64,000 nt of DNA from Nitrospirales bacterium. GTDB lineage: Bacteria; Nitrospirota; Nitrospiria; Nitrospirales; UBA8639. Of the stretch, positions 1 through 64,000 are shown piece after piece. The notes beneath the pieces are model-generated. The model saw only the letters and a list, made by a program, of their open reading frames with translations. It was not told the origin of the DNA and ran no database searches. The translations under genes were made by a program, and so were the position numbers. The stretch is taken from the NCBI GenBank assembly GCA_022825885.1, contig JAJDVY010000004.1:1-64000 (forward strand). Direction: 5' to 3'. The stretch's first letter is position 1; every line of letters begins with the position of its first letter.

Positions 1-111
1 AAACAACGCAAGGTCGCCTTGGTCGCGTGTATGCGCAAATTGTTGACGATCCTGAATGCGATGCTCAAACATCGAACCTATTGGCAAGAACCGATGCATG
101 TGACGCCTTAA
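1..111 (+). CDS. IS110-family transposase, C-terminal end (cut by window edge)
   Basis: The frame is open from base 1 to a TAA at 109-111 and encodes 36 residues. The string KVALVACMRKLLTILNAM is the typical C-terminus of IS110/IS1111 transposases (Transposase_20 domain). The gene must continue to the left of the window. It lies tail-to-tail with ftsB, so an insertion sequence abuts the downstream end of the eno-ftsB operon. No terminal repeat could be identified in 112-202, and I see no other gene there. The call rests on family recognition of the short tail. Confidence 0.75.
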   Translation, partial: KQRKVALVACMRKLLTILNAMLKHRTYWQEPMHVTP

Positions 112-202
112 CCTCCAGACAGTTGCTTACAAAGGGGAGGAAGCGACATGCAGGACCACGCAAGGCTGCTTCTCTATCGATGCATAGTTTACTCATTGGC
201 AT

Positions 203-529
203 CTACGGAGACTCGACGAATTGATAGACCATCTCTCCTTCCTTCACGTACCCCAACCGTTCCCGCGCCAATGCTTCCAAGGTCAGGGGATCGGATTCCA
301 GGCGATGGATTTCCTCCCGCAGGTCGGCGTTCTCATGCTCCATCGAGACAATCTCCTCCTGCGTCCTATCAAGTTCTTGAGTCATCATCCAATACCGCGG
401 CACCCCCGTTCCCTGTAACGTCCACACCACGCACAGCACGATCCCGATGCCGAGCCATAACGGGTACCCCAGTGCTCGCCGCATGGACCAGCGACCCGGC
501 TTTTTCAGTTTTTGGTTCTGGCGGACCAC
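203..529 (-). CDS. ftsB: Septum formation initiator FtsB/DivIC
   Basis: This encodes a 108-residue bitopic membrane protein. A short basic cytoplasmic N-terminus precedes one membrane helix (about residues 20-40). A periplasmic coiled coil (about 45-80) and the family C-terminal segment RERLGYVKEGEMVY follow. FtsB-type proteins join FtsL and FtsQ in the divisome and help activate septal peptidoglycan synthesis. Size and architecture match the DivIC/FtsB family. It lies directly after eno with one base between them, the common eno-ftsB arrangement, so it is probably co-transcribed. Confidence 0.9.
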   Translation of the reverse strand: MVRQNQKLKKPGRWSMRRALGYPLWLGIGIVLCVVWTLQGTGVPRYWMMTQELDRTQEEIVSMEHENADLREEIHRLESDPLTLEALARERLGYVKEGEMVYQFVESP

Positions 530-530
530 G

Positions 531-1820
<1,290 letters not shown>

Positions 1821-1880
1821 TCACGCTTCCCTTTTTGCAAAAGGGCACGTCTCATGAAAGCCGGCCGTCTCTCTCTCATC

Positions 1881-1977
1881 TGTCATTCCCGACATCTTTA
1901 ATCGGGAATCCAGTGTCTTTGCTTGTTCTCATGCGAAAGGATAAAGACGCTGGATTCCTGCTTGCGCAGGAATGACG
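1881..1977. repeat. Interspersed palindromic repeat, copy A
   Basis: This intergenic element lies between gatB and eno. It starts TGTCATTCCCGACATC and ends GCAGGAATGACG. Its outer ends form GTCATTCC/GGAATGAC and its inner arms AATCCAG/CTGGATT, so it can fold into a long hairpin. Related copies lie at 17254-17373 and 27765-27945. Such short dyad elements are typical of REP/MITE-like dispersed repeats. No coding potential is seen. Confidence 0.8.
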
Positions 1978-2029
1978 GTCCGGGTGTTTTTGGTTATTTT
2001 CATACCAGGACAATGTCACGTCTCGAATG

Positions 2030-3454
2030 CTATGGCGCAAGCCGCGTCTTGAACAACGCATTCACTTTTTGGGGATTGGCTTTGCCCCCGGAACGTTTCA
2101 TGGCCTGGCCGACCAGGAACCCGATCACCGCCTCTTTCCCGCCTCGATATTGGGCCGCCTGGGCGGGGTGCTGCTCAATGACGGCATCAATCAAGGCCCG
2201 CAACTCCCCTTCATCAGACAGTTGCCGGAGCCCCTTTTCTTCGACAAGTTGCGCCGCCGGTTTGTCGCCGGCGCAGAGTTCGGGGAACACCTCCTTGGCG
2301 ACTTTCAAACTGATGGTGTCATCGCGCACCAACTGCAATAATCCCACCAGGCGTTCCGGGGACACGGGAGCCGCCTCCACGCTCGTTCCGGCTTGATGCA
2401 CCTCGCGCAGGAATTCACTCATGAGAAAATTGCTGATGAGTTTGGGTTCGGCCAACAGGGTCACGCAGGCCTCGAAATAGTCGGCTAACGCCCGAGAACT
2501 CGTCAGCACGCCGGCATCGTAGTCCGGTAACCCGTACTCTTCTTGAAAGCGCCGGTGGCGGTCCTTGGGCAACTCCTGAATCGTGGCTCGCAATTCTTCA
2601 ATCCGCTCCTCGGCAATGACAAGCGGCACGAGATCGGGATCGGGAAAATACCGGTAATCATGGGCTTCTTCCTTGCTTCGCATGACCGCGGTCTGATTCC
2701 GCTCAATATCCCACAACCGGGTTTCCTGGTGAATCGTTCCTCCCTCGCTGAGCACGTTGGTCTGCCGTTTGATTTCATACTCGATGGCGTCTTTGACGAA
2801 CTTGAACGAGTTGATATTCTTGAGTTCCACCTTGGTGCCTAATTCACCGGATCCCGCGGGCCTCAGTGAAAGGTTGGGTTCGCAGCGGAGACTGCCCTGT
2901 TCCATGTTCCCGTCACAGACGTCGATATACATCAACACGTCCCGCAGGGCCTTCAAATACAAGCCGACTTCTTCCGCCGACCCCATATCAGGCTCGGTCA
3001 CAATTTCGATCAACGGCGTTCCCGCGCGATTCAGGTCGACGAGACTGCCGGCGCCCGCGTGAATGTTTTTCCCCGCGTCTTCTTCCAAGTGCGCCCGGCG
3101 AATCCTGACCTTCCTGGACGTCCCGTTCGCCTGGAATTCCAGCCAGCCGTTCTCGCAAATGGGCCGGTTATACTGGGATATCTGGTAGCCCTTCGGCAGG
3201 TCCGGGTAAAAATAATTTTTTCGGGCAAATTGATTCGCCGGCCGCACGTCGCAATGCAACGCCAATCCCGTCCGAATCGCCATTTCCACCGCACGGGCAT
3301 TCACCACCGGCAACGCACCGGGCAATCCCAGACACACGGGACAGGTCCTGGTGTTGGCGGGCGCCCCAAACTCCGTCGCACAACCGCAAAACATTTTCGA
3401 CCGCGTTTGGAGTTGGGCGTGAACCTCCAGCCCGATGACGGGTTCGAACCTCAC
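2030..3454 (-). CDS. gatB: Asp-tRNA(Asn)/Glu-tRNA(Gln) amidotransferase subunit B
   Basis: GatB is the tRNA-binding kinase subunit of the GatCAB amidotransferase. It phosphorylates Glu-tRNA(Gln) or Asp-tRNA(Asn) before transamidation. The 474-residue product opens with the family motif [10 protein letters not shown]. It has the zinc-binding cysteines of FCGCATEF and [10 protein letters not shown], the [16 protein letters not shown] catalytic region, and the C-terminal GatB/Yqey helical tail. Its start overlaps the stop of the upstream YtxH gene by four bases (ATGA), implying translational coupling in the gatC-panD-gatA-DUF948-ytxH-gatB run. Confidence 0.97.
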
Positions 3455-3816
3455 CGTGACGAATCGGATTCTTCCGTCGAAGGACGCCGCATTTGCTGTA
3501 CCGACTCACGCCCGACGTCCACGGCGTCCTTGACGACCGTCTCAGCCTCATTCAACAATTCCCGGCCCTTGGTCACCACGTCGCACCAGGTGTCGGAGGC
3601 TTTTTCCGAAAAATCGCGCATATCATCGCCGACTTGACGGGCCACGCGACGCACGATCTCCCGTGATTCCCTGCCGGTTTGCGGAGCCAACAACACACCG
3701 GCCACGGCCCCAATCGTCAACCCGCCCAGGAACGCGATGGCCACGCCACCGGCCGACGCCATCCCGCTTAAAAAAGCCACGGCCACGTTACCGGCTGCTT
3801 CATTCTTGTTTCCCAT
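3451..3816 (-). CDS. YtxH-domain protein
   Basis: The product is a small YtxH-type protein of 121 residues. An N-terminal glycine/alanine-rich hydrophobic segment (about 8-45) leads into the family signature [14 protein letters not shown], then an amphipathic helical tail. The ATG at 3816 was chosen over the upstream in-frame ATG at 3876 because AAGGAGG sits just upstream of it. The function is unknown. The family is membrane associated and often sits beside DUF948 genes, as here. It overlaps DUF948 by 17 bases and gatB by 4 bases. Confidence 0.8.
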
Positions 3817-4204
3817 TCGCCTGCCCTCCTTTTGTTGTGCGCGCCTTGAGGCCGAGCAAGACGGCTCGCGCGCCACTCAATAGTTTCACCACGTTCTTCG
3901 CGAGTGAGACACCCCGTCCACGGATCATTCCATGCACGGAGTCGATCGTCTCACCCACGTCGCCGATGGTACGCATCAACGCCGTCACCCGGCCCACGCC
4001 CATGCGCGCCTGATCGGACATGGCACGGACGTTCTCATTCGTCTGCCTGACCTCCTTCAGGATTCCCGGCAATTCGGCATTGACCTGTGACAGGACTTGT
4101 TCGGCTTGCATTGCCGTCCTGCGTACCTGGATCACGGTCGGAACAATGAAGCCCACAAGGACCACGAGGGCCACGGCAATGATCACGGCAGCCAATTCAA
4201 TCAT
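3800..4204 (-). CDS. DUF948-type membrane protein
   Basis: This 134-residue protein has one N-terminal membrane helix (about residues 5-25). A long amphipathic helical region resembling chemoreceptor coiled coils follows (QVNAELPGILKEVRQTNENV). This organisation matches DUF948 proteins of unknown function, usually paired with YtxH. It is wedged between gatA and ytxH on the minus strand, so it is likely expressed with the amidotransferase genes although no functional link is evident. Confidence 0.75.
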   Translation of the reverse strand: MIELAAVIIAVALVVLVGFIVPTVIQVRRTAMQAEQVLSQVNAELPGILKEVRQTNENVRAMSDQARMGVGRVTALMRTIGDVGETIDSVHGMIRGRGVSLAKNVVKLLSGARAVLLGLKARTTKGGQANGKQE

Positions 4205-4216
4205 ACGTCACCTTCC

Positions 4217-5686
4217 TTATCGAATCAGTGGTCGTTTTTTACGCCAGTCCGTGGCCAGTTCATACGCCCGTGCGGCCCGCAGCACGACGTCTTCTTCAAA
4301 GGGACGACCCAAAATTTGCATGCCGATCGGCAACCCTTGCCGGCTGAACCCGCAAGGCAGGGACATTGCCGGAATCCCGGCCAAACTCGCGGAGATGGTA
4401 TACAGATCCGACAGATACATTTGTAGCGGATCTTCGATTTTTTCACCGAGTTGAAACGCCGGGGTCGGCATCACGGGAGTCACGAGCACGTCCACGTCCT
4501 GAAAGACCCGGCCGAACTCCTCCCGAATCAGGGTCCGCACCGCCTGGGCCTTGGCATAATACGCGTCGTAATAGCCGCTGCTCAACGCATAGGTGCCCAG
4601 CATGATCCGGCGTTTCACTTCCGGTCCAAACCCTTCCTGTCTCGTGGCCCGGTACATCTCCATAAGGTCGGAACGTTCCTTGGCCCGGAATCCATATTTG
4701 ACGCCGTCATAACGAGCCAGGTTCGAACTCGCCTCCGCCGTCGCCACGATATAATAGGTCGCCACCGCCACTCCCGTGTGCGGGAGCGAAACCTCTTCGA
4801 TCGCCCCCCCCAAGTCTTCCAGCACGGCCAGCGCTTCGCCCACGGCGTCGTAGACTTCCGGGTCCAGGCCTTCCGCAAAAAATTCCAGCGGGACCCCGAT
4901 TTTCAGTTTTTTGACGTCCTTCTTTTTGAACGCGCGCGTAAAATCGGGAACAGGCTTGTCCGCGGAGGTCGAATCCCGGGGATCGCGCCCGGCGAGCACG
5001 TTCAACAGCAACGCGGCATCCATGACGTCCTTGGTAATGGGTCCGATTTGATCCAGAGAGGAGGCGAACGCAATGAGCCCATAGCGAGACACGCGGCCGT
5101 ACGTCGGTTTCAGCCCGACGACCCCGCAACACGCGGCCGGTTGGCGGATCGACCCGCCGGTATCCGTCCCCAAGGCGGCCACGCATTCATCGGCGGCGAC
5201 CGCCGCGGCCGACCCGCCGCTCGAGCCGCCCGGCACGCGGGAAAGTTTCCAGGGATTTCGACTGGCGCCAAAAGCCGAATATTCCGTGGAGGAGCCCATC
5301 CCGAATTCATCCAGGTTGGTTTTGCCGATCAGAAAACATTGCTGCGCCCGTAACGCGTCAACCACGGTGGCGGAATACGGCGGGACGAAGTTTCCGAGCA
5401 TGCGGGACCCGCACGTCGTCGGCAGGTTTTCCGTGCAAATGTTATCCTTGACGGCAATCGGCATCGCCATCATGGGCTCGGTTTTTCTCCACGCACTCAA
5501 CGCGTGATCCAGCGCTTCGGCCTGGGACAACGTCGCCTCTTTGTCGTTCAGGGTGATGTAGGCTTTGACCTTTGACTCCACGACGCTGATCCGCAGGAAG
5601 TAGGCACGGACGATCTCCACGGCACTGACGTCCCCGCGCGTAAAGCGATCCTGAAGCTCTTTCAGCGTCCATTTAACCAGTGACAT
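4217..5686 (-). CDS. gatA: Asp-tRNA(Asn)/Glu-tRNA(Gln) amidotransferase subunit A
   Basis: GatA is the amidase subunit that releases ammonia from glutamine or asparagine for the GatB site. From the start chosen (MSLVKWTLKELQ, 489 residues) the length fits the family. An in-frame extension to 5746 looks unrelated. The amidase-signature Ser-cisSer-Lys triad is present: lysine in AVKDNICTE, serines in GGSSGGSAAAVAA and GTDTGGSIRQPA. No strong ribosome-binding site precedes 5686, so the exact start is uncertain. It follows panD on the same strand. Confidence 0.96.
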   Translation of the reverse strand: MSLVKWTLKELQDRFTRGDVSAVEIVRAYFLRISVVESKVKAYITLNDKEATLSQAEALDHALSAWRKTEPMMAMPIAVKDNICTENLPTTCGSRMLGNFVPPYSATVVDALRAQQCFLIGKTNLDEFGMGSSTEYSAFGASRNPWKLSRVPGGSSGGSAAAVAADECVAALGTDTGGSIRQPAACCGVVGLKPTYGRVSRYGLIAFASSLDQIGPITKDVMDAALLLNVLAGRDPRDSTSADKPVPDFTRAFKKKDVKKLKIGVPLEFFAEGLDPEVYDAVGEALAVLEDLGGAIEEVSLPHTGVAVATYYIVATAEASSNLARYDGVKYGFRAKERSDLMEMYRATRQEGFGPEVKRRIMLGTYALSSGYYDAYYAKAQAVRTLIREEFGRVFQDVDVLVTPVMPTPAFQLGEKIEDPLQMYLSDLYTISASLAGIPAMSLPCGFSRQGLPIGMQILGRPFEEDVVLRAARAYELATDWRKKRPLIR

Positions 5687-5745
5687 ACTTGTAAAACGGG
5701 CTTGTGTGTGAAGGAAGAAGCGACAACCGGCGGCCACGGCCGGCA

Positions 5746-6102
5746 TTACGGGCCATTGGCGATTCGATTGTCGTCATCGACTTGAATGATTCGAGGGCTG
5801 TGATGCTTGGCTTCGTCGTCATTGTAATATTCATAACAAAAAATGATGACCCGGTCCCCAATGACGCCCTTTCTGGCCGTGGGGCCATTGAGCACGACTT
5901 CGCCCGCTCCCCGTTTTCCGTTGATGGCATAGGTCGTGAACCGCTCCCCATTGTTCAAATTCGAGACCATCACGAGTTCATAGGGCAGAATGCCGGCCGC
6001 ATCCAGCAAATCCGCATCGACCGTCAGGCTGCCCTCATAGTCCAAGCAGGCATCCGTGACCACCGCCCGGTGGATTTTCGCCCGTAACATGTGCCGTAAC
6101 AT
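5746..6102 (-). CDS. panD: Aspartate 1-decarboxylase
   Basis: PanD makes beta-alanine from aspartate for pantothenate and CoA synthesis. It is a pyruvoyl enzyme made as a proenzyme. The 118-residue product begins MLRHMLRAKIHRAVVTDACL and carries the self-cleavage site Gly24-Ser25 in YEGSLTVD. Downstream the conserved segments TTYAINGKRGAGEV and LNGPTARKGVIGD are present. Its position between gatC and gatA is unusual. Spacing of 20 bases from gatC supports co-transcription. Confidence 0.96.
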   Translation of the reverse strand: MLRHMLRAKIHRAVVTDACLDYEGSLTVDADLLDAAGILPYELVMVSNLNNGERFTTYAINGKRGAGEVVLNGPTARKGVIGDRVIIFCYEYYNDDEAKHHSPRIIQVDDDNRIANGP

Positions 6103-6122
6103 AAGGTCCTCGACTTTCTCCG

Positions 6123-6419
6123 CTATCGATCACTGATAATCTGCGGCACCTGAAACAAGCCATCGACCGCTTCCGGTGCATTGCTCAACGCCTGCTCCTG
6201 GGACAGTGACGGTTGGACCTCATCTTCACGCAACGCGGTGGCGTCACTCGCCACCACCGACGCCGTCCCGGGAATCCCCGCCGTATCAACGGCGTTCAAT
6301 TCTTCCATGTAGGTCAGAATGTGACTGAGTTGGGTACTGAACCGTTCCAGTTCCTCACGGGTCAGTTGAAGCCGCGCCAAGTCCGCCACGTGCTCAACGT
6401 GATTCATCTTCATGCTCAT
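6123..6419 (-). CDS. gatC: Asp-tRNA(Asn)/Glu-tRNA(Gln) amidotransferase subunit C
   Basis: GatC is the small scaffold subunit that wraps GatA and GatB together. The 98-residue product has the family start HVEHVADLARLQLTREE, the central ILTYMEELNAVDT, and the C-terminal FQVPQIIS. The ATG at 6419 is preceded by GGGGGAGAAGG at suitable spacing, better than the upstream in-frame ATG at 6461. It is the first gene of the minus-strand operon, downstream of a near-consensus promoter. Confidence 0.95.
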   Translation of the reverse strand: MSMKMNHVEHVADLARLQLTREELERFSTQLSHILTYMEELNAVDTAGIPGTASVVASDATALREDEVQPSLSQEQALSNAPEAVDGLFQVPQIISDR

Positions 6420-6473
6420 GACAAAAAGCCTTCTCCCCCTGAACTTGAACGGACACGGCACACAGATGAGAGG

Positions 6474-6502
6474 ATTATACCACTAGACGACCCGAATGCC
6501 AA
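6474..6502 (-). promoter_or_regulatory. Sigma70-type promoter of the gatC operon
   Basis: On the minus strand, TTGGCA (6497-6502) and TATAAT (6474-6479) are separated by exactly 17 bases, a near-consensus housekeeping promoter. Transcription would start near 6467, about 50 bases before the gatC ATG. The remainder of the 6462-6755 gap shows no convincing gene on either strand. Confidence 0.75.
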
Positions 6503-6755
6503 AGGTGGTGGACCCGTACGGCCGCTTGAAAGAGGTTGCGGATATTCGATACAATCGTGGCGCTGGATATGAAACTATTCCATGGTACAGTGTAGTGGCG
6601 AAGCTCACCGGACCACCGAATACCCCAAAGTCCCGCCCTTTTCAGAAATATCCCCGTTTATGGTTCTCCCTCTTGTATGGGGATTTTTGCAAGTGCCTTA
6701 TTGTCTTTGGACTTCCCGCCGAAGCGGTCATGGTGTCTGATTCTGGCTTGAGCGT

Positions 6756-6783
6756 GCCGAATTCGAACAATTCGGAATTCGGC
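6756..6783. promoter_or_regulatory. Nested dyads just before a start codon
   Basis: GCCGAATTC (6756-6764) and GAATTCGGC (6775-6783) form a perfect 9-base inverted repeat. An alternative inner dyad, CCGAATT (6757-6763) with AATTCGG (6769-6775), overlaps it. The structure ends one base before the ATG at 6785. It could be a regulator operator or an mRNA hairpin hiding the start. No clear Shine-Dalgarno is left outside it. Confidence 0.5.
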
Positions 6784-6784
6784 A

Positions 6785-7869
6785 ATGTTTGACGAGGTGT
6801 CGCAGGCGGCACAGGTCCCGGTTTTAGTGACCGGGGGGAATGGTTACGTCGCGTCGTGGATCGTCAAAGATCTCCTGGACCGAGGCATGCTGGTCCATGC
6901 GACGGTCCGGGATGTCACGGATCCGCGACGCACTCGGCACCTCCTGGAGCTGGCCGAACGTGCACCTGGCAGGCTGGTGCTGTTCGAAGCCGACCTCTTG
7001 GACTCCACCTCCTTCGACGCGGCCCTGTCCGGCTGTGAGATCGTGTTTCATACCGCGTCCCCCTTCACTGTACTGTACGCAGTATCGGGAACCCGATGCG
7101 AGACCTTGTCGAGCCGGCGCGACACGGCACCCGCAACGTGTTGACGGCCACCAGTCGGGTCAGGTCGGTCAGGCGCGTCGTACTGACGTCCAGCGTCGCA
7201 GCAGTGTTTGGGGATGCGGCTGACATGACGGAAACCGACACTGGCTGTTTCGACGAACGCTACTGGAATCACACCAGCAACCTACAGCACCAGCCCTATT
7301 CTTACTCAAAGACGGTCGCCGAACGAGAGGCTTGGATGATTGCGGAGAGACAGGCTCAATGGGATCTGGCAGTGGTCAATCCCGGCTTGGTTTTCGGACC
7401 AGCCCTCAGTGCCGACGCGACATCCGAGAGTGTAGCCCTGATACGCGATTTCGGTACCGGATACTATCGCTTCGGCGTTCCGGCGCTGGAGTTCGGCGTG
7501 GTCGACGTGCGCGATGTCGCTCTGGGACATGTTCGGGCCGGGCTGACGCCCGGTGCAAACAAGCGGCACATTCTGGTGGGCGAGACATTGAGTCTGCTCA
7601 ACATCGGACGCATTCTCCGTGATCGGTTCGGCAGCGGCTATCCGTTTCCGCGCTTTGTCGTGCCGAAGCCGCTCTGCGCCCTAGTCGGCCCACTGCGCGG
7701 TATCACGATGAAGTTCGTTTCCCGGAATGTCGGCTATCCACTGAGATTCGATAATCGGCGAGCCCGACAGTCGCTGGGCATGATCTTTCGTCCCTGCGCA
7801 GACTCGGTGACGGAACACTTCCAGCAACTTCTCGATGACGGGCTAATTCCGGCACCGCGTGGTATCTAG
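6785..7869 (+). pseudogene. NAD(P)-dependent epimerase/dihydroflavonol-reductase-like protein, frameshifted
   Basis: Two overlapping frames together give one extended short-chain dehydrogenase of about 360 residues. The first (6785-7144) holds the Rossmann motif [13 protein letters not shown] and ends soon after FHTASPF. The second (from about 7080 to 7869) carries [22 protein letters not shown] and the catalytic YSYSK (Tyr-x-x-x-Lys type). The frame change coincides with a 5-base tandem duplication CTGTA CTGTA at 7068-7077. Removing one copy restores [17 protein letters not shown]. The family reduces or epimerises carbonyl/hydroxyl groups on lipids, sterols or sugars. The substrate here is unknown. 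Confidence 0.8.
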
Positions 7870-7953
7870 CGGTCAGCCGTATACACGACAAGGGCAAGGT
7901 CATGCCAATATGCACCGATCCGAACAATGCGGACAAACCCTGAAAGATCAAAT

Positions 7954-8985
7954 ATGACGCCGATCTTTATTGTGGGCACGGGGCGATGCGGCTCGACAAT
8001 GCTGTCGAACATGATCAGGTTGCACCCCGATCTACTGAGTATCTCGGAGTTCTTCACCTCACTGTCCAGCTATGCGTTCCGGGGTCACCAGATGACCGGA
8101 GAGGCGGTGTACCGACGGCTGAACCAGCTCTCCCCGGCAGGGCGGGCCCTTCTCGGGAACGGCCTGTTCCCCGACGAATTTCTCTACGAACTCGGACCAA
8201 ATGCCCGCTACAAGGCAAAAGAGGTGCCACCGATTCTGTGCACGACGCTGCCTCACTTGACCGACGACTACGAACGGCTCTGGGACGAGTTGGCGACAGA
8301 CTTACGCATTCGTGGCCAGGATTCCCTGGCGGCACATTACTTGTTTATCTTCGAGCAACTCATGACCCGGTTTGGCAAAAAGCTCTGGCTGGAACGGTCC
8401 GGTGGCTTGAGCCTGTTGTTTGTTCCGGTCCTGACGGAGTTCTTCCCGGGAGCACGGTTCGTACATATCTATCGTGACGCTCGCGATACCGTGCTGTCGA
8501 TGCACAAGCACCACTTCTTCCGACTGCGCGCCCAAGCCGCTGAGAGGATGCGCCGCCTTGGGATGGACCCGTTCAGTCCGTTCAACACACCGGGTACGAG
8601 TCCATGGATACCGGCATTAGAATGGTGCCAGTTCCGGTTGTTCTTCTCGCACGAGCGATACCGGCGGGCAGAGATCAGCTTGGCAGCATGTGGTCGGTTA
8701 TGGAACGGCACGGTCGAGCGGGGCCTTGCCTACCTGGATGCATTGCCCGCCGACCGTGTGCTTTCGATGCGTTACGAAAGACTGGTGGATTTACCAAAAA
8801 CGGAGTTACGTCGGCTCATTCGCTTCGTCGGCGCTGAATTCGAGAACTCGCGCTGGCTGGACGATGCCAGCACCTTGCCGCGGGTCAAAACCCCCTCGTG
8901 GAAAAGCTTGAAGCCGGAAGACTATCAGCAGTTGGTCGCAGCATGCCAGCCGGGCCAAAAACTGCTCGGCTACGATTGTGAATGA
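7954..8985 (+). CDS. PAPS-dependent sulfotransferase family protein
   Basis: This 343-residue protein is a sulfotransferase, transferring sulfate from PAPS to an acceptor that cannot be named from sequence. The 5'-phosphosulfate loop GTGRCGST lies at about residues 8-15. The 3'-phosphate motif YRDARDTVLSMHKH lies at about 172. The start MTPIFIVG was preferred over an in-frame ATG nine codons upstream because the PSB loop normally sits close to the N-terminus. It follows the broken reductase by 84 bases and precedes a MATE exporter on the same strand, suggesting modification of a small molecule that is then exported. Confidence 0.85.
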   Translation: MTPIFIVGTGRCGSTMLSNMIRLHPDLLSISEFFTSLSSYAFRGHQMTGEAVYRRLNQLSPAGRALLGNGLFPDEFLYELGPNARYKAKEVPPILCTTLPHLTDDYERLWDELATDLRIRGQDSLAAHYLFIFEQLMTRFGKKLWLERSGGLSLLFVPVLTEFFPGARFVHIYRDARDTVLSMHKHHFFRLRAQAAERMRRLGMDPFSPFNTPGTSPWIPALEWCQFRLFFSHERYRRAEISLAACGRLWNGTVERGLAYLDALPADRVLSMRYERLVDLPKTELRRLIRFVGAEFENSRWLDDASTLPRVKTPSWKSLKPEDYQQLVAACQPGQKLLGYDCE

Positions 8986-9066
8986 AAGCGGTAACGGGCT
9001 CGTGGCGCGACAGGCCGGCGCAGAAGACCACGCCGCTGTTCGTGCCACCCCGGGGAGCACTGGATC

Positions 9067-10431
9067 ATGATCAACGACATAGATCTGTCTGTTGGGCCGA
9101 TGCCGGTCCATTTTCGAAGAATCGCGATTCCCTACTGCATTGGGATGACATTTGCAGTCCTTTATAACTTGGTGGATGCGTTTTTCGCCGGCTTGCTGTC
9201 CACGGATGCGCTGGCCGCACTCGCGATCTCTTTTCCGATCTTCTACATCCTCACCTCGATAGGCATGGGCGTCAACGCCGCCACCGTCGCGCTTGTCGGA
9301 AATGCACTGGGCAGCGGCAATCTCGGATACGCAAAACGGCTGGCTTGCCAAGGCCTGAGCTACGCGGTGACCGTTTCGGCCTTGCTAGGGGCAATCGGGT
9401 TCACGGTTATGCCGTGGCTGGTCGATGCGGTTACCGAAGCGGGGCCGGTGCGAGAGATGGCCACCCGTTATCTGAATATCCTGTTCATCGCCTTGCCCGC
9501 TTTCGTCGTCTTTTTCTGTGCAAACGGTATTCTGGTCGCCCAGGGGTCCGCGATCATGATCATGCGCGCACAGATTGCAACCGTCCTTTCGAATATTGTT
9601 CTGACCCCCGTCATGATATTCGGAATTCCCGGCCTGGTCGGAGGGTTCGGCTTCCACGGCATCGCCGTTTCAAGCCTGATCGTGCAAACGTGCGCGATGC
9701 TCTATATACTGAGAGCTGCTCTGCGTTCGGAGGTCATGAGGCACGAGGTGCCGGCCAGCTACCGGGTCCAATGGGACAATTTCCGCGTCTTCACTGCCCA
9801 GACGCTTCCGACGGGTATCGCATTGTCTCTGATCGTCTCCAGCGGATATATCGTGCAACTGTATCTTCAGGCATTTGGCTCACAGACAATGGCGGCCTTC
9901 GGGATCAGCATGAGGATCGAACAACTTTTCCTGCTTCCGGGAATCGCACTGGCATTCGCTCTGCGCCCGATTGTGGCTTGGAACTATGGTGCGAACGAAT
10001 ATGGCCGGGTGCGAGAGGCCTTCATCTATTGCTGCAAATCCGGACTGTTGTTGATGTCCTTAGGAGCGGTCGCGATTTTCGTCGGAAGGCATCTTGCGAT
10101 GAGACTGTTCACGGACGACCCCGAGGTCGTTCGCACCGGCGCTCAGGTGCTGGTGGTGCTGGGGCTCTTAACGCCCTTCAGCTTCTTAGTGTTTTCGATC
10201 CAGAGCCTTCTCCAGGGCATGAAACACTCAGCCTGGATACTGTGGATTATCATTTACGAACGTGCATTTGGGATCGCGTTCTTTTGCGCTTTGTTTGTGG
10301 TCGTGTGGGGCATGTCGGCCTGGGGTGTTTGGCTGGGAATCGCGACGAGCATCGTTTCAGCCACGCTGCTCGCTTTCGCAATTGCCGCTCTGGTCGCACG
10401 GCGAGAGATCGGTGGCCTGTTCCACGGCTGA
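9067..10431 (+). CDS. MATE-family efflux transporter
   Basis: A 454-residue polytopic membrane protein with about 12 predicted helices in two repeats is typical of the MATE (multidrug and toxin extrusion) family. This family exports organic compounds using Na+ or H+ gradients. The first repeat opens with RRIAIPYCIGMTFAVLYNLV and DAFFAGLLSTDALAAL, the classical MATE N-terminal pattern. A GGGGAG sequence lies upstream of the ATG. It is in line with the sulfotransferase gene and convergent with the P450 gene, leaving 23 bases between stops. Substrate unknown. Confidence 0.9.
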   Translation: MINDIDLSVGPMPVHFRRIAIPYCIGMTFAVLYNLVDAFFAGLLSTDALAALAISFPIFYILTSIGMGVNAATVALVGNALGSGNLGYAKRLACQGLSYAVTVSALLGAIGFTVMPWLVDAVTEAGPVREMATRYLNILFIALPAFVVFFCANGILVAQGSAIMIMRAQIATVLSNIVLTPVMIFGIPGLVGGFGFHGIAVSSLIVQTCAMLYILRAALRSEVMRHEVPASYRVQWDNFRVFTAQTLPTGIALSLIVSSGYIVQLYLQAFGSQTMAAFGISMRIEQLFLLPGIALAFALRPIVAWNYGANEYGRVREAFIYCCKSGLLLMSLGAVAIFVGRHLAMRLFTDDPEVVRTGAQVLVVLGLLTPFSFLVFSIQSLLQGMKHSAWILWIIIYERAFGIAFFCALFVVVWGMSAWGVWLGIATSIVSATLLAFAIAALVARREIGGLFHG

Positions 10432-10454
10432 CCCCTCAGCCACGAAGCCGTCAC

Positions 10455-11801
10455 CTACTCCCGGCGGTGCACGATGCACGGCAATCCGCCCGTGGGCTTG
10501 TAGAATCCCGCCAGCGTGTTGACTTTGGGGAATTCCTTCGACTTTGTTTCAACCCGCCAACGTTGCGTGATGATGGCCAGGGTAAGGACGACTTCCGACC
10601 TCGCGAAGGCCACACCGGCGCACTTGCTTTCGCCAGCACCAAATGGAATATATGCATGTGTCGGGCGTTTAGGCTGATCAGGCTCAAACCAGCGTTCAGG
10701 CCTGAATTCCGTAGCCTGAGGCCAGTATTTCTCGTTCCGGTGGGGTGCCCGGATGAAGGGCTGCACGATAGTTCCTTTGGGAATATGGTACCCTCCCAGT
10801 TCGCAGTCCTCTATGCATCTCCGTCCAACAAGGATACTCGGCGGAGAAATTCTGAGCACTTCGTCCATTACAGCACCAGCATAAACCAGATGGTCTATAT
10901 CTTCCGTCGTGGGGAGCCGCCCACCTAGGACCTCGTCAACCTCCTTTTCCAACCGGGCACGGACTTCGGGATAGCGGCTGAGGTAGTAAAAGCTCCACAC
11001 CAGTGTATTGGCCGACGTCTCGTGACCGGCGATTAACATGACATAGGATTCGTCCCTGACTTCTTCGCTGGTTAATGCCGGATCGATACCTTCTTCGTCC
11101 TTGGCATTGATGAGAAACGATACGAGGTCAACGCGTTCCTCCTCGCTGTACCTGGCCTTTTCGATCACGCTGTAGACGACCCTATCCAGGTCCTCAATCG
11201 CCTGGCGTGCCCTTTTGTTCTTGGGTATGGGCAGCTCCCCAATGAAGTTGCCGAATGGAATGAAGGTCAGAGCCGCACGCCAGCCGAGCGAGCTTAAAAC
11301 TTCCTTCAGCAGTATTGAATCGACCCTGGAATCTCGCCCAAAAAAAGCCTTGGCCACAATATCCAAAGTCAACTGATGCATCGGAACATCGACATTGATG
11401 TGGGCACCGTCCTCCCATCTGTCGCGCAATTTTACTGCCTCATCGATCATAATCTCGGCATAACCTCTGATCGCGTTCAACCGAAAAGATGGCTGAATCA
11501 GTTTCCGCAGCCGCCTGTGCTGGGGGCCAACTGTCGTCATCGTCGTTGGATTCACCAGAATCTTGTTACGATGGTACAAGGGCCCTTTTTCGAAGGCGTG
11601 CCGTTTTGTGACCATGACTTCTTCAATGATGTCGGGGCTGTACACCAGGCACATCTTGTTGAACATCATCGTGAAATAGACGATATCCCCGTATTGGTCA
11701 TGGTAATGTTGGAAGAAGCCCGCGTGGTCACGTACGCGATGAATGAGTCGATTTAAGCCAATGCCCCTGGGACCCGGAGGCAATTTTTTCCCTGTTGTCA
11801 T
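10455..11801 (-). CDS. Cytochrome P450
   Basis: This is a complete soluble-type P450 of 448 residues without a membrane anchor. The proline-rich start LPPGPRG is followed by the I-helix motif AGHETSANT (about 257), the K-helix ExxR in DEVLRISPP (about 313), the PERW segment, and the heme loop FGAGESKCAG with the cysteine thiolate at about 394. The loop has Ser-Lys where many P450s have x-Arg. GGAGGG precedes the ATG. P450s hydroxylate or otherwise oxidise organic substrates. Ferredoxin/reductase partners are not next to it. The FNR-like gene at 29068 is distant. Confidence 0.95.
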   Translation of the reverse strand: MTTGKKLPPGPRGIGLNRLIHRVRDHAGFFQHYHDQYGDIVYFTMMFNKMCLVYSPDIIEEVMVTKRHAFEKGPLYHRNKILVNPTTMTTVGPQHRRLRKLIQPSFRLNAIRGYAEIMIDEAVKLRDRWEDGAHINVDVPMHQLTLDIVAKAFFGRDSRVDSILLKEVLSSLGWRAALTFIPFGNFIGELPIPKNKRARQAIEDLDRVVYSVIEKARYSEEERVDLVSFLINAKDEEGIDPALTSEEVRDESYVMLIAGHETSANTLVWSFYYLSRYPEVRARLEKEVDEVLGGRLPTTEDIDHLVYAGAVMDEVLRISPPSILVGRRCIEDCELGGYHIPKGTIVQPFIRAPHRNEKYWPQATEFRPERWFEPDQPKRPTHAYIPFGAGESKCAGVAFARSEVVLTLAIITQRWRVETKSKEFPKVNTLAGFYKPTGGLPCIVHRRE

Positions 11802-12067
11802 CGAATGACCCTCCTGAATCGCTTGTCAGCACCCTTATCGGAATCGGTCGTTCTTAAAGACGAATCGGTTGATTGACCAAAATAGACCATATTGACCCCC
11901 AGTCAGATACCGGACTGCCTATGGGAGGCAGGGTTGTTGTTGCTGCGCAGGTTCCATGTTCAGCCGAGTGGTCATGTCGGTCGACGAGGTCTTTGACGAT
12001 CTACGACGCGACATAACTATTCCCCCGGATCACTAAAACCGGGCACTGTACCGCCTGCAACGCCTCG
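11802..12067. promoter_or_regulatory. Gap upstream of the P450 gene with phased GGTC repeats
   Basis: No gene is seen in this 266-base gap. On the plus strand ATTGACC (11872-11878), AGACC (11884-11888) and TTGACC (11892-11897) recur at about helical spacing; on the minus strand these read GGTCAAT, GGTCT and GGTCAA. They lie 70-95 bases upstream of the P450 ATG and could bind a regulator. This is a weak call based only on spacing and similarity. Confidence 0.3.
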
Positions 12068-13317
12068 TCAAACATTGTCGAATTCTTCGAAGTTGGAACG
12101 CTCAAGCCAGAATCGTATACCGAGCAAATGGTGAATGGAACGGGGAAACAACCACGGCATCCGGTCCCAGCATCGGATGCTAAGCAGCAGACAAAGAAAC
12201 AGAACCCGCGACCGCTTTGGTGGGAAGTCCAAATATTCCGTCAGCCGCTTATCAAGAAGACGGAACGCTGTCTCGCAAATACATCTGGAAAAGAGATCCG
12301 CCACGCGCGATTTCTTTAAGCCCATGAACTGAGGCCCAGCCTTCACCATCGACCAAAACAGCCGTTTCGAGTTCTCGTCAGGGTCGAATTCCAAGCTGAA
12401 TGCAACATCGATCAACCGGTCTGCGTCTTCTTCCGACGCACTCACGATCTCGGGGTTCACGCCAAGCAGGTAAGATACATACCGCCAAGTCAACAAAATA
12501 CTCTCTATTTCCTGCGGTGTAAAACGCAGGCCCAGGCGTTGGAGTCCCCGGACGACATAGAGGGAAAAAAGGATCGAATTCACAGCCAGATGCGACTGAT
12601 TGAGCGGAAGCTCATAACTGTCGGGGCACCACTCGAGCGAGTCCTTGATCCGATGCCGACACAGGGCGTGTTGGTAGCGGACCAGCACAGCCGACATGAA
12701 ACCGTCACTGTAACGCTCCAGACAGTCAGGCATGAAGATGTCAATGACAAATCTTGCTGTCTGAGCAAACCGTTTCGGCGTCTGATCTAGCAGGTGCGGG
12801 TATGCGTAAGCGGCTTGTTGCAGGTCGCCAAGTAGGTATGTGGCAGTGCGTAGGTCGCAAAACTTAGGGAGGTCAACAGTCCATTACGAATAATTTTCTT
12901 GCTCGCAATACGCATTCGGTTTCTATCAACCCAGAACGGAACATAATCCAACTCCTTGAACAACTTCACCAACGGCGGGGAAGGATTTTTCACCGAATCA
13001 ATACCGTCACGAAGCGCCCGGAGGAACAAATCGTACCCCTCGCTTCTCGGAACATTCTCGTTATGCAAGACAAGCGCATCCAATATCGGATCACCCGTGC
13101 GTAGATACTTCAGATACAAATCGACGGCGTGACCATGGCGGAGTCTGGCCTGGGCGACCCGTTCAGCCGACAGTGGGGGGGGGGGGGTATTTTCATCCGA
13201 CAGGTTGCCAGCCAAATGCTGCCGCTGATCGTATGATTGTAGATTGTCAGGAGTCGTGACCAAAAAACTTCTCTTGAGGGCAGAGCCTGTGACTGTCTTT
13301 CCCAGGCGACCCGACAT
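12068..13317 (-). pseudogene. DUF2236 (oxygenase MpaB/rubber-oxygenase-like) protein, frameshifted
   Basis: Two minus-strand frames make one DUF2236 protein of about 410 residues. The upstream part (12787-13317) contains PPLVKLFKELDYVPFWVD and ends CNKPLTHTRTC. The downstream part, whose open frame extends above 12733, continues LLDQTPKRFAQTARFVIDIF and then LPLNQSHLAVNSILFS. One base appears missing near 12787-12800. DUF2236 includes heme proteins such as latex-clearing Lcp and MpaB. A 13-base poly-C tract (13175-13187, coding strand) encodes PPPP near the N-terminus. It is head-to-tail with the P450 gene and probably belongs to the same accessory cluster. Confidence 0.75.
13175..13187. repeat. 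13-base poly-G (poly-C on coding strand) tract
   Basis: An uninterrupted run of 13 G lies inside the N-terminal coding part of the DUF2236 gene. Such tracts are prone to slippage, both in vivo (phase variation) and in sequencing. It is the longest homopolymer I noticed in the window. Confidence 0.85.
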
Positions 13318-13563
13318 GGTCGCCCGTCGAGCCTAGCCGGACGATGGATTCCCACGTAACAGGATTCCACGGAAAAATCAAGCACGCTGAATAATTGTCG
13401 GCGAGCATTCTTGCAGACAGCAGAACGCCACACAACCACAAAAACAGACGTCAAGTTAACGTCAAGTTCAAGGGATGCGTCCCAAAATTCATTATGACGT
13501 GCGCTGAACAGCTATGAACAACCTTCGTCATGCTGCGAATTCCCCGGGGAGAACGGGGTGTCA

Positions 13564-14295
13564 TCAACGCAAATGCTTGCTCGACAATGCAGCCATTGAC
13601 GGCGACATCCACCCTTCATCGGCGAAGGACACGTAGCGTCCGTCGCCGATGATGACGTGATCCAGCACTTGCACGCCGAGAATGTCTCCAGCTTCCTGCA
13701 AGCGAATCGTCAATGCCCGGTCTTCCTTGCTGGGCTTGGGATCACCGCTCGGATGGTTATGCAAGAAAATCACGGCCGCCGCGGACTCGCGCACGGCCTG
13801 GTTGAAGACCTCACGCGGATGCACCAGGCTGCTCGTCAAACTCCCTTCGGACACGGTCTTTTCCCGAATGATCGCATGTTTGGCATCGAGGAGAATCACC
13901 TTAAACACTTCGCGCCGTAAATCCCGCAACAAGGGATAGTAGTGCTCAAAGACCGTTTGACTGCTGGTTACCACCGTCCCTTTCGTCAACGGGGTCGCCA
14001 GCACGCGTTTCCCCAGCTCGATGGCCGCCATGATCTGGGCCACCTTGGCCGGACCGATACCCGGGACGGCACAGAGTTCCCGGACACTCCGGTTGGCCAA
14101 CCCCTGCAACCCGCCCATGCGTTTCAGCAGATCTCTGCCGACTTCGACGGCCGACGTCTTGTGCCTGCCCACGCGAAGCAAGATCGCCAGCAGTTGCGCC
14201 TCCGTCAGCGATTCCGGTCCTTCTTCCAGCAGTCGCTCACGTGGCCGTTCGCCTTTCGGCCAATGCAGGATACTCTTTGACGGTTTCTCGTCCAT
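13564..14295 (-). CDS. radC: RadC-family JAB/MPN-domain protein
   Basis: The 243-residue product has an N-terminal helix-hairpin-helix region (CAVPGIGPAKVAQIMAAIELGKR). A RadC JAB domain with the JAMM metal motif follows: VHPREVFNQAV, then HNHPSGDPKPSKED. Historically linked to DNA repair, its real activity is unsettled. Length and motifs are complete. It marks the return to core genes after the P450 cluster and is divergent from rsmD. The 13318-13563 gap upstream of the DUF2236 gene holds a direct repeat ACGTCAAGTT twice (13448-13468) and no gene. Confidence 0.93.
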   Translation of the reverse strand: MDEKPSKSILHWPKGERPRERLLEEGPESLTEAQLLAILLRVGRHKTSAVEVGRDLLKRMGGLQGLANRSVRELCAVPGIGPAKVAQIMAAIELGKRVLATPLTKGTVVTSSQTVFEHYYPLLRDLRREVFKVILLDAKHAIIREKTVSEGSLTSSLVHPREVFNQAVRESAAAVIFLHNHPSGDPKPSKEDRALTIRLQEAGDILGVQVLDHVIIGDGRYVSFADEGWMSPSMAALSSKHLR

Positions 14296-14458
14296 CTCGT
14301 CCCGGTCGTCTCTTGCCTGAAGCCTTCGACGACGTTTGACTCAAGCATACACCAAACTGGACCGAACATTCACATATCCTCAATGCGCCGCCGCCCGCGC
14401 GTCTCTTGCCGCTCAAAAAACCAGTATGCTACTTTTGCCCGTTCGGAAGGAACAAGCT

Positions 14459-15034
14459 ATGCGCGTCGTTGCCGGCAGACAAAAAGGGCGTCGTCTCAAA
14501 GAACCCGGCGGGCAGGATCTTCGCCCGACTTCTGCCCGGGTCCGCGAAGCCTTGTTATCGATCCTGGGCCATCGCATAGAAGGTGCGCGCGTGCTGGATC
14601 TCTATGCCGGAACCGGGGCCTTGGGTCTTGAATCCCTGAGTCGCGGGGCCCGCGAAGTCGTCTTTGTGGACAACCACGCCGCCTCGATACGGATCCTTCG
14701 GGAAAACGTGGACCGGTGCGGCTACCACGACCAATGCACGATCGTCTCCCAGGACGTTGGGACGTTTTTAACTGCCCCCCCGCCGCCTGACGAACCGCCG
14801 GCGTTCGATCTTATCTTCATGGACCCTCCCTACCACGCGACCGACTTGGCCCAATTGCTCGAACGTCTGGACCTGAGCGGGACAATCGCCGCCCAAGGAA
14901 CCATCATTCTTGAACATTTTTTCAAACATAAGGTCCCGGGCCGGACCGGAGCCCTCGTGCAAACGCGTCAATCGCGATACGGCGATACCATGCTCAGCTT
15001 CTATCAACGCGCCGGGGAGGCGACATGCGGCTAG
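14459..15034 (+). CDS. rsmD: 16S rRNA m2G966 methyltransferase RsmD
   Basis: RsmD methylates G966 of 16S rRNA. From MRVVAGRQKGRRL the protein is 191 residues, the usual size. An upstream in-frame ATG at 14336 adds a low-complexity extension and was rejected. GGAAGGA precedes the chosen ATG. The SAM-binding loop LDLYAGTGALGLESLSRGA and the catalytic motif FMDPPY (NPPY type) are clear. It overlaps coaD by ten bases, the very common rsmD-coaD pairing. Confidence 0.95.
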   Translation: MRVVAGRQKGRRLKEPGGQDLRPTSARVREALLSILGHRIEGARVLDLYAGTGALGLESLSRGAREVVFVDNHAASIRILRENVDRCGYHDQCTIVSQDVGTFLTAPPPPDEPPAFDLIFMDPPYHATDLAQLLERLDLSGTIAAQGTIILEHFFKHKVPGRTGALVQTRQSRYGDTMLSFYQRAGEATCG

Positions 15035-15513
15035 CCGTCTATCCGGGCACCTTCGATCCCATTACCCGCGGACACACGGACATTGTCAGGCGCAGCCTCA
15101 GCATCTTCGACCAACTGGTCGTGGCCGTGGCTCCCAACCCGCGTAAAGGCGCGCTCCTCTCTCTCGAGGAACGGGTCGAACTGGCAACAATCGCCACGAA
15201 GGAATTTCCCAACGTGGAAGTGGAGTCGTTCAACGGCCTGTTGGTGGAATACGTGCGGCAGCGAGGCGCCCATGCCATTATTCGAGGATTACGCGCGGTG
15301 TCGGACTTTGAACACGAGTTTCAAATGGCCCTGCTCAATCGCAAGCTCGATGAACGCCTGGAAACAGTCTTTCTGATGCCCAGCGAAGAATATTCGTATT
15401 TGACCTCGAGCATCGTCAAAGAACTGGCCCTGTTCGGCGGCGAATTGGAAGCCTTTCTCATTCCCGAGGTGGCCAAACACCTTCGTGAAAAGTACGGGCA
15501 TCCCTCACCATGA
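15025..15513 (+). CDS. coaD: Phosphopantetheine adenylyltransferase
   Basis: CoaD adenylates 4'-phosphopantetheine to dephospho-CoA. The 162-residue product has the nucleotidyltransferase motif YPGTFDPITRGHTDIV, RGLRAVSDFEHEFQMA, and the C-terminal YLTSSIVKELA. It overlaps both neighbours (10 bases with rsmD, 4 bases with the aminotransferase), so the three genes are translationally coupled. Together with panD it shows CoA-pathway genes scattered over two operons here. Confidence 0.97.
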   Translation: MRLAVYPGTFDPITRGHTDIVRRSLSIFDQLVVAVAPNPRKGALLSLEERVELATIATKEFPNVEVESFNGLLVEYVRQRGAHAIIRGLRAVSDFEHEFQMALLNRKLDERLETVFLMPSEEYSYLTSSIVKELALFGGELEAFLIPEVAKHLREKYGHPSP

Positions 15514-16703
15514 ACCTGGCCGCCCGTACCACTCGCGTCGTCCCGTCCGCGACCCTGAACGTCTCGGCAACCGCCAAAGCCATGGCGGCCCAAGGCTTGG
15601 ACGTCGTGAATTTCTCCGCGGGAGAACCGGCCGCCGACACGCCGGAGGTGGTGAAAGCGGCCGCGAAGGCGGCCATTACGGACGGGTTCACCAAATACAC
15701 GCCCGCATCAGGCATCGACGAACTCAAACAGGCCATCGTTGAAAAGTTTTCACGGGATCAGGGCATCCACTACGAACCGTCGCAAATCCTGGTGTCCTGC
15801 GGGGCCAAGCATACCCTGTACAACGCGGCGCAAGCCCTCTTGGATCCCGGAGACGAAGTCATTATCCCTGCTCCCTATTGGGTGTCCTACCCCGATATCG
15901 TGCGACTGGCCGATGGGCGGCCCGTTATCGTGGAAACCAGGGAACGCGATGGGTATGCTCTTGATCCGGCACAATTGGAGGCCCGGGTCACGCCCCGCAC
16001 CAAGGCGCTGATCCTGAACAGCCCATCCAACCCGACGGGGGCGCTGTATACACGGGAGACGCTTGAAGCCGTGGCCGACGTGGCTAAACGTCACGGCTTT
16101 CTCGTGATCTCCGACGAGATCTACGAACAACTCGTCTATGGAGAGACGCCGTTCCTGAGTCTCGTGTCCGCCGTCCCCGAGATTGCCGATCACACGCTTG
16201 TGGTGAACGGCGTGTCCAAGGCGTTTTCCATGACGGGCTGGCGTATCGGCTACGCCGGAGGGCCGAAAGCGTTAATCGCCGCGATGGCCATGATTCAAAG
16301 CCAAAGCACGTCCAATCCCGCGTCGATTTCACAGAAAGCCGCGGTGGCCGCCCTGCGGGACGGCACGCCTTTTTTCAAGGAGCTGCTGACGGACCTGAGC
16401 CCGAAGCGCCGCCTCATGGTTGACACGTTGAACGCTATCCCCGGCGTCACCTGTCCAACCCCTGCCGGCGCCTTTTACGCCTTTCCCAACGTTTCCGGCG
16501 TGTTGGGCAAACGGCATGACAAGGGAACCGTGACAACCACGGCGGACCTGGCCACGTACCTGTTACATGAAGCGCACGTCGCCTGCGTGCCCGGCGAACC
16601 GTTCGGGAGCCCCCACCATCTGCGGTTCACCTATACCCCAACGATCGAGGCCATCGAACGCGGACTCAAGAGGGTCGAACGGGCGATCCGGGCCCTGACG
16701 TGA
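15510..16703 (+). CDS. Class I aminotransferase, aspartate aminotransferase type
   Basis: A PLP-dependent aminotransferase of 397 residues. The start MNLAARTTRVVPSATLNVSA resembles Thermus-type AspAT (class I, subgroup Ib). The domain shows FSAGEPAADTPE, the NSPSNPTGALY segment, DEIYEQLVYG, and the PLP lysine in NGVSKAFSMTGWRIGYAGG, followed by RFTYT containing the carboxylate-binding arginine. It probably interconverts aspartate/oxaloacetate with glutamate/2-oxoglutarate. Specificity for prephenate cannot be excluded from sequence. It overlaps coaD by four bases. Confidence 0.92.
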   Translation: MNLAARTTRVVPSATLNVSATAKAMAAQGLDVVNFSAGEPAADTPEVVKAAAKAAITDGFTKYTPASGIDELKQAIVEKFSRDQGIHYEPSQILVSCGAKHTLYNAAQALLDPGDEVIIPAPYWVSYPDIVRLADGRPVIVETRERDGYALDPAQLEARVTPRTKALILNSPSNPTGALYTRETLEAVADVAKRHGFLVISDEIYEQLVYGETPFLSLVSAVPEIADHTLVVNGVSKAFSMTGWRIGYAGGPKALIAAMAMIQSQSTSNPASISQKAAVAALRDGTPFFKELLTDLSPKRRLMVDTLNAIPGVTCPTPAGAFYAFPNVSGVLGKRHDKGTVTTTADLATYLLHEAHVACVPGEPFGSPHHLRFTYTPTIEAIERGLKRVERAIRALT

Positions 16704-16778
16704 TCCCCGAATCGCCTTGACTTTGCCGATACGCATATTATTGAAAAAAGAAGAATTTTGTGAACCGAGAGGAGAGCG

Positions 16779-17162
16779 ATGCCACTCTACGAATATGAAT
16801 GTGAGACCTGTCACCATCGATTCGAAGTCCGGCAAAAATTTTCCGACCCGTTGATCGACGCGTGCGTGCTGTGCGGAAAGAAAGTTCGGAAACTCATATC
16901 GGCTCCCGGCATCATGTTCAAAGGAAGCGGCTGGTACGTGACGGACTACTCCAACAAATTGAAAGATCCCAGCCAAGCCAAACAGAGCGACAGCCAGCCC
17001 AAGGAAGGCAAGGACAAAACCGGCGGTGAATCGGAACACACTCCGGCCAAAAGCGAATCCGGAGGCACATCCGACACGGCGTCATCGGCACCCGCTTCTC
17101 CGGCGTCAGGTTCCCCCTCCTCAGGTTCGTCTTCAGGTCCATCGACGGGCTCCACCGCCTGA
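16779..17162 (+). CDS. FmdB-family zinc-ribbon protein
   Basis: The 127-residue product begins MPLYEYECETCHHRFE and has two cysteine pairs, CETC and CVLCGKK, forming a CxxC-CxxC zinc ribbon. The APGIMFKGSGWYVTDY signature of FmdB regulatory proteins follows. The C-terminal half is a low-complexity Ser/Gly/Pro/Thr tail rich in acidic residues. GAGAGGAGAG precedes the ATG. The function of this family is not established. Confidence 0.9.
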   Translation: MPLYEYECETCHHRFEVRQKFSDPLIDACVLCGKKVRKLISAPGIMFKGSGWYVTDYSNKLKDPSQAKQSDSQPKEGKDKTGGESEHTPAKSESGGTSDTASSAPASPASGSPSSGSSSGPSTGSTA

Positions 17163-17753
17163 TTCCTCGCAACCGGTCTTCAATATTCACTCATTCCCTT
17201 CAGCAGGCTCAGATGTGTCCATTTATTCGTTGACAAGATTCGTTGTCCCTTTCTGTCATCCCCGATCCTCGATCGAGTCAAGGACAGGCCCCGATCGGGG
17301 ATCCAGTGTCCTTGCGTTTTCCTCCATTTGCGAAGAATAACGACGCTGGATCCTCGCGTACGCAAGGATGACAGACAGAAGGAGCAAGGATGACAGGCAA
17401 AGCCAAACCGTGGCTTCGTTTCAAATCAAGCCTGGGATTCTGTCAACAAATTAGTGAACACATACAAGAACTACGCAGGGCAGGCGCCGAAACGATCTGC
17501 AAGCACGGCGTTCCACACCAACCGGGCAAACAACGCATACCCCACGGTGAGACTATCCCCGAAACACACGAGGAACGGAGAGGAGTCAGTTTGCGACGGG
17601 AAATTTACAGGCATGGCGGCCCCCTTCCTCTTGACAGCACCCGGTCTCAATGAATAGCCTTATCCGTTCCCAAGGCAACAACCATTTACTTCCGGAACAA
17701 CGCTCGTTTTCCATCACCAATCACCACCTGTTTTGAGGAAGGAGTGCCGTCTT
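17163..17753. other. Gene-poor gap with a repeat and a possible promoter
   Basis: This 591-base stretch holds repeat copy B (17254-17373). The rest shows only frames without family resemblance, e.g. a plus-strand frame at 17390-17653 that I do not believe. A TTGACA at 17631-17636 with a weak -10 around 17655-17660 could serve skp. Confidence 0.4.
17254..17373. repeat. Interspersed palindromic repeat, copy B
   Basis: It starts TGTCATCCCCGATC and ends GCAAGGATGACAG, with inner AGGACAGGCCCC and ATCCAGTGTCC segments. It is a diverged relative of copies at 1881-1977 and 27765-27945, with the same outer GTCAT.C/G.ATGAC ends and the GGATCCAG/CTGGATCC inner arms. Confidence 0.75.
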
Positions 17754-18329
17754 ATGCAAGAACGTTATCAGCGTACTTCACATACACGCAGCACGGGCCT
17801 CATCGCCCTGCTTGGATGGTTCATGATCCAAATCCTGTTTTGTGCCCTCCCTTCCGCATTTGCGGAAGAGTCGCTACCGATAGGCGTGATCGATCCTCAA
17901 GCGGTCCTGGAAAATTCCAACGCAGGACAAAAGGCGCTGGCGACACTCAAGGAACACGTGATGGTTCGTCAAAAGCTGCTGGAAACGGACGAAGCCGAAA
18001 TACAGAAACTCGAACAGCAACTTCAGGGCGGCACGGGTCGCAGTGAAACCGAGACGCAAGTCTTGCAGGAAACCTTGCAAAACAAAATTCAAGACTACCA
18101 ACGACGACGCCAAATGTTCCAGCAGGAAGTCCAGGAAAAACAGAAAAATTTGATGGTGGATTACATGAAGAAAATCGAAGGGGCGACCAAAACCGTCGCG
18201 GAACAACGCGGATTTTCTTTGGTCATCGACAAAGGCAATGAGGCCATCATGCAAATCGTGATTTACTCCGGCGAGGGGATGGATATTACCGACGAAGTCG
18301 TCAAGGAGTTTAATAAGACTTACAAATAG
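17754..18329 (+). CDS. Periplasmic chaperone Skp/OmpH family
   Basis: The 191-residue product has a signal peptide (basic start, hydrophobic IALLGWFMIQILFCALPSAF, cleavage near AFA-EE) and an OmpH/Skp core. That core is IGVIDPQAVLENSNAGQKAL followed by a long charged coiled coil (about 60-140) and a C-terminal strand region. Skp-type trimers hold unfolded outer-membrane proteins in the periplasm. The ATG at 17754 was chosen because GGAAGGAG lies nine bases upstream; a TTG 21 bases earlier is in frame but overlaps that site. Confidence 0.88.
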   Translation: MQERYQRTSHTRSTGLIALLGWFMIQILFCALPSAFAEESLPIGVIDPQAVLENSNAGQKALATLKEHVMVRQKLLETDEAEIQKLEQQLQGGTGRSETETQVLQETLQNKIQDYQRRRQMFQQEVQEKQKNLMVDYMKKIEGATKTVAEQRGFSLVIDKGNEAIMQIVIYSGEGMDITDEVVKEFNKTYK

Positions 18330-18344
18330 GCCCTCAACCTTCCT

Positions 18345-18629
18345 CTACGCCACAAATTGAAGTTTCACACCGCATGCGGAGGCGATCTTGGCGACCGTCC
18401 CCAGCCGAGGGTCCCGGCTGCCCGATAAGCCGCGAGAGAGGCCTACGCGATTGACGTCGGCCCGGCGTGCAAGTTCGGAGACGCCGCCTTGTGCTACTGC
18501 CACGTTACGAAACGCCTTCATCAACAATCGAGGGTCGCCGTCAAATTCTTCTATCGCCGCGTTTAAGTAGGCAGCGATATCTTCCGGGGTTTTAAGGTAA
18601 TCACTGGCTTTATGTTCTTTTACGGGCAT
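18345..18629 (-). CDS. Orphan addiction-module antidote (HI1420-type HTH)
   Basis: A 94-residue Xre-like protein. It contains YLKTPEDIAAYLNAAIEE, LMKAFRNVAVAQGGVSELAR, and the recognition helix region VGLSRGLSGS, matching the antidote family represented by HI1420. In that family the toxin gene (HI1419, RelE-like) lies immediately upstream. Here the upstream position is empty and is followed by tRNA-Arg, so the toxin has been lost. GGAGGAAAAGCG precedes the ATG. It is convergent with skp. Confidence 0.85.
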   Translation of the reverse strand: MPVKEHKASDYLKTPEDIAAYLNAAIEEFDGDPRLLMKAFRNVAVAQGGVSELARRADVNRVGLSRGLSGSRDPRLGTVAKIASACGVKLQFVA

Positions 18630-18692
18630 TTCGCTTTTCCTCCTTATAGGTCTTCCAGTGAGCTACTTAAGGTTCATTCAGGATAGATGGAT

Positions 18693-18768
18693 TGGCGCGC
18701 CCGGCAGGGGTCGAACCTGCGACCCTCGGCTTAGAAGGCCGATGCTCTATCCACTGAGCTACGGGCGC
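18693..18768 (-). tRNA. tRNA-Arg (anticodon TCT)
   Basis: On the minus strand a full cloverleaf reads from GCGCCCGTAGCTC to GGGCGCG-CCA. The acceptor stem GCGCCCG/CGGGCGC, an anticodon loop CTTCTAA with TCT, and a T-arm with GGTTCGACCCC are visible. The CCA end is encoded. It lies 44 bases downstream of tRNA-Pro. Confidence 0.97.
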
Positions 18769-18812
18769 TCGGTCTTATTCTTTGATACGTGAGGCAAGTC
18801 ACGTGTTGGGAC

Positions 18813-18866
<54 letters not shown>

Positions 18867-18889
<23 letters not shown>

Positions 18890-19487
18890 ATGTTTCCTCA
18901 AGTTTGCGTTTCAACACGTCTTTGGCTTTGGCCAAGGCCCGTCCACGATGACTGATTTGGTTTTTCTGGTCAAGCGTCAGTTCCGCCAGGGTTTTTCCCA
19001 ATTCCGGGACGATAAAAACCGGGTCGTACCCAAACCCGTGCATTCCGGAGCCGCGGTCGGCGATCCGTCCCCGCAACGCTCCTTCCACGAACTCGACGGA
19101 CGTATCAGGGTCGGCAATGGCCACGACCGTCAAGAAGCGCGCGCCCCGTTGATCCATCGGAACGCCCATGAGTTCCTCCAACAATTTTTGACAATTGTCT
19201 TCATAGGTGGCATGGAGCCCGGCGTACCGGGCGGCGAACACGCCGGGGCGCCCCCCCAAGGCGTCAACTTCCAACCCGGTGTCATCCGCGAGCGCGAACA
19301 AGCCGGTGAACCGTGCAATCTCGCCGGCCTTTTTCCCTGCATTCGACCGGCACGTCTCACCGTCTTCAATCACGACCGGAGCGGCGGGAAATTCATCCAG
19401 CGTTCGAATGGTCAACCCAAGGTCCTGCAGGAACGCTTTCATTTCCCGCTGTTTATCCCAATTCCCCGTTGCCAGCACAAGCTCCAT
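18867..19487 (-). CDS. rdgB: XTP/dITP pyrophosphatase (RdgB/HAM1)
   Basis: The enzyme hydrolyses non-canonical purine triphosphates (XTP, ITP, dITP) to monophosphates, keeping them out of nucleic acids. The 206-residue product shows LVLATGNWDKQREM, the catalytic region FALADDTGLEVDALGGRPGV, and GYDPVFIVPELGKTLAEL with SHRGRAL near the end. It follows rph by six bases, the classical rph-rdgB pair. Its last codons run into the tRNA-Pro gene, so the final SGRSAAR-type residues are dictated by the tRNA. Confidence 0.95.
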
Positions 19488-19493
19488 GCAGTT

Positions 19494-20237
19494 CTACCCC
19501 AGATCGCCGATACAGTCTTTTTGCAGCTTGACTAATTGCTGGATCCCGTTCCACCCCAACGCCAAAAATTGATCCAGTTCCTCTTTTCCGAACGAACCGC
19601 GTTCGGCTGTCCCTTGCACTTCGACCAAGCGCCCCCTGCCGGTCATCACGAGATTCATGTCCACTTCGGCCCTGGAATCTTCCTCGTAGCACAGATCCGC
19701 CATGGCAACCCCGCCGACTCTGCCGACACTGATGGCCGCCAGAAAATCCACCAATGGTCTTTTTTTCAGCACTTTTTTTTCTTTCAACGCGGCAAACGCA
19801 TCGGCCAGCGCGATAAAGGCTCCGGTAATCGAAGCCGTCCGCGTGCCGCCATCGGCTTGGATCACGTCGCAATCAATCCATACCGTCCGCTCCCCCATCG
19901 CAGACACATCCGTCACGGCGCGAAGCGCCCGGCCCACGAGCCGTTGAATTTCCAGGGTCCGGCCGCTTTGCTTCCCCCGCGCCGCCTCACGAGGCATGCG
20001 ATCATGCGTGGCCCGCGGCAACATGGCATATTCAGCCGTCACCCAGCCTTGCCCCTTGTCCCGCAAAAACGGCGGAACTTTTTCTTCGACGGATGCCGTG
20101 CAGATGACCTTGGTTTCGCCCATTTCCATGAGGACGGAGCCATCCGCATACTTGATAAACGGCCGGGTCACCTTGACCGGACGGATTTCATTGGACCTCC
20201 GGCCGTCACTTCTTTGCAATCCTGACGTTTCATTCAT
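19494..20237 (-). CDS. rph: Ribonuclease PH
   Basis: RNase PH trims tRNA 3' ends by phosphorolysis. The 247-residue product contains [40 protein letters not shown] (phosphate-binding arginines), and [19 protein letters not shown]. Its start overlaps the stop of a small membrane ORF (20230-20358), suggesting coupling. It is transcribed toward rdgB, tRNA-Pro and tRNA-Arg, an apt location for a tRNA-maturation enzyme, although co-transcription with the tRNAs is only inferred. Confidence 0.96.
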
Positions 20238-20358
20238 CGGCGTCTCTTCCTTTTCCCTTCTGCTGTTTCGCTACGATCACCCGCACCAGTAACAACCCGA
20301 GAATCACACATGCCACACCCCCGACAAAAAAATCTTCGTATGGAAACACATACGGCAT
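20230..20358 (-). CDS. Possible 42-residue membrane peptide overlapping rph
   Basis: A short frame starting [13 protein letters not shown] contains a hydrophobic helix ([15 protein letters not shown]) and a lysine-rich tail ([12 protein letters not shown]). Its TGA at 20230-20232 overlaps the rph ATG at 20235-20237 by eight bases. No good ribosome-binding site was found upstream. The clean helix-plus-basic-tail design and the overlap support a real gene, but no family was recognised. The remaining part of the 20359-20480 gap shows nothing. Confidence 0.45.
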
Positions 20359-20480
20359 CGGCACAGAGTAGGAGAAACCACGTGCCGCCGCAAGTGTCAC
20401 GGCTCATCTCGATTTCGTTGACTGCCTCAGAGAGGCATGCTAACTTTTACCCGCGTTTTCAACGGGTTGGAATTTTCTCC

Positions 20481-21764
20481 ATGTATGATCTTCGATTCCT
20501 CAGAGAACACTTACCCGCCATTCGGGAGCAACTCGGGCCCCGCGGAGCGGACGTGCCATGGGAGGAAGTTGAAAAGCTGCTCCAGAACCGCCGCGACCGG
20601 CTCTCCCAGGTTGACGCCCTCCGGCATCAACTCAAAAAAGGCTCCGATGACGTTGCTCGTTTAAAGCGTGCGAAGCAACCGGCGGAAGAAGCCATGGCCG
20701 CCATGCGGGCACTGGGCGACAACGTTGCCATTCATGAACGGCACTTGCGGACGATTGAAGCCGAACTCGAAGAACACGCGCTACGCATTCCCAACGTCCC
20801 GCATGACACCGTTCCACAAGGAACTGATGCGGGGCAGAACGTTGAAATTCGTCGATGGGGTGAGCCGCCTTCGTTTGGCTTTCCACCGAAACCGCATTGG
20901 GAAATCGGAGAATCCCTGGGCATTCTTGACTTCAAACGGGCCGGCAAAGTCACGGGCGCCCGGTTTTCCATTGCCTTGGGCACGGGGGCCCACCTGGAAC
21001 GCGCCTTAACCACGTTCATGCTGGACCTCCATCTCCACAAACATGGGTATACCGAAGTCCTCCCGCCCTACCTCGTCAATCGCGACGCCATGATTGGCAC
21101 GGGGCAACTCCCAAAATTCGAACATGACCTGTTTCACCTCCGTGACGACGAGTACCTCCTCATTCCAACCGCCGAGGTGCCGGTCACCAATATGTACCGG
21201 GATGAAATTCTTCCGGACACCGCCTTGCCGATCCGGCACGTGGCCTCGACCCCCTGTTTCCGGCGCGAAGCCGGCTCCTACGGACAGGATACCCGCGGCC
21301 TGATCCGCGTCCACCAGTTCCATAAAGTCGAACTCGTGGCATTCACCACCCCGGAAGAATCGTACGCCGAGCTTGAGCGCCTGACCGGCGCGGCCGAAGC
21401 GATCCTGCAAACGCTTGAAATACCCTACCGTGTCGTCAGCTTGTGCCGCGGCGACCTGGGGTTCGGCGCCGCCAAAACGTATGACCTTGAAGTCTGGGTC
21501 CCCTCGCAACAGGCGTATCGGGAAATCTCGTCGTGCAGTAATTTCGAAGCCTTTCAGACGCGAAGAGCCAACATTCGCTTTCGACCCCACGGCGGCAAAC
21601 CCGCCTATCCTCATACGCTCAATGGGTCCGGCGTGGCCGTGGGCCGGACGATCGTCGCCATTCTGGAAAACGGTCAGCAGGAAGACGGGTCGGTCATCGT
21701 TCCCAAAGCGTTGCGTCCGTACATGAACGGTATCGAACGAATCACCTCCCCCCCTGCGGCGTAA
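20481..21764 (+). CDS. serS: Seryl-tRNA synthetase
   Basis: SerRS charges tRNA-Ser. From [19 protein letters not shown] the protein is 427 residues, standard for the bacterial enzyme; an in-frame upstream extension to 20310 lacks family features. The N-terminal antiparallel coiled coil (about 25-105) is followed by class II motif 2 ([20 protein letters not shown]) and motif 3 ([17 protein letters not shown]). Only a weak ribosome-binding site is visible. A matching tRNA-Ser lies 1.1 kb downstream. Confidence 0.95.
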
Positions 21765-21837
21765 CGTTGCCGGCCGGAATTTGGGTGGGTGCAGGACCCT
21801 GCCTCTCGATTCTATCTGTTTAACAAGGAGGTTTTCT

Positions 21838-22080
21838 GTGAAAATTCGGAACTTGATCAGACTCTTGGCCTGTACTCTGGCTCTACTGGGGATCACGGCA
21901 TGCGGAATGACCAAAGTGCAAACCTCATGGTCGAAACCAGGTGCCGCATCCGGTGAGTTTGAACGCGTGAGCGCCGAGTGTGACAATGACCCGGGGATGG
22001 CCGGGCTCAAGGGCGACGCCAGCTACCAAGTCTGCATGAAAAAGCATGGCTGGTTCCTGATCGAAGAGCCTGTGCAATAA
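21838..22080 (+). CDS. Small lipoprotein of unknown function
   Basis: Beginning at GTG 21838 after AAGGAGG, the 80-residue product has a basic start (MKIRNLIRLL), a hydrophobic stretch and a lipobox ending ITAC, so it is a predicted lipoprotein. The mature part contains two further cysteines (ECDND and QVCMKKHGW) that could form a disulfide. I do not recognise a named family. It may be co-transcribed with serS (74 bases apart). Confidence 0.7.
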   Translation: MKIRNLIRLLACTLALLGITACGMTKVQTSWSKPGAASGEFERVSAECDNDPGMAGLKGDASYQVCMKKHGWFLIEEPVQ

Positions 22081-22188
22081 AGAGAAACTTAACGATTGGC
22101 GTCAATACGTCGTCGAGGGAAAGGCATCTGGAAATCTCATTGACAATTTATTCGCTATAGGCGAACATGTTGGCACGTGGAGCAGGGC

Positions 22189-22446
22189 ATGCAAATCGAA
22201 TGGGCGACCAAGGCGGTCAGGGATATGCGCCGCCTCACCGCTCGTAACCGCGATAGGATCATCGCCAAGATCGAACAGTACGCCAAAAACCCTGTATCGC
22301 TCACCAATCAAGTGATGAGGCTAACTGGCAGCGAGTACCGACGGATGAAAGATGGCCAGTATCGTGTCATTTTCAGAGTCGAACATGACACGATTGCCGT
22401 CATGATTGTCTTGAGAGTCCGACATCGGAGGGAAGCCTATGACTGA
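22189..22446 (+). CDS. RelE/ParE-family toxin
   Basis: The 85-residue product has the RelE/ParE fold pattern: IEWATKAVRDMRRL at the start, RLTGSEYRRMKDGQYRVIF in the middle, and a C-terminal VLRVRHRREAY. RelE toxins cleave mRNA at the ribosome; ParE members poison gyrase. Which activity applies is not clear. The ATG at 22189 follows GGAG; an in-frame GTG lies 12 bases upstream. It overlaps the downstream antitoxin gene by eight bases, typical toxin-antitoxin coupling. Confidence 0.85.
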   Translation: MQIEWATKAVRDMRRLTARNRDRIIAKIEQYAKNPVSLTNQVMRLTGSEYRRMKDGQYRVIFRVEHDTIAVMIVLRVRHRREAYD

Positions 22447-22804
22447 ACCCCGAACCATTATCCTGACGCGGAAGAAATACAATGCGCTCCTCACCCGCAA
22501 TGAAGAACTTGAGGAGAGACTGGCCGCACTTGATGCGGACGACGGCAACCGGATCCCCCACGACGTGGCCCTCGCTATTATGCGTGGCGAGAGCCCGTTT
22601 GTCGCGTTTCGGCACCATCTTGGAATCACGTTACGTGATCTGTCCAGACGAACGGGAATCGGGGCCAGCTACCTTTCCGAGATCGAACGTGGCATCAAAT
22701 CCGGCTCTGCTGCGGCCTTATCCCGAATCGCCACCGTGTTCGGCACAACAATCGACACCCTGGTGACCACGCATGGTCATACCATGGCTAAGGACAAGAA
22801 CTAG
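22439..22804 (+). CDS. Xre-family antitoxin
   Basis: The 121-residue partner of the RelE-like toxin. The N-terminal half includes TRKKYNALLTRNEELEERLAA, probably the toxin-binding helix. A C-terminal helix-turn-helix follows (AFRHHLGITLRDLSRRTGIG, SYLSEIERG). Antitoxins of this arrangement neutralise the toxin and repress the operon. The module sits directly before tRNA-Ser, a common integration point. Confidence 0.85.
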   Translation: MTEPRTIILTRKKYNALLTRNEELEERLAALDADDGNRIPHDVALAIMRGESPFVAFRHHLGITLRDLSRRTGIGASYLSEIERGIKSGSAAALSRIATVFGTTIDTLVTTHGHTMAKDKN

Positions 22805-22873
22805 AGAACCTGTCCAACCTCATGCAGCAACTGCTCATTGAGCAATCAACCATCAAACAAAACTCCGTAATCC

Positions 22874-22961
22874 GGAGGGGTGCTGGAGTGGACGAACAGG
22901 CCGGTCTTGAAAACCGGAGTCCCTCACGGGACCGTGGGTTCGAATCCCACCCCCTCCGCCA
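22874..22961 (+). tRNA. tRNA-Ser (anticodon TGA)
   Basis: An 88-base class II tRNA with acceptor GGAGGGG/CCCCTCC, a long variable arm (GTCCCTCACGGGAC), a T-arm GTGGGTTCGAATCCCAC and encoded CCA. The anticodon loop CTTGAAA holds TGA. It separates the RelE/Xre pair from a degenerate restriction locus, suggesting use as an integration site. Confidence 0.97.
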
Positions 22962-23022
22962 TAGCATCAAAAGTCGTGCTATACAGAGTGGAGCCACAGC
23001 TTCAACCAATTGCCAAAAGAGA

Positions 23023-23094
23023 GGGAGTGGGATTCGAACGGGGGCTCTGAAGGGGGTGTGCCCCCTTCAGGGGGTGACCGGCGCCCCGCGCCGG
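23023..23094. repeat. Inverted tRNA-Ser T-arm fragment followed by two perfect hairpins
   Basis: GTGGGATTCGAAC (around 23028-23040) is the reverse complement of the T-arm of the tRNA-Ser at 22874-22961. It is followed by CTGAAGGGGG (23047-23056), TGTG, CCCCCTTCAG (23061-23070), a 10-base perfect hairpin. Next come CCGGCGC (23078-23084), CCC, GCGCCGG (23088-23094). The block lies where the hsdS homology ends, so it may be an attachment-site or element-end remnant. No U-tract follows, so a standard terminator is unlikely. Confidence 0.6.
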
Positions 23095-23492
23095 CGCGAG
23101 GGGTGTGCAAGCCGGACATGGTTTACTTGGTCCAGCGTTCCTCGTTGCGTAAAGATAATATCCCCGGGATACGCTAGATTCGCTTCAAGTGACTTTGCTT
23201 TCACTGGCGTAACGAAAACGAAGCTACCCGAAACCCACCGGTCGCTCATATTTTGGCCACGAATAACTGGAACGCCATGAGCCACGTAATCCTTGGACAC
23301 GAGATCTGAACCAAATGGGCCACCAACGATCGCATTGCGTGACGACGAGGAAATGTCGCGAACACGCGAACTCTCCCATTCCTTCGGAATCACCCCCACC
23401 TCAGTCCGCTTGTGCCCCACTGGCACCTCTTCCGCTAGCGCACGGCGTCCGGCTCCAAGGGCCTTGCTCATTGTCCCTTGCTCTCTATTCAC
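23067..23492 (-). pseudogene. Type I restriction specificity subunit HsdS, N-terminal remnant
   Basis: The 141-codon frame begins near a normal HsdS start. It shows GVIPKEWESSRVRDI, VGGPFGSDLVSKDYV, GVPVIRGQNM and PGDIIFTQRGTL, the order expected in the first target-recognition domain. Homology stops near 23100 and the last residues are read from the hairpin block. Full HsdS proteins are near 400 residues, so most of the gene is gone. It overlaps the DUF1016 remnant upstream. Confidence 0.8.
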
Positions 23493-24646
23493 CGTCTTCG
23501 CTTTCCAGATAGTTCAACTCTCTCCGGATGATCTCCAGTTGGGCTGCAAGCTCCTGTTTCGACGGCAGATAGAGTTGGTATTTCGGCGCGTAGATATTGG
23601 CTTCCTCCGGTAGCGTCAGCTCGACCACGGCGTCGTTCTTGCGGCCACAGAGTACGATACCGACGCTCGGAAGTTCGTCTTCAGTCTTTACGTAGCGGTC
23701 GAAGTAGTTGACGTACATCTGCATCTGGCCCAAGTCCTGATGGGTCAGTTCGCCGCGTTTGAGGTCAATCAGCACATAGCAGCGCAGCAGCCGGTTGTAG
23801 AAAACGAGGTCCACGCGGAAGTGACTATTGTCGAAAGTAAACCGCTTCTGCCGCGCCTCGAACAGGAATCCCTTGCCCAACTCCAGCAGGAAATGCTGAA
23901 GCCGGTCGATGATTGCCGTTTCCAGCTCGCTCTCGGAATAGACGGGCTTTTCCCAACCCGAGAAACTCCAGCACCAAAGGATTCTTGATCAGGTCTGATG
24001 CTTTTTCGATCACCTGCCCCTCGCTGGCCAGTCGACGAATTTCCTTCTTGTCACGGCTGAGTGCGAGCCGCTCGTACAGGGAACTGGCTATCTGCCGCTC
24101 CAGCTCGCGCACACTCCAACCGTTGTCCACTGCTTCAAGCTCGTAAAAACGGCGTTCTTCGGCGTTGTCGATGGTCAGTAGGGTGACGTAGTGGGACCAG
24201 CCGAGAGTGAATTGTCCCGCCAATGTAACAGACAGTGTCTGTCGAATCTGTGCGGTGGATAACGATCCGCTCAGTGAGGTAGCCAATTTCCGCGACGCTG
24301 TCTCGGAAATTTCTTGTCGATCCCCGGTCGGCTCGGTAAATTTAACAGACGGTGTCTGTTGAATCTCGTGGTGCGCCAAGTAAAACTCGCGGAATTTTCG
24401 CAGGTTTGTAGGCGAGCAGCCTTTGACTTCCCTGGTTTTCAACTTGCAAGACAGACTGGCTATCAACCCTCTGCCATATTCTGCCCTATCCGCGCCATGC
24501 TGTTCATACTCGACGATATACCACCCGAACAGGTAGTTTCGCACCACAAGTGAGCGGTCAACAGCATGTGCCGCCGAGCGTCGTGTTTCCTCGTGAGTTT
24601 GTCGACACAACTCCACGAGATGCTCGAAATTGAATTCCTGACTCAT
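23485..24646 (-). pseudogene. DUF1016/YhcG-type PDDEXK nuclease, frameshifted
   Basis: Two overlapping frames (23825-24646 and 23485-23880) form one YhcG-like protein of about 385 residues. The first has the DUF1016 N-terminal region (VVRNYLFGWYIVEYEQ, LTWSHY-like LGWSHYVTLLTI, LVLEFLGL). The second has the nuclease core ELGKGFLFEARQKRFTF, DLVFYNRLLRCYVLIDLKRG. The frame changes at TTGGGAAAAG near 23950. Deleting one G gives FLGLEKPVYSESELETAI, so a single-base insertion is likely. YhcG proteins commonly sit inside type I restriction loci. Confidence 0.85.
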
Positions 24647-25086
24647 AGCGAGAGCCCCATCCGTTTCAAGTGCCCCTCGACCTTCGCGCCGAACGCCTCC
24701 ACGTCCTGCTCCAGATCCGGCAGGGGCCGGGCGTAGCGTTCTTCCAGTTCCTTCACGCGCCCGGCGAGTTGCTGGGTCAGCCGTTGCACCTCACTTTCGA
24801 CAGCGACCCGGATACTCGCAAACCACTTGTCCTCGACCGCCAGCGTCTTGATCTCGGTTTCGGTGAGTGCGCCATAGCGGGCCAGCACCTGCTCATCCAA
24901 GCGGGCTTGGGCCTCCTTGACGACCCTGGCTGCCTCGGCCTCGGTCTCAAGGGTCCGACAATGCTTGAGGGCGTCGTGTTCTTCGTCGCTTTCCCTCTCA
25001 TACCGGATGGCCTTGAGCCGCTCCATCACGCCGCCCTTGGTGACCTTGCCCTGCATCCCGCTATCACAAGAAATCAGAGGTTCCAT
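24643..25086 (-). pseudogene. Type I restriction methyltransferase HsdM, C-terminal remnant
   Basis: This frame of 147 codons matches only the HsdM C-terminal region: LTETEIKTLAVEDKWFASI, RLTQQLAGRVKELEERY, and LKRMGLSL at the end. No methyltransferase catalytic domain (NPPF/NPPY) lies upstream; the frame starts in unrelated sequence near 25086. It overlaps the DUF1016 gene by four bases (ATGA), showing the original operon order hsdM-DUF1016-hsdS. No hsdR is present. The 25087-25292 gap shows nothing recognisable. Confidence 0.8.
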
Positions 25087-25292
25087 AACACGAATATATA
25101 TGAAAATCAGATTGTGCGGTCAATAAAACTGCGGTTCCAATTGGCGGACAAGTTTATATTGCCTGACAAACAGACCACTCACAACTGCCACGTCGAAGGC
25201 AGCCTATGTACCTTCCCCCCAATTGAGGTGTACGTCGAAAGTGAGAAAATGGCGGCATTGATTTGGTCCTTCAGCAAACGTAGCGTGAAGCC

Positions 25293-25712
25293 ATGCAGTT
25301 GACAGCGATTCCAGGAATTCGCAATCGTGTTTTCAAGACTATCTTGGGCGAGTTGGTGTCTACTTTGGAAATCATCATTATTCGAGATCCCATAAGCAAG
25401 GCCATGTTGCAAGACATGGCCAGCATACAATTCGGGGATATGGTCAAAGCCGTTGTGGATGTCGAAGCAGACATGATGGCAATTGGCGGTGAACTTCATT
25501 CAGATGAGGAAGCCGTGCTTCTTGATGAAGGTTCACGACAATCAAATCTCTGGGGCATCAACCTGTATCCGGACAAGCCATCAGAAGAATGGATCGAGTT
25601 TGATTCGATGATTAACGTGCGGCCATCCGGAGGAAACCGCTCCCGTATGGTGGAAAGCGGCGAAATCCGGAAAGCAATCACCAGGATCGTTCAACGGTTA
25701 GTGGAGAATTGA
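25293..25712 (+). CDS. DUF5674-like protein
   Basis: The 139-residue frame contains IIIIRDPISKAMLQDMA, QFGDMVKAVVDVEADMMAIG, GELHSDEEAVLLDEGSRQ, NLWGINLYP and EFDSMINVRPSGGNRSR, a pattern I associate with DUF5674 proteins of unknown function. Those proteins usually begin close to the IIII segment, so a GTG at 25356 or TTG at 25365 may be the true start. Such short stand-alone genes recur in bacterial accessory regions. It overlaps the following gene's alternative start. Confidence 0.7.
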   Translation: MQLTAIPGIRNRVFKTILGELVSTLEIIIIRDPISKAMLQDMASIQFGDMVKAVVDVEADMMAIGGELHSDEEAVLLDEGSRQSNLWGINLYPDKPSEEWIEFDSMINVRPSGGNRSRMVESGEIRKAITRIVQRLVEN

Positions 25713-25717
25713 CCCGC

Positions 25718-26053
25718 ATGTCCTATCAGCATGCAAGCCTGGCGGGAGGCAGATGGTTCACCATGCCCTTGGTGGAGCAGTTGGCCCATGTCGGCAGCGA
25801 AGTCGGACGCATTCTCCGTTGGAAAGAAAAAAACCCACAGAACTGTGAAAAGGCTTTCTGCCGGGCGCTGGAACTGCTTGATTTAACCATACAAGATCCA
25901 CGCTGGAAGGGTCGCCGGAAGGAACTGACCCGTGCACGAGAGTTCCTCTGTGATGCGATGTTGGGAGACAACCTCTACGGGACCAACCTGGGCGACCTTG
26001 ACCGGTATTTCCACCACTATGCCCTCGCTTCCAGAATCGGGCGATCACATTGA
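25718..26053 (+). CDS. Hypothetical helical protein
   Basis: A 111-residue protein starting MSYQHASLAGGRWFTMPL is read directly after the DUF5674-like gene (5 bases). It is mostly helical, with EQLAHVGSEVGRILRW, KAFCRALELLDLTI, and LTRAREFLCDAMLG. No catalytic motif is recognised. Tight spacing suggests that the two genes form a pair, but their joint role is unknown. Confidence 0.6.
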   Translation: MSYQHASLAGGRWFTMPLVEQLAHVGSEVGRILRWKEKNPQNCEKAFCRALELLDLTIQDPRWKGRRKELTRAREFLCDAMLGDNLYGTNLGDLDRYFHHYALASRIGRSH

Positions 26054-26136
26054 TGGATCTATGGAAATACCGGCAGGCAGGCCGCCCTGACTTTACCCTG
26101 ACCTCACTCCAACGCCCATAGCCTTGCAGCCTCTGT

Positions 26137-26748
26137 TTAGCCTTTGTCCTTAATCACTTCGACTTCCAATTTAATCTGCACGTCATTGCCGACGATGAGT
26201 CCCCCGTTATCCAACAATTTGTTGAATTGTACGCCGAAGTCTTGCCGGTTGATGGTCCCTTCCGCAGTAAATCCGGCTCGCGTATTGCCCCACGGGCCTT
26301 GTACCACCCCATTGAACGTCCCCGCCAAGGTGATTTCTTTCGTGATGCCTTTGATCGTCAGATTTCCAACCGCCGTATACGTCTCGCCGGTCTTCTTGTA
26401 ACTCGTCATGGTATAGGTCATGGCGGGAAACGTGCCGGCATCGAAAAAATCCGGGCTTCGGAGATGATCATCCCGTTTCTGATGATCGGTAAAAATCGAC
26501 TGGGTTTGGATGGTGGCTTGAATCGTTTTAAACTCTTGGGCTTCAGCATCCATTTCGACGACACCGCTGTAGTCCAAAAACTCCCCTTGGGTTCTTGACA
26601 CCACCATATGTTTGACCGCAAACCCGATGGTGGTGTGATCCTTATCCAGATGCCAGGTGGCCATTTCCGCCAGCGCGCCCGGCGTAGTGGTACAGACGGA
26701 TAGGATGAGAGCCAAGAAGAACGGCATGATGTTGTGTCGAACGTTCAT
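26137..26748 (-). CDS. YceI-family periplasmic protein
   Basis: From ATG 26748, preceded by GGAGG, the 203-residue product has a signal peptide (MPFFLALILSVCTTTPGALA) and a complete YceI lipocalin-like barrel. Visible segments are WHLDKDHTTIGFAVKHM, TDHQKRDDHLRSPDFFD, FPAMTYTMTSYKKTG, and NRQDFGVQFNKLLDNGGL. The family binds isoprenoid-type lipids in a hydrophobic pocket. The ligand here is unknown. It follows a J-domain gene on the same strand after 214 bases. Confidence 0.92.
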   Translation of the reverse strand: MNVRHNIMPFFLALILSVCTTTPGALAEMATWHLDKDHTTIGFAVKHMVVSRTQGEFLDYSGVVEMDAEAQEFKTIQATIQTQSIFTDHQKRDDHLRSPDFFDAGTFPAMTYTMTSYKKTGETYTAVGNLTIKGITKEITLAGTFNGVVQGPWGNTRAGFTAEGTINRQDFGVQFNKLLDNGGLIVGNDVQIKLEVEVIKDKG

Positions 26749-26962
26749 GAGGATGCCTCCGTTAATCGTCAATAAGAACACGTGTCTAATCAGCCTGCCT
26801 GCCAAAACCGGCGAGATCAAAATCCATGGACCGGATCCTTTCTCTTAGTAAAAGCCCGGCTGCTCCGTCAAGCCTCTTATTGAATTTGCCGGGACCCCTC
26901 ATGCAAACCAAAATCCAAAACGTCAAACTTCCGGGAGGACGCGGGACACACGGCCGTTACTC

Positions 26963-27631
26963 CTACCTGCGCACGTAAAGCAACTCACAGGCTTCGCAAT
27001 AGCCGTCCATCCGGCCCCGCCGGAAGGCCGAGGCCAATTGCCGTTTGACCCACTCCGCGCCTTCCTGCCCGCCGCGACCATCCACGCCTTGCGACAGCAT
27101 CATGTGTAAGGCCACGTCCAAGAGCTGTTCTTTCCGTTCTTCCATCTCAAGGGTTACGATTTCATTGATCGCATGCGTGGCATGGACCTTCACGGTCTCT
27201 TCATGAAATTTGTCATAGCCTAATTTGGCCACCGTGGTTTTGCGAATGTTGGCCAATTCCCGTTTCACCAAGGGAAGATCCTGCATTAATTTCCGGAAAA
27301 TCTCCAGGCGGCCTTCCTCCCACAACTTTTTCTCCATCGCATCGAGGACGATCCCCGGGTTGACCGTTTCAGCCGGTTCCTCGGCAAAATCCGATTTCCG
27401 GCCATGGCCCCCGAACCGCAACCGTTCGTAGGATTTCCGGGTTTCCGGATCGCCAAGCACTTCATACGCGGCATTGATTTCCCGAATTTTTTCTTCAGCT
27501 TGCTTGTTTCCCTGATTACGGTCAGGATGATATTTGAGCGCAAGTTTCCGATAGGCTCGTTTAATCTCTTCGTCCGAGGCCTGCGGCGTCACTTCCAGGG
27601 TGGCATAATAGTCTAAGTGGTATCGTGCCAT
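26963..27631 (-). CDS. J-domain protein (DnaJ-like)
   Basis: The 222-residue protein has an N-terminal J domain, [20 protein letters not shown], with the Hsp70-stimulating HPD in [11 protein letters not shown] (about residue 35). The rest is a helical region lacking the zinc-finger and substrate domains of DnaJ, ending in ACELLYVRR. It is therefore a class C J-protein, probably directing DnaK to a specific client. No chaperone gene is adjacent. The region from 27632 to 27764 shows no gene. Confidence 0.85.
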
Positions 27632-27764
27632 CAGCTCTCACCGGCTGCTTCGATCATAACGGGGGCGAGTCTTGCAGAACAAGCAGCGCCTGTGCTCACT
27701 TTGCGCTCTATGCTAGAATATCAAGGACATCCGTCATCCGTTGATACTTTTGGCCGTCTCCTTC

Positions 27765-27945
27765 CGTCATCCCTAACAAAAAGACACTGGATTCCCGATG
27801 AAAGATGTCGGGAATGACAGAAAAGGAGCAGGAATGACAGCCTGAGGTGATTCAACGTCTTTGCTTCTTTCCGTCTCCTTCTGTCATCCCCGACCCGATC
27901 GGGGATCCAGCGTCTTTGGTGTTATCTGTCCGTCATTCTGTCCAC
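27765..27945. repeat. Interspersed palindromic repeat, copy C (two partial units)
   Basis: The left unit contains ACACTGGATTCCCGATG and GATGTCGGGAATGACAG (to about 27820), which is copy A's left half in inverse orientation. The right unit begins CTGTCATCCCCGACCC (27881) and reaches GATCCAGCGTCTTTGG, then GTCATTCTGTCC. The whole 27632-28005 gap is occupied by these units and has no convincing gene. Confidence 0.75.
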
Positions 27946-28005
27946 GAATGGGTGAACATTGACAATCCGTCCAATGTATTCCCAGGCGTTAAGAGATTGG
28001 CCGCC

Positions 28006-28491
28006 ATGTCACCCATGCTTCTTGCCAAGCTGATTTCAGGAGGTCAAACAGGCGTGGACCGGGCAGCCCTCGACGTTGCCTTGGAACGCGGATTGCCAAC
28101 CGGCGGGTGGTGCCCCAAAGGGCGTCTGGCCGAAGACGGGAAAATCCCGATGATCTACCGGTTAAAGGAAACGCCATCGCCGCATTATGCCCAACGAACA
28201 CGTTGGAACGTCCGCGACGCGGACGGAACGCTCGTTTTAACGTACAACGAACCCACGGGCGGCACGGCACTGACGATCCATACCTCTCAAAGCATGCACA
28301 AGCCTTATTACGTCATCGATTTGACGGCGCCCGAGGCCACTCGCAACGTTGTCTCGTGGATTTCCCACATGGACATCGCCATCCTGAACGTAGCAGGGCC
28401 CCGAGAAAGCATCTGCCCCGGTATCTATCAGAAAGCCTTCGACTGGTTGCAAAACATGCTGGTCAGGCAGAACTCTCTATTGAGTCTATAA
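28006..28491 (+). CDS. Putative molybdenum carrier/YpsA-like Rossmann protein
   Basis: From MSPMLLAKLISGGQTGVDRA the protein is 161 residues. The N-terminal SGGQTGVDRAALDVAL and GGWCPKGRLAEDG motifs, DGTLVLTYNEPTGGT, and NVAGPRESICPGIY match the cpYpsA/putative molybdenum carrier family in the YpsA/LOG superfamily. A close family member was described as a molybdenum cofactor carrier protein. The longer upstream frame (to 27847) reads through repeat copy C and was rejected. Two sulfite-oxidase-type molybdoenzymes elsewhere in the window make a Moco role attractive but unproven. Confidence 0.75.
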   Translation: MSPMLLAKLISGGQTGVDRAALDVALERGLPTGGWCPKGRLAEDGKIPMIYRLKETPSPHYAQRTRWNVRDADGTLVLTYNEPTGGTALTIHTSQSMHKPYYVIDLTAPEATRNVVSWISHMDIAILNVAGPRESICPGIYQKAFDWLQNMLVRQNSLLSL

Positions 28492-28577
28492 TGCAAACTT
28501 GATTCCTTCAAGGTAGCCACGTTTTGCCACGGGGAAGCAGACATGAGACCATAGGTCGAACCCGTGAAGAGAGGTCA

Positions 28578-29057
28578 ATGATGTATATCTTCTGGTTGGG
28601 ACTCATCGCATCAAGCCTGTCAGGCCAATTGCTCGCTGGCGATTCCCCCTCTCCATGGTTTTTTCAACCCGTTGAAAATAAAAGATTTGCGGAAATTGTC
28701 ACCATACCGAAACTTCTTCAGACCCCCAGCCAATACCATCAAAAACCCATTCGAATCCGGGGAACCGTTACGCGGCTGGAACTTCATCTCGACGACTCGA
28801 AACATTTCATCAATTTTGTATTTTACCTCAAGACAGGGGCGGACCGCGTACTGGTCTTCGGGCGGCATGATCGAACTCGAGGAGACATCCAAATGACCAT
28901 CGGTCGAACCGTTGAAGTTGAGGGCATCTTTTGGAAGGAACGAGAGGCCAATGGCCACCGGTTATTCAACAACGTCGAAGCCCGACGGGTCACGTTTTAT
29001 CCTCCGCTCACCCCGGATCAAGCGGCCCGCCCTTCTCCCCTCCTGACAAGTCTTTGA
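28578..29057 (+). CDS. Exported hypothetical protein with possible OB fold
   Basis: A 159-residue protein starting MMYIFWLGLIASSLSGQLLA has a signal peptide. It then shows a beta-rich core with YHQKPIRIRGTVTRLEL and GRTVEVEGIFWKERE, alternating strands that resemble OB-fold exported proteins. The tail is proline rich. GAGAGG precedes the first ATG. No specific family was recognised, and it lies convergent with the FNR-like gene. Confidence 0.6.
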   Translation: MMYIFWLGLIASSLSGQLLAGDSPSPWFFQPVENKRFAEIVTIPKLLQTPSQYHQKPIRIRGTVTRLELHLDDSKHFINFVFYLKTGADRVLVFGRHDRTRGDIQMTIGRTVEVEGIFWKEREANGHRLFNNVEARRVTFYPPLTPDQAARPSPLLTSL

Positions 29058-29067
29058 CGCAACCTTC

Positions 29068-29973
29068 TCACCACGTTTCGGACCGGAAACTGAGCGGAAC
29101 CAACTGTGCTTGCTCCAGCCCTAAGACGAGTTGATCTTTTGCCGGCGCATTACCACAGAACCGCACGTGACACTGCGACAGATTCGGCTCCAGTTCAACG
29201 AGCGGCGCCAGATTCACGCGAGTGTCCCGCCCGTCGTCCGTCAGGACCTGCACGATTCTTCCTTTCCCATGAGCCCAATTCTCCGGCCACTCCCGGGTTA
29301 ATACCGGATGGTATGAAAAGTGTTGTGGAAATTCCCGCGACAGATCCAGCAGGGCCTGATGCTCCATCAACTGACGAGGCGTTTTGACGCTCACGATCAG
29401 GCTGAAATGCCCCTCTGCCGTTCCTCCGAACGCTCTGGATTGCATATATCGTACATACGCCAAAAACGGCGTGATGCCCGTCGAAAGGGCCACGGCCACA
29501 ATCCGCATCGAGCACCATTCGTGATCCTCTTCCAAAACCAGGGTCGTCGGATCCACCGTCCGGCTGTTTTGGTACACCACCAGTTCCGAACGGGTTTCGT
29601 CGTAACTCACGCACACGTCGATTGAGCCGCCCGTGCGGCAACGCTGCACAAGATCATCGGTCTGCCACCAGGGAGAGGTATCGGCTTTTTCCTTGTGCGT
29701 ATCGTTGATGATCGTTTCCAAGACACGCGGGTTTTCATCCGCACAATTGGAACGTGTATACATGCGGCGGCGATATTTCCGTGTCCGGACACCAAACGGT
29801 TTAGCCAAAAACGCCGACCCAGGATGCATGCAATCACGAATGGGAAGGGGCCGTCCATCGACCTCATACGTCTCCGGCAACGCCAACGTCACCTTTCTCA
29901 TTTCACCCGGATCGTATGTTTCCACATGGATAATCCTGGCAGGCACAAAAAGTTCGCGCGGTCTGGTCATCAA
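29068..29973 (-). CDS. FNR-like FAD/NAD(P)H oxidoreductase
   Basis: The 301-residue protein fits the ferredoxin-NADP reductase superfamily. An FAD-binding barrel includes YRRRMYTRSNCADEN (RxYS-type). The nucleotide-binding domain shows VVAVALSTGITPFLAYVRYM and the C-terminal VRFCGNAPAKDQL. The usual terminal aromatic residue is present as a tryptophan (SETW). It could reduce a ferredoxin or flavodoxin, perhaps for oxidoreductases such as the P450 at 10455, but there is no operon link. Confidence 0.8.
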   Translation of the reverse strand: MMTRPRELFVPARIIHVETYDPGEMRKVTLALPETYEVDGRPLPIRDCMHPGSAFLAKPFGVRTRKYRRRMYTRSNCADENPRVLETIINDTHKEKADTSPWWQTDDLVQRCRTGGSIDVCVSYDETRSELVVYQNSRTVDPTTLVLEEDHEWCSMRIVAVALSTGITPFLAYVRYMQSRAFGGTAEGHFSLIVSVKTPRQLMEHQALLDLSREFPQHFSYHPVLTREWPENWAHGKGRIVQVLTDDGRDTRVNLAPLVELEPNLSQCHVRFCGNAPAKDQLVLGLEQAQLVPLSFRSETW

Positions 29974-30132
29974 GCACTCCTTTCCCTTCCGGGTTTCTCC
30001 ACTCTTGCGAGGGTTTCTTCTCCTCTTATTTTACAATACGATAGACGCCCCGATAAGGTTCGCCAACCGGCGTCAACCAAGACCTCGTTCCCATTTACCC
30101 TATCATAGCCTCGACCGCCAATTTCCGGGACC

Positions 30133-30190
30133 ATTCCTCATGTAAACAACCCGAGCGCCAGAGGTGGTGGCCCCATACAACTGCTTGCGA
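30133..30190 (-). promoter_or_regulatory. Element shared with the gatC promoter region
   Basis: The minus-strand stretch CCACCACCTCTGGCGCTCGG here resembles CCACCACCTTTGGCATTCGG overlapping the gatC -35 box (6489-6514). Similarity continues for about 45 bases. Here the equivalent -10 is poor. It lies 150 bases upstream of the FNR-like gene and 120 bases upstream of the DAHP synthase start, in a gap (29974-30283) that holds no gene. Confidence 0.4.
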
Positions 30191-30283
30191 GAAATCATCA
30201 TTTTCGCTAAGCTCTGTAGGCAATTGTACGAACGTCATTCATTTCTTACGGAGGCTTTCACGTTTCTCAGGGAAGTTAGCATT

Positions 30284-31360
30284 ATGAACGAACCGCTCAA
30301 TAACCGATACGTCATCGAAATCAAGGAACTGGTCCCCCCCCGACGGATCAAGGAACAACTGCCTGCAAATGAGGCAACGGAAGCCACGGTACTGCAAACC
30401 CGTCAGGCCATCCGGGATATTCTTTATGGACGAGACCAGCATCGGCTCCTCGTCGTCATCGGCCCCTGTTCCATTCATGACCCGGAAGCGGCCATGACCT
30501 ACGGGGCCGCCCTCAAGAAGGTCAGTGAGGCAACCCAGGACCATCTGTTGATCGTCATGCGGACCTACTTTGAAAAACCGCGAACAACGGTCGGGTGGAA
30601 AGGACTGATCAATGACCCTTATCTTGACGGAAGCTGTGACATTGCCGAAGGATTACGGCAAGCCCGAACCGTTCTCTTGGACTTGAATGCGCTCGGCGTC
30701 CCCTGCGCCACCGAATTACTCGATCCGGTCACGCCCCAATATCTTTCCGACCTCATCAGTTGGTCAGCCATCGGGGCACGCACCACGGAAAGCCAAACTC
30801 ATCGGGAAATGGCGAGCGGACTGTCCATGCCGGTCGGCTTCAAGAACGGAACGGACGGCAGTCTGCAAGTGGCGCTCAATGCCATGGTGGCAGCACGGCA
30901 ACCTCACAGTTTTGTCGGGATTAATCTCGACGGGGCCACGTCCATTATTAAGACCAATGGAAACCCTGACCGGCACATCGTCTTACGCGGCGGCGGCGGA
31001 AAAACCAATTACAGCCGGGAACACATTCTGGCAGCCAGGGATGGGTTGGCGGATGAAGACATTGCCAGACCCATTATGGTCGACTGCTCCCACGGGAATT
31101 CCGACAAGGATCACACGCGCCAGATTCCGGTTGCCCATTCCGTCGTCCAACAATATTGCGAGGGACAGCGATACATCTTGGGACTCTTGATGGAAAGCAA
31201 TCTCAAGCCGGGCAAGCAATCCTGGGGAACCGGCAAAACGTTGGAATACGGCGTCTCGATCACCGATGCGTGCATCGGGTGGGAGGATACGGAAACCCTG
31301 TTGTATGAATTGGCGGACACGCTGGCGAAGCAAATGCCTTTGCCTGTCGGCACCCCTTAA
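30284..31360 (+). CDS. 3-deoxy-7-phosphoheptulonate synthase (DAHP synthase, AroF/G/H type)
   Basis: The enzyme condenses erythrose-4-phosphate and phosphoenolpyruvate, the first shikimate step. From MNEPLNNRYVIEIKELVPPR it is 358 residues, the size of the E. coli isoenzymes. Motifs include LLVVIGPCSIHDPEAAM, MRTYFEKPRTTVGWKGLIND, PVGFKNGTDGSL, RGGGGKTNYS and VDCSHGNSDKDHTRQ. AGGGAAG precedes the ATG, and an upstream frame start at 30164 was rejected. Which amino acid feeds back cannot be assigned. Confidence 0.95.
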   Translation: MNEPLNNRYVIEIKELVPPRRIKEQLPANEATEATVLQTRQAIRDILYGRDQHRLLVVIGPCSIHDPEAAMTYGAALKKVSEATQDHLLIVMRTYFEKPRTTVGWKGLINDPYLDGSCDIAEGLRQARTVLLDLNALGVPCATELLDPVTPQYLSDLISWSAIGARTTESQTHREMASGLSMPVGFKNGTDGSLQVALNAMVAARQPHSFVGINLDGATSIIKTNGNPDRHIVLRGGGGKTNYSREHILAARDGLADEDIARPIMVDCSHGNSDKDHTRQIPVAHSVVQQYCEGQRYILGLLMESNLKPGKQSWGTGKTLEYGVSITDACIGWEDTETLLYELADTLAKQMPLPVGTP

Positions 31361-31371
31361 AGGAGGTCTCT

Positions 31372-31716
31372 ATGAATCACCCCACGCATACTCCCCACGT
31401 CCATGTGCACCATGACACCTGCGGGCATACGAAAATTCAACATGACGGCCACATCGACTTTCTGCACGACGGGCACATGCACCATCTTCATGATGACCAT
31501 GTCGACGAACACGTGCTTCCGGTTTCCGCGCAAAATCCGGAAGCCTGCACACCATCACACACCTGTGAGGGCCACGAGCCCACGCATAGCCATGGCCCCG
31601 ATTGCGGCCACGAAGCCGTGCCGCATGGCGACCACACGGATTTCCTTGTGAACGGACATCTGCACTTTGTCCATGACACGCACTGCGACGATCATGGCTT
31701 GGTGACGGTAGAATAA
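31372..31716 (+). CDS. Histidine-rich metal-binding protein
   Basis: This 114-residue protein is about one quarter histidine, without signal peptide. Two tandem units are visible: CGHTKIQHDGHIDFLHDGH and CGHEAVPHGDHTDFLVNGH, each followed by H-rich FVHDTHCDDH-like tails. Alternating Asp/His with conserved Cys suggests binding of Zn, Ni or Co. AAAGGAGGT precedes the ATG, 11 bases after DAHP synthase, so it may share that transcript. It is convergent with MerC and Fur, making a metal-storage or chaperone role likely. Confidence 0.75.
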   Translation: MNHPTHTPHVHVHHDTCGHTKIQHDGHIDFLHDGHMHHLHDDHVDEHVLPVSAQNPEACTPSHTCEGHEPTHSHGPDCGHEAVPHGDHTDFLVNGHLHFVHDTHCDDHGLVTVE

Positions 31717-31723
31717 CGGGAGA

Positions 31724-32191
31724 TCAGGAACCCGTTGAAGCAGCAAGTGGCTCGGGGGCTTTGGTCTTCTCGTCGCGTGCATGACAAGAATGACACCGGC
31801 ACAAAGACCGGTTCATAAAGCTACCCCACGCGATCAGAGAAGCCCCGATCAAATTTCCGGTGAGTTCCAGACTCGACCCCTCTCCTGCCACCAAACGCAT
31901 TGAAAGCAACAGCAGGAAGCCGGTCATCGTCAATATCGCCGGGCGACGATCCCGATGCACGGGATACGTCACAAGTACCCCGCCACCGGCGATCACCAGG
32001 ATCACGCCCAAAAGCACCCATTCCGTCGAATCCGAAAACACTGAACTCACAACGTCCTCAAATGCTCCACCGTATTGCGCAGCCAACAAGGGAACCACCA
32101 ATAACGCCAATGGCGTTAAGGCGCAATGCACCACGCACACCAACGAGAGAATCGAACCGGCCCGGGAGAGTCTCACGCCCAACTGCATCAT
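31724..32191 (-). CDS. MerC-domain membrane protein
   Basis: From ATG 32191 the 155-residue protein has four predicted membrane helices. The MerC-type motif SLVCVVHCALTPLALLVVP lies in the first helix (CxxHC-like). The C-terminal tail has CRCHSCHARDEK. MerC was first known for mercuric ion uptake, but the domain also occurs with Fur-regulated metal loci. It begins 19 bases after the fur stop on the same strand and is probably under that regulator. Longer in-frame starts overlap fur. Confidence 0.85.
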   Translation of the reverse strand: MMQLGVRLSRAGSILSLVCVVHCALTPLALLVVPLLAAQYGGAFEDVVSSVFSDSTEWVLLGVILVIAGGGVLVTYPVHRDRRPAILTMTGFLLLLSMRLVAGEGSSLELTGNLIGASLIAWGSFMNRSLCRCHSCHARDEKTKAPEPLAASTGS

Positions 32192-32210
32192 GTCGACCCC
32201 GTCGTTGAAG

Positions 32211-32630
32211 CTATTGACATTTGGGACACCAGCCACTGAATTCCAACGAATGATCGCCCACCAGGAACCGGGTTTCCCTCTCAATCATTGACGTCAGTTT
32301 TTTCAGCGGACATAACAGCAAATCTTCGATTTTTCCGCAGATTCTGCAACGAATATGGTGGTGATGCGCACGCCCCTCTTTCATCTCATATCGAAACTGG
32401 TCATCATGGTGCAGCTTAATCCGCCTGACCAACCCGATGGTCTTCAATGCATTCAGGTTACGATACACTGTGACCGGATCGATAGCGACGTTCTGTTTTT
32501 GCAAACAGGCATACAATTCTAACGGACTCAACGGATATTTCGTTGATTCGAGCACGCCTAACACAGCTTGTCTCGTCCTCGTCATTCGTTTACCCGACGC
32601 CCGAATCTCATCTTTCACGCTGGTTTTCAC
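32211..32630 (-). CDS. Fur-family metal-dependent repressor
   Basis: A 139-residue Fur family protein. The N-terminal winged helix contains TRTRQAVLGVLESTKYPLSP and VTVYRNLNALKTIGLV. The metal/dimerisation part has HHHHIRCRICGKIEDL and a C-terminal CPKC, giving a structural Zn(Cys)4 site. It could be Zur, Nur or Fur; sequence alone does not decide. It precedes MerC in a two-gene unit and lies behind a strong dyad (32674-32692) that overlaps its own promoter, so autoregulation is expected. Confidence 0.92.
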   Translation of the reverse strand: MKTSVKDEIRASGKRMTRTRQAVLGVLESTKYPLSPLELYACLQKQNVAIDPVTVYRNLNALKTIGLVRRIKLHHDDQFRYEMKEGRAHHHHIRCRICGKIEDLLLCPLKKLTSMIERETRFLVGDHSLEFSGWCPKCQ

Positions 32631-32673
32631 GAACCATCCTCACACGGACCATAACGGCGGCCTTGACTCACTT

Positions 32674-32717
32674 ATTGCAAGTAGATTGCGATTAGCACAA
32701 CTGCATGGAAATGTCAA
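32674..32717 (-). promoter_or_regulatory. fur-merC promoter with overlapping dyad operator
   Basis: On the minus strand, TTGACA (32712-32717) is followed after 17 bases by a -10-like TAATCG (32689-32694). The dyad ATTGCAA (32674-32680), GTAGA, TTGCGAT (32686-32692) covers the -10, so bound repressor would block the polymerase. The layout TTGCAA-N5-TTGCRA resembles the published Nur (nickel) consensus tTGCaa-N5-ttGCAA of Streptomyces. Confidence 0.65.
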
Positions 32718-32862
32718 TTTCGACTCGACGGATGCCGTCTTCCCGCCAGCCACGTGCCAGGCTCTCTTGACCGTTGACCCATTCTGTCACTATGCTCCTT
32801 TGCCCTGTTTTCAACTTTCCTATTAACGACGCAGCCAGGATGCGAACCGCACGGAGCGGCCT

Positions 32863-33531
32863 ATGACCGTTGCTCTTCCCTTTCGAGAACCACGATTGGG
32901 ACAGGATTATTGGATCGAAGACAACGTGCTTCCAAACGCCCTCGAAGTGGCCCAACGGTGTATTGCCAACGGCACGTGGACGCTGGGCTCACCATGGCGC
33001 CCTGAACCCTGGCCCGGCATGAGGGCCCCCCATGCCCTGTTCCCCGAGGAATTGCGTCGCGTTGAAGCATGCGTGACACAACGTCTCGGCATTCCGGGCC
33101 TGCAACCGCAAAACGATTCGGACATGGGCATTTCGGGCCATAATCACATCCAATTGTGCGGCGGGGCCGAAGGCGTGGCCCGTCCCCACGTGGATTCCGC
33201 AAGCATCTGCGATTATGCGGCAGTCCTGTACCTTCACCCCAATCCCCCGACCCCTCACGCGGGAACGTCCTTTTACCGGCTTCATATGCCGGGAGCAGGA
33301 CCCGGAGGCAACGTCTGCCCACGGGAATATGAGAGTTTACGGGACGTTCCCGGGATGCCCCAGGAAATGGACCCGACACTCTTTGAAGAGATTCTGGAGG
33401 TGCCTTACGTGTTCAATCGACTGTTGGCCTACAAATCCGACCTGATTCATTCGGCCACTTCGTATTTCGGGTGGGGGACGGAACTCGCTTCAAAACGTAT
33501 GGCCGTGGTGTTTTTCTGGAAGGTCGGGTAA
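32863..33531 (+). CDS. DUF6445-like putative 2-oxoglutarate/Fe(II) oxygenase
   Basis: The 222-residue protein shows HIQLCGGAEGVARPHVDSAS, YAAVLYLHPNPPTPHAGTSF, YRL and RLLAYKSDLIHSATSYFG. The His-x-Asp plus distal His arrangement is that of cupin-type 2OG-Fe(II) oxygenases. I assign it to DUF6445 by pattern. The substrate is unknown. It is divergent from the Fur gene and separated by the operator region, so co-regulation by Fur is possible but the start lies about 150 bases from the dyad. Confidence 0.65.
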   Translation: MTVALPFREPRLGQDYWIEDNVLPNALEVAQRCIANGTWTLGSPWRPEPWPGMRAPHALFPEELRRVEACVTQRLGIPGLQPQNDSDMGISGHNHIQLCGGAEGVARPHVDSASICDYAAVLYLHPNPPTPHAGTSFYRLHMPGAGPGGNVCPREYESLRDVPGMPQEMDPTLFEEILEVPYVFNRLLAYKSDLIHSATSYFGWGTELASKRMAVVFFWKVG

Positions 33532-33592
33532 GGAAGGAATAATGGCCGAGCCCCCCACCGGTTTGCCGGCGGGCTTCGCCCTTGGCTCTTCG

Positions 33593-33613
33593 ACTCCCCC
33601 TCCAGGAGGGAGT
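33593..33613. terminator. Possible bidirectional terminator hairpin
   Basis: ACTCCC (33593-33598) and GGGAGT (33608-33613) flank CCTCCAGGA, giving a compact GC-rich hairpin between convergent genes. No poly-U follows on either strand, so this is tentative. GGGCTTCGCCC and CCGGTTTGCCGG just upstream also fold. Confidence 0.35.
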
Positions 33614-33623
33614 GATGCGGGGG

Positions 33624-35300
33624 TCAGTTGGTCGCCTTCAGCAATTCTCCGGCCGCCTTCCTCACCGTTTGCGTAACCGTCGCGCCTCCCAGCATCCGCG
33701 CAATCTCTTCTTCCCGCTCCTCGGCAGGGAGACGGGTGACCGACGCCATGGTTCGCTTCTCCGCGCTCTCTTTTTGCACCAGATAATGATGATGTGCCTG
33801 GGCGGCAATTTGCGGAAGATGCGTGATGCACATCACCTGGTGCGTTTGCCCCAACGCTTTGAGACGTTGTCCCATGGTTGAGGCCACGTTGCCTCCGATT
33901 CCCGCGTCCACTTCATCGAAAATCAACACGGGCACCTGGTCCACGCTCGCCAACACCGTTTTCATCGCCAACATCAGCCGGGAGAGTTCCCCGCCCGATG
34001 CCACCCGCGTCAAAGGGTGCAGGCTCTCCCCGGGATTCGCACAAAACGTGAACTCGATCTGATCGAGGCCGTGTGGCCCGGCCTGTTCCATTTCAGAGGC
34101 CGCCGTGAGCCCAACGTGGAATCGTGACTTGTCCATCATCAAATGCCCCAATTCGGCGATGATGCGCTCTTCAAGTTTTTTGGTCACGGCCTGACGAGCT
34201 TCGGACAGCTTCTGTCCCAAAGCCCACGTGTCCTGACGGGCTTGTGAAACCTGTCGCTGAAGATCCTGCGTGCGTTCTTCGATGTTCGCCAATTCTTCCA
34301 ATTCGGATTGAATCCGGGTTTGACGAGCCAGCAATTCTTCCAGCGACTCGCGGTATTTCTTTTTCAACCGTTGCAACAAGGCCAGCCGTTCGTCGATCTG
34401 CGCGAGCCTTGCCGGATCATGATCGAACCCATCCTTGTAATGACGGGTGGCCCAAACCAGTTCCTCAACCTGGGCGATGCCGCCCTCGACCGACTCATTC
34501 CAATTCCGAACGTTGTCGTCGATCGTCCCCAGTTCATGCACCAGTTTCCTGAGTTCCGTTAGTTGGGACAAAACCGATGTCTGGTTGTCATACAACAGAT
34601 CATAAGCCTGATTGACGATTTCCAACAACCGGTTGCTGTTCTGCAATCTTCGGTGTTCCCGCATGAGGGCTTCATCTTCTCCGGGAACCAATTGGGCTTT
34701 ACCCAATTCCTCGCATTGAAAACGCAAGAACTCTTCCCGTTCCTGCCGCTCTTTCGACCGTTGCATGGCATCGTCGCCGGCACGAACAAGGTCCTGCCAG
34801 CGACGATAGTACGTGCCGTATTCATCGCGTAACGCCAGCAGCCCTCCAAAGGCATCAAGGACGTTCAATTGCACTTTTGACGAAAGCAACGATTGCTGTT
34901 CATGCTGCCCGTGAATATCGACCAACCAGCCGCCCAATTCCACCATCTGGTGCAAGGGAACCAGCCTTCCGTTCACGTACATCCGGCTCCGCCCTTCGCG
35001 AGAGAGGGTCCGGCGGAGCAGAAGATCCTGCGTGCCTTCCGGCAGCAGGTCCCATTCTTGCAATTTTTCGAGAATCGGCGGACACCCTGATACGGAGAAC
35101 ACCGCTTCCAACGTGGCTTCCTTGGCCCCGGTTCGGATATGCTCGGCTGACGCGCGTCCGCCCAGCAACAGGATCAGGGCGTCAACCAGAAGAGATTTGC
35201 CGGCGCCGGTCTCTCCCGTAAAGACCTGAAAACCCGGCGAAAATTCAAGTTCGAGGGATTCGATGAGGGCGAAATGGGAAATGCGCAGTTCAGTGAGCAT
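33624..35300 (-). CDS. recN: DNA repair protein RecN
   Basis: RecN is an SMC-like ATPase acting at double-strand breaks. The 558-residue product begins MLTELRISHFALIESLELEF with the Walker A GETGAGKSLLVDAL. It has a long coiled coil (about 170-370), and the signature/Walker B region FEFCANPGE-like FTFCANPGE, ASGGELSRLMLAMK and VLIFDEVDAGIGG. The architecture is complete. It is followed upstream on the same strand by trxA. Confidence 0.96.
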   Translation of the reverse strand: MLTELRISHFALIESLELEFSPGFQVFTGETGAGKSLLVDALILLLGGRASAEHIRTGAKEATLEAVFSVSGCPPILEKLQEWDLLPEGTQDLLLRRTLSREGRSRMYVNGRLVPLHQMVELGGWLVDIHGQHEQQSLLSSKVQLNVLDAFGGLLALRDEYGTYYRRWQDLVRAGDDAMQRSKERQEREEFLRFQCEELGKAQLVPGEDEALMREHRRLQNSNRLLEIVNQAYDLLYDNQTSVLSQLTELRKLVHELGTIDDNVRNWNESVEGGIAQVEELVWATRHYKDGFDHDPARLAQIDERLALLQRLKKKYRESLEELLARQTRIQSELEELANIEERTQDLQRQVSQARQDTWALGQKLSEARQAVTKKLEERIIAELGHLMMDKSRFHVGLTAASEMEQAGPHGLDQIEFTFCANPGESLHPLTRVASGGELSRLMLAMKTVLASVDQVPVLIFDEVDAGIGGNVASTMGQRLKALGQTHQVMCITHLPQIAAQAHHHYLVQKESAEKRTMASVTRLPAEEREEEIARMLGGATVTQTVRKAAGELLKATN

Positions 35301-35323
35301 AACGACGGCGCATGCTCACCACC

Positions 35324-35671
35324 CTAGGCAGGAGCGGAATGTTGTGCGAGCAGCGAATCGATGACTTGTTTGAATTGGGTCTTGGGCCGCGCACCCACTA
35401 TTTTTTCGACAGGTTGGCCGTTCTTGAAAAAGAGAATCGTGGGGATGCTCATGATTTGAAACTTGCCGGCGACCTCGGGAACTTCATCGGTATTGAGTTT
35501 CATGACCTTTACTTTGCCTTCATAATCTTTGGCCAGTTCTTCGACAATCGGGGCAACCATCTGACACGGTCCACACCAGACCGCCCAAAAATCAACCATG
35601 ACCAATCCATCGACCTGACCGACTTCAGCTTCCCAATTGGCAGCCGTTGCTTGCACAACGAGTTCGGACAC
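35324..35671 (-). CDS. trxA: Thioredoxin
   Basis: The 115-residue product has the thioredoxin fold with the active site VWCGPCQMVAPIVEEL and the cis-proline region MSIPTILFFKNGQPV. It starts MSELVVQATAANWEAEV and carries no signal peptide, so it is cytoplasmic. A GGAGGAT sequence precedes the ATG. It lies upstream of recN (23 bases), though a functional link is not implied. Confidence 0.96.
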   Translation of the reverse strand: MSELVVQATAANWEAEVGQVDGLVMVDFWAVWCGPCQMVAPIVEELAKDYEGKVKVMKLNTDEVPEVAGKFQIMSIPTILFFKNGQPVEKIVGARPKTQFKQVIDSLLAQHSAPA

Positions 35672-35772
35672 GGCATCCTCCTTCTTCCAAAAGTGACGAA
35701 ACGACGTTCTTCCCCACGTGGTGGGGAGAATCCTAAACGTGCCACTGAAAACGTGTCAACTTCGGCCCGGCC

Positions 35773-36339
35773 TCATCGCCCGGCGTTCTCCTCCCATTGC
35801 CATGGCTCAGGCACGCCGGCCCACCAATTATCCGGGCGGGCTTTTTCCCAGGCTCGAACCTCCAACCATAATTCGTCGGCACGAGCTTTATCAAGCCGGT
35901 TGGCCATACCGGCGACCACGTCATACTGCTGACGGATTCCCTCATGCAGCAGTTCCTTGGCCATCCTGGCCAGTAAATCCGGAGGATCGACAAGGTCCAT
36001 GGTTCCGCGGTTGACCATGGAGAGCGACAACTGCCCCACCTTGACCCATTCATCGCGTTTGGCCAACGACTCCAGGTAGCCATCCAGCGCATGATACACG
36101 TAAATGAGGTACACGTAACTTGTCACGGATGGCGCGTGGTCGATGTTCATTTGACAGGCTTCGATCGCACGCCGGTAATCCCCGGCTGCCAGGTACACTT
36201 TGGCTCGCGCCAACGGAGGCCGGACGTTGGGCATCGAGTGTTCCGCGACTGACGAGTCGGTTCCCGTCAGGCACCATCCGACCAGCAACACCAGAAGACT
36301 TAGGTGAATCGTTCGAAACGGCTCCGGCACGGTCATCAC
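35773..36339 (-). CDS. Exported TPR-like hypothetical protein
   Basis: The 188-residue protein has a signal-like N-terminus (hydrophobic SLLVLLVGWCLTG). Helical repeats follow: ARAKVYLAAGDYRRAIEACQ reads like one tetratricopeptide unit, and SYVYLIYVYHALDGYLESL a second. The possible lipobox cysteine in VGWC might anchor it. It is divergent from another TPR protein at 36506. The function is unknown; TPRs usually mediate protein contacts. Confidence 0.6.
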   Translation of the reverse strand: MMTVPEPFRTIHLSLLVLLVGWCLTGTDSSVAEHSMPNVRPPLARAKVYLAAGDYRRAIEACQMNIDHAPSVTSYVYLIYVYHALDGYLESLAKRDEWVKVGQLSLSMVNRGTMDLVDPPDLLARMAKELLHEGIRQQYDVVAGMANRLDKARADELWLEVRAWEKARPDNWWAGVPEPWQWEENAGR

Positions 36340-36450
36340 ACCCTCCTCCGGTTAACGGTTCGCGACGCAATCCGCGCCAGAATACCACGGATCAATCCTT
36401 CTGTGCATGTTGCTTAACTTCTTCATGGTGATATGGTAAAAATCGCTCAG

Positions 36451-36480
36451 CCTTCCTTCGACAGGCTCAGGACAGGTCTT
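36451..36480. repeat. Short dispersed repeat (CTTCGACAGGCTCAGGACAG)
   Basis: An unmistakable copy of the short dispersed element also found in frame within the protease gene at 41322-41364. A diverged piece, CTTCAGCAGGCTCAGA, lies near 17200. Here it sits between divergent TPR genes and may be part of a read-through frame only. Confidence 0.65.
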
Positions 36481-36505
36481 GTGTCAGACAATCAGGAATG
36501 TACCG

Positions 36506-37201
36506 ATGTCAGCGTTGATACTGGTTTTGGGAATGGTCATGGCATCCTCCCCCGTGCAAGCGGAAACGGAATCCTGGAAGACATTGAACACCGCCGGCAT
36601 GCTCGCCTACAAGGAAGACGATTTTGTCCTGGCAAAAGAGATGTTTCACCGGGCCCTGAACGTCCTGGAAGAATCAACCGGCCCCGATTCACGAGCCGCC
36701 ACGACCCTGAACAATCTCGGCGCAACTCACGAAGCCTTGGGTGAGTATGAACAAGCCGAACTCCGTTATCGTCATGCGCTCACGCAGATCGAAACGATCC
36801 AGGGACCCGAGCATCCGGACGTCGTGGTCGGACTGAACAATCTGGCCTCGTTATATTTTTCGCAACGGGTGTTCGAGAAGGCCGAACCGCTTTGGCATAG
36901 GGCGCTCTCCATCAGTGAACAGTTCCTGGGAGACACGCACCCCCACCTCATCCAAACCCTTCTCACCCTGGGACTCGTCACGCAGGCGCAAAAGAAGTTT
37001 GATCGCGCGGGCGCCTACTACCTGCGCGCCATTGCAATCGGCGAACGGTCACTGGGCGCCGACCATCCCAGTCTGATCCCCCTCTATGAACGATATGCAT
37101 CATTCCTGCGTCAAGCCGGCCGGAACGAAGACGCACTGGCCGTCGATCGCCGGATGGAGGCCATTCGAGACGCCAATCAACGCCCCTCCCCTCCCGAGTA
37201 A
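36506..37201 (+). CDS. Exported tetratricopeptide-repeat protein
   Basis: The 231-residue protein starts MSALILVLGMVMASSPVQA (signal peptide). It has about four kinesin-light-chain-like TPR units, e.g. AGMLAYKEDDFVLAKEMF, TTLNNLGATHEALGEYEQ, VVGLNNLASLYFSQRVFE and LTLGLVTQAQKKFDRAG. It is probably a periplasmic protein-interaction scaffold. The upstream part of the longer frame derives from the dispersed repeat, so the ATG at 36506 is favoured. Confidence 0.8.
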   Translation: MSALILVLGMVMASSPVQAETESWKTLNTAGMLAYKEDDFVLAKEMFHRALNVLEESTGPDSRAATTLNNLGATHEALGEYEQAELRYRHALTQIETIQGPEHPDVVVGLNNLASLYFSQRVFEKAEPLWHRALSISEQFLGDTHPHLIQTLLTLGLVTQAQKKFDRAGAYYLRAIAIGERSLGADHPSLIPLYERYASFLRQAGRNEDALAVDRRMEAIRDANQRPSPPE

Positions 37202-37212
37202 ACTCGGAGCCC

Positions 37213-37383
37213 ATTCACGGCGGACCTGCACGATGGATTCACGACGCACCCCATCGGAACGGCACACCTGATACGTTGGACTATCTGTGTTTGCACGGCC
37301 TCATCACGTGGGGACGGCTGGAGTTGCGCGGAGGAATTCGAGGCGGGCACTTCGTTTCGGGCATGACGGGCGAGCAATTCTGA
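37213..37383 (+). pseudogene. Lhr-type helicase C-terminal remnant
   Basis: The frame reads through LDYLCLHGLITWGRLELRGG and then IRGGHFVSGMTGEQF before TGA at 37381-37383. The GEIRGG.FV.G..GEQF pattern is characteristic of the C-terminal region of large Lhr DNA helicases. Nothing else of a roughly 1500-residue helicase is present. It is a short relic between the TPR gene and a zinc-ribbon gene, and recognition depends on about 35 residues. Confidence 0.5.
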
Positions 37384-37492
37384 CGGCACCCGACTTTGGA
37401 GGACCGGTCCCATTCATGACAGGAGAAGGGGCCTTCAAAGACCGTCCGGACCTTCTCTTGACCATGGCCTCCTTCCACGATAAGATCCGGCC

Positions 37493-37774
37493 ATGGCACG
37501 TATTCCGTTTGATCCGCGCACTTTCGGGTCCAAGCGGCCGGGCATGCACCCTCAACCCGCCCCGCCTCAAGCAGATCCCAACGCCCAGTTTCGTTCGCTG
37601 AATGCCACCCTCCTGTTCTGTCCGAATTGCCGGGAGGCAACCCCGGCCCGGGAACGCCTCCTACTCGTCCTGCCGTCCGGCAACAAATACGAATACGTGT
37701 GTTCCTACTGCGGGACATCAACCGGTGAAAAAATCGACCAGGACCTGCAGAACCCCACGCTTTTTATTCCCTGA
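37493..37774 (+). CDS. Small zinc-ribbon protein
   Basis: The 93-residue protein has CPNC and CSYC pairs 38 residues apart, predicted to bind zinc. The N-terminus is proline rich (FDPRTFGSKRPGMHPQPAPP). No signal peptide is present. I do not recognise a named family. It is convergent with the MutS-like gene, leaving 17 bases. A short Zn ribbon often means nucleic-acid or protein binding, but no partner is indicated. Confidence 0.6.
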   Translation: MARIPFDPRTFGSKRPGMHPQPAPPQADPNAQFRSLNATLLFCPNCREATPARERLLLVLPSGNKYEYVCSYCGTSTGEKIDQDLQNPTLFIP

Positions 37775-37791
37775 CTTGTTTGAAATACGGC

Positions 37792-39642
37792 TCACGGTCC
37801 TGAATGTGTTTCAGGCACCGGCAGGCCTTCCATGGCCATGATGCGTAATGCGTTGGTGGTGGGACAGGGGCCGGGACGGAGTTGATAGTCGAACTGCAAT
37901 GCCTTGTCACCGAGCGTTTCCTGAAAATGAATGTTGGTGAGAGTTGTCAATTCCTGTTCCAGATTGGCTAACTCCAGGTCGTGCGTGGTGACGAGGCCCA
38001 ATCCGCGCCCGGCAGTCAGTTCGCGGATGAAGGCTTCGCTTCCCAATAACCGTTCCCGATTATTCGTTCCCTTGAAAATTTCGTCGATGAGAAACAGCAC
38101 CGGAGCTTCACGGTGATCTTCCATCGCCACCAAGAGGTTCTTGAGGCGTTTGACTTCAACGTAAAAGTACGACAACCCTTCTTCGAGGACGTCGCCGACC
38201 CTGATGCAGGTATGGATCCGCAGCCACGACCATTCCCAGGATTCGGCGCACACCGGTCCCCCGGCCTGCGCCAGACACACGTTGATCCCGATCGTTCGCA
38301 GGAACGTGCTCTTCCCGGACATGTTGGAGCCGGTCACCAGGAAGACCCGGCCCAAGCCGTCCAATGTCAAATCATTGTTGATCCGTTGTTGATGGACAAT
38401 CAACGGATGACCGATTGCGGTTCCGGCAATGCCGGTCCCGGACACGAGCCCGTCCGTTCTCCTGTGAGGCCACGCGTAGGATGGATTCAAGTAGGCAAAC
38501 GTCGCCAGTGCCATGGCCGCGTCAATGATCGCCAATTGCATGATCCAAGCAGGCAGAACGGACCGCAGCCGGTTGCAGACGTTCCGCAGATACCACGTCC
38601 ACGCCAAATCCCAGGGGACGAGGACGTGTAGGCCAATGTGCAAGAGAGGGTGCGCTTTCAGGCTGAGCCCGCTGCACACTCTTGCAAGTTGTCTGATGGC
38701 CACTGAGGGACGACTGTCCTCGTTTCGCCATAAGACGGTCATCGCCTGAAGAATGGGAAACCGTCGAAACGACCGCTTCTCGAAAATGCCAAGCACCGCG
38801 GCGACTGCGTCCAATTCCAGATGCAGGTCGAGAGCCCGTCCAAACACGCGACTCACCCGCCTCCCCGTGAACAGCAACAACAAGGCATACAGCAGAAAAG
38901 AAACGATCCAATACCCGGTCCCGCCAAGCAACCAGAACACAAAAAGAGCCGCATTGAGACCGGCCAGAGCACTCGCCGCCAGCAGCAGCGGACCCAAGTG
39001 AGCCATGGACTCGGAGGATTCCAACAGACTCTCCAGACGATCGGTATTGATCGGATTGGGACTCAGGCTTTTCGCCACAAGTTGACTCCGGTCCCGCAAC
39101 CCCCGCAATGGGGTCAAAGCCCGGACGAGTTCCTGCCTGATCTCCCATTGGTTGAACGCAACCGGATGTTGACGAGTCATCCAGGCAACCAATAACATCT
39201 GCCCGTCCCGCGACACCGTCGTATCCAACAAACGGAATAGGGAATGTTTCCCGAAGAGATCGAGATCCATGGCATACGGATGCTCGGAAGACAGGCGCAA
39301 CGTGGTTTCCGGAATGCCTTCCCAATCCACGCGCAGACGCGCCAGGTTACTTTCCTGAATGTCGATCCACGTTCCAAGCCGGCGCAACCGTCGTTCCAAC
39401 CGGTTATGAACGTTTGCCACGCACAGGAAGCAGAGAAAAAATCCCAGCAGCGCCCAATTCCCCGTGACGAACCATCCAAGTTCATACGACGCGACACACA
39501 CCAGAATCCCCGTCAGCACCACTCCCATACGGCATCGGCTCAAGATCAAACTGACGCGACGGCCTTTCCGAAGAAGCCGTGCTCCTCGGTCACGGCCGCG
39601 AGCGATCATGCGTTCGCGGGTATGCCGTTTCTGATCCATCAT
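37792..39642 (-). CDS. Membrane-anchored MutS-like ATPase
   Basis: The 616-residue protein has the MutS ATPase domain V: VTGSNMSGKSTFLRTIGIN (Walker A), VLFLIDEIFKGTNNRERL (Walker B) and TTHDLELANLE. Preceding it are two hydrophobic pairs (about residues 40-80 and 215-265), consistent with a membrane-embedded MutS-related family rather than mismatch-repair MutS. It lacks the mismatch-recognition Phe-x-Glu domain. DNA repair function is therefore doubtful. The start is uncertain, with MMDQKRH preferred among several in-frame ATGs. Confidence 0.75.
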   Translation of the reverse strand: MMDQKRHTRERMIARGRDRGARLLRKGRRVSLILSRCRMGVVLTGILVCVASYELGWFVTGNWALLGFFLCFLCVANVHNRLERRLRRLGTWIDIQESNLARLRVDWEGIPETTLRLSSEHPYAMDLDLFGKHSLFRLLDTTVSRDGQMLLVAWMTRQHPVAFNQWEIRQELVRALTPLRGLRDRSQLVAKSLSPNPINTDRLESLLESSESMAHLGPLLLAASALAGLNAALFVFWLLGGTGYWIVSFLLYALLLLFTGRRVSRVFGRALDLHLELDAVAAVLGIFEKRSFRRFPILQAMTVLWRNEDSRPSVAIRQLARVCSGLSLKAHPLLHIGLHVLVPWDLAWTWYLRNVCNRLRSVLPAWIMQLAIIDAAMALATFAYLNPSYAWPHRRTDGLVSGTGIAGTAIGHPLIVHQQRINNDLTLDGLGRVFLVTGSNMSGKSTFLRTIGINVCLAQAGGPVCAESWEWSWLRIHTCIRVGDVLEEGLSYFYVEVKRLKNLLVAMEDHREAPVLFLIDEIFKGTNNRERLLGSEAFIRELTAGRGLGLVTTHDLELANLEQELTTLTNIHFQETLGDKALQFDYQLRPGPCPTTNALRIMAMEGLPVPETHSGP

Positions 39643-39725
39643 GTTGACGATTGGCGGTCCGAAAAAGACTTGCATCCCCGTGCAAGCCGGTTGCGAGCGG
39701 TGAAGCGCAAGGGTCAAGAAGGGCG

Positions 39726-40112
39726 TTACTCGGAAGACAACCGCAGATTGTCAGGCAGGCTTTCCAAATACTCCAGCAAGGCTCGATACGTCAGTTCGCG
39801 GACCATGGCTTTCGTCGCCGGCGCGTCATCCAGACTGCGTCTCAGCCAGACCGTGTCCTGAACCTGGGCGTTGGCCGCGTTACACAACGTCCACATGTGA
39901 TGCAGAAATTCTACCGATAATCCAACTTGCACGCCTTCCGATTCAATACGGTCATCCAGGATAGCCAACAGGTCTGAAATCGCCTGATCGGCCCGGTACG
40001 GCTTGGAAGAATACCCGAACGCCTCCGTGGTGGCTTCTTCCTGTTTGGCCTGTTCCACCAAATCATACATATACTCTTTCAAGAGTCCGATTTGTCGTCC
40101 TGAAAGCCGCAT
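39726..40112 (-). CDS. Hypothetical helical protein upstream of the MutS-like gene
   Basis: The 128-residue product beginning MRLSGRQIGLLKEYMYDL is helical and acidic, ending LESLPDNLRLSSE. GGGA lies just upstream of the ATG. It is on the same strand as the MutS-like gene, ending 84 bases before its chosen start, so an operon is possible. No family recognised. Confidence 0.5.
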   Translation of the reverse strand: MRLSGRQIGLLKEYMYDLVEQAKQEEATTEAFGYSSKPYRADQAISDLLAILDDRIESEGVQVGLSVEFLHHMWTLCNAANAQVQDTVWLRRSLDDAPATKAMVRELTYRALLEYLESLPDNLRLSSE

Positions 40113-40285
40113 GGTCATTCCCAGGCCAATCCCCAGAGCCCTCCGACAGTACAAAGCCGGTTTACCTTATCTCAACTTCTCATCATCGGCAAGCGCCGGA
40201 AGTGACCAGTGCCGCACCACGAGTCGCCGAGTGGCCCTGACCCGCTCCCGTGACTCAAAGCGCATGCATGCGCGATTGCCTGGCT

Positions 40286-40912
40286 TCACGTCTTGCCGTC
40301 GTCTCCCCACAAGGTAGCCAACCGGGAATCGCGGCCACAGGTTAAGCGGTAAAATTTATACCGGATCGGATTCTTCCGATAAAAATCCTGGTGGTATTCT
40401 TCTGCCGGATAAAACGCCGTGGCTTGGGTAATTTCCGTCACGATAGGGACATTGAAAGTCCTGGTCCGCTTGATTTCCTCTTTCGAGGCTTCCGCCACAG
40501 CACGCTGCTCTTCATCGTGATAAAAGATCGCAGGACGATACTGGTCCCCGTGATCGCAGAACTGGGCATCCGGCGTCGTGGGATCCGTATTGGGCCAGTA
40601 GACGGCCAATAACTCCCGATAACTGATTTTTTGAGGATCGTACGTTATCTGAACGGCCTCGGCGTGTCCGGTTCCCCCGGCGGAGACGTCTTCGTAGGTT
40701 GGATCGACCGTCTGCCCACCGGTATACCCCGACGTCGTGGCAATCACGCCATCGAGTTCATCAAACGGGCCTTCCATGCACCAGAAACACCCTCCGGCAA
40801 ACGTGGCGATTGCATAATCGCCCTTGGCCGTTTCACTAACCGACGTGTCGTTCATACTGAGGAGCAGCCCTCCCCCCAGCACGCACACAAGAAAAACTTT
40901 ATCAATTTTCAT
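40286..40912 (-). CDS. msrA: Peptide methionine sulfoxide reductase MsrA
   Basis: MsrA reduces methionine-S-sulfoxide. The 208-residue product has a signal peptide (KVFLVCVLGGGLLLS) and the active site FAGGCFWCMEGPFDEL, TSGYTGGQTVDPTYEDVSAG, HAEAVQITYDP and YRPAIFYHDEEQR. The signal implies a periplasmic form, dependent on an extracytoplasmic reductant. No msrB was seen. It is divergent from a serine protease gene. Confidence 0.92.
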   Translation of the reverse strand: MKIDKVFLVCVLGGGLLLSMNDTSVSETAKGDYAIATFAGGCFWCMEGPFDELDGVIATTSGYTGGQTVDPTYEDVSAGGTGHAEAVQITYDPQKISYRELLAVYWPNTDPTTPDAQFCDHGDQYRPAIFYHDEEQRAVAEASKEEIKRTRTFNVPIVTEITQATAFYPAEEYHQDFYRKNPIRYKFYRLTCGRDSRLATLWGDDGKT

Positions 40913-41229
40913 GACGGCGGCTCCTTTCCTTCACCGGGTCCTTCTCCACATACGGGACAAAAATCGTGGCGAGGGATTCTGTTGATTCTACTCCGCAGCA
41001 GAAGACCGTGCCTCCCTTTCTCCTGAACTTCCCCTATGGTACACCGGAATCCCATTCAACGCACGTGGGAACTTGAGTAATGGATGGTTCAAGGATAGCA
41101 TTGAAACGCAATCAACCAGGAACGATACAACGACACAACCAGCGGGCGGGGCAGACGATTCTGCGAGGACATGACATGTTCCTGACTCAAGCATTGGGCA
41201 ATCGGTCAACCATCCGCAAGAGGCACGCC

Positions 41230-42285
41230 ATGCTGAGAAGAATCACCATGTGTGTGGCCTGGAGCGGATACCTGCTCATCCCGTCGCTGCTTTCGGCCAA
41301 CACGTCCGACCCTTCGACGACGCCCTTCGACAAAGCTCAGGACAGGCTCAGGGCAGGCTTTGCCGAAGTTGTCGAGCAAGCCAAGCGCGGGACCGTGGGT
41401 ATTCTCACGCAATCGACTCAGCCGGACGGGAAGGCTTTCTCCGTGAGAGGGTCAGGCATTTACCTGGGAGAGGGATATATCCTCACTGCCCGACACGCCA
41501 CGAAGCGCCAGGGCGGCGGAACGGCGACGGACCCTCCACACGTTTCCGTGATCTCGAGCACGTTGGAGGAAGCCCCTGCCACGTTAGTCGGGGTGAATCA
41601 ATTTTTGGACGTTGCCCTGTATCGTATCTCTCAAGAGAAGGTGCCTCACGGGCTGTCGGCCCGGACCTTCAGCCAAGCCGAATCCTTGCCGGGCGAACAA
41701 GTCTTCACCGTGGGCTACCCTCTGGGTTGGGGACCGGCAATCAGCTATGGATACATCGGCAACCCGAATACGTTTCTGCAAACGGTCCAATCCCGTCTCC
41801 TGCAAGTTGATCTTTCAGCGTGCAGCGGCAATTCCGGCGGAGGACTGTTCAATGCACGGGGAGAAATCGTCGGCCTTGTCCACGCGATCATTCAAACCGA
41901 AACCTCTCGAGAGGAACGTCGTTGCAGCCGGTTTGCCTTTGCCGTGCCGGGACCATTGGTCCACAAGATCGTGACGGCCCTCAAGCAGGGAAAGTCGTTT
42001 CACTTTTCAAAACTCGGGCTGCAACTCACCTCCGTCAAATTTGCAAACCGGTGGCACATGGCCGTGGCGCAGGCCACGGGACCGGCACGACGGGCCGGAT
42101 TCAAAAAAGGCGACGTCCTGCTGTCGATCGACGACCAGCCGATTCACTCGGCCAGTCAGCTTAAAACGTACGTCATCGAACACACGCGCCCCTTGCAGCC
42201 GGTCAGTATCCGCATTCTGCGGCAACACAAAGAAAAAGTGCTGCGAGTGATTCTGGGAAAGGCTTTGCCTTCTACGCTGAAGTGA
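41230..42285 (+). CDS. Exported trypsin-like serine protease with PDZ domain
   Basis: A 351-residue HtrA/DegP-like S1C protease. A signal peptide (MLRRITMCVAWSGYLLIPSLLSA) precedes the catalytic triad: His in LTARHA (about 87), Asp in LDVALYRI (about 127), and Ser in SACSGNSGGGL (about 202). A C-terminal PDZ domain follows (GFKKGDVLLSIDDQPIHS). AGAGG precedes ATG 41230. The linker STTPFDKAQDRLRAG is encoded by a dispersed DNA repeat (41322-41364), a likely insertion that stayed in frame. The role is probably periplasmic protein quality control. Confidence 0.85.
   Translation: MLRRITMCVAWSGYLLIPSLLSANTSDPSTTPFDKAQDRLRAGFAEVVEQAKRGTVGILTQSTQPDGKAFSVRGSGIYLGEGYILTARHATKRQGGGTATDPPHVSVISSTLEEAPATLVGVNQFLDVALYRISQEKVPHGLSARTFSQAESLPGEQVFTVGYPLGWGPAISYGYIGNPNTFLQTVQSRLLQVDLSACSGNSGGGLFNARGEIVGLVHAIIQTETSREERRCSRFAFAVPGPLVHKIVTALKQGKSFHFSKLGLQLTSVKFANRWHMAVAQATGPARRAGFKKGDVLLSIDDQPIHSASQLKTYVIEHTRPLQPVSIRILRQHKEKVLRVILGKALPSTLK
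41322..41364. repeat. Dispersed repeat captured inside the protease gene
   Basis: CCCTTCGACAAAGCTCAGG and ACAGGCTCAGGGCAGGC match the intergenic copy at 36451-36480. Here the element stays in frame and encodes the linker between signal peptide and protease core. It has a tandem-like internal structure. Confidence 0.6.
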
Positions 42286-42391
42286 GAGAAACCTTTGCGT
42301 CCTCCGCGCGGCAACGAGTATCATGAATCACTCTTCGGTCCGACCAGAATGAACGCTTGACGGCAAATTTCCGGTTGCAACGGACGCAACG

Positions 42392-43273
42392 ATGGCCAAG
42401 CAACGTAAAGGGCGAAAAGCCCAAAAAAGCGAACGGGATCTCTCACGTGAGCCGGCGGCTCGTGCGTCAAATCCGAGCCATTCGCTCACCCTCGTCGTCC
42501 TTGTGCTGGCGGCTTGCGGCATCGTGCTGACGACGTACCTCAGTTACACCGCCTTATTTGAAGCACATCCGGCTTTCTGCAGCGAGGGGTCGGGATGCGA
42601 CCTTGTTCAAAGCAGTCGTTGGGCAACGTTTCTGGGAATGCCCATGGCTACGTGGGGCCTTTTCACCTACCTGGTCATGGCCGCACTGGCGTGGCGGGCC
42701 AGGACGAAACCCCAAAGCCGGACTCCCTTGATATTCGTCGCCATCTGCGGCTTCAGCATCAGCGCCTACCTGACCGCCATCTCCATCCTGGAAATTGAAG
42801 CGACGTGCGCCTACTGCCTTGCCTCATTCGGCATCATCACGGCCATCATGATTCTGACCCTCCTGCAACGCCCTCCCGGTTGGACGACGGCGTTGAAAGA
42901 GGCGAGCGTCATCGCCGTCCTTCTCATCGGAGGGCTCCACCTCCACTACAGCGGGGTGTTCGACGAGGCGGCCGGCCCCGAGGACCCGCAGCTTCAGGCG
43001 CTGACCATCCACCTGACCAAAACGGGAGCCAAGTTTTACGGAGCCTATTGGTGCCCACGCTGCCAGGAGCAAAAAGCCCTGTTCAAAGCGTCTGCGAAAC
43101 GGCTGCCATACGTGGAATGCAGTTCCGGGGGTCGGGGCAGTCCTCTCACCCCGCCGTGCGTGACAAACGACATTCGCAGTTATCCAACCTGGATCATCGA
43201 CGACAAACGCTACACCGGGTTACAGACTCCCCGGACACTTGCCGGCGCAGCCGGTTTCACGTGGAAGGAGTAA
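42392..43273 (+). CDS. VKOR-domain disulfide enzyme fused to thioredoxin domain
   Basis: The 293-residue protein has four membrane helices of vitamin K epoxide reductase type. Cysteines lie in CSEGSGCDLVQ (about 63-69) and the quinone-linked CAYC (about 139-142). A periplasmic thioredoxin-like domain with YWCPRCQEQKALF (about 220) follows. Such fusions oxidise substrate thiols and pass electrons to quinone, replacing DsbA/DsbB. It lies between a PDZ protease and a sulfite-oxidase-like gene on the same strand. Confidence 0.9.
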   Translation: MAKQRKGRKAQKSERDLSREPAARASNPSHSLTLVVLVLAACGIVLTTYLSYTALFEAHPAFCSEGSGCDLVQSSRWATFLGMPMATWGLFTYLVMAALAWRARTKPQSRTPLIFVAICGFSISAYLTAISILEIEATCAYCLASFGIITAIMILTLLQRPPGWTTALKEASVIAVLLIGGLHLHYSGVFDEAAGPEDPQLQALTIHLTKTGAKFYGAYWCPRCQEQKALFKASAKRLPYVECSSGGRGSPLTPPCVTNDIRSYPTWIIDDKRYTGLQTPRTLAGAAGFTWKE

Positions 43274-43338
43274 TGATGGAGCTGAAACCTGTGCAGCCCT
43301 GATACATCACATGATGAACGGAAAACGAAAAACGTCAT

Positions 43339-43986
43339 ATGGAATTTAACGAAAAAACCATTCAAGCCAAACAGAAAATGGCGTTGCACCGCCGCGAGAT
43401 CTCCGGGCGTGAGGTCGAAGAGGAACACCAGGATGATCGCCTTCCGCCTGGGCAACATCTCGTGAACAACTGGCCGGTACTGGACACCGGATACAAACCT
43501 CACATTTCACTTGAAGAATGGAAGCTCTCGGTGAACGGGTTGATTGAGCATCCCATCACGTGGACGTGGGAAGAGTATCAGGCTCAGCCACAGCAATCGT
43601 TTGTATCGGATTTCCATTGTGTGACCTCCTGGAGTCAGCTTCAGATGGAATGGGTCGGGGTAAGCTTTCGGCATCTCCTCAGCCTGGTGCAACCCAAACC
43701 GGAGGCCAGGTACGTGCTCTTTGAATCATATGACGACTATACGACCAACTTGCCTCTTTCAGTCTGCGACGACGATGACGTCTTTCTGGTTCATTCCTGG
43801 AATCACAGACCGCTATCCAGGGATCACGGGGGACCCGTTCGCATGATTATCCCCAAACGGTATGCATGGAAGGGAGCCAAGTGGATCAGGACCATCACCT
43901 TCATGGAAAAAGATCAAAAAGGATTCTGGGAGGTGCGTGGATATTCCAACACCGCCTTGCCGTGGGAAAATGACCGGTATGGGTGA
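43339..43986 (+). CDS. Cytoplasmic sulfite-oxidase-like molybdopterin oxidoreductase
   Basis: The 215-residue product shows the oxidoreductase molybdopterin domain: WKLSVNGLIEHPITWTWEEY, DFHCVTSWSQLQMEWVGVSF with the conserved molybdenum-ligand Cys, and the late MIIPKRYAWKGAKWIRTI. There is no signal peptide, unlike the homologous gene at 59561. The dimerisation domain of plant/animal sulfite oxidases is absent, as in YedY-like and short bacterial members. The physiological substrate is unknown. Confidence 0.85.
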   Translation: MEFNEKTIQAKQKMALHRREISGREVEEEHQDDRLPPGQHLVNNWPVLDTGYKPHISLEEWKLSVNGLIEHPITWTWEEYQAQPQQSFVSDFHCVTSWSQLQMEWVGVSFRHLLSLVQPKPEARYVLFESYDDYTTNLPLSVCDDDDVFLVHSWNHRPLSRDHGGPVRMIIPKRYAWKGAKWIRTITFMEKDQKGFWEVRGYSNTALPWENDRYG

Positions 43987-44050
43987 TCGATTCGTCGTGA
44001 TCGTTTCCCCCTAGCCCCACCCTTTTTCTTCTTCCGATTCACGTTCCGGA

Positions 44051-45160
44051 ATGAGCGCCTCCTCCTTCACCGTCGCAAACATTGAATTTTGCCCACTGGA
44101 TCTTCCCATCACCGATCCCTTTGTCGTGGCCACGGGCCAACTTCAGGTGGCGAAAAATGTCTTTGTACGGCTGACACTGCATGATGGGACGACCGGATAC
44201 GGCGAGATTGCTCCATTTCCCGCCATCACCGGGGAAGATCGCGAGAATAGCCTAAAGAACGCCCGGTCCTTGAGGGAACACCTTCTCGGACAATCGGCGC
44301 TTCAGTATCAACGGCTCGGCCATGAACTGACCGAACGTGCCCCCGATGCTCCCGCGGCCCGGTGTGGTTTGGAGACCGCGCTCCTCGATGCCCTGACACG
44401 CACGCTTTGCGTCCCCCTGTGGGCCTTATGGGGTGGCGCGGACGTACGTGCGCGTGAAACGGACATTACCATTCCCATCGCCTCCCCGGAGCGAACCCTG
44501 GAACTCGCCCGACAATGGTATAAGCGGGGATTTCGTCTCTTCAAAATGAAAGTCGGCCATGACGTAGACGAGGATCTTCGCCGGATAGACACGCTGCACC
44601 GTCATTGCGCCGGCGTGGCATTCGTGATCGACGCCAATCAAGGATACACGCGTGAGGAGGCCGCGGCCTTTATTCAAGGCGTCAACCGGTTTGGCGGAAA
44701 CCTTCTCCTGCTTGAGCAACCATTGGCCAAGCATGACCTTGAAGGCCACGCCGGACTCAAACGCGATTGTCATGTCCCCATAGCCGCGGACGAATCGGCA
44801 CAATCGCTGCGCGATCTTCAAGCCGTCATCCGCCACCGGGCGGCGGACTACGTCAATATTAAAATTACCAAAAGCGGGTTGCTGGACGGGGCTCTCATGG
44901 CAACCGCGGCAAAAGCCGCCGGTCTTCAAGTGATGCTCGGAGGCATGGTCGAAACCCGGGTCGCCATGGGGTGCTCTTACGGTCTCGCGCTGGGCATTGG
45001 CGGATGTTCAGTCCTGGACCTCGACACGCCATTGTTGTTGGAAACCGATCCGGTTACCGGCGGGTATGCGTACGAAGGTCCCCTGCTTCTACCATGGCAC
45101 GGTCCCGGACTGGACTTCGACATCCCTTCATTTCAGGCTGCCACGTCTGACCGACTGTAA
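44051..45160 (+). CDS. Dipeptide epimerase (enolase superfamily, L-Ala-D/L-Glu type)
   Basis: The 369-residue protein has enolase-superfamily catalytic residues: lysine pair in KMKVG (about residue 165), metal ligands in DANQGYT, LLLEQPL and AADES, second base lysine in NIKITKSG, and a DxD in VLDLDTPLLL. The last motif is characteristic of dipeptide epimerases that bind the substrate ammonium. Likely role: racemising murein-derived L-Ala-D-Glu in peptidoglycan recycling. o-Succinylbenzoate synthase is an alternative, less likely because of the DxD. Confidence 0.8.
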   Translation: MSASSFTVANIEFCPLDLPITDPFVVATGQLQVAKNVFVRLTLHDGTTGYGEIAPFPAITGEDRENSLKNARSLREHLLGQSALQYQRLGHELTERAPDAPAARCGLETALLDALTRTLCVPLWALWGGADVRARETDITIPIASPERTLELARQWYKRGFRLFKMKVGHDVDEDLRRIDTLHRHCAGVAFVIDANQGYTREEAAAFIQGVNRFGGNLLLLEQPLAKHDLEGHAGLKRDCHVPIAADESAQSLRDLQAVIRHRAADYVNIKITKSGLLDGALMATAAKAAGLQVMLGGMVETRVAMGCSYGLALGIGGCSVLDLDTPLLLETDPVTGGYAYEGPLLLPWHGPGLDFDIPSFQAATSDRL

Positions 45161-45171
45161 AACGTCCCTCG

Positions 45172-45215
45172 CCGGTGATCCTTTCACGACTGTGCTGCAG
45201 CTCAGCGATCACCGG
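45172..45215 (+). terminator. Hairpin downstream of dipeptide epimerase
   Basis: CCGGTGATC (45172-45180) and GATCACCGG (45207-45215) are perfect 9-base arms with a 26-base loop that itself contains GCTGCAGC. It lies 11 bases after the epimerase stop and before the TetR promoter. No U-tract follows, so termination is uncertain; it could be a mobile dyad. Confidence 0.45.
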
Positions 45216-45257
45216 GAAAAGGGAGAATCCGGCGCCGATCATCTGGTGTCCATCCAC

Positions 45258-45286
45258 TTGTATAACAAAGTCAACTCAGGTATAAT
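45258..45286 (+). promoter_or_regulatory. Promoter of tandem TetR genes
   Basis: TTGTAT (45258-45263), a 17-base spacer and a perfect TATAAT (45281-45286) lie 39 bases before the first TetR ATG. No palindrome was spotted within it, so any autoregulatory operator is not obvious. Confidence 0.6.
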
Positions 45287-45325
45287 TCGTATCAAATTTT
45301 CTTGGATAAAAAAGAAAGGCAACCC

Positions 45326-46027
45326 ATGCCGAGAAAAAAACAATTTGCCGTTGAGGATGTCAGGCAGAAAGCGATGGTGACCTTCTGGAGCCGTGGCTAT
45401 AATGCGACGTCCTTACAGGATCTCGTGGGAACCATGGGGATCAACCGTGCGAGCCTCTACGAGACGTTCAACGATAAATATTCCCTCTTCCTCGATAGTT
45501 TATCCATCTACAAAGTGATCTACATCAAGTCCTACCTGGCGAAGCAAACGAAAAAGTATACTCCACGGGAAGCCATCATTCACTACTTTGGAGATATGAT
45601 CCTGAAGGCAGACGAACGAAACGGGTGTTTGATGGTCAATACGGCTTTGGAATTATCCCCGCATGACGAGAAAGTGGCGAAAATTGTCGATCAAAGCTTC
45701 CATTACATAGAAAGAAATTTCTTCCGCAGAATGATCGAGCGGGGTCAAGTCACCGGAGAAATCGCCAAGTCAGTGATTCCGATTACGACCGCACGCGCCT
45801 TGCTGAGCCTGCTTATCGGGTTGTGTGTCCTTTCCCGTAGCAATGCAAATAAGCCGGTGATGCAGGCGATCGTGTCCCAGGTGAAGTCGCTTTTACCCCT
45901 TGGCGATAACGTCGCCCTTCTCCACCCGACCTCGCGCCCCTCCAAAAACCACAGCGGGAAAGTCCGGCACCAACTTTCTCGCATGCCCCGCTTGAATGGC
46001 AAATCCAAGGAAGATATCGTTGTGTAG
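45326..46027 (+). CDS. TetR-family transcriptional regulator (copy 1)
   Basis: A 233-residue TetR protein. The N-terminal helix-turn-helix has DVRQKAMVTFWSRGYNATSL and GINRASLYETFNDKYSLF. The ligand domain has DERNGCLMVNTALELSPHDE with a cysteine. AAAGAAAGG precedes ATG 45326. The next gene is a close paralog with the same 5' leader, so the pair arose by tandem duplication. The cysteine next to NG is typical of the YP_001/AcuR-like group with electrophile-responsive members, but the signal is unknown. No adjacent target gene is obvious. Confidence 0.85.
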   Translation: MPRKKQFAVEDVRQKAMVTFWSRGYNATSLQDLVGTMGINRASLYETFNDKYSLFLDSLSIYKVIYIKSYLAKQTKKYTPREAIIHYFGDMILKADERNGCLMVNTALELSPHDEKVAKIVDQSFHYIERNFFRRMIERGQVTGEIAKSVIPITTARALLSLLIGLCVLSRSNANKPVMQAIVSQVKSLLPLGDNVALLHPTSRPSKNHSGKVRHQLSRMPRLNGKSKEDIVV

Positions 46028-46065
46028 AAGTTGTGCAAGACATGTGTAAAAAAGAAAGGTAAGCC

Positions 46066-46743
46066 ATGCCGAGAAAAAAACGATTTGATACTGACGTGGT
46101 TATGGAGAAGGCGATGATAGCCTTCTGGGATCATGGCTACAGGGGAACGTCTCTTCAGGATCTCGTGGAATGCATGGGCATCAACCGAGCCAGCCTGTAT
46201 GACACGTTCGGCGATAAGTACGCTCTCTTTATTGAAACCCTGCACACCTACAATCGCACCTTCGTCAAGCCCTTGATGGAAGAACGAAGCAAGCAATATA
46301 CACCCCGCCAAGCCATCACCGGTTTATTCAAAGAAATCTGTGACGGGCTAGAAAAGGGTGAGGAACGAAACGGATGTTTTATCATCAATACGGCCTTGGA
46401 GTTATCGCCGCATGATGAAAAAATTTCGGACATTGTCAAGCAAACCTTCTCCTATGTCGAAAAAAATTTTTTCCGCAAAATGGTCAAACGGGGCCAGGCC
46501 TCTGGAGAGATTTCCAAATCAGTGGACCCAAGCACGACTTCGCGAGCCCTGCTCAACGTGTTGATCGGATTGCGAGTGCTTTCCCGCAACCATCCTGAAA
46601 AGGCGGTCCTGAACTCAGTCAAGCTCCAAGTAGAGGCGCTGTTGCCGCCAGGTGATCATGCCGTGCTTCCGCCCCCCGTCTCCAGACCCTGCAGGAGTCG
46701 GCGTCGCAGCATGTCGCCTCCCACCGTCACTCATGTAGCCTGA
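46066..46743 (+). CDS. TetR-family transcriptional regulator (copy 2)
   Basis: The 225-residue paralog of the preceding regulator. It shares MPRKK, GINRASLYDTFGDKYALF, and ERNGCFIINTALELSPHDEK, and the leader AAAAAAGAAAGG before the ATG. It has diverged mainly in the C-terminal tail, which is proline/arginine rich. It lies 38 bases downstream of copy 1 on one transcript. Divergence of the sensor region could mean different ligands or heterodimers. Confidence 0.85.
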   Translation: MPRKKRFDTDVVMEKAMIAFWDHGYRGTSLQDLVECMGINRASLYDTFGDKYALFIETLHTYNRTFVKPLMEERSKQYTPRQAITGLFKEICDGLEKGEERNGCFIINTALELSPHDEKISDIVKQTFSYVEKNFFRKMVKRGQASGEISKSVDPSTTSRALLNVLIGLRVLSRNHPEKAVLNSVKLQVEALLPPGDHAVLPPPVSRPCRSRRRSMSPPTVTHVA

Positions 46744-46765
46744 CAACAAGAAAGCCGGTTACGTG

Positions 46766-46800
46766 AGACCCTGCGGTAACGACAGGGCCTTTCGCGTTCT
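46766..46800 (+). terminator. Possible terminator after tandem TetR genes
   Basis: AGACCCTG (46766 onward) and CAGGGCCT (46783 onward) form a hairpin of 5 clean pairs plus extension with loop CGGTAACGA, followed by TTTCGCG and a T-rich stretch. Reasonable but short. Confidence 0.4.
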
Positions 46801-46885
46801 TTCTATCGCATCCTATCCCGTTTCATCGTTCGATTCTTCCAATCATTGCCCTGAACTTGCAAGGCTTTGTTGAACTGGTTAGGAT

Positions 46886-48469
46886 ATGGGAAGGAACTCT
46901 TGCGCAAACCTGCCTATGCTTCCAATCCCCGCACGACATACGCCGCGACGCCTTTTCGTCCTGCTCCTGTTTTGCATTTTCTGTTTTCCCTCCGCTTCCC
47001 AAGGAATCGAGCTTGCGTCGTTTGAGCAGAACGTCACGGAATACACCGTCAAGAACGGGTGGACCTTTATTCTCGTCGAACGCCCCGTCGCCCCGGTTTT
47101 TGCCTTTATGACAGCCGTGAACGTGGGGTCGGCCCAAGAAGAAACGGGACGGACCGGGCTCGCACACATGTTCGAACACATGGCCTTTAAAGGCACGCCT
47201 CGCCTCGGCACGAACAACTACGAAGAAGAAAAAAAAGCCTTGGAGGAATTGGAACAGGCGTATCTGGCTTTTCAGGAAGCCAAGTTGAATCCCGCGCCTG
47301 ACACCCGACGCATCGAAGACCTGTCTCGCGTCTTCAAAAGCAAGCAACGGGCCGCCGCGAAATTCGTGAAGAAGAATGAATTCTCCGACGTCGTTGAGCG
47401 AGAGGGCGGCGTGGCCGTCAATGCCTTTACCGGTGCCGACGTCACCGGCTATTTCTATGCACTCCCAGCGAACAAGATCGAACTCTTTTGTTATTTGGAA
47501 TCAGAACGATTCCTTCACCCGGTGTTTCGCGAATTCTACGAAGAACGGGACGTGGTCATGGAAGAGCGCCGAATGCGCACGGAAAGCCGGCCCGTCGGCC
47601 GGCTGTTTGAACAATTCGTGGTCACGGCCTTCACGGCTCATCCCTATCATCATCCGGTGATTGGCTATGCCAGTGACATTCAATCCTACACCATGACCGA
47701 TGCCAAGAAATTTTTTGAAACCTATTACATCCCGTCCAATATGGTGACGGCGATCGTCGGAGACATTGACCCGAAGACCCTGATCCCCCTGCTCGAAACC
47801 TATTTCGGCCGTATCCCCGGCAGGCCGACACCGCCGCCCCTGCGAACCGTGGAGCCGCCCTCGATTGCGGAGAAAGTGGTGACCATCAAAGATCCGGCTC
47901 AACCCTTTTACATGGAAGGCTACCATAAACCCGCAGCCACGCATCCCGATCAACCCATATACGACGCCATCGACGACATTTTAACGAACGGACGGACCTC
48001 CCGGTTCTATCGCTCATTGGTCCAGGACAAACAAATCGCCGTCGATGCCGGTGCCTATGGATCGTACCCGGGTGAAAAATATCCACACCTGTGGGTGGCG
48101 TATGCGGTGCCTGCGCGCGGGGTTACCAACGAAACGGTCCAACAAGCTATCCGCGAAGAATTGGATCGTCTGAAGACTGAAGACGTCACGGACGAGGAAT
48201 TGGCCAAGTTCAGGACAAGGGCCAAAGCCAGCCTGATCTACTCCCTCAAAAGCAATCTCGGGTTGGCCATGAGCTTGGCAGACTATCAGACCCTCTTCGG
48301 CGATTGGCGCGAACTGTTTCGCTACATTCAACGCTTTGACCGCGTGACAAAAGCGGACATCCGGCGTATCGCCCAACAAACGTTCAAGGCCTCCAATCGA
48401 GTCGTGGCGCAAATCGAAACCATCACGCAAGCCGCTCCTCCATCAAAGACACGCCGGAAAGAATCATGA
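46886..48469 (+). CDS. M16-family zinc metalloprotease, active-type subunit
   Basis: The 527-residue protein has a signal-like N-terminus (LFVLLLFCIFCFPSASQG) and the inverted zinc motif HMFEH in GLAHMFEHMAFKG (HxxEH), with a further acidic ligand in EREGGVAVNAFTGAD. A long charged insert (about residues 110-160) separates these. M16B peptidases act as heterodimers with an inactive partner, here the next gene. The start could be ATG 46886 or 46916. Function is probably periplasmic peptide degradation. Confidence 0.88.
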   Translation: MGRNSCANLPMLPIPARHTPRRLFVLLLFCIFCFPSASQGIELASFEQNVTEYTVKNGWTFILVERPVAPVFAFMTAVNVGSAQEETGRTGLAHMFEHMAFKGTPRLGTNNYEEEKKALEELEQAYLAFQEAKLNPAPDTRRIEDLSRVFKSKQRAAAKFVKKNEFSDVVEREGGVAVNAFTGADVTGYFYALPANKIELFCYLESERFLHPVFREFYEERDVVMEERRMRTESRPVGRLFEQFVVTAFTAHPYHHPVIGYASDIQSYTMTDAKKFFETYYIPSNMVTAIVGDIDPKTLIPLLETYFGRIPGRPTPPPLRTVEPPSIAEKVVTIKDPAQPFYMEGYHKPAATHPDQPIYDAIDDILTNGRTSRFYRSLVQDKQIAVDAGAYGSYPGEKYPHLWVAYAVPARGVTNETVQQAIREELDRLKTEDVTDEELAKFRTRAKASLIYSLKSNLGLAMSLADYQTLFGDWRELFRYIQRFDRVTKADIRRIAQQTFKASNRVVAQIETITQAAPPSKTRRKES

Positions 48470-48470
48470 C

Positions 48471-49943
48471 GTGAGAGAAGCCGCGTTCCGATACCTCCGG
48501 CAGGCCCCACGGCTTCTTCTGCCACGCGTATTTGCGTGCGCCGTCATGGTGTTGTCGCTTGCCACGCAGGCACCCGGTCAGGTGGACACCGTTGGGCAAC
48601 TGACGTACCCCCCTTTGCCGGACCTGCATATTCCCCAACCGACCCGAGTGGTCCTGGACAACGGCATGGTGGTGTTTCTCCTGGAAGATCATGAACTCCC
48701 GATCGTCCAGGTTTCGGCACGTATCCGGACCGGTTCCCGCCTGGAACCTGCCGGCAAGGTGGGCTTGGCCGCGCTCACGGGAACCGTCATGCGAAGCGGA
48801 GGCACCACGACGTGGACCGGCGACCAACTCGATACCTACCTGGAACGGAAAGCCGCCTCTATTGAAACCGGCATCGGCATCACCTCAGGCTCAGCCTCGA
48901 TGACGTGTTTGATCGAAGATTTTGCCGAGATCTTTGCGGTCTTTGGCAACGTCCTGCAACACCCGCGTTTCGGCCAGGAAAAACTGGCCCTCGCCAAAAA
49001 CAAGGCCATGGCCGGGATCGCCAGACAAAACGACAACCCCGGCGGAATCCTGTCCCGGGAATTTGCAAAGTTGATATACGGCAAGGATTCACCTTACGCC
49101 AGGGTCGAGACCTACGCCACAATCAACGCTATCTCCCGGCAGGATCTTGTTGATTGGCATGCCAAATATTTTGTCCCGAATCGCATCATCCTGGGCTTGG
49201 TCGGCGATTTCCAGACGAAGGAGGCCTTGGACCTGGTCAAACGCACACTCGGAAACTGGCCAAAAGGGAAATCCTTCGACGACCCGACCGTCCCGTACCA
49301 GACCTCTACCGCAAAAAAAGTCTATTACGTTGAAAAAAACGACATGACCCAGGCCAAGATCATCATCGGACATTTGGGACTCATACGAAAACACCCGGAC
49401 TATCATCCGGTGGTGATCATCAACCAAATTATCTCCGGTTCATTCGGAGCCCGGCTCTTTTCCAATATCCGTTCGCAAAAAGGATTGGCCTATGACGTGA
49501 ACGGCGGAATCGGATTCGGGTGGGACTATCCGGCCACAGCCAGTTTTTCCATGTCCACCAAGACCGACACCACACAAGCGGGCATTGACGCATTGCTGGA
49601 GGAAGCCCGGAAAATCATGGATACGGAACCTCCGACTGAAGAAGAAGTCCGCAAAGCCAAGGCCAGCCTGCTGAATTCTTTCGTTTTCTCAGTCGATTCT
49701 CCAGGAAAACTTCTCGGGAAACTTCTCACGTATGAATATTTCGGATATCCGGCTGATTGGCTGAGCCGGTTCAGAACGGGCATTGAACAAGCAACCGTGC
49801 CCCAAGTCCAAAAAGCGGCACGCACGCACATCAAACCGGACCAATTTGTCACCCTGATTATCGGTCCGCGACAGGAAACGGCTCCGGCCTTGGCGCGATA
49901 TGAAACCGTCGAAGAACTCGACATCTCCATCCCCGAATCGTAA
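48471..49943 (+). CDS. M16-family protease-like, inactive partner subunit
   Basis: The 490-residue product begins at GTG 48471, one base after the preceding stop. It has a signal-type N-terminus (LLLPRVFACAVMVLSLATQA) and the M16 fold (RVVLDNGMVVFLLEDHELP). At the HxxEH position it reads GLAALTGTVMRSGG, so the zinc ligands are lost. The rest contains the M16 C-terminal domain (FSNIRSQKGLAYDVNGGIGF). It is a pseudo-subunit paired with the active gene upstream. Confidence 0.88.
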   Translation: MREAAFRYLRQAPRLLLPRVFACAVMVLSLATQAPGQVDTVGQLTYPPLPDLHIPQPTRVVLDNGMVVFLLEDHELPIVQVSARIRTGSRLEPAGKVGLAALTGTVMRSGGTTTWTGDQLDTYLERKAASIETGIGITSGSASMTCLIEDFAEIFAVFGNVLQHPRFGQEKLALAKNKAMAGIARQNDNPGGILSREFAKLIYGKDSPYARVETYATINAISRQDLVDWHAKYFVPNRIILGLVGDFQTKEALDLVKRTLGNWPKGKSFDDPTVPYQTSTAKKVYYVEKNDMTQAKIIIGHLGLIRKHPDYHPVVIINQIISGSFGARLFSNIRSQKGLAYDVNGGIGFGWDYPATASFSMSTKTDTTQAGIDALLEEARKIMDTEPPTEEEVRKAKASLLNSFVFSVDSPGKLLGKLLTYEYFGYPADWLSRFRTGIEQATVPQVQKAARTHIKPDQFVTLIIGPRQETAPALARYETVEELDISIPES

Positions 49944-49997
49944 TACGACGAGACGTCTTCACGAAGAGAACCATGACGCCGGGGCCAAGAGAGGCTG

Positions 49998-50837
49998 ATG
50001 GACTTCCAAGCAATCATCAACCGCACGGTCCCGGCACTGACCCTGCTTGTTGTCCTCATCAACGTTGCGGGGTGCGCCACCAATCCGTACACGAACCGGT
50101 CGCAGTTTCTCCTGATCCCGGAAAGCCAGGAAGTTCACATGGGCAACCAGGCCTATGCCCAAACGCTCAATGATCCAAAGGTCGTCATCTCCAACAACCC
50201 GGAGGAAGTACAACCCGTGCGACGCGTGGCCGAACGGATTATTGCCGCGGCCCAACGTTCCAAATACGCCGAACGCGCGAAATCGTTCCAATGGGAAGTC
50301 ACCGTGATCAAAGACGATAAGACCAAGAATGCCTGGGCCCTTCCCGGCGGGAAAATCGCCTTCTACACGGGCATCTTCCCCGAGGCAAAGAACGAAAACG
50401 GGCTGGCGGCAATCATGGGGCATGAAGTCGTTCATGCCCTGGCCCGTCATGGCGCCGAACGAGTCAGCCAGCACTCGATAGCCAATGTGGGGATGCAGAT
50501 CGCCTCGGCAGCCCTGGACCTGAAACCCGTCACGCAGACATTGGCCCTGCAAGCGTTGGGAATCGGTGTCCTACTGCCCTTCGGTCGCAGCCATGAATCG
50601 GAAGCGGACTACATCGGGTTACTCCTGGCCGCCGAGGCCGGATACGACCCGAGAGAAGCTATACACCTGTGGGAACGCATGGCGGAATCGTCCAAAGATT
50701 CCCCTCCGGAATTTCTGTCAACGCACCCTGCCCACAAGACACGCATTGAAAACCTTCGACAATGGATGCCCGAGGCCATGGCACGTTACGAACGTGCCGA
50801 AAAAGCATCCGTCTCTACCCTTCCGGCTATCAAGTAA
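49998..50837 (+). CDS. M48-family metalloprotease lipoprotein
   Basis: The 279-residue protein has a lipobox ending NVAGC and a M48 catalytic domain: IMGHEVVHALARHG (HExxH, about residue 143) and FGRSHESEADYIGLLLAAEAG with the third ligand. The C-terminal STHPAHKTRIENL is typical. It resembles BepA/LoiP-type periplasmic proteases that monitor outer-membrane assembly. It is read in line after the M16 pair (54 bases), forming a three-protease operon. Confidence 0.9.
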   Translation: MDFQAIINRTVPALTLLVVLINVAGCATNPYTNRSQFLLIPESQEVHMGNQAYAQTLNDPKVVISNNPEEVQPVRRVAERIIAAAQRSKYAERAKSFQWEVTVIKDDKTKNAWALPGGKIAFYTGIFPEAKNENGLAAIMGHEVVHALARHGAERVSQHSIANVGMQIASAALDLKPVTQTLALQALGIGVLLPFGRSHESEADYIGLLLAAEAGYDPREAIHLWERMAESSKDSPPEFLSTHPAHKTRIENLRQWMPEAMARYERAEKASVSTLPAIK

Positions 50838-50949
50838 CGCTTCCGTGTGAGCAGAATTTCGACCAAGATGTGGTCGTTCACTCCTTAAGTGATACTTTTC
50901 CTTCTCTTCTCTTTCAAGGGGAACTATGCATTTAAAGGCGTGCCATGGT

Positions 50950-50981
50950 CTTGAAGTCTTGAAGTCTTGAAGTCTTGAAAG
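50950..50981. repeat. Tandem 8-base repeat CTTGAAGT (about 4 units)
   Basis: Three perfect CTTGAAGT units (50950-50973) are followed by CTTGAAAG. It lies just upstream of a small broken ORF and its ribosome-binding site, in the 50838-51118 intergenic stretch that holds no other gene. Confidence 0.85.
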
Positions 50982-50990
50982 GAGGGGAAG

Positions 50991-51153
50991 ATGGCACAGC
51001 TCACTGAAGAAGAGATATGTATATAATGGACTTGCAGGAGCTAGAGCAATCCGTTTGGCACAAGGAGAATTAACAGAGGCAGAGGAAGAACTATACAAGT
51101 ATCGGTTTAAGCATAGGATCATGGCTCTCTATGAAAGCTCGAAGGCTGTTTAG
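50991..51153 (+). pseudogene. Small ORF disrupted near a TA-rich repeat
   Basis: After GGAGGGG a start reads MAQLTEEEI, then stops. With one base inserted in ATATGTATATAAT (about 51014-51027) it continues as IYNGLAGARAIRLAQGEL and EAEEELYKYRFKHRIM to a TAG at 51151, giving about 54 residues. The in-register continuation suggests a short gene broken by a one-base change in a slippery TA tract. No family recognised. Either a pseudogene or a sequencing error. Confidence 0.4.
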
Positions 51154-51349
51154 TAAGGTCTTTCATCTGTTCAAGGCATTTCCTCAGACTATTGAAGCTG
51201 TCAGCCTTTTGAGTTTTTGTTGCAGCATCGAGGGCCATTCTTTCTTCAGCAGGATTGACAATTTCATTTAGAAACGGTTCCACACGAAGAAGTTCACGTC
51301 TTTCAAGAACATTGAGAAGATGGGCTATAAGAACTTGAAGAGCCGACAC
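51119..51349 (-). CDS. Hypothetical protein, doubtful
   Basis: A 76-residue frame with GTG start, helical in character (ALQVLIAHLLNVLERRELLR, LNEIVNPAEERMALD). Its 3' end overlaps the broken small ORF on the other strand. Upstream in the same frame residues rich in Cys/Arg read for about 25 codons without an ATG. No family recognised; it may be a gene remnant of the accessory island. 51350-51580 shows nothing further. Confidence 0.35.
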   Translation of the reverse strand: MSALQVLIAHLLNVLERRELLRVEPFLNEIVNPAEERMALDAATKTQKADSFNSLRKCLEQMKDLTKQPSSFHREP

Positions 51350-51580
51350 GTGGCAAGGAGGTCTCCAACAGTAGGCTCTCGTTTTGCATCTTGGTCGTTC
51401 ATAAGGAGCAATCCTTTCTTTTATAGAAAACAGCGAATTCGTGAAGCCTGCCAGCTAGACGCTTGCAGTTGAAGAAGCTTGATCCTGATGCAGTATCATA
51501 AGACTACGATTCGACGCGAGAAGAACTCAAAGAGACGTTTTGCATTCCATCAAAACAAGATGTTGGGTAACGGTTGTGGT

Positions 51581-52510
51581 TTACAGGCCAAACTGAATGC
51601 CCGTCTGATTCCGAAACTCCCAACAGGTGTTGGCATAATCCTTAAAGGCTTGTCGCGCCCTCAGCACATTCGACCATCGTTTGATCCAAGGCTTTCGCCC
51701 ACCCATGAAGTGCCAGAGCTTGGGGTCAGCCGTGGCGTCTCGCATCTGCTCACGCAACTCGTCTGAAATATCCCGAAACTTGGCTTTGCGCTGTTCTACA
51801 TCCCGAACAATTCCAGGGCGCAAATTCCATTTAAGCGGCAATTTGTACCATCGTTCTGCAAAAAACTCATTGAGTCGGTCCTGATCGGGAAACTCTCGAA
51901 AAGGCCGGAGTTTGTCGAAGCTGGCAAGGTCGGCATAATGAGGATGCTCGCCTCGAATGGTGTCACACTCCATCACCAACACGCCTGAATTGAAGTAGTT
52001 CTCTTTTGGGACAAAGCCCAACCCGGCTATCCGGTCAATATAGTTCATTCGTTTGCGTCGAGTCCGGGCAGGTCGAAACACGTCTGAGACTCGTGTGTTG
52101 AGAATCCGTCGTTCCAAGAACGTCACTTGGCCCATATCCGTACACGCACCAATCGGCATCCCCCTGAGGTCGGTTGATAGGAGTTCCCATACGTCACCCT
52201 TGACCAAGGTATCGGCGTCAATGAACAGGCACCGTTCCTTCTCTAGGCCGGGCAGAAGAAGTGGGAGCAGACTGACTGTCGGAAACCGTGGATTGACGTA
52301 TGCCTCCAATCCCGTTGCCTCAAAGTTCTTCACCTGAATGGACATTCCGCACGTTTCGTTGACGCCCTGAATCGCGTACTGGTTCTGTTCCGTGATCCCA
52401 TCAACATACATCGTAACATCAACAGGTTGGCTGGCATTCTTCCAGAGAGAATAAATGGAGACCAAGGCGGGTAGCACGTAGGCGGCATTCACGCCATAAA
52501 TGACTTGCAC
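51581..52510 (-). CDS. Family 8 glycosyltransferase
   Basis: From GTG 52510, with GGGGAG upstream, the 309-residue product has the GT8 pattern: MQVIYGVNAAYVLPALVSIY, the DxD motif in CLFIDADTLVKGD (about residue 93), and NSGVLVMECD. The C-terminal half is rich in Arg/Trp. GT8 enzymes transfer galactose or glucose from nucleotide sugars, typically to lipopolysaccharide. The acceptor is unknown. It stands alone at the edge of the accessory island. The 52511-52827 gap upstream shows no gene. Confidence 0.8.
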   Translation of the reverse strand: MQVIYGVNAAYVLPALVSIYSLWKNASQPVDVTMYVDGITEQNQYAIQGVNETCGMSIQVKNFEATGLEAYVNPRFPTVSLLPLLLPGLEKERCLFIDADTLVKGDVWELLSTDLRGMPIGACTDMGQVTFLERRILNTRVSDVFRPARTRRKRMNYIDRIAGLGFVPKENYFNSGVLVMECDTIRGEHPHYADLASFDKLRPFREFPDQDRLNEFFAERWYKLPLKWNLRPGIVRDVEQRKAKFRDISDELREQMRDATADPKLWHFMGGRKPWIKRWSNVLRARQAFKDYANTCWEFRNQTGIQFGL

Positions 52511-52827
52511 GGCAGGCTCCCCTTGAGAGTACAGGTTTAGGAGCGGCCTGACTGGACAGAGTCGGGCCTTGCTGTATCCCCCAGGTAATGGAAGACCCTG
52601 CGTATTTACCGTTGTTGGGACAATCTGCCGAGCACGGGAGCTACCCGCAATCACAGATCAGGTTCTTGTATTGGCAGGAGACCCGACGAAGGGCCACCTG
52701 AGAGATACAGCAGAGGAAAACGTAGCAAATTGTGAAGAGGGAATCAAGAACGAGAGAAAAGGATGTTATGGCTGCATTTTAGTATGTGTGTATATTAAAA
52801 TCTCTCAACACGAAAGTAAGGATAGGT

Positions 52828-52901
52828 GCCCTCATAGCTCAATGGAAAAGAGCACCCACCTACTAAGTGGATGGTTGTTGGTTCGAGTCCAACTGAGGGC
52901 A
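52828..52901 (+). tRNA. tRNA-Arg-like gene with unusual ACT anticodon
   Basis: A full cloverleaf folds: acceptor GCCCTCA/TGAGGGC, D-arm GCTC/GAGC, anticodon stem CCCAC/GTGGA with a C-A mismatch at its base, and T-arm GTTGG/CCAAC. The body closely resembles a bacterial tRNA-Arg(TCT), but the loop reads CTACTAA, giving anticodon ACT (52862-52864). The Arg-type A20, C35 and discriminator A remain, and no long variable arm is present, unlike tRNA-Ser. CCA is not encoded. GT at 52826-52827 could extend the acceptor by pairing with 52902-52903. Confidence 0.7.
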
Positions 52902-53138
52902 CACTATCTTTTTTTATTTCATGGCGATTCCCGCCGTTAAATATATAATTCCCTTGTAAGGAAGGGCGATGGGGAGGTAGACACTGAAAGTTGTATATGA
53001 ATCAGATAACTGCTCATCTCCCCAATTCACTCGTCGAAGCCGTGCAGATATCAAGAGGTGGTTTGGGAAATCTGAACAAGGGGGATAAGTGACATTTCTG
53101 CTCACGAGCGGCATTATTGCTGTCCATGAGGAGGAATC

Positions 53139-53450
53139 ATGACGAGACGACCACGCCGAAACCATAGCCCGACGTTTACGGCCAAGGTGGCGCTTGCCGC
53201 CATCCGCGGGGACCAGACGCTGGCGGAACTCGCCCAGCCGTTTGACGTACATCCGAACCAGCTCAAGCAGGGGAAGGATCAACTCCTGACGGGCATGACG
53301 GATGTCTTCGAGGGCGGGGTGAAGAAGGCGGCGCTCCCCGAGTCCGATGTCACCGCGCTGCATGCGAAAATCGGGCACTGGACCCTGGAGAATGATTTTT
53401 TAGCGGGTGCGCTCAGCAAGACCGGTCTGTTGCCGAGCGCAAGACGCTGA
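53139..53450 (+). CDS. IS3-family transposase OrfA
   Basis: The 103-residue protein is OrfA of an IS3 group element: MTRRPRRNHSPTFTAKVALA, TLAELAQPFDVHPNQLKQGK (helix-turn-helix), and WTLENDFLAGALSKTGLL with leucine-zipper spacing. AGGAGGAATC precedes the ATG. It ends at TGA overlapping the next start. The element looks incomplete, since OrfB is truncated. The 52902-53138 stretch upstream holds no gene, and an intact terminal repeat was not found. Confidence 0.85.
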   Translation: MTRRPRRNHSPTFTAKVALAAIRGDQTLAELAQPFDVHPNQLKQGKDQLLTGMTDVFEGGVKKAALPESDVTALHAKIGHWTLENDFLAGALSKTGLLPSARR

Positions 53451-53734
53451 TGGCCCGCACGCACCGCGTGAGTATCAGCCGTCAAGCCCGGCTGCTTGGC
53501 ATCAGTCGGGGCAGTGTCGACTCCCAGCGTCGCCCTCCCTCGGCCGTCGAGCTGGCGTTGATGCGCCGGCTGGATGCGTTGTATGTGGAGTATCCCTTTG
53601 CGGGCAGTCAGGCCATCGAACGATACCTTGAAGATTTTGACGACCTTGCCATAGCCTTGGAACGGCTGCGCGAGCCCGCCGACCCTGTACTGGATTGGAA
53701 TCAGGTGAAGCGGGAGCTACTCCATTCAGATTAA
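53450..53734 (+). pseudogene. IS3 OrfB remnant fused to an antitoxin tail
   Basis: The first half (to about 53613) is OrfB N-terminal sequence: RVSISRQARLLGISRGSV, ALMRRLDALYVEYPFAG. At GSQ the homology stops before the DDE domain. The continuation AIERYLEDFDDLAIALERL and PVLDWNQVKRELLHSD matches the C-terminal part of RelB/RHH-type antitoxins. An IS end or deletion has joined the two. No toxin gene follows. 53735-53974 shows no gene. Confidence 0.75.
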
Positions 53735-53873
53735 ACAGAGTACAGCCAAGTTTCATACAGTGAAACCAAAACCTAGCGTCCCCGCACAGCAATCGTCGCC
53801 AAACTCGACGCCATTAAGGCCCAGGCCCGAGAAACAAACAAGGTATCACGGGTAATTTTGAGGACAATTAGGC

Positions 53874-53879
53874 TATAAT
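53874..53879 (+). promoter_or_regulatory. Possible -10 box for the AAA/DUF4276 operon
   Basis: A perfect TATAAT lies about 95 bases before the ATPase ATG. No convincing -35 hexamer stands at 16-18 bases, so it may be weak or activator dependent. Confidence 0.3.
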
Positions 53880-53974
53880 CTACAAATCAGCAACGTCGTC
53901 CGGATAGTTCTCACAACGTCATGGGCACATCAACCGGCTAGCACAGCAATTCCCCGAAAACGAAGAGCGGCAAC

Positions 53975-55081
53975 ATGGGAGATTCTTTAGACAAGCTGAC
54001 GATACGAGGATTCAAATCTATCCGTGAACTGGAAGATTTCGAATTCAAGGATCTGAACGTGTTGATTGGCGCCAATGGCGCGGGTAAGAGTAACCTCATT
54101 TCCTTTTTCCGCCTGCTGCAAGCCATCATCAAGGGGAACCTGAATGAATACGTTCGAGATAGCGGAGGGATCAGCGACCTGCTCTTTAACGGACGAAAGA
54201 CCACGCGAGGACTTAAGTTTGAAACGCGCTTCGGTCCCCGCGGATACCGTTTCACGATTAAGCCCGGACCATCGGAGGACTGTGCGCTAACAGACGAAGA
54301 GCGCTATTATGAACATGGAAGATCGAAGTGGTGTACCCTTGGAGACAGCCCGGATGGGCAATCCTTACTTGTGAAAGAGGCGACAGGAAAGTCCCGCGAC
54401 GCCCAATATAGTGAGCTTGTCTATGATTCCATATCTTCATGGAAAATCTATCATTTTCATGACACCAGTGAAACGGCTGCGATGCGGCATAAAGAGATCG
54501 TCCAGGACAACAAGGCTCTACGCTTCAATGCCTCGAATATTGCGCCGTTCCTGTTGAGACTAAGAAACGAAGACGAAGGAACCTACGAAGAAATCCTCCA
54601 GTCTTGCAAATTGGTGATTCCCTATCTGGATGATTTCCTTCTCGACGTGGAACACTTCGGGCAGAAAGCGAAAGTGGCGCTTTCATGGAGGGGCAAGGGG
54701 TCGGATTACCCGATGCAACCGTATCATTTTTCTGACGGAAGCATCAGGTTTATCTGCCTGGCAACGGCTTTATTGCAACCAGAGCCACCCTCTTCCTTGA
54801 TAATCGACGAACCGGAATTGGGACTCCATCCTGCAGCAATCAGCATTTTGGCAGAGCTCATTCAAAACGCCTCCAAGCACACTCAACTCATCGTGGCGAC
54901 GCAATCACCGGCGTTGATCGACAACTTTTCGGTCGAAGACGTCATTGTGGTCAGCAGGAAAGATGGCGCATCCACGTTTGAACGTCTGAACGAAAAAGAT
55001 TATCGAGCATGGCTTGAAAGCTACTCCGTGGGCGAACTTTGGAGCAAAAACGTCATTTCCGGCGGACCTGTTTATGAGTAA
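53975..55081 (+). CDS. AAA family ATPase (OLD/RecF-like), defence-type
   Basis: The 368-residue protein begins MGDSLDKLTIRGFKSIRELE. It has the ABC-type Walker A GANGAGKS at about 32-39, then signature FSDGSIRFICLATAL, Walker B SLIIDEPELGLHPAAI and QLIVATQSPALIDNF with the H-loop position Gln. This AAA15/OLD-like architecture is common in phage defence (PARIS AriA, Gabija, retron partners). It overlaps the downstream TOPRIM-like gene by eight bases (ATGAGTAA), so the two act together. Confidence 0.85.
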   Translation: MGDSLDKLTIRGFKSIRELEDFEFKDLNVLIGANGAGKSNLISFFRLLQAIIKGNLNEYVRDSGGISDLLFNGRKTTRGLKFETRFGPRGYRFTIKPGPSEDCALTDEERYYEHGRSKWCTLGDSPDGQSLLVKEATGKSRDAQYSELVYDSISSWKIYHFHDTSETAAMRHKEIVQDNKALRFNASNIAPFLLRLRNEDEGTYEEILQSCKLVIPYLDDFLLDVEHFGQKAKVALSWRGKGSDYPMQPYHFSDGSIRFICLATALLQPEPPSSLIIDEPELGLHPAAISILAELIQNASKHTQLIVATQSPALIDNFSVEDVIVVSRKDGASTFERLNEKDYRAWLESYSVGELWSKNVISGGPVYE

Positions 55082-55745
55082 GCCTATCGTAGTAGTGCTC
55101 GCAGAGGGTTCAACTGAGCAGATCTTTGTCAGAGATCTTTTATCTCCTTACCTGGCACAAGCTGGGGTACACATAACTTCGACTATCCTGACGAAACCAG
55201 GTCAGAATGGCGGTGACGTTCGTTTTGCACGCGCCAAAAACGACATCGAGCGTCATCTCAAGCAAAGAAGAGAAACATGGTTGACACTACTTGTCGATTA
55301 CTACGGCATCAAGAGTGACTGGCCCGGGTACCGGGAGTCAAAACGTGAAATACAACATTCGTCGAAAGCCCGAGTGATGAATGAAGCGACCCGGAAGCAG
55401 GTCAACGAACTCTTCGGAAAGCTAGATGCAGAGCGGCGATTCATACCATACGTTTCGATGTTTGAGTTTGAGGCTTTGCTCTTCAGTGATGCCGACATCC
55501 TAGCGCGAAAGCTGAATGTGCGGATGAAAGAAGTAAAACAAATTCTTTCTCGATGTGGCGAACCGGAGCAGATTAACGACAAGGCTCAGACTGCCCCATC
55601 CAAGCGACTGGAAATCTTATCCAGCCGATTCAAAAAAACCACGACGGGTATCAATATCGCTCGAGAAATCGGTATCGATACAATGCGCAAAGCATGTCCC
55701 CTTTTCAACGAATGGATAAACAAATTGGAGAATTTGAAACACTGA
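55074..55745 (+). CDS. DUF4276 (TOPRIM-like) protein
   Basis: Starting at ATG 55074, overlapping the ATPase stop, the 223-residue protein has VVLAEGSTEQIFVRDLLSPY with the TOPRIM glutamate, LTLLVDYYGIKSDWPG and SMFEFEALLFSDAD. These are DUF4276 hallmarks. TOPRIM nucleases pair with AAA ATPases in OLD-type systems; in PARIS the partner is the related DUF4435. A direct nuclease role is inferred, not shown. Together with the ATPase it forms a compact two-gene module. Confidence 0.85.
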   Translation: MSKPIVVVLAEGSTEQIFVRDLLSPYLAQAGVHITSTILTKPGQNGGDVRFARAKNDIERHLKQRRETWLTLLVDYYGIKSDWPGYRESKREIQHSSKARVMNEATRKQVNELFGKLDAERRFIPYVSMFEFEALLFSDADILARKLNVRMKEVKQILSRCGEPEQINDKAQTAPSKRLEILSSRFKKTTTGINIAREIGIDTMRKACPLFNEWINKLENLKH

Positions 55746-55870
55746 ACATAGTGCGATGAACGGCGGTCTAGGACACAGACGAAATCATCGTCTAAACGGA
55801 AATCCATGTTGTTTCCATTCACTCGCATGGAACGGTTTTTATTTCTTCTTTCTATCTCAATTGATAAAAA

Positions 55871-55967
55871 TGCGCCAATTAAAATAATTAATATGGCGCA
55901 ATGCACTTGATTTTACCGAATTAAACTGCTTATATGGCACAGTTAAATATTAATTGCGCCATATAAG
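55871..55967. promoter_or_regulatory. Multi-site dyad operator upstream of the Fic gene
   Basis: CTTATATGGCACAGTT (55929-55944) and AATTGCGCCATATAAG (55952-55967) form a 39-base dyad with two mismatches, ending one base before the ATG at 55969. A second pair TGCGCCA (55871-55877) and TGGCGCA (55894-55900) lies upstream. Half-site TATGGCGCAA recurs. The Fic protein's own N-terminal helix-turn-helix is the obvious candidate ligand. The preceding 55746-55870 part holds no gene. Confidence 0.75.
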
Positions 55968-55968
55968 T

Positions 55969-57282
55969 ATGCCAAAACAGATTCCTGAAACGGAGTTGGA
56001 TGCCATCGTCGAAGCGATCGGGCAATTTCCTGAGGGAGCGGCGGTATCTGAGGTGCGCGGTGCGCTGGATATCGAGCTTTCTCGCCGGACGCTGCAACGA
56101 CGGCTGGCGCGACTGGTGAAGGCCGGTCGGCTGGAAACATTTGGCGAAGGTCGCGCCCAACGCTATCGCGTGAGTCCCCTGCCGGATGAAGCCAGCCCTC
56201 CGGCCACCACGGAAACCGACGACGATGTTGTGGTTCCTCCGTCCGCAGGCAGGAGGGATACTCAAGTCGAGGCTGAACAACCGATTCAGACACGGCCCAT
56301 TTGCAGCCTTGATCTTCTGGCAGCCTATCAACCGAACCGCACGTTTTACCTGGACGAGTCCACTCGATGCCGTCTGCGGGAATTGGGACAGTCTCTGGAT
56401 GGGCCTCAACCGGCCAGAACCCATGCGCATCCCCGTTGGATGATCGACCTGATATGGAATTCCAGTCGTCTGGAAGGGAATACCTACTCGCTGCTGGAAA
56501 CCTGTCAATTCCTGCACACCGGTCAACCGGCCGGGAGCAAGGGTGACCATGAAATTCAGATGATCATGAATCACAAGGCGGCCATCGACCTGCTGCTGTC
56601 CGGAGATTCGGTGAATGAAATCGCCTTCAACCACGAGACCATCTGCAAGCTCCAGGTATTGCTTTCGGGAAAGCCATGGGCCGATTCACGATTTTCTGAA
56701 CGGATTCAGATCCAAGGCGTTGCGCCCCTGCTCCTCAAAGCTCATGCGATTGCAGACCCCTTCGAGCAGGCAGTTTTTGCCCTGGTGCACGTGCCCCACC
56801 TGCACGCCTTCGAGCCCATCAACCAACGCGTGTCGCGACTGGCGGCCAACATCCCATTTATTCGGATGGGCTTGGTTCCGTTGTCTTTCGTGGACGTACC
56901 GGAGAATCTCTACGCCAACGGCTTACTGCGTATTTCCGAACTGAACCGTCCCGACCTGTTGCGCGACCTTTTCGTGTGGGCTTATGAACGTTCGTGCAGA
57001 CGCTACTCCACCGCACAGCAATTGCCGGGAGAACGGGATCTCTTTGGCATGCAATACCGCGAACCGATAAGAAAACTGGTCTCGAACGTGGTACACGCAC
57101 ACATGAGCAAGCCTCGCGCCACTGCCAGGATCAAGGCGTTTGCTCTTGGCTGGGTTCCGGTCAATGACCAACAGCGTTTTATCGAGATCGTCGAAACCGA
57201 ATTGCTGAGTTTGTCCGAAGGCAACGTCGCCCGTTATCATATTCGTCCAACGGAGTTCCGCAACTGGCAGCAATCCTGGTAG
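55969..57282 (+). CDS. Fic-family protein with N-terminal winged helix
   Basis: The 437-residue product begins MPKQIPETELDAIVEAIGQF. A DNA-binding winged-helix region (about 1-70, LSRRTLQRRLARLVKAGRLE) leads to a Fic domain. The inhibitory motif SSRLEGN and the catalytic-type loop HAFEPINQRVSRLAAN (HxFxxxN..R variant) are visible. Fic proteins usually AMPylate targets; this loop lacks the GNGR glycines, so activity is uncertain. An operator dyad touches its start, indicating autoregulation. Confidence 0.85.
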   Translation: MPKQIPETELDAIVEAIGQFPEGAAVSEVRGALDIELSRRTLQRRLARLVKAGRLETFGEGRAQRYRVSPLPDEASPPATTETDDDVVVPPSAGRRDTQVEAEQPIQTRPICSLDLLAAYQPNRTFYLDESTRCRLRELGQSLDGPQPARTHAHPRWMIDLIWNSSRLEGNTYSLLETCQFLHTGQPAGSKGDHEIQMIMNHKAAIDLLLSGDSVNEIAFNHETICKLQVLLSGKPWADSRFSERIQIQGVAPLLLKAHAIADPFEQAVFALVHVPHLHAFEPINQRVSRLAANIPFIRMGLVPLSFVDVPENLYANGLLRISELNRPDLLRDLFVWAYERSCRRYSTAQQLPGERDLFGMQYREPIRKLVSNVVHAHMSKPRATARIKAFALGWVPVNDQQRFIEIVETELLSLSEGNVARYHIRPTEFRNWQQSW

Positions 57283-57464
57283 CCAGTCGATTGCATCGAC
57301 TGCCAAGGAGATGTATTCTTGTTCCAAATGCTGCGGCTGCTTTTCTCGCGCAGCTTCACACACCAACCTTTCATGTGGTAGTGGTCAGACCACCTCACAC
57401 GAGGCCATTCCTGGAACAGCCAAGAAAAAGCCCCATAACATCGCGACGCGACGGGAGGAGGTTG

Positions 57465-58400
57465 ATGGCGATGATGGCACAACGTTCGCTGACAACGGTT
57501 TTCATGATGGTTGCCCTGCTCCCGGTCACGGATGCGAGGGCTTCAGAGCGCCAGGGATTCTACTTCGGCGCGGACATCGGGGTCTCCATCCCGAACGATC
57601 TCGAATCCACTCGTACGAATAACGGCATTGGGACAAACTGTGATCAATGGCTGGCAGGAGACACGTTGAACGACGGCACGACGGTCCCGCTTCCCTTGGA
57701 ACAGTGTTCGCCCAGGGCTCTGCCGAAAAAAACGACCAGCTTTGATCTTGGCACGGGGTTTCTGGCCGGAGTCAACCTCGGCTATGCCCTGCGCGGCTTT
57801 CGTCTTGAAGCCGAGTACTTTCGACGCGAGCAAAGCGGTGAACGTTCGGCACTCAACGTGCCCGGCGATCCCAAACAGGCGGAATTTGTCGAACGAAGTG
57901 AAAAAGTCAGCGATTTCCGCGCCGACAATTTCTTCGCAAACGTCTACTATGATTTCCGGAATACGTTCTCGGCCACGTTGACTCCCTACCTGGGAGTTGG
58001 ATTAGGGGTGATGCACGTGCAAATGGATTACTCGGGAACGTCCATCCGAACAAACGACAGAGACACGCTCCACGCATTGGGACGCAACCGTCACGCAGCG
58101 GGACTGGCCTCATTAGCCGACGAGGTCCTGTCCGACACGCTGTTCGGGTATCAGTGGATAGCCGGACTGGATTACGCGTGGAGCGAACGGTTTTCCGTAG
58201 GATTGAAGTTCCGCTACGGCGATGCCTTTGGCGATTTCGAGGACGGCGACAACGCGTGGAAGCCATTGAGAGGCCACGCTTCAACGGTCGGGCCGGACCC
58301 GGGAACAGGGGCGAATCTCCCTATTCGCTATGCGATTCAGGCCGATGACTTGGGCTTCTGGGGCATTTCGTTGAATTTCAAATACTTTTTCGACATGTGA
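57465..58400 (+). CDS. Outer-membrane beta-barrel protein
   Basis: From ATG 57465 (GGGAGGAGG upstream), the 311-residue product has a signal peptide (SLTTVFMMVALLPVTDARA). Alternating amphipathic strands follow: GFYFGADIGVSIPND, GFLAGVNLGYALRGFRLEAE, ANVYYDFRNTFSATLTPYLG, SVGLKFRYGDAFGDF and ISLNFKYFFDM. The C-terminal aromatic-containing strand suits BamA recognition. It resembles P44/Msp2-like or OmpW-type surface barrels. Cargo or ligand is unknown. It overlaps the next gene by four bases. Confidence 0.8.
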   Translation: MAMMAQRSLTTVFMMVALLPVTDARASERQGFYFGADIGVSIPNDLESTRTNNGIGTNCDQWLAGDTLNDGTTVPLPLEQCSPRALPKKTTSFDLGTGFLAGVNLGYALRGFRLEAEYFRREQSGERSALNVPGDPKQAEFVERSEKVSDFRADNFFANVYYDFRNTFSATLTPYLGVGLGVMHVQMDYSGTSIRTNDRDTLHALGRNRHAAGLASLADEVLSDTLFGYQWIAGLDYAWSERFSVGLKFRYGDAFGDFEDGDNAWKPLRGHASTVGPDPGTGANLPIRYAIQADDLGFWGISLNFKYFFDM

Positions 58401-59416
58401 AGCCAGCAATTCTTATTTTTTGTCTGTCTCTCTCGGCTTGCTGGGGAAGCGGCGAAGCAGTCGTCGAAATCGCGCTACACCCGGCCAAGCCCGATCTGCT
58501 CTACGTGGCCACAAACGATTACATCTTCAAGACCCGCGATGCCGGTAAAACCTGGGCGAACGTGTCCAGGGGCATGACCCATTCACGCGTGATTTCGCTG
58601 GCCGTCGATCCCCTCCTCCCGGCCAACGTGTACGCCGGCACCAAGGGCGATGCGATCTTTAAGAGTTTTAACGGCGGCCAGCAGTGGATCTCACAACGCA
58701 AGGGGCTGGAAGGCGTGACCATTACCTCGGTGGTGCATGAAATCAAATTTGTACCGGGGTCGAGCCAACATATTTTTGCGGCCACGTCGATGGGTGTCTT
58801 TGAAACGGAAAATGCCGGAGCCACTTGGGGCAAACGCATGGACGGCATGATCGAAGTCCTGATGGTCATCACGGTCGACGTGGACCCCAACCAGCCGCAG
58901 ACCCTTTATGCCGGCACCAGCGGGGGCGTCTATCGCTCGCTCGACGGAGCCAAGAACTGGACAAAGGTCAACAACGGCTTGGTGCCCCCCGACGTCTTAA
59001 AATCCTCTCGCGCTCTTGGAGTGGTCAAAATCAAGATCGACCCGCATGCATCCCACACCGTGTACACGGCCACGTTGAAGGGCCTCTTTAAAACCACCAA
59101 CAGTGGGGAATCCTGGCAACGTATCGGTGAAGCCTTGCCCGACCAATTTTTCAGCGATCTCATTCTCGATCCGATAACCCCGGGCGTCGTCTATGTCGCC
59201 AGTCGAGCCGGCGTTCATACCAGCCGGAACGGCGGCCAAACATGGGAAGCCATCAATAAAGGGCTGACCAATCTCAACATTCGGGCTTTGGTCATCAGTC
59301 CGCTTGATTCTTCGACCTTGTACGCCGGAACGAATCGCGCCGGCCTTTTCCGTTCGCACAACGGAGGCCAGGCATGGGAACCCGTTCCGTTGGTCCTCGC
59401 ACAGCAACCTGCATAA
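58397..59416 (+). CDS. Beta-propeller BNR/VPS10-like lipoprotein
   Basis: Beginning at GTG 58397, the 339-residue product has a lipobox (LSAC). About six repeated units end in S-x-D-x-G-x-T-W patterns: TRDAGKTWANV, SFNGGQQWIS, ENAGATWGKR, SLDGAKNWTK, TTNSGESWQR and SRNGGQTWEA. These Asp-box/BNR repeats form sortilin-like or Ycf48-like beta-propellers used in assembly or binding. It is coupled to the barrel gene upstream, suggesting that the pair acts at the outer membrane. Confidence 0.85.
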   Translation: MKPAILIFCLSLSACWGSGEAVVEIALHPAKPDLLYVATNDYIFKTRDAGKTWANVSRGMTHSRVISLAVDPLLPANVYAGTKGDAIFKSFNGGQQWISQRKGLEGVTITSVVHEIKFVPGSSQHIFAATSMGVFETENAGATWGKRMDGMIEVLMVITVDVDPNQPQTLYAGTSGGVYRSLDGAKNWTKVNNGLVPPDVLKSSRALGVVKIKIDPHASHTVYTATLKGLFKTTNSGESWQRIGEALPDQFFSDLILDPITPGVVYVASRAGVHTSRNGGQTWEAINKGLTNLNIRALVISPLDSSTLYAGTNRAGLFRSHNGGQAWEPVPLVLAQQPA

Positions 59417-59485
59417 ACAGAAGGCGCCATGAGGCCTGTCCCTGCCTACGCAGGGGGATGGCGTGGAGACAACCACCCCCTCCTC

Positions 59486-59514
59486 TTGCAGAGGGTCGGG
59501 CACTGTACTATAGT
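59486..59514 (+). promoter_or_regulatory. Promoter of the exported molybdoenzyme gene
   Basis: TTGCAG (59486-59491), 17 bases, TATAGT (59509-59514) stand 47 bases upstream of the ATG at 59561. This gap suggests the gene has its own promoter rather than being purely read from the propeller gene. Confidence 0.55.
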
Positions 59515-59560
59515 AATTTCAAGGAGCTGAACATTCTCGAAAGCGTCCCCCTTCTCGCCC

Positions 59561-60571
59561 ATGGACATCACCCGTCGAAAATTATTTCAACTTGGCAGCT
59601 TGGGCACCTTGGCGGGGCTCAGCAGCCTCACCGGCGGGTGCGACCTCGGCAGCATGTTTGCCGTGCCTGCCCGCGAAACCCGGTATTTCACACCCAATGA
59701 AAAATTTTATACCGTCAACTACATGGACTCTCCGTACAACTTCACGCGCGACCTCGACCAGGAGCAATGGCAAATGGTAGTCAAAGGCGCCGTCGAAAAG
59801 CCCCTGGTCCTCAAATGGCGGGACATCCTGAACCGCAGACCGTTCGACCAAGTGTCCACGCTCATGTGCATCGATACCCTGCCGGGAGGAACGAGCCTCG
59901 GCAATGCCATCTGGCGGGGCATTTCTCTCAAGGAACTGCTGATTGAAGCCGGAGCCGACTCGGACACGGCGCGGGACGTCATTGTTCGCGGAGCCGACGC
60001 CTATCACGACAGCATTCCTTTTGAGCGGGCCATGCACGATGAAGTGATGCTGGCCTATCTCATGAACGGGGAAAAACTCCCGAAGGCCCATGGCTTTCCG
60101 GTTCGTCTGATCGTTCCGGGGCTCTACGGGATCAAGAACGTCAAATGGATTACGGAAATTGAAGTGTACAACGGGGATTATCAGGGATATTGGCAACGAA
60201 AGGGCTGGACCGACGAGGGCACGATCCATATTTTTTCCCGAATCGACAGTCCGGGACATTACCAGGACATCCGCGGGCCCAACGTGCAGTTCCGCGGCGT
60301 TGCCTTCGGCGGGCCCAATTCCATTGCGCGGGTACAACTGAGTTTCGACCAGGAAAAAACGTGGATCGATGCCACGATCGAACCGCCTCAATCCCCATGG
60401 TCCTGGGTGGTCTGGAATTATCAGCGGCCAGACATGCCGGACGGGAAGAGCATGGTCTCCGTGCGCGCCGTCGATACCACCGGCACCGTGCAAACCTCAG
60501 AAATCACGCGTCCCCAACCCAACGGCGCCACGGGCCTGCACAGCATCGTCGTCAACGTGCAGAACGCCTGA
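59561..60571 (+). CDS. Tat-exported sulfite-oxidase-family molybdoenzyme
   Basis: The 336-residue protein starts with a twin-arginine signal (TRRKLFQLGSLGTLAGL) followed by a possible lipobox (LTGGC). The molybdopterin domain shows KWRDILNRRPFDQV, STLMCIDTLPGGTSLGNAIW with the Mo-ligand Cys, and HGFPVRLIVPGLYGIKNVKW. The C-terminal dimerisation domain is present (VQFRGVAFGGPNSIARVQLS, VWNYQRPDMPDG). It could oxidise sulfite or act on other S-oxides. It follows the barrel-propeller pair on the same strand. Confidence 0.88.
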   Translation: MDITRRKLFQLGSLGTLAGLSSLTGGCDLGSMFAVPARETRYFTPNEKFYTVNYMDSPYNFTRDLDQEQWQMVVKGAVEKPLVLKWRDILNRRPFDQVSTLMCIDTLPGGTSLGNAIWRGISLKELLIEAGADSDTARDVIVRGADAYHDSIPFERAMHDEVMLAYLMNGEKLPKAHGFPVRLIVPGLYGIKNVKWITEIEVYNGDYQGYWQRKGWTDEGTIHIFSRIDSPGHYQDIRGPNVQFRGVAFGGPNSIARVQLSFDQEKTWIDATIEPPQSPWSWVVWNYQRPDMPDGKSMVSVRAVDTTGTVQTSEITRPQPNGATGLHSIVVNVQNA

Positions 60572-60621
60572 CGCGAAGCGCCATCGTATGGCCAATCTGG
60601 AACTAATCTAGAACGTATTTC

Positions 60622-61491
60622 ATGACTGAATGTCGCATGACACAAAAGGATCCAGAATACGGCGACGTGCAAGTACTGCTTGGCGACAGTCGAGACGTTC
60701 TCCCTCAACTTGAAGTCCAATCAATTCAATGTTGCGTGACTTCGCCACCATATTGGGGATTGCGAGACTACGATCATTCATCTCAGATAGGGACTGAATC
60801 CTCTCCTGAGGAATATGTCGAACACCTCGTGGAGATTTTCCGGAATGTTCGAAGAGTGCTGACTGATGATGGCACGTTTTGGCTGAACGTCGGTGACGGG
60901 TACGCCAGGAACGGTGGAACAGGGAATTGTGGTCCTAATGCCCAGGTCGGCAACACAAAAAAACTGATTCAACGACGCAACTGTACGGTACCCGATTGTT
61001 GGGGACTGAAAGACCGTGATCTGATGGGGTTGCCGTGGCGAGTGGCATTTGCCCTGCAAACGGATGGGTGGTTGCTGCGTTCGAAGATTACTTGGGTAAA
61101 GAAAGCCCCTATGCCGGAGAGCGTCAAAAATCGTCCCTCAAATGCGACAGAGGAGGTTTTTCTGTTCTCTAAAACTCCAAATTACTACTATGACAATCAG
61201 GCCGTCCGCGAAGAAACCGGCGCAAATCTCAAAAATTATTGGCTATTGGGCCCTGATTCCAGTGGCACGCCTCATCCTGCTGTTTTTCCGAAAGAATTGG
61301 CTAGGCGTTGCATCCTTCTGGGCAGTCGTCCCGGAGATTTGGTCCTTGACCCGTTTTCCGGTTCCGGAACGACGGGCTTGGTAGCCGCCGAACTGAATCG
61401 CAAGGCAGTTCTTATCGAACTAAATGAAGAATACGTGGCGAATTCAAAAACACGGCTTGATAACGCTGCACAACAGGTCCTTCCCATCTAG
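60622..61491 (+). CDS. DNA (cytosine-N4 or adenine-N6) methyltransferase
   Basis: The 289-residue protein is a beta-group DNA methyltransferase. The catalytic VTSPPYWGLRDY (about 38) precedes the SAM motif DLVLDPFSGSGTTGLVAAEL (about 243), with a target-recognition region between. The SPPY form is common in N4-cytosine enzymes. No restriction gene is adjacent, so it is probably an orphan or a partner of the small following ORF. Base specificity cannot be read from sequence. Confidence 0.88.
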   Translation: MTECRMTQKDPEYGDVQVLLGDSRDVLPQLEVQSIQCCVTSPPYWGLRDYDHSSQIGTESSPEEYVEHLVEIFRNVRRVLTDDGTFWLNVGDGYARNGGTGNCGPNAQVGNTKKLIQRRNCTVPDCWGLKDRDLMGLPWRVAFALQTDGWLLRSKITWVKKAPMPESVKNRPSNATEEVFLFSKTPNYYYDNQAVREETGANLKNYWLLGPDSSGTPHPAVFPKELARRCILLGSRPGDLVLDPFSGSGTTGLVAAELNRKAVLIELNEEYVANSKTRLDNAAQQVLPI

Positions 61492-61520
61492 CAAGCGCCC
61501 ATTCTTTCTTGATTTGTGAA

Positions 61521-61793
61521 ATGAAAACACTTGCAAAATTGCGGCGAAACTACCACGACAAAATCGGCTCACAGATTATTCGAATTTCCAAGAAACATGG
61601 GCAACCCTATCCGAATTTTGCTGACGGCAACAGTCAATCGAGCGTTCTTATCGCAAATGGCATCGTCAGGGCTATTGGATTTCCCGCCAAGACCATCCCA
61701 AGGGGAGAAGATCAATTAGAGATGCTGGAAACCATGATTCAAGGGAATCGATTACGTGACATCAGTGACCTGCCGTTCGATCTCGCCGTCTAA
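61521..61793 (+). CDS. Hypothetical protein following the methyltransferase
   Basis: A 90-residue frame starting MKTLAKLRRNYHDKIGSQII lies 29 bases after the methyltransferase stop. It shows IRISKKHGQPYPNF and GEDQLEMLETMIQGNRL. It is not a recognised nuclease, and no family was recognised. Proximity suggests an operon with the methyltransferase. The gap 61794-61906 holds nothing. Confidence 0.5.
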   Translation: MKTLAKLRRNYHDKIGSQIIRISKKHGQPYPNFADGNSQSSVLIANGIVRAIGFPAKTIPRGEDQLEMLETMIQGNRLRDISDLPFDLAV

Positions 61794-61906
61794 TGCGTTA
61801 AATTTGTGACCGAATAATTTGTTATTCGTTCCTGCCTCCAACACCTGAAAGGTCTCTCTCACGAGCAATCTACTCAACCCAAATGGGTCCACACCGCCGC
61901 GAGACC

Positions 61907-63679
61907 TTAAATCTCAACGTCCAGTTTGACGCCCAGTTCTTTGAGTTGCGTCGGTCCAACGTCTGAGGGCGCTTCGGTCATCAGGCATTGGACTTTTTGC
62001 GTCTTGGGGAAGGGAATGACTTCTCGAATGGATTCGGCTTTGCCCAACAGCATGACCAAGCGGTCGAGCCCCAAGGCAATGCCACCGTGGGGCGGCGCGC
62101 CGTACTCCAGCGCGTCGAGCAAAAACCCGAACTTTTCCTGAGCAGCTTCTTTGGAGATCCCCAACAGGTTGAACACCTTGTGTTGCAGGTCACTGCGGTG
62201 GATACGAATGCTCCCCCCGCCGACCTCAAATCCGTTGAGAACCACGTCATAGGCTTGTGCATGCACGCGCAACGGATCAGAATCCAGACCGGCAAGATCG
62301 TCCGTACGAGGGGACGTAAAGGGATGATGCAGGGCCACGTGCCGTTGTTCCGCTACGTCGTATTCGAACATGGGAAAATCCGTCACCCAGACCGGCTCCC
62401 ATTTGTCGTGATCGATCAACTCCAATTCGACGCCAAGGTATGAGCGAAGCCGGCCCAACACGTCATACGTGACGACAGGCTTGTCCGCGACAAACAGCAG
62501 GAGGTCGCCGGGACCGGCATCCGGCAGCGCCCGTTGAAGCAATTCCGCATTGAGGAATTTGGCAATGGCCGATTCAAGCCCCCACCCTTCGGTGACTTTG
62601 ACCCAGGCCAAGCCTTTGGCCCCAAACCCTTTGGCGACGTCAATGAGCCGGTCAATCTGGTTGCGTGCAATATCCGCGCCGCCTGTGACCACGAGTCCGG
62701 AAACCTGCCCGCCTTGTTCAACCGTGTCCCGGAACACCTTGAACTCCACGTGTTTGGCGACCTCATTCAAATCATGGAGTTCCAGACCGAACCGACGATC
62801 GGGTTTATCGGTCCCATACCGCGACAGGGCCTCCTGATAGGTCAGACGCGGGAATGGAGACGGCAACGAAACTCCCGCGGCGTCCTTGCACGCGAGTCTC
62901 AGCAACTCTTCGGTCAGGTTCATGACGTCGTCACGTTCCACGAACGACATTTCGAGGTCGATCTGTGTAAACTCCGGTTGCCGGTCAAGCCGCAAATCTT
63001 CGTCGCGGAAGCAGCGGGCAATCTGAAAATACCGGTCGGCGCCGCCGACCATCAGGATCTGTTTGAACAATTGCGGCGATTGCGGTAAGGCAAAGAAAGC
63101 TCCCTGATTGACGCGGCTCGGCACCAGATAGTCCCTGGCCCCTTCGGGCGTGCTTTTGGTGAGGATCGGGGTTTCGATTTCCAGAAACCGCCGTTCATGG
63201 AGAAATTGCCTGGTCAGGTAAGTCACGTCGTGTCGTAACGCGAGTAACCGCTGCATGGGCGGCCGGCGCAAGTCCAGATAGCGATGTTTGAGCCGAAGAG
63301 CTTCCGTCGCCTGACTGTCGTCTTCAATCAAAAACGGCGGGGTATTGGCTCGATTCAACACGTCCAATACATCCACCCGGATTTCGATTTCTCCGGTGGT
63401 AATGAGCGGATTGACCGATTCCTCGGGTCTGAACCGCACTTGCCCCGTGGCGGCGATCACAAACTCGTTGCGAAGTTCATTGGCCTGCGCATGAATGGCC
63501 TGATCGCTCTCCACGTCAAACACGAGTTGCGTCACCCCGAACCGGTCACGCACGTCGATGAACAACACGCCCCCGTGATCACGCCGGCCATGCACCCATC
63601 CCATCAACGTGACGGTTTGGCCATCCTGGTCACGCGTTAATTCTCCACAATGATGTGTCCGCTTCACTGTATTGCTCAC
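61907..63679 (-). CDS. aspS: Aspartyl-tRNA synthetase (bacterial type)
   Basis: The 590-residue protein has the N-terminal OB fold (VTLMGWVHGRRDHGGVLFID), class II motif 1 region, motif 2 (YFQIARCFRDEDLRLDRQPE), the bacterial GAD insert (about 290-420) and motif 3 (GIALGLDRLVMLLGKAESI). Starting at GTG 63679, it overlaps the preceding stop. Because gatCAB is present at 2030-6419, Asp-tRNA(Asn) transamidation is possible; whether this AspRS is non-discriminating was not decided. An upstream gene runs into its start. Confidence 0.96.
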   Translation of the reverse strand: MSNTVKRTHHCGELTRDQDGQTVTLMGWVHGRRDHGGVLFIDVRDRFGVTQLVFDVESDQAIHAQANELRNEFVIAATGQVRFRPEESVNPLITTGEIEIRVDVLDVLNRANTPPFLIEDDSQATEALRLKHRYLDLRRPPMQRLLALRHDVTYLTRQFLHERRFLEIETPILTKSTPEGARDYLVPSRVNQGAFFALPQSPQLFKQILMVGGADRYFQIARCFRDEDLRLDRQPEFTQIDLEMSFVERDDVMNLTEELLRLACKDAAGVSLPSPFPRLTYQEALSRYGTDKPDRRFGLELHDLNEVAKHVEFKVFRDTVEQGGQVSGLVVTGGADIARNQIDRLIDVAKGFGAKGLAWVKVTEGWGLESAIAKFLNAELLQRALPDAGPGDLLLFVADKPVVTYDVLGRLRSYLGVELELIDHDKWEPVWVTDFPMFEYDVAEQRHVALHHPFTSPRTDDLAGLDSDPLRVHAQAYDVVLNGFEVGGGSIRIHRSDLQHKVFNLLGISKEAAQEKFGFLLDALEYGAPPHGGIALGLDRLVMLLGKAESIREVIPFPKTQKVQCLMTEAPSDVGPTQLKELGVKLDVEI

Positions 63680-64000
63680 CCGTTTCTCGTCCGTGCGCGA
63701 CGTTGACCTTTTACCACTTGTCCGGGCTGCCGGGGATTGCCGGAAGCCAGACGCGCGTTGCGGCCAGTATCGCGCACAATCCTGTTTGCCGGAGCCTTTG
63801 TCTGACGCATGCGCGGCGGCACAGTATCTCCAGCCGGTTTCGAACTTTGCAAGTCTGACGACCCGACCGGTTCACGGACGCTCCGGGTTCTGGCTGTCCG
63901 ATGCACGACTGCACGCAGGGCATTGGCTTCGGCATCGGTGGCAAACCGGGAAACGCCCACGGACAGATCTCCCAATTCAAGCGGGCCGAAACGAACGCGC
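63676..64000 (-). CDS. C-terminal part of unknown gene coupled to aspS (cut by window edge)
   Basis: A minus-strand frame enters at 64000 and ends TGA at 63676-63678, which overlaps the GTG start of aspS (63677-63679). It reads VRFGPLELGDLSVGVSRFAT and later SGNPRQPGQVVKGQRRAR. The basic, low-complexity tail and lack of a known domain prevent assignment. The overlap argues that it is genuinely translated upstream of aspS; hisS is the usual neighbour but no hisS feature is seen here. Confidence 0.5.
   Translation of the reverse strand, partial: RVRFGPLELGDLSVGVSRFATDAEANALRAVVHRTARTRSVREPVGSSDLQSSKPAGDTVPPRMRQTKAPANRIVRDTGRNARLASGNPRQPGQVVKGQRRARTRNG

Follow-up and report, generated by a model that had tools for sequence, protein, structure and literature searches.

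The analysed window, a 64,000-nucleotide stretch of a Nitrospirales contig (JAJDVY010000004.1), contains a real and well-formed class-I tRNA gene in which an arginine-type body bears the anticodon ACT, and tRNAs of the same kind were found elsewhere as cargo of IS1-like transposons. The favoured explanation, to which an even chance is given, is that the gene is an imported tRNA of missense type, probably delivered as the cargo of a mobile element.

Structure of the tRNA gene

The gene and its surrounding signals are as follows:

52828-52901, + strand: tRNA gene of class I with an Arg-type body and the anticodon ACT; CCA not encoded (ARAGORN; Rfam, 64.2 bits; nearest relatives Arg)
52862-52864, + strand: anticodon ACT, that is A34 C35 U36 (ARAGORN, tRNA numbering)
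52855-52871, + strand: anticodon arm, positions 27-43, with a C27.A43 mismatch at 52855/52871 (tRNA numbering)
52791-52796, + strand: possible -10 element TATATT, without a convincing -35 (by eye)
52909-52915, + strand: run of seven T just 3′ of the tRNA, possible terminator tail (sequence)

ARAGORN delimited the gene at 52828-52902 (+) with anticodon ACT, and the serine label that it assigned derives from the anticodon alone. The score against the Rfam tRNA model was 64.2 bits for a gathering score of 29, the 21st highest among the 40 tRNAs of the genome. The cloverleaf reads GCCCTCA TA GCTC AATGGAAAA GAGC A CCCAC CTACTAA GTGGA TGGTT GTTGG TTCGAGT CCAAC TGAGGGC A, with a variable loop of 5 nt, as in class I. 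A34 corresponds to position 52862, and A20, C35 and the discriminator A73, which a sequence-only reading had already pointed out, are all in place by tRNA numbering, together with U36 and the complete set of invariant and tertiary bases (U8, A14, G18 G19, A15/U48, U33, T54 T55 C56, A58, C61). Pairing is complete in the acceptor (7/7), D (4/4) and T (5/5) stems and reaches 4/5 in the anticodon stem, where C27.A43, overlooked in that reading, is the sole fault; it is considered tolerable because a fault at the same position occurs in 7 of 109 TCT tRNAs among the matches listed. The fold z-score was -2.85 relative to shuffled sequences, and the minimum free energy is 1 kcal/mol below that of the canonical cloverleaf.

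It had been proposed that the gene might be a pseudo-tRNA. Several broken stems or lost invariant bases would mark such a gene, and neither was found: all pairs but one are intact, so that structural decay is not evident, and the complete cloverleaf with its tertiary bases, one mismatch apart, is as would be expected of a functional tRNA gene. A promoter scan of the tRNA strand returned no match at 52791-52796 and no clear promoter for this gene.

Amino acid identity and predicted decoding

The tRNA-Arg identity set consists of A20, C35 and a discriminator A or G, and ArgRS reads A20 and C35 while being tolerant at position 34. This set is present in the window tRNA, whose body groups with tRNA-Arg(UCU): the closest host tRNA is Arg(TCT) (70% identity), phage tRNA-Arg(TCT) genes reach 80-84%, and Arg predominates among the phage tRNAs nearest to it, which bears out the Arg-type body with an ACT anticodon originally described. 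The anticodon pairs with AGU, a serine codon, and not with a codon for arginine. Since the body is of the tRNA-Arg(UCU) group, the molecule would act, if expressed and charged, as a missense tRNA; arginine at AGU should be its product upon arginylation, and the mistranslation that the sequence-only reading considered is plausible.

Cellular and phage tRNA-Arg(UCU), such as the tRNA-Arg(TCT) of Synechococcus phage S-PM2, share with the window tRNA the class-I body, A20, C35, U36 and the loop CTNCTAA, whereas the replacement of U34 by A34 shifts pairing from AGA (Arg) to AGU (Ser). The usual bacterial A34 tRNA, tRNA-Arg(ACG), in which TadA produces inosine, likewise combines A34 and C35 on an Arg body, and differs in having G36 in place of U36. 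Laboratory missense suppressor tRNAs also place the amino acid of their body at the codon of another; unlike them, the window tRNA is a natural gene with a predicted effect. A34 is rare in bacteria outside tRNA-Arg(ACG), as had been stated (PMC4041420, PMC11066159). When ACU was placed on another tRNA body in E. coli, AGU was read at 9.4% and AGG at 0.36%, AGC and AGA were below detection, and no inosine was detected at this anticodon (PMC11066159); one row label in Table 1 of that study appears to be a slip for ACG. These published data argue against inosine at the ACU of the window tRNA.

The host genome (40 tRNAs, assembled in 50 contigs) encodes, besides a normal class-II Ser(GCT), Arg tRNAs with anticodons TCT, CCT, TCG, CCG and ACG; decoding therefore does not depend on the ACT tRNA. 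CCA is encoded by 39 of the 40 tRNAs, the window tRNA being the only exception. Per 1000 codons, AGT occurs 3.3 times in seven core genes nearby, versus 7.8 times in the genes of the island that surrounds the tRNA.

Genomic context

The tRNA lies in an accessory island, as the sequence-only reading had supposed, with the following elements:

50842-57463, no strand: accessory island (~6.6 kb) between M48 peptidase and OMP genes (comparison with related genomes)
51581-52654, - strand: glycosyltransferase family 8 (GT8) gene, with a patchy distribution and some broken copies in the genus (Pfam; genus comparison)
53054-53607, + strand: IS3-family remnant with intact left end, OrfA and a shortened OrfB; not a partner of the tRNA (copy comparison)
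53975-55081, + strand: HEC-01A, AAA_21 ATPase belonging to a defence pair; a neighbour of the tRNA only (Pfam, defence-system search)
55083-55745, + strand: HEC-01B, DUF4276 protein for which an OLD-like Toprim fold is predicted; likewise a neighbour only (domain match, structure model)

The M48 peptidase and OMP genes stand ~50 bp apart in most congeneric genomes compared. This junction has served more than once as an insertion site (cf. L217), and in genome G010 it is occupied by a HEC-01 homologue (81%/73%) but by nothing else of the island. Relatives share the GT8 gene together with a little sequence upstream of it, as far as 52700-52721; for the 330 bp from there to the IS3 end, tRNA included, no relative was found except for a dispersed repeat at 52950-52994. 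This repeat is a copy of a 36-48 bp intergenic sequence (TCCTTTGTAAGGAGGGGCGAAGGGGAGGTAGA) present at many sites in the genus, and a role as a tRNA-linked terminator was discarded, as only 1 of 8 other copies fetched had a tRNA in the stretch. No copy of the window tRNA was identified in 97 relatives, 13 of them congeneric, compared at one genome per species, so the comparison with relatives that had been suggested yielded no second copy; a pattern search for a close viral relative was also negative.

The IS3 remnant was correctly noted as a neighbour. A functional link with the tRNA did not hold, because all IS3 copies share the same left end, at 53054, and this conserved stretch leaves the tRNA outside; no other IS3 copy had a tRNA, and the tRNA was rejected as an IS3 passenger. 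Separately, the truncated OrfB frame continues at 53607-53734 with a C-terminal tail of unrelated sequence (IERYLEDFDDLAIALERL...), and this junction arose from a deletion or an insertion.

Recurrence of ACT on arginine-type bodies

The body pattern with the loop CTACTAA was recovered from 13 viral contigs, 12 genome contigs and one further contig in the phylum; altogether, 26 contigs besides the present one have ACT on such bodies, and stem defects are frequent among them. The loop CTGCTAA was found in 12 viral contigs and CTTCTAA in at least 120. In the phylum, a pattern-matching ACT tRNA was present in just one other (G289) of 296 genomes, and no orthologue of it was detected in six other genomes of its family. 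An integrase link of the ACT tRNAs was set aside, with only 4 of 14 viral contigs showing it.

Pairing faults at anticodon-stem positions 28-31 affect 11/22 ACT tRNAs versus 6/108 TCT tRNAs, and acceptor faults 6/22 versus 1/108, the TCT tRNAs being those among the matches listed. This excess favours decay for some ACT tRNAs, but several retain perfect acceptor and T stems despite faulty anticodon stems (L035, L040, L041, L048, L053, L054).

IS1-like transposons with tRNA cargo

Several ACT/GCT tRNAs lie directly upstream, on the same strand, of an IS1-like or IS1595-like DDE transposase. With transposase queries taken from five ACT/GCT loci, a homologue was located within 500 bp of the tRNA at 9 of 39 ACT/GCT loci and at none of 120 TCT loci among the matches listed (Fisher 1.5e-6; viral contigs only, 7e-4), a comparison that taken alone is partly circular because the ACT/GCT set includes the query loci. 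A protein search then gathered 130 IS1-like transposase loci, and a tRNA stood within 600 bp of the transposase in at least nine, all nine upstream and on the same strand; this is a lower bound, since ARAGORN may miss damaged tRNAs. Three of the nine had served to build the queries (L368, L383, L396) and six had not (L348, L357, L406, L418, L428, L438). With body identity judged by nearest neighbours among 423 tRNAs rather than by isotype models, the nearest reference tRNAs disagreed with the anticodon at eight of the nine loci: Arg/ACT at four, and Leu/AGA, Leu-like/TTA (the weakest), Ser/GGT and Ser/CGC at one each. The ninth, L357, with anticodon AGT, showed no clear clash.

The IS1-like elements are bounded by the inverted repeat GGTAGTGTCTCAGTTTGAA and generate 8-bp target duplications, and GGTAGTGTCTCAGTTTGAAW is often found 3′ of the transposase gene. 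Among 49 complete elements, some redundant (L320-L425), 33 had target duplications of 8-9 bp, and six enclose a tRNA between inverted repeats near GGTAGTGTCTCAGTTTGAA:

L348, 1488-2810: element with tRNA, 8-bp duplication
L383, 1197-3582: element with tRNA
L368, 714-3279: element with tRNA
L406, 324-2924: element with tRNA, 8-bp duplication
L418, 1465-3697: element with tRNA, 8-bp duplication
L056, 3448-6377: element with tRNA, 8-bp duplication; tRNA on the opposite side of the transposase from the others

The L348 element, of 1323 bp, is bounded by perfect 17-bp inverted repeats and the duplication AATCTCCC, with the tRNA inside. Body and anticodon mostly disagree in the six enclosed tRNAs; a tRNA is also found upstream of the transposase at L396, L428 and L438. 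The tRNAs of L406 and L418 have acceptor, D and T arms in common and differ in the anticodon and in an anticodon stem that is still paired, a pattern suggesting that a working structure was kept.

Other passengers also accompany the transposase in the IS1-like family, one of them a weak Abi_2 match at L383:2938-3561, and the family may be a general cargo vehicle. IS1595-type transposases adjoin an ACT tRNA at L054:3279-4432 (tRNA upstream, same strand) and, at L061:407-1676, converge with a class-I GCT tRNA. Where homologues of the L040 and L054 transposases on plasmids and in phages were inspected, no tRNA was present, so that tRNA cargo is confined to a minority. Recoding of the transposase by its own tRNA was rejected: in the transposases AGT encodes serine or variable positions, in one case a conserved Ser of the STSYVER motif, and no conserved Arg. 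We know of no description of mismatched tRNAs carried by transposons; a short search with limited phrasing, which is weak evidence of novelty, found no literature on transposon-borne tRNAs.

Origin of the window tRNA

The window tRNA shares with the IS1-like cargo tRNAs the disagreement between body and anticodon, which in several of them is also Arg/ACT. Inverted repeats matching GGTAGTGTCTCAGTTTGAA with up to 3 mismatches were absent from the window, as was an IS1-like transposase remnant (best E 0.18, non-adjacent), and membership of the cargo class is therefore something that we infer: the tRNA is of the same type, and its carrier is putative. Its identity to transposon-borne ACT tRNAs is 59-72%, below that to phage Arg(TCT), which in the corresponding comparison reaches 80%.

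According to the favoured explanation, this structurally intact tRNA, which belongs to the Arg(UCU) lineage but has A at the wobble position, would have been acquired horizontally, probably with a mobile element of the IS1-like type whose ends are no longer recognisable. CCA would be added after transcription rather than encoded, ArgRS would presumably charge the tRNA, and AGU might be slightly read as arginine. Most likely, the tRNA is weakly expressed or silent and near neutral in the host, because AGU is seldom used and would be contested by tRNA-Ser(GCU). The missing CCA, the absence from 97 relatives and the location inside an insertion count for importation. Also in favour of the explanation are the intact structure, the Arg-type nearest relatives, the recurrence of ACT on Arg-type bodies, the IS1-like elements that enclose mismatched tRNAs, and the reading of AGU by an ACU tRNA with no inosine detected in E. 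coli. Against this explanation are the lack of an IS1-like repeat or transposase remnant in the window, the closer match to phage Arg(TCT) than to transposon-borne tRNAs, the C27.A43 mismatch, the lack of CCA and of a clear promoter, and the fact that the tRNA was not found in a second genome.

The strongest rival, of appreciable probability that falls short of even, is a stray phage-type tRNA-Arg(UCU) that, once transferred, lost its use and drifted, with C27.A43 and the T34-to-A change being only early decay. Phage Arg(TCT) tRNAs are indeed the closest sequences, the ACT class shows excess acceptor and anticodon-stem faults, and the window tRNA is a singleton. However, its remaining stems and invariant bases are intact, and near one particular transposase family ACT recurs on Arg bodies well beyond what chance would give; A34 is therefore not merely random damage in general. 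The cargo explanation and this rival differ in origin and selection, not in predicted chemistry.

It is very improbable that the tRNA is a decoy or resistant tRNA tied to HEC-01, in which the DUF4276 effector might cut tRNAs as a Toprim nuclease, in the manner of the PARIS protein AriB. The layout of HEC-01 (AAA plus Toprim-like) resembles PARIS and OLD, the AAA partner is similar to AriA, and the DUF4276 structure model (pLDDT 88) finds its matches among the C-terminal Toprim domains of OLD proteins (probability 0.99-1.00, E 2e-3 to 3e-3, TM 0.42-0.44). AriB cuts tRNA anticodon stems (PMC12409363), and anticodon-loop changes let phage tRNAs evade such nucleases (PMC10264068). However, no tRNA accompanied HEC-01 homologues at any of 21 loci, three of them congeneric (74-81% identical), so that the tRNA was rejected as a HEC-01 component; AriB gave no match by sequence and came 13th, with low probability, in the fold search. 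Viral relatives of the DUF4276 protein were not found. The decoy role raised in the sequence-only reading thus gained no positive evidence.

A sequencing or assembly error at 52862, hiding an ordinary tRNA-Arg(TCT), is very improbable: the assembly is fragmented (50 contigs) and a single base is decisive, but the same loop occurs in independent genomes and single-base errors are rare a priori. The chance of a genuine serine tRNA reading AGU is almost negligible, for the anticodon alone speaks for it, whereas bacterial SerRS requires the long variable arm of class II in place of the 5-nt loop found here, and a normal class-II Ser(GCT) already exists in the genome.

Implications

To our knowledge, bacteria possess almost no A34 tRNAs apart from Arg(ACG), and any natural tRNA that mistranslates a sense codon would be expected to be purged. 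Under a broader and rather doubtful reading, IS1-like transposons would spread Ser-, Leu- and Arg-bodied tRNAs with foreign or stop anticodons as mobile mistranslation genes, the Ser, Leu and Arg synthetases largely ignoring the changed anticodon position, and the window tRNA would be a stranded member of this group. Such genes may serve addiction, stress-type mistranslation or escape from tRNA-cutting defences. If this were true, mistranslation would have a natural, mobile source in a transposon family with such tRNAs as repeated cargo.
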